Assembly (NCBI GenBank): GCA_025774805.1
Contig: JALGZR010000148.1
Span: 1 to 10,685, forward strand
Reading direction: 5' to 3'
From: a bacterium
Lineage (GTDB): Bacteria > ARS69
DNA: 10,685 nucleotides
Positions within the stretch are counted from its first letter, which is position 1, and the number at the start of each line of letters is the position of its first letter. Shown piece by piece: positions 1-10,685 of this stretch. The notes under the pieces were generated by a model that saw nothing but the letters and a program-made list of their open reading frames with translations, was not told where the DNA came from and did not search any database. The translations under genes and the position numbers were made by a program.

Positions 1-183
1 TTGATCTTCCAGAGAATCTCGGCGGAAACCGCTGACGCTCGCACGATAGCACGTCATCCGCGACCGTGCTCGCCCTCGCCAATCCTCACTTATCGTGAGA
101 TAAGCTCCGGTTGGATCGGGCTGTGCGCGGCCCCGGCTGACGCACTCTCGCGCGTTTCCACGCAAGATTTTCTGGAAGATCAA
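1..183. repeat. Imperfect inverted repeat about 183 bp long (element A), possibly cut by the window edge
   Basis: The first 19 bases are the reverse complement of 165-183 with one mismatch, and the innermost-to-end 13 bases (1-13 against 171-183) match perfectly. Weaker complementarity continues inward: the GGAAAC near 25-29 matches its counterpart near 154-159, and about 50-70 is partly complementary to about 117-140. A small perfect hairpin (CTTATC, loop GTGA, GATAAG; 89-104) sits near the centre. The whole region can fold into one long irregular hairpin. No transposase gene or target-site duplication is visible, and the left boundary cannot be seen. It could be a MITE-like foldback element, a structured RNA or a terminator region of an upstream gene. 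A short reading frame crosses it, but nothing supports it as a gene. Confidence 0.6.
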
Positions 184-298
184 GGCTAGCGATCCACCGG
201 CCGGCTCCTCGGTCCTCGGGGGCGGCCGCCGCCGGAGATCGATCGATCGGGCCGGGAAGGCCGGGACGGACCGGCCGCCGGGGAAAGGGGCGAGGGAA

Positions 299-1906
299 GT
301 GGCACGTGTCGTGGGAGCGCTGGCCGCCGTGATCCTCCTCGGCGGCTGTGCCGGGGGAGGATCCGGAAGCAGCGGGCCGGCCATCGACCTGACGAGCACG
401 GTCCCGGCTCCCGAGACCTTCGACGACGTCGATCTCGAGCACCTGCGTTGGGCGCTCACGGGAGAGGAGCAGGAGGTCTTCCTCGCACTTCCCGTCCCGG
501 AGCGTGAGGAGTTCATGCGCGTCCGCTGGGCCGCCCTCGATCCGACGCCGACCACTCCCGAGAACGAGCGACGCCGCGAGCACTACCAGCGTCTGGCCTA
601 CGCGCGGGAGCACTTCGCCCGGGATGAGCCCCCCGGCTGGGACCGGCGGGGCGAGTTGCTCCTGCGGTACGGCGCTCCGGACCAGCGCCGGGAGATTTCG
701 GGGGACGTCATCCCCGGGCTCGGTCTCGTCCCCCCGAAGGAGATCTGGATCTACACGTGGCTCCGGCTCGCTTTCGAGCTCGAGGACGCCATGTTTCAGG
801 GCGACTTCCAGGATGCCCACGGTCGCCGCCAGACGACGCGGGAGGACATCCTCGTCGATCGTTCGAACTTGTCACGGCCCGAGCCTCCGGGCCTCAGAAC
901 GAAGCGGGACGAGATCCGGGTGCGCAGTATCGATGAGCTGGCGGCCGATGCCGAGGAACCGCCCGCGCATGCGTGGGGTCCGTATCAGCCGGTCGACGCC
1001 GAGGAGGAGTTCCTCCGGGAGCGGCTCCTGACCATGGTGTCGAAGGGCCAGGTCGCGCTCGACGAGAAGCGCCAGGCGTTCCACCACGATTACGGCGGAG
1101 AGCAGCTCGAGTTCGCGTTCGACGTCGTCAACTTCTCCGCGAAACGTTCGGGGCTCACTCGCCTCGAGGTGCACACGGCGTTCCGGGCCGAGGATCTCGG
1201 CTACGTGCCCGAGGGCGGCGGGCAGAGCGCCGTTCTGGGCTCGAGCGCGGTGGTCAAGACCCGGGACTACCGAACGGTGGCACGCCGGGATCAGGTGTCC
1301 CGACCCCGCCAGGAGTCGTTGGAGGAACGGACCGGTCGACTCGTGCTCGACCAGATCGTGCTCGAGCTCGAGCCGGGGAAGCGCCGGCTGGCCCTCTCGG
1401 TCCGGGACAGCGTGACCTCCCGGGTGGGAATCTTCGACACGGAGATCGACGTTCGCGACTTCAGCCGGGATAGGCTGGCGCTGTCCGACATCCAGATCGC
1501 CCTCGACGTGAGCTCCGCCCGGGAGGGCGCGCCCTTCCGGAAGGGAGGACTCCAGGTCGTTCCCTTTCCCCTGTCCACGTTTCCGAAAGAACGGGACATC
1601 TACCTGTACTTCGAGATCTACGGACTCACCCCGAGCCCGGAGGGGAATCGGCTCTACACGGTGGAGTTCATGGTCCGCCCCCGGACCGTGAAGACGTCCT
1701 CTTGGTTCGGGAGCTCCCGGGGTCAGATCATCCCCGGGGTGGCGACGTCCTACGACGGCGAGTCCGAGGCAACGGTCGTTCAGGAGTACTTCGCGTTCGA
1801 CACCCGGACGTTCGTCGAGGACCTGTACGACGTCGAGATCACGGTGATCGACCGGATTTCGGAGCGCAAAACGGTTCGGCGGGTCTCGTTCGCGGTCCAG
1901 GAGTAA
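299..1906 (+). CDS. GWxTD-domain lipoprotein
   Basis: Predicted lipoprotein of 535 residues. The N-terminus has a short hydrophobic stretch and a lipobox, LLGGC, with the lipidated cysteine at residue 17, followed by a Gly/Ser-rich spacer, so it should be membrane-anchored outside the cytoplasm. Residues about 45-170 fit the GWxTD domain: a tryptophan/arginine-rich helix, then DPTPTTPENE (81-90), EHYQRLAYA (94-102), GW at 113-114, and RYGAPD (123-128) followed by an IWIYTW stretch. The hallmark T-D of GWxTD is R-R here. Residues about 240-535 are beta-rich, with LSDIQIA and YFEIYGL segments usual in the C-terminal half of this family. The biochemical role of the family is unknown. The GTG start is chosen because the lipobox follows at the proper distance; GGAAAGGGG lies 8-17 nt upstream. 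The gene converges on the next one, with only 23 bp between stops. Confidence 0.85.
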   Translation: MARVVGALAAVILLGGCAGGGSGSSGPAIDLTSTVPAPETFDDVDLEHLRWALTGEEQEVFLALPVPEREEFMRVRWAALDPTPTTPENERRREHYQRLAYAREHFARDEPPGWDRRGELLLRYGAPDQRREISGDVIPGLGLVPPKEIWIYTWLRLAFELEDAMFQGDFQDAHGRRQTTREDILVDRSNLSRPEPPGLRTKRDEIRVRSIDELAADAEEPPAHAWGPYQPVDAEEEFLRERLLTMVSKGQVALDEKRQAFHHDYGGEQLEFAFDVVNFSAKRSGLTRLEVHTAFRAEDLGYVPEGGGQSAVLGSSAVVKTRDYRTVARRDQVSRPRQESLEERTGRLVLDQIVLELEPGKRRLALSVRDSVTSRVGIFDTEIDVRDFSRDRLALSDIQIALDVSSAREGAPFRKGGLQVVPFPLSTFPKERDIYLYFEIYGLTPSPEGNRLYTVEFMVRPRTVKTSSWFGSSRGQIIPGVATSYDGESEATVVQEYFAFDTRTFVEDLYDVEITVIDRISERKTVRRVSFAVQE

Positions 1907-1929
1907 AGCGCGCCCCGCCTCGGCGTCGC

Positions 1930-3456
1930 TCAGCGTCGCTTCGGACTGCGCGTGTTCTTCGGCGAAGGTCTCGGCGACCTCCCGCTCGGCTTCGCCGGAG
2001 ACGGGGACTTGGACTTCGGGCGGACCGAAGGCTTCGGCGGGGGTGAAGACTTCGGCTTCGGTCGAACCGTAGGCTTCGGCTGGGGCTGGACCTTCGGTCG
2101 CTCCGGGCTCGGCTTCGACGGACTCACCCCGGGCTTCGACTCCGGCTTCGACGGCTTCGGCTTCACCACCCTCGGAGTCACCTTCCTCGGAGTCTCCCCC
2201 GCGCCCCGCTCCGACCCGGACCTCGGCTTCCGCTCCACCTTCCCGGGCCGGTCGCTCTCTTTCGGTGCAAGCGGGACGGAGGTCTTCCCCGAGGGCCGGA
2301 GGACCCTCTTCTTGGGTGGCGTCACGATACGAGCCGGTTTGCGCTCGACGCGCACCGGCGTGCGAACCCGGGTCGGCGGTCTCCTCTCGACCTTCACCGG
2401 GGTCCGCTCCCGGTAACGACCACGGTCTCCCCGGTCGACCCGGGAGACCGGGACCCTCTGGTGATCCGCCCGCACGGGGCGCCGGATCCGATCCCGATCC
2501 GTCATCCGTCGATCCGCGTCCGCCATGAGGACCCGGTCCTTGCGGACCTTCCGCCGTTCCGAGGGATCCCGGGACGCGAGCTCCTTGCGGATTCCGGAGA
2601 CGTCTCCCCCCTTCGGGACCTTCAGGCCGGAGTGGACGAGCTTGCCCGAGTGGCCTCCGGTGCGACGGGTCTTGTACTTCCTGTCGCTGAGATGGCCGTG
2701 CCGCCCCGCATAGTAGTCCCCGTGCCCGTCCCAGTAGTCGTAGTAGTGCCCGTCATAGTACCCGTGGTAGTGCCCGTGTCCGTGATGGTAACCGTGCCGG
2801 TACCATCCGTACCATCCGCCGTAGTAGGCGTAGCCGTAGTGCGAGCCGCAGTAGAGACGGTAGCCGTAGTAGGGGTAGCCGTAGCAGTAGCGCGCCGTGT
2901 ACCAGGCGGGGTACCAGTACCCGTATCCGTGCACGTAGGAGACGCGGTAGGGCGGGAAGCTCCAGCCCCAGTACCAGTAGTCGTCCCAGTAGTAGTCGTA
3001 CCACCACGAGGGGTATCCCCAGTTGAGGGAGTAGTGGTAGACGACGGTCGGCTCCGTCTCCTCCTCGATGACGTTCACCCACTCCGACTCCCCCGTGTCG
3101 AGCTCGGGGTACCACTCGTAGTCTTCGTAGTCCTGTCCCGTCGCCTCGTCTTCCGAGAGATCCCCCGACTCATCCTCGGGATCGGCCTCAGGGAACGCCG
3201 TGTCGACCATGAATTGGATGAGACGATCGGAGAGCCCGGCCTCCTTGAGTCGGAGGAGCTCGTCGACGCTCAGCTCGAAGACCGTGCCGGTCACGACGAT
3301 CTCGGAGATGATGACGTCGTCCGAGAGCCCGGCGTTGTGCAGGCGCAAGACGTCGTCGACCGACAGCGCGGAGTCGAGATCGTAGGGACCGGCGGCGAGA
3401 GCGCCCGGGATCAAAAGCACGAGCAGGGTGGCCAACCAGCGAGTCCGGGACCTCAT
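1930..3456 (-). CDS. Secreted low-complexity protein: Tyr/Trp/Gly/His-rich core and basic Pro/Lys/Arg tail
   Basis: Family not recognised. The ATG at 3456 gives 508 residues. It is preferred to upstream in-frame starts because AAAGGAGAT lies 6 nt before it and a signal peptide follows at once (residues 1-22, RTRW then LLVLLIPGALAA). Residues about 31-55 and 62-84 are two copies of one short helical motif (SVDDVLRLHNAGLSDDVI and SVDELLRLKEAGLSDRLI). Residues 87-135 are acidic. Residues 138-255 are dominated by Tyr, Trp, Gly and His, for example WWYDYYWDDYWYWGW (151-165) and GYHHGHGHYHGYY (222-234). Residues 258-508 are strongly basic and, toward the end, built of irregular P-K-P-S repeats resembling histone H1 tails. 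A near-consensus promoter lies 58 nt upstream. Plausible roles are envelope association, metal binding by His, polyanion binding by the tail, or adhesion; none is demonstrated. Antisense frames are open across much of it because of base composition. Confidence 0.8.
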   Translation of the reverse strand: MRSRTRWLATLLVLLIPGALAAGPYDLDSALSVDDVLRLHNAGLSDDVIISEIVVTGTVFELSVDELLRLKEAGLSDRLIQFMVDTAFPEADPEDESGDLSEDEATGQDYEDYEWYPELDTGESEWVNVIEEETEPTVVYHYSLNWGYPSWWYDYYWDDYWYWGWSFPPYRVSYVHGYGYWYPAWYTARYCYGYPYYGYRLYCGSHYGYAYYGGWYGWYRHGYHHGHGHYHGYYDGHYYDYWDGHGDYYAGRHGHLSDRKYKTRRTGGHSGKLVHSGLKVPKGGDVSGIRKELASRDPSERRKVRKDRVLMADADRRMTDRDRIRRPVRADHQRVPVSRVDRGDRGRYRERTPVKVERRPPTRVRTPVRVERKPARIVTPPKKRVLRPSGKTSVPLAPKESDRPGKVERKPRSGSERGAGETPRKVTPRVVKPKPSKPESKPGVSPSKPSPERPKVQPQPKPTVRPKPKSSPPPKPSVRPKSKSPSPAKPSGRSPRPSPKNTRSPKRR

Positions 3457-3462
3457 GGCCGC

Positions 3463-3471
3463 ATCTCCTTT
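3463..3471 (-). promoter_or_regulatory. Ribosome binding site deciding the start of the secreted aromatic/basic protein
   Basis: On the minus strand the sequence reads AAAGGAGAT six bases before the ATG at 3456. It is a strong Shine-Dalgarno match and selects this start over those further upstream, which would bury the signal peptide. Confidence 0.75.
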
Positions 3472-3513
3472 CCGGAGGGGTAGCCGGAGGGGGTCGTGCG
3501 GAGGGCTCCCCTT

Positions 3514-3542
3514 ATCATAGGAACCGGCCCTTCCGATGTCAA
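3514..3542 (-). promoter_or_regulatory. Near-consensus housekeeping promoter for the 1930-3456 gene
   Basis: Reading leftward, TTGACA (3542-3537) is followed by exactly 17 bases and then TATGAT (3519-3514). The -35 box is a perfect match to the bacterial sigma-70 consensus and the -10 box has one mismatch. Transcription should start near 3507, giving an mRNA leader of about 50 nt before the ATG at 3456. The surrounding DNA is locally AT-richer than the rest of the window. It is the best promoter match in the window and suggests strong expression. Confidence 0.8.
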
Positions 3543-3578
3543 GTTCCGCCACAGTCTAACTTTCGCAAATTCAATCAG

Positions 3579-3608
3579 TTGACAGTGACGGGCGCGCGGC
3601 GGTACGAG
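3579..3608 (+). promoter_or_regulatory. Weak candidate rightward promoter (TTGACA, N18, TACGAG)
   Basis: A perfect TTGACA at 3579-3584 faces right, toward cutA-moeA. The best -10 at acceptable spacing, TACGAG, matches only three of six consensus bases. The candidate at 3683-3711 has better spacing and is closer to cutA, so this one is listed as an alternative only. Confidence 0.25.
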
Positions 3609-3682
3609 CCCGAGGAGCGTTGCGATCCGAGGTCGGCACCGCCGCGGGGCCTCCGGAGACATCGGCAGGGACCCGAGCTCCG

Positions 3683-3711
3683 TTGACGTCCCGCCGGGCG
3701 GTGCCTAGCCT
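3683..3711 (+). promoter_or_regulatory. Candidate promoter for cutA-moeA (TTGACG, N17, TAGCCT)
   Basis: TTGACG (3683-3688) and TAGCCT (3706-3711) are separated by 17 bases. The -10 keeps the T, A and final T of the consensus. The same TAGCCTG box at the same spacing precedes tnaA, which raises confidence that this is the organism's usual promoter form. Transcription would start near 3718 and leave a leader of about 155 nt before cutA. The -10 lies in the loop of a small GGTGC/GCACC hairpin (3700-3716). Confidence 0.5.
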
Positions 3712-3719
3712 GCACCCCT

Positions 3720-3817
3720 CGGCGGGCTCGTCGCGAGGCCTCCCGCCGTCGCGATGCAACGGGGGGATATCGACGGACCGGGCCTCGAGATCCCTCGCGG
3801 TGACCTGACTCCCCCCG
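3720..3817 (+). promoter_or_regulatory. Foldable mRNA leader upstream of cutA-moeA
   Basis: Two stems lie back to back between the predicted start of transcription and cutA. Stem one pairs CGGCGGG (3720-3726) with CCCGCCG (3742-3748), and inside it CTCG (3727-3730) with CGAG (3734-3737). Stem two pairs CGGGGGGA (3760-3767) with TCCCCCCG (3810-3817) and encloses 42 nt with further short complementarities. It could be a regulatory leader; a molybdenum-cofactor RNA element is conceivable because moeA is downstream, but I cannot match it to that or any other known riboswitch. Chance folding is also possible in DNA this GC-rich. Confidence 0.35.
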
Positions 3818-3872
3818 ATGCCCCGGCGCGCGACCGCCCCGGTTCGGCAGAAGCAGAAGAGGAGGCGACCCC

Positions 3873-4234
3873 GTGACCCCGAAGACGACAGACCCGCCGG
3901 GCCTGGTCGAGATCCTGACGACGGTGGCATCGGAGCGCGAGGCGCGCGATCTCGCCCGGCGCGCGATCGAGGAGAGGGTCGCCGCCTGCGTCCACTACTT
4001 CCCGATCCGGTCGGTCTACCGCTGGCGGGGCAAGGTCGAGGAGGACGAGGAATACCAGGTGACTCTCAAGACCCCCGCCCGCGACGCCGTCATTCGGTGC
4101 GGGCCTGGCATCCCTACGACATCCCCGCGATTCTTCGGGTGACCATCACGGCGGCGAACCGGGAGTACGCCGAGTGGGCCGTCGCGAGCGTCGGCCGAGA
4201 CGGGGAAGATGCCGGGGGAGGAACGGGCTCGTGA
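3873..4234 (+). pseudogene. cutA: CutA1-like divalent-cation tolerance protein, frameshifted
   Basis: CutA1 proteins are small trimeric proteins of about 105-120 residues linked to divalent metal tolerance. The GTG start follows AAGAGGAGG by 7 nt. From it the frame reads the family's first two thirds: EILTTVASEREARDLARRAI, EERVAACV (33-40), the RSVYRWRGKVEEDEEY block (46-61) and LKT (65-67). After about residue 76 this frame leaves the family and stops at 4142. The C-terminal third appears in another frame from about 4092: AWHPYDIPAILRV, then NREYAEWAVAS, ending at the TGA 4232-4234. From the KT lysine to HPYD there are 41 nt, against 51 in E. coli CutA from memory, so about 10 nt are missing near 4075-4100. 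The repaired product would be about 123 residues. Its stop overlaps the moeA start, supporting the downstream frame. This is either a true pseudogene or an assembly error. Confidence 0.8.
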
Positions 4235-5481
4235 CCCGCCCGACCCGGCGGCTCGAGGTGGTCCCGCTTCTCGGGTTCGACGAGGCGGTTCGTCGGGTGC
4301 GTGCGGAGGCGAGAGCTCTGGATCCCGTGACCGTTCCCCTCGACGAAGCGTACGGGCGCGTGCTGGCGGAGACCGTCGTGGCTCCGCACCCGGTGCCCCC
4401 GTTCTCGTGCTCCACGGTCGACGGCTTCGCGGTGCGGGCGGACGACGTGCGGAGCGCGAGCCCGGAGCGACCCGTCGAGCTGCCGGTTCGGGGGGAGGTC
4501 ATGGCGGGGGATCGCGGCGAGGTCGCGATCGGGGACGGGGAGGCGGCGCGAATCATGACCGGAGCTCCCGTGCCCCCGGGGGCCGACGCGATCGTCATGC
4601 TCGAGTGGACGAGCTGGGACCTGGATCGGGTTCGCGTGGAGCGCTCCGTATCCGCGGGATCCTTCATTCGGCCGCGGGGCGAGGACCTGTCCGCGGGAGA
4701 CCGCATCCTCGAGCCGGGCCACCGGCTGGGCCCCGCCGAGCAGGGCGTGCTCGCTTCCATCGGGCGCCGGAAAGTGAGCGTGTTCCCTCCGCCGCGGGTC
4801 GCCGTCCTCACGACCGGGGACGAGCTCCTCGATCCGGAAGAGGAGCTCGTTCCCGGAAAGATCAGGGACAGCAATCGCTGGACCCTCGCGGGCCAAGTGC
4901 GCGAGGCCGGCGGCGTCCTCCTCGACCTCGGCGCGGGACGGGACGACCGCTCCGTCCTGCGGGATCGCGTCGAACGGAGTCGGGCGGCGGACGTTCTCCT
5001 GACCTCGGGAGGCGTCTCCGTCGGCGACCGCGACCGGATGCAGGAGGTGCTCGAGTCCGTGGGATTCCGTACGATCTTCTGGCGGGTCGCGTCGAGTCCG
5101 GGCAAGCCGCTCCTCTTCGGAAGACTCGGACAGACTCTCGTGTTCGGACTTCCGGGCAACCCGGTGTCCTCGATGGTCGCTTTCGAGGCCTTTGTTCGCC
5201 CGACCCTGCGGCGACTCCAGGGCGACCCGCGTCCGGAGCGCCCGCGCCGGCGCGCCGAGGTGATGGGGGAGATCACGGGCCCCGCGAACCGACGCCACTT
5301 CGCCCGGGTTCGCGTCACCTCCCAAGCGGAGGGTCTCGTCGTGCGCGAGGTGGAACCCCGCGGCTCCGGAAACCTGCGGTCGATGATCCGGGCGAACGGC
5401 CTCGCGATCCTACCGGAGGGGGTCGAGCGGGTCCGCTCGGGTGACGAGGTGGAGGTCCTGCTGCTGGGAACACCTGACTGA
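4231..5481 (+). CDS. moeA: Molybdopterin molybdenumtransferase MoeA
   Basis: MoeA inserts molybdenum into adenylylated molybdopterin, the last step of molybdenum cofactor synthesis, in the cytoplasm. The 416-residue length is normal for the family (E. coli 411). Motifs in order: PPFSCSTVDGFAVRADD (56-72), IMTGAPVPPGADAIV (108-122), RPRGEDLSAGDRIL (147-160), TTGDEL (194-199), GKIRDSNRW (209-217), LLTSGGVSVGDRD (256-268), SSPGKPLLFG (288-297), GLPGNPVSSMVAFE (306-319) and a C-terminal domain with RSMIRANGLAILPEG (383-397). The lysine that normally precedes PGKP is serine at 289. The GTG start is chosen because it overlaps the cutA stop in GTGA (4231-4234) and follows GGGGGAGG by about 10 nt. 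This suggests coupled translation with cutA. No other cofactor-synthesis gene is in the window. Confidence 0.93.
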   Translation: MTRPTRRLEVVPLLGFDEAVRRVRAEARALDPVTVPLDEAYGRVLAETVVAPHPVPPFSCSTVDGFAVRADDVRSASPERPVELPVRGEVMAGDRGEVAIGDGEAARIMTGAPVPPGADAIVMLEWTSWDLDRVRVERSVSAGSFIRPRGEDLSAGDRILEPGHRLGPAEQGVLASIGRRKVSVFPPPRVAVLTTGDELLDPEEELVPGKIRDSNRWTLAGQVREAGGVLLDLGAGRDDRSVLRDRVERSRAADVLLTSGGVSVGDRDRMQEVLESVGFRTIFWRVASSPGKPLLFGRLGQTLVFGLPGNPVSSMVAFEAFVRPTLRRLQGDPRPERPRRRAEVMGEITGPANRRHFARVRVTSQAEGLVVREVEPRGSGNLRSMIRANGLAILPEGVERVRSGDEVEVLLLGTPD

Positions 5482-5911
5482 CGGGATCGCGACGCCGCCC
5501 ACCGCCGCGGATCGCTCGTGCTTCGAGGCCGTGTCGGGGGGGGAGCGGCGGGGAAGCCACCCGAATCGTGCTTCACGGGCCTCGCGTACCCTTCCCAGAT
5601 CCGGTGAATCGCGGTCCGGGATGCGTGAAGGACCACGGAAAGGGCAGCAATCCCCTCACCGGAAAGTATATCACCTCGATCGTCCATGACCGGTGACGAA
5701 AGCGGGCTCCGAACGTTCGTCGAGTCCGGTGTTTGCAGATCCATGTGATGCTTGGGACCGTCCGGGAACTTCGGGAGCGAGCGACGGGATCGGCGGGCGA
5801 AAGTTGCCGCTGTTTGCTTTTCCTGACGCGCGGCCGGAGGCGCGAGCGCCTCCACGACGGAGCCGGATGCGACTTGCCGCCGCCGCGGCAGAGGCCGGCG
5901 ACGGAGGCGGG
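5482..5911. other. Convergent intergenic region with inverted repeats and no supportable gene
   Basis: This gap lies between the ends of moeA and the NicO gene. Frames crossing it lack the strong third-position GC seen in the real genes and show no recognisable domain. Visible structure: CTTCACG (5571-5577) pairs with CGTGAAG (5624-5630), with CGTG and CACG just outside; TCCGGTGA (5600-5607) pairs with TCACCGGA (5656-5663), and CCGGTGA recurs at 5690-5696; CGAACGTTCG at 5710-5719 is a perfect palindrome. Both flanking transcripts must end here, but I see no hairpin followed by a clear U tract in either direction. Confidence 0.5.
5836..5853 (-). terminator. Candidate terminator hairpin downstream of the NicO gene
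   Basis: GGAGGCG, loop CGAG, CGCCTCC form a perfect 7-bp stem about 60 nt beyond the NicO stop codon. No T run follows on the minus strand, so it would be at best a non-canonical terminator or an mRNA 3' end stabiliser. Confidence 0.3.
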
Positions 5912-7477
5912 TCAGATCGGGTGGGTCGCACCCCCCGTCAGCGAGCGCCAGACCAGGAGCAGGCCGAACAGCATCACGACCGTCGCCGATGCGATTCCGA
6001 GGTTGGTCATGAAGCTCCCCCCCGGAATGTAACGGTCGAAGAGCCGGCGCGCCGTGACGAACATCGCCCCGACCCCGAACAGGACCACGGCCAGTCCGAG
6101 ACTGAACGCGACAATCAGGAGAAGCCCGAACGCGATGCGCCCGAGCGCGACGGCCGCCAGCAGGACGACGATCCCTCCCGAGCAGGGGACCAGGCCCCCG
6201 CTGATCCCCAGGGCGAGGATGCTCCCGAGCGTCGCCTTCCCCTGCGGCACGTGCGTGTGCGTCCCTCCTCCTTCGGAGGCGGCCTCGATGGCCGGGTCGG
6301 GCGTTTGCGAAAGGGGATGGGGATGGTCGTGCGCGTGCGCGTGCGCGTGCCGCGGCGCGCTCGCCGATGCCCGTGGGGCGGCCCGGGCGGCTCCACGCTC
6401 GCGGAGGCGGGCCCGCAACATCCACCCGCCTACCGCTGCGATCAGGAGACCGGAGACGAGTCCCAGTCGGGGCAGAAGGGCCTCCGGCACGATGAACCGG
6501 GACAGGAAGAGAGCGACGATCCCGAGGAGGAACACGCTGAACGTGTGCGTGAGGGTCACGATCAACCCGAGGGCGGCGGCCTGGGCGAGGGTCCCTCGTG
6601 TGCCGACGAGGTAGGCGCCCACGACCGCCTTTCCGTGTCCCGGTTCGAGGGCGTGACCCGCTCCGAGCAAGAACGCCAGCAGAAGAGACAGAGCGATCAC
6701 GCCCGGAGTCAGATCCTCGGCCCGGACGAGCGCGACGAACGGATCCTTTCGTCCCTCGGTCCCGAAACCGGGTGGGGGCTCGAAACCGGCGGCACCGGGG
6801 GTCTCCGGCTCCGGTGCGGTCAGTCCCGGACCGAAGTGACACCACGCCTTCGTATCACGGGGAGGGTTGTAGAGATACTCCTCGGGGTACTCCGAGAGCT
6901 CGTTGCTGCGCAGCAGGCTCCCCAGCGAGGAGCTGCCGATCCCGATGCCCCCGAGACCCGTGATCCGGATCTCCTTCCAGCCGTCCCGCCGGTCGTCGTT
7001 CGAGTCATTCCAGACGAGGAAGTTCTTCGAACGGAGAAGGTCTTCCGGCAGCTCCGCCCGCAACTGCCACGCGATCCGGACGGTGCTGAGTCCTCCCTCG
7101 CCGGGGGGAAAGGTGACATGGCTCCAGATCCGCCGCAGCGGCACGCGCGTGCCGTTCACCTCGAGCCGGAGGCGAGGGAGGACCTGCTCCGTCTTCTCGT
7201 CGAGGTAGGCCTCCCGCTCCTCGGGGGTGACGAGATCGTCGCTATCGGAATCGATGCGGTCGAGCTCGGGCACGGAGGGGATCTCCGCGTAGTCGAGAAG
7301 GAACTTCACGCCGATTTCGCGGGGTCCGATCTCCAATCCCGCGTAATGACTCACGGAGACGTTTCCCATGGGGTGGGCCGCCGCGGGCGAGGTCGAGATC
7401 GCCCCCGCGAAAAGGGCCAGAGCCATCGCCCTCGGTCGGCCCGGCCGGGGACGGGACCGAGCTCGTTCGCGGCTCAC
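5912..7477 (-). CDS. NicO/RcnA-family nickel/cobalt transporter with an extracytoplasmic N-terminal domain
   Basis: Predicted inner-membrane transporter of 521 residues. NicO-family proteins move Ni2+ or Co2+; direction cannot be told from sequence. Residues 1-34 form a signal peptide (arginine-rich, then MALALFAGAISTSPAAA), leaving a mature N-terminus HPMGN. Residues 35-250 are a soluble domain with GWKEI (166-170) and an EF-hand-like loop at 76-87 (D76, D78, D80, T84, E87). Membrane segments lie at about 257-275, 297-325, 334-355, 415-445, 447-475 and 493-512. The family signature HALEPGHGKAVVGAYLVG is at 275-292, with THT at 310-312 and GGLVPCSGGIVVLLAA at 427-442. A His-rich loop, RHAHAHAHDHPHP (376-388), separates the two membrane halves. 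The GTG start overlaps the upstream gene's stop in a 4-nt GTGA (7474-7477), which decides it over the earlier in-frame start at 7540. Two genes appear translationally coupled. Confidence 0.87.
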   Translation of the reverse strand: MSRERARSRPRPGRPRAMALALFAGAISTSPAAAHPMGNVSVSHYAGLEIGPREIGVKFLLDYAEIPSVPELDRIDSDSDDLVTPEEREAYLDEKTEQVLPRLRLEVNGTRVPLRRIWSHVTFPPGEGGLSTVRIAWQLRAELPEDLLRSKNFLVWNDSNDDRRDGWKEIRITGLGGIGIGSSSLGSLLRSNELSEYPEEYLYNPPRDTKAWCHFGPGLTAPEPETPGAAGFEPPPGFGTEGRKDPFVALVRAEDLTPGVIALSLLLAFLLGAGHALEPGHGKAVVGAYLVGTRGTLAQAAALGLIVTLTHTFSVFLLGIVALFLSRFIVPEALLPRLGLVSGLLIAAVGGWMLRARLRERGAARAAPRASASAPRHAHAHAHDHPHPLSQTPDPAIEAASEGGGTHTHVPQGKATLGSILALGISGGLVPCSGGIVVLLAAVALGRIAFGLLLIVAFSLGLAVVLFGVGAMFVTARRLFDRYIPGGSFMTNLGIASATVVMLFGLLLVWRSLTGGATHPI

Positions 7478-8493
7478 CGCGCGGGCTCCGCGCCGGGCTT
7501 TCCGGCGTGCCGGTCGACCGCCTCCTTCATCTCCCGCCACGCCGCCTCCGGATCGCCGCAGCTCAGAGAGCTCATCCGCTCGGTTGCCCGGAAGCTCCAG
7601 AAGGAGACGAGATCGGGCTCGAGCTTGGCCGCGGCGAGGACCGCGCTCCGGATCGCGCTCTCCCGACCCGCGGGAATCCGGATTCCCTGAATCCAGATCT
7701 CCGCCTCCCTTCCCGCCCTCCTCGCGATCTCCACGAGAGGACGCCCCCTCTCGGACACGTACGCGCCGGGGTCCACCGGCCGATCCATCCAGTAGGGGTC
7801 GGTTCCCAGACGGGCGATCCCCTCGAGAGCCTCAAAGGCCGACCAGTCGTCCGTGCCGCCGCCGGCGTAGTCGAAGCGGGGCAGCAGACAGAGGCTGTGG
7901 CGGACGCCGGAGTCCCGGACCGCGGCGATGCCCCCTTCCAGAAGTCGCGCCAGCGACGCGGTACGGAAGGAGGTCAGCTCGGCGGTTCCCTCCGGCGGCA
8001 GTTCCGCCTCTCCGGACGTCTCCCTCCAGGTCGCACGGCATGCGGCGCATCGACAGGCGGGCCGGGGCTTCGCGGCACGAAAAGCCCCGAGGTAGAAATG
8101 GGGCTCGTCCCAGAACAGGACGTCGGCGCCCAGACCGGCGGCGGTCCGGGCCCAACGGTGGATGAGTCCCCGCGTGGCCTCGGCGTTCGGGCAGCAGACC
8201 GGCAGGGAATCGCCGGCGGCGTCGACCTGACGGGCCGAGAGGTCGGTGAGGGCGAGCTCCGAGTACGCCTCTCCTCCGAACAGGCCCGCCACCCCCCACG
8301 GATCGAGAGCGGACTCCAGACCCCGGTCCCGGGTCTCCTCGACGATGCGGCCCACGTCCTCGACGTGAAAGCGCAGGTCGTGCTCGGAAAACGTGTGGGT
8401 GACAGCGGCGAAACCCGCTTCGGCGATTTCGTCCAGGTCCCGACGAACGTGGCGCGGGTCTCGCACTCCGAAGTAGCTGACTCCGAACCGCAT
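7474..8493 (-). CDS. TIM-barrel-like protein of unknown function, glycosidase-like in style
   Basis: Family not firmly recognised; 339 residues, cytoplasmic with no signal peptide. The alternation of strands and helices suggests a (beta/alpha)8 barrel: MRFGVSYFG (1-9), helix 13-26, FAAVTHTFSE (28-37), ESALDPWGVAGLFGG (60-74), ADVLFWDEPHFY (123-134), HSLCLLPRFDY (199-209), LGTDPYWM (229-236) and EIWIQGIRIP (265-274). WDEPH (128-132), with an acidic pair at a strand end, looks catalytic in the manner of glycoside hydrolases. A cysteine cluster CRCAACRATW (147-156), seen in some putative glycosidases, may bind metal; CC occurs at 100-101. The ATG at 8493 follows GGGAGA by 6 nt and opens directly into the first strand, so it is preferred to longer in-frame starts that read through the divergent intergenic region. 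The stop overlaps the NicO start. Confidence 0.75.
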   Translation of the reverse strand: MRFGVSYFGVRDPRHVRRDLDEIAEAGFAAVTHTFSEHDLRFHVEDVGRIVEETRDRGLESALDPWGVAGLFGGEAYSELALTDLSARQVDAAGDSLPVCCPNAEATRGLIHRWARTAAGLGADVLFWDEPHFYLGAFRAAKPRPACRCAACRATWRETSGEAELPPEGTAELTSFRTASLARLLEGGIAAVRDSGVRHSLCLLPRFDYAGGGTDDWSAFEALEGIARLGTDPYWMDRPVDPGAYVSERGRPLVEIARRAGREAEIWIQGIRIPAGRESAIRSAVLAAAKLEPDLVSFWSFRATERMSSLSCGDPEAAWREMKEAVDRHAGKPGAEPAR

Positions 8494-8584
8494 CGTCCAT
8501 CTCCCGTCCGCCGTCTCGATCCGTCCCCGAGGCCGGGCCGACCTCGACCGCGTCCCGCCCACCCTAGCCCTTTCCCCCTCTCCC

Positions 8585-8608
8585 GCCCACCCCCCGACGG
8601 GGGTGGGC
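8585..8608. repeat. Perfect 10-bp GC hairpin in the divergent intergenic region
   Basis: GCCCACCCCC (8585-8594) pairs with GGGGGTGGGC (8599-8608) around a CGAC loop. It lies between the start of the leftward TIM-barrel gene and the -35 of the tnaA promoter. No T run follows on either strand, so it is not a standard terminator. It could be an element in the leader of the leftward operon or a protein-binding palindrome. Confidence 0.5.
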
Positions 8609-8625
8609 CCGCGCGGCCCGCCCGA

Positions 8626-8654
8626 TTGACACGCTTCTCCACGCCCATTAGCCT
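8626..8654 (+). promoter_or_regulatory. Promoter for tnaA (TTGACA, N17, TAGCCT)
   Basis: A perfect TTGACA (8626-8631) and TAGCCT (8649-8654) are spaced by 17 bases. The predicted start is near 8661, right at the left foot of the long palindrome, so the tnaA leader would be about 210 nt. The same -10 hexamer and spacing appear before cutA. Confidence 0.6.
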
Positions 8655-8655
8655 G

Positions 8656-8830
8656 GCCTGCAAGTCTCACCAGCCTCTGCTGCGGCAGCGGCTCGCCGTG
8701 CCTGGCATCGTCGCTGGCGCGCTTCCGCCCTGCGACGGGGCTACGGCCCCGCCTCGGGCGAATGCACCCCATCTGCTCGCCAGACACGACGAACCACAGC
8801 CTCGCGACGAGCCTGGTGAGAAATGCAGGC
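8656..8830. repeat. Long imperfect palindrome (element B) forming the tnaA leader region
   Basis: The two arms pair along almost their whole length around a central loop TACG (8742-8745). Foot: GCCTGCA (8656-8662) with TGCAGGC (8824-8830), then TCTCACCAG (8665-8673) with CTGGTGAGA (8813-8821). Middle: 8688-8707 with 8778-8797, 15 of 20 Watson-Crick. Upper: 8721-8730 with 8756-8765, 8 of 10. Apex: CGGGGC (8736-8741) with GCCCCG (8746-8751). All five mismatches in the middle block are C opposite A or A opposite C, which become G-U pairs in RNA copied from the minus strand. In the plus direction it occupies the tnaA leader. No Trp-rich leader peptide like TnaC is evident. It could be a structured RNA, a regulatory leader or a foldback mobile element. 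Confidence 0.75.
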
Positions 8831-8870
8831 TCGCCCACTCTCGTTCGTTCCCCTCGGCCGAGGAACCTCC

Positions 8871-10208
8871 ATGTCGCTTCCTCCCTTCAAGATCAAGGTC
8901 GTGGAGCCGGTGAAGGTGAGGACCCGCGAAGAGCGCCTCGAGCAGGCGCGCCGGGCGGGTTTCAACCTCTTCCACATTCCCGCCGAGTACGTTTACGTCG
9001 ACCTGCTGACCGACAGCGGAACCTCCGCCATGAGCGCTTCCCAGTGGAGCGCGATGATGCACGGCGACGAAGCGTACGTCATCCCCACGCACCAGGGCCG
9101 TGCCGCGGAGCACCTCCTCTTCTCGGTTCTGGTGAAGCCGGGCGACATCGTCCCTTCGAACACGCACTTTGACACCACACGGGCGAATATCGAGGTCGCG
9201 GGGGGCGAGGCGGTCGATCTCGCGATCGACGAGGCCCTCGATCTCCACTCCGACCACCCCTTCAAGGGGAACATCGACGTCGAGAAGGTCGAGAACCTGA
9301 TCGAACGAAAGGGGAAGGAGAACATCCCACTGAGCATGCTCACCCTCACGAACAACACGGGAGGGGGGCAGCCGGTCTCCATGGAGAACCTCGCGCGTCT
9401 CCACGCGTTGCTCTTCCGACACGGAATCCCGCTGTTCATCGATGCATGCCGCTTCGCCGAGAACGCGTACTTCGTTCGCGAGCGCGAGGGGGCTCACTCG
9501 GGGCGCTCGATCCTCGACATCACCGCCGATACGTTCGCGCTCGCGGACGGGTGCACGATGAGCGCGAAGAAGGACGGTTTGGTGAACATCGGGGGGTTCC
9601 TCGCGCTCCACGAGGGGGATCTCGCGCGCCGCATCAAGGAGCGGCTCGTCCTCTACGAGGGATTCGAGACGTACGGCGGTCTCGCCGGCCGGGACCTCGA
9701 GGCGGTGGCGGTCGGACTCGAGGAGGTCGTCGACATTCACTACCTCGCCCACCGGATCGAACAGGTCGCCTATCTGGGGGAGGGACTCCGCCGGGCCGGG
9801 GTTCCGGTGCTCGTTCCCTTCGGCGGGCACGCCGTCTACGTCGACGCCGCCTCCTTCCTGCCGCACATCCCGAGGGAGCACTTCCCGGGGCAGGCGCTCT
9901 CCGTCGCCCTCTACCTCGATTCGGGAATACGGACCGTGGAGATCGGGGGCGTGATGTTCGGGAAGACCGATCGGGAGACGGGAGAGGTGGTCTTCCCCAA
10001 ACTGGAGCTGGTCCGGTTCGCCGTGCCCCGTCGTGTCTACATGCGCGAGCACCTCGACTTCGCGATCGAGAGCGTCGTCGAGCTCTACCGTCGCCGGGAC
10101 AGCGTCACGGGGTACGAGTTCGAGTATCAGGCCGACGTCCTCCGTCATTTCACGGCCCGGTTCCGTCCGGTCGGCGCCGGCAGCAAGAGCCAGGTCTCGC
10201 CCGTCTGA
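8871..10208 (+). CDS. tnaA: Tryptophanase (beta-eliminating lyase) with an internal 21-residue deletion
   Basis: Tryptophanase is a PLP enzyme splitting L-tryptophan into indole, pyruvate and ammonia in the cytoplasm. Clear family motifs: PFKIKVVEPV (5-14), DLLTDSGTSAMS (44-55), GDEAY (65-69), IPTHQGRAAE (71-80), NNTGGGQPVS (161-170), DACRFAENAY (191-200), MSAKKDGLVNIGG (230-242) with K234 the likely PLP lysine, YGGLAGRD (268-275), GGHAV (318-322) and LRHFTARF (424-431). Much of the sequence resembles tyrosine phenol-lyase, but three specificity positions are tryptophanase-type: Asp101, Ile358 and His426. The protein has 445 residues, against 471 in E. coli. By recalled alignment the difference is mainly one gap: E. 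coli residues 75-95 are absent between GDEAY and IPTHQGR. The active-site Tyr (E. coli Tyr74, here Tyr69) remains. Activity is therefore doubtful unless the gap is an assembly artefact. The ATG is chosen because CGAGGA lies 6 nt upstream and homology starts at once. Confidence 0.9.
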   Translation: MSLPPFKIKVVEPVKVRTREERLEQARRAGFNLFHIPAEYVYVDLLTDSGTSAMSASQWSAMMHGDEAYVIPTHQGRAAEHLLFSVLVKPGDIVPSNTHFDTTRANIEVAGGEAVDLAIDEALDLHSDHPFKGNIDVEKVENLIERKGKENIPLSMLTLTNNTGGGQPVSMENLARLHALLFRHGIPLFIDACRFAENAYFVREREGAHSGRSILDITADTFALADGCTMSAKKDGLVNIGGFLALHEGDLARRIKERLVLYEGFETYGGLAGRDLEAVAVGLEEVVDIHYLAHRIEQVAYLGEGLRRAGVPVLVPFGGHAVYVDAASFLPHIPREHFPGQALSVALYLDSGIRTVEIGGVMFGKTDRETGEVVFPKLELVRFAVPRRVYMREHLDFAIESVVELYRRRDSVTGYEFEYQADVLRHFTARFRPVGAGSKSQVSPV

Positions 10209-10253
10209 TCTCCTCGCCCCCCCCGATCCCGGCACGCGACGCGCTCGATGTCG

Positions 10254-10275
10254 CCGGACCGAGGCCGGACCGAGG
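10254..10275. repeat. Perfect tandem duplication of an 11-bp unit
   Basis: CCGGACCGAGG occurs twice in direct succession (10254-10264 and 10265-10275), 46 nt after the tnaA stop. It looks like a recent slippage duplication; no function is apparent. Confidence 0.8.
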
Positions 10276-10280
10276 ATTGC

Positions 10281-10414
10281 CAGAATCTCCTAAAGAATGA
10301 CGCGAGGGCCAGGACGAGAATCCGGCGTCCGCAACACCTCACCGAGAATCCCCGAAATCTCCCAAAGAATTACTCGAGGGTAAGGACGACCATCCGGCGT
10401 CCGTAACCCCTCCC
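10281..10414. repeat. Two diverged 62-bp direct repeats with a 72-bp period
   Basis: 10281-10342 and 10353-10414 agree at 50 of 62 positions, with a 10-bp gap between them. The best conserved parts are AATCTCC, AAAGAAT, CGAGGG, AGGACGA and ATCCGGCGTCCG. The period is a multiple of three, so the minus-strand translation also repeats (RTPDGRPYPRVIL and RTPDSRPGPRVIL), but one copy is followed by a stop and no start or ribosome site supports a gene. Two long units with a short gap do not fit a CRISPR array. It is probably a family of intergenic repeats or paired binding sites. Confidence 0.75.
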
Positions 10415-10473
10415 GGCCCGCGCTTCTTCTCGCGGTCCGTACCGCCCACCATCGCCTCACGTCGCCGAAGATC

Positions 10474-10487
10474 GGCAAGCACTTGCC
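10474..10487. promoter_or_regulatory. Palindrome GGCAAG-CA-CTTGCC upstream of the pilin promoter
   Basis: A perfect 6+6 palindrome is centred about 55 nt upstream of the predicted pilin transcription start. Sigma-54 promoters need an upstream activator, so this may be its binding site, though such sites are usually further away. A T run at 10502-10506 also makes a weak terminator possible, but the stem is too far from it. Confidence 0.35.
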
Positions 10488-10509
10488 AAGACAGGGGCGC
10501 CTTTTTCGC

Positions 10510-10525
10510 TGGCATGGAAATGGCT
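10510..10525 (+). promoter_or_regulatory. Sigma-54 (RpoN) promoter of the pilin-like gene
   Basis: TGGCATG, four bases, TGGCT matches the -24/-12 consensus TGGCACG-N4-TTGCW at all but two positions and keeps both invariant pairs, GG (10511-10512) and GC (10523-10524), at the required spacing. Transcription should start near 10536, leaving a leader of about 22 nt with AGGGAGAGGAGG before the ATG. Pilin genes in several bacteria are known to use RpoN, which makes the context fit. Confidence 0.7.
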
Positions 10526-10557
10526 TCCCCACTCCCGCCTAAAAGGGAGAGGAGGCC

Positions 10558-10685
10558 ATGCCAGAGAGAAAGATTCGAGGCTTCACCATGATGGAGCTGA
10601 TGATCGTGATCGGGATCATCGGCCTCGTCCTCGCGGCGTCCTGGGGAAACATCCAGAGCATTCTGCGTCAGCAGCGGCTCACGGG
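10558..10685 (+). CDS. Type IV pilin-like prepilin, N-terminal part only
   Basis: The first 42 codons are present before the window ends. The start MPERKIRG is a short basic leader, and the peptide GFTMMELMIVIGIIGLVLAA is a standard class III prepilin signal: prepilin peptidase would cut after Gly8 and methylate Phe9, and Glu13 is the conserved fifth residue of the mature protein. The hydrophobic helix (about residues 11-27) then runs into a helical stretch, NIQSILRQQRL. It could be a major pilin, a minor pilin or a type II secretion pseudopilin; the missing C-terminus would decide. A ribosome site GGGAGAGGAGG precedes the ATG and a sigma-54 promoter lies 33 nt before it, so the gene is probably under an RpoN activator such as a PilR-type regulator, which is not in the window. 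Confidence 0.88.
   Translation, partial: MPERKIRGFTMMELMIVIGIIGLVLAASWGNIQSILRQQRLT

Follow-up and report, generated by a model that had tools for sequence, protein, structure and literature searches.

A dispersed palindrome upstream of a tnaA-like gene is assigned to the IS1380-derived MITEs and carries a structured core found in several phyla

The window, that is, the whole stretch of DNA analysed here, comprises 10,685 nucleotides of a bacterial contig (JALGZR010000148.1). Toward its right-hand side, an imperfect palindrome occupies the intergenic region between two divergent genes, and the probable start codon of the tnaA-like gene lies 38 bp past it. The palindrome had been described from the sequence as spanning positions 8656-8830; the element proper is a little longer and extends over 8653-8833 when its CTAG-like ends are included. 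The features of the locus are as follows.

3705..3739, plus strand: CTAGCCTGCACCCCTCGGCGGGCTCGTCGCGAGGC, 35 nt, probably a solo end from a related element (33 nt match 8799-8831 in inverted orientation at 82%)
7474..8496, minus strand: divergent neighbour, no match in a Pfam search
8653..8833, minus strand: whole element, about 181 nt (alignment with 40 further copies at 88-93% identity)
8830-8833 (CGAG) and 8653-8656 (CCAG), read on the minus strand: CTAG-like ends, CTAG in most copies
8813..8829, minus strand: terminal inverted repeat, 5' side, CCTGCATTTCTCACCAG (identical ends in >116 foreign stretches and in the complete IS1380 of locus L295)
8657..8673, minus strand: terminal inverted repeat, 3' side, CTGGTGAGACTTGCAGG (copy alignment and L295 ends)
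8669..8817, minus strand: structured core (full-length match to covariance model R1, 58.8 bits, E 8.4e-14)
8800..8809, minus strand: lower internal loop, 5' strand, CGTCGCGAGG, conserved (UUCGU.GCGAGG in alignments A1 and A3)
8676..8685, minus strand: lower internal loop, 3' strand, CCGCAGCAGA, conserved in alignments A1 and A3
8729..8754, minus strand: apical hairpin AGGC-GGGGCC..GCCCC-GTCGCAGG, conserved, with a G-U wobble common to other families
8871..10208, plus strand: downstream neighbour, beta-eliminating lyase, tnaA-like (Pfam PF01212, E 1.3e-62)

The likely solo end at 3705-3739 belongs to a variant of the window element and stands beside a CTAG, and the sequence adjoining it is not element-like. 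Two further repeats were observed in the window. Positions 1-190, where the contig begins, hold a second dispersed palindromic family with 32-nt inverted ends and about 20 further genome copies at 80-97% identity; folding gave -90.6 and -109.0 kcal/mol for its two strands, and it does not match model R1. Near the contig end, positions 10269-10412 comprise two 72-bp tandem units of 81% identity.

The original prediction rested on the kind of mismatch within the palindrome, and a recount confirmed the pairing exactly. The block 8688-8707/8778-8797 contains 15 Watson-Crick pairs and exactly five C/A or A/C oppositions, and the two additional ones higher up are present as described (C/A at 8725/8761 and A/C at 8735/8752). 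A strand-neutral alignment of the whole copy gave 62 Watson-Crick pairs, eight pairs that become G-U in minus-strand RNA and two of the opposite type, so that the statement that no opposite case occurs is nearly, though not strictly, true. When both strands were folded, the minus-strand RNA (-139.4 kcal/mol, z -9.68) proved more stable than the plus-strand RNA (-100.2 kcal/mol, z -4.52), and none of 200 dinucleotide shuffles was as good in either case. The same strand is preferred in all 56 full-length genome copies examined, with means of -127 and -99 kcal/mol; the asymmetry of the window copy is thus inherited. No Rfam covariance model matched the window.

A search of the 5.1-Mb genome (284 contigs) with the palindrome region yielded 343-376 candidates at first look; the 40 that were scored share 88-93% identity across about 180 nt. 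The 20-nt end motif, with up to three mismatches allowed, occurs 303 times in the genome, compared with none for the reversed control. Within 1.04 Mb of larger contigs known to hold matches, from which only rough densities can be taken, 81 profile matches were found; 33 are near full length, and the remainder comprise solo ends and hairpins shortened to about 48-98 bp by joint truncation of the two arms. Solo ends are common in the genome, and back-to-back ends also occur beside full copies. The consensus ends read CTAG-CCTGCATTTCTCACC ... GGTGAGATATGCAGG-CTAG. With simple gene prediction, 90% of the sequence is coding, yet 29 of the 33 full copies fall between genes; tandem gene pairs revealed no orientation bias relative to genes (11 versus 8 for full-length copies and 15 versus 15 for short ones). 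An exact 25-mer of the element had no match in other named genomes. The window palindrome is therefore one copy of a non-autonomous transposon of about 180 bp with some 340 relatives in the genome. The foldback mobile element that had been offered as the alternative reading is borne out by these repeated copies together with the IS1380-type ends described below; dispersed copies were found, and loss of pairing conservation was not.

The insertion sites point to CTAG as the target. This tetranucleotide is depleted 12-fold in 13 contigs of the genome (257 occurrences versus 3070 expected). About 40% of the CTAG that remains in those contigs lies at stop codons. Of 33 genes whose end coincides with an element border, 29 have a TAG stop, compared with about 30% overall, and that TAG is nearly always the one contained in the CTAG end of the element; a reading frame would still close at its unchanged place after insertion at a C-TAG stop. 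CTAG flanks both sides of the IS1380 at L295 and of many copies, and it is probably duplicated on insertion. However, CTAG is a preferred palindromic target, the left and right four bases often differ in the copies of the window's genome, and the deviants lack a left/right match, which counts against the preferred explanation.

The ends could be attributed by comparison with insertion sequences elsewhere. Examples of IS1380 ends from other genomes are TAGCCCGGATATTTCATAA and CCCGGATTATTCACCA. The end pattern AGCCYGCATTTCTCACCRG occurs in more than 116 stretches of other genomes, whereas about 7 would be expected by chance from the size of the collection. These stretches, many of which are inverted pairs 50-353 bp apart, come from Gammaproteobacteria, 'Deltaproteobacteria', Acidobacteria, Verrucomicrobia, Planctomycetes, Eisenbacteria and others. 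At L295, in a Chromatiaceae MAG that also holds one element, lies a complete 1752-bp IS1380 (1338-3089; transposase E 1e-118) with AGCCCGCATTTCTCAC at both ends, as on the elements, and CTAG on both sides. On the strength of these identical ends and CTAG flanks, the element is filed here, by sequence comparison, as an IS1380-derived MITE; an earlier assignment of the ends to an unknown CTAG-targeting family was dropped once the IS1380 ends of other genomes had been compared. One terminal inverted repeat is common to an IS1380 and the core elements of one genome (G275/G303), the core elements of most other genomes carry IS1380-like ends of the CCCGGAT..TTCA type, and these IS1380-type ends vary in step, genome by genome. 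Intact IS1380 partners are present in other genomes that carry elements with these ends.

Several observations count against this assignment. In the window's own genome, the IS1380 transposase survives only as a 111-aa C-terminal remnant, which suggests that the autonomous partner has been lost or is absent from the assembly. The core was absent from the autonomous IS1380 elements that were tested. In addition, core elements of genomes G002 (GGCCGCGTTTCGTGGC), G053 (GATCTGCC), G179 (GCCCACTTGGCC) and G260 (GAGCCAATTGCAAAATTATG) carry other ends, which implies that IS1380 is not the sole mover. Two side observations concern these insertion sequences. The inverted repeat before the IS1380 transposase gene overlaps the start codon at L295 (1338-3089) and L304 (140-420), as AAGGCCGT..ACGGCCTT and CATCGGTTCTC..GAGAACCGATG. 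Elements of about 244 bp with identical ends and a different interior (GAGCGAAAAGCGTAGC..GCTACGGTTTGAGTGAAGAGC and relatives; L185, L191, L195, L201, L234, L236, L257 and others) are common to Gammaproteobacteria and Acidobacteria MAGs and possibly contain a second structured core.

Many of the foreign elements share more than their ends. Their total length is near 180, and from foot to apex they comprise a terminal stem, a lower internal loop (consensus UUCGUMGCGAGG / CCGCAGYAGA), a long stem of variable sequence and an apical hairpin (consensus GCAGGCGUAC-loop-GUACGUCGAGGA; AGGC-hairpin-GUCGAGGAG in other families), in which pair 80/192 of alignment A2 is G-U in 28 of the 31 rows with letters. 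A covariance model, R1, built from eight foreign elements with the window's genome and its relatives excluded, matches the window copy (minus strand, E 8.4e-14) as well as a copy in another genus of the family (G002; E 5e-12). The model also matches a second core subfamily in the window's own genome. Copies of that subfamily lie at L098 10725-10876, L111 6902-7053, L115 5465-5616 and L315 1501-1653, the last with different IS1380-type ends (CCCGCACTGTTCGTGAA). The covariance search proposed with the original prediction found the core in other phyla with its pairing kept: 18 of 290 genomes, nearly all of different families, contain it, mostly in several copies each. The core motif was absent from the viral contigs searched, no Delta-type element was found in the plasmids searched, and 28 loci with homologues had no Rfam match up to E 0.5-1. 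The core copies at L308 and L323, from genomes G053 and G135, have tRNA genes nearby or on both sides.

Covariation was measured on 30 matches from the searched genomes, with 41-76% GC and sequences outside the model. In an alignment that was fitted to the structure, and in which pairing is thereby somewhat inflated, 86% of cells are paired, compared with 32-43% when slid; 55 of the 56 pairs show two-sided changes, and none of 500 shuffles reached any of five measures. These results show a rod-shaped core of about 150 nt and near-constant length that is kept across phyla by compensatory changes. The core appears to be the constant part of these elements and the ends the exchangeable part.

Since palindromic DNA would covary even without an RNA, the separating test is the comparison of G-U with A-C oppositions. 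The fitted alignment, with one row per family, contains 72 G-U and 16 A-C. A strand-neutral arm alignment that scores both mismatches alike gave 123 G-U and 42 A-C over 22 families, of which 17 favour G-U, one favours A-C and four are tied, and the motif strand folds better in all 22. In the family of the window's own genome, one-sided changes number 117 G-U and 81 A-C. Selection for G-U among these copies was considered and rejected because their loops carry the same excess of C>T over G>A, and the strand-biased decay suggested earlier is not supported by figures that follow that bias. The G-U bias thus seems to be old and to derive from founder lineages that spread, while settled copies decay without it. 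Taken together with the random orientation of the copies, this argues for a role in the life of the element and against per-site gene regulation. Of the original proposal that selection preserves a minus-strand RNA hairpin, the preferential pairing holds, upheld by compensatory change and by G-U across phyla, and the leader or antisense role does not. The apparent target of selection is the structure of the propagating element, not the neighbouring gene. RNA is the simplest reading of the strand-specific G-U; however, G-T is steadier than A-C in DNA as well, and a fold of single-stranded DNA on one strand would equally prefer G-T, which counts against the preferred explanation.

The best explanation as a whole, to which we assign a probability of roughly 0.6, is an IS1380-family MITE with a one-strand structured core that serves the element itself. 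In a feasible model, an IS1380 transposase supplied in trans would act on the ends with CTAG as the target, and insertion at a C-TAG stop codon would leave the gene intact. Where neighbouring transcription runs through a suitably oriented copy, the core would be read as RNA and would fold into a rod whose conserved internal loops may bind a protein, and this RNA could help the element in mobility, copy maintenance or evasion of host nucleases. Benefit to the element and not to the adjacent gene is suggested by the random gene orientation and by the lack of excess G-U-preserving change in settled copies. That the RNA acts for propagation, most likely through protein binding at the conserved internal loops, is a tentative proposal that stands somewhat below even odds.

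Among the alternatives, a plain DNA palindrome deserves the most attention: an IS1380 MITE whose arms are complementary through quasipalindrome correction or because the transposase needs them, with strand irrelevant. Long hairpins are common in MITEs (PMC10969869), and compensatory changes occur within the own-genome family; for example, 13 copies have C-G in place of T-A at pair 7/176, and both intermediates are present. Such a palindrome is strand-blind, yet all 22 families favour one strand and G-U exceeds A-C by 123 to 42, and the unpaired loop sequences common to several phyla would be left unexplained; we therefore regard this explanation as disfavoured and unlikely. It is less probable still that the core is a host-useful RNA module which, carried in mRNA and cut by RNase III or E, sets the mRNA stability of neighbouring genes. 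Processing of this type has been reported for Correia and ERIC elements (PMC10969869), and copies often adjoin stop codons, but they lack orientation bias to genes, and no additional preservation of pairing was seen once copies had settled.

A REPIN- or BIME-like element moved by a RAYT (Y1 HUH) transposase acting on single-stranded hairpins would explain the strand preference, and solo and back-to-back ends do occur beside full copies. The ends, however, match IS1380, and no Y1 transposase (PF01797) was found in the gapped assembly of the window's genome, so that such an element is very improbable. Least credible of all is the locus-specific role first envisaged, namely a leader of the leftward TIM-barrel/NicO operon or an antisense RNA to the tnaA leader: the position between divergent genes would suit either, but hundreds of near-identical copies lie elsewhere in every context, and a dispersed mobile element without orientation bias to its neighbours fits neither.

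The usual view of bacterial MITEs is of debris whose ends bind transposase and whose middle could be any sequence. By contrast, in the IS1380-type MITE favoured here the middle is the conserved part, in its length, its loops and its pairing strand from 41% to 76% GC, and the ends follow the local transposase; this suggests that the structure plays some part in the life of an element without coding capacity. To our knowledge, elements that combine exchangeable ends with a core conserved between phyla have not been described so far, and the open-access literature, outside which most subscription journals lie, contained no report that we could find of IS1380 MITEs that involve CTAG or contain a structured core. 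It is tempting to speculate, though we consider it somewhat less than an even chance, that these elements form an unrecognised cross-phylum class of mobile structured RNA, in which one rod core is combined mostly with IS1380 ends and with at least four other end types and the transcript is needed for spread. If so, a DNA transposon without any coding content would be under selection at the level of its RNA. The covariance model, in turn, lets hundreds of copies per genome be annotated in what is now unmarked intergenic sequence.

The element resembles the IS1380 family (NF033539 / PF13701) and IS-derived MITEs in its CCCG.AT..TTCAC terminal inverted repeats and CTAG flanks, and differs from autonomous IS1380 in lacking a transposase and in having a conserved structured core as its interior. 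Hairpin units that occur singly and in inverted pairs are shared with REP/REPIN sequences and their RAYTs, whereas the window element is a 180-nt rod with IS1380-type ends in a genome without a Y1 transposase. MITEs that fold as RNA are already known (PMC10969869). The Chunjie MITE of Geobacter uraniireducens (178-235 bp; PMC10969869), compared here by description only, is similar in size and likewise occurs as complete and partial copies at scattered sites. Also short and present in high copy number are the Correia (CREE/NEMIS) and ERIC elements, imperfect palindromes that lie between genes and are able to fold as RNA (PMC10969869). They are known from few genera, whereas the present core is found across phyla with exchangeable ends. 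The ends and the target of the Correia and ERIC elements also appear to differ from those of the window element.
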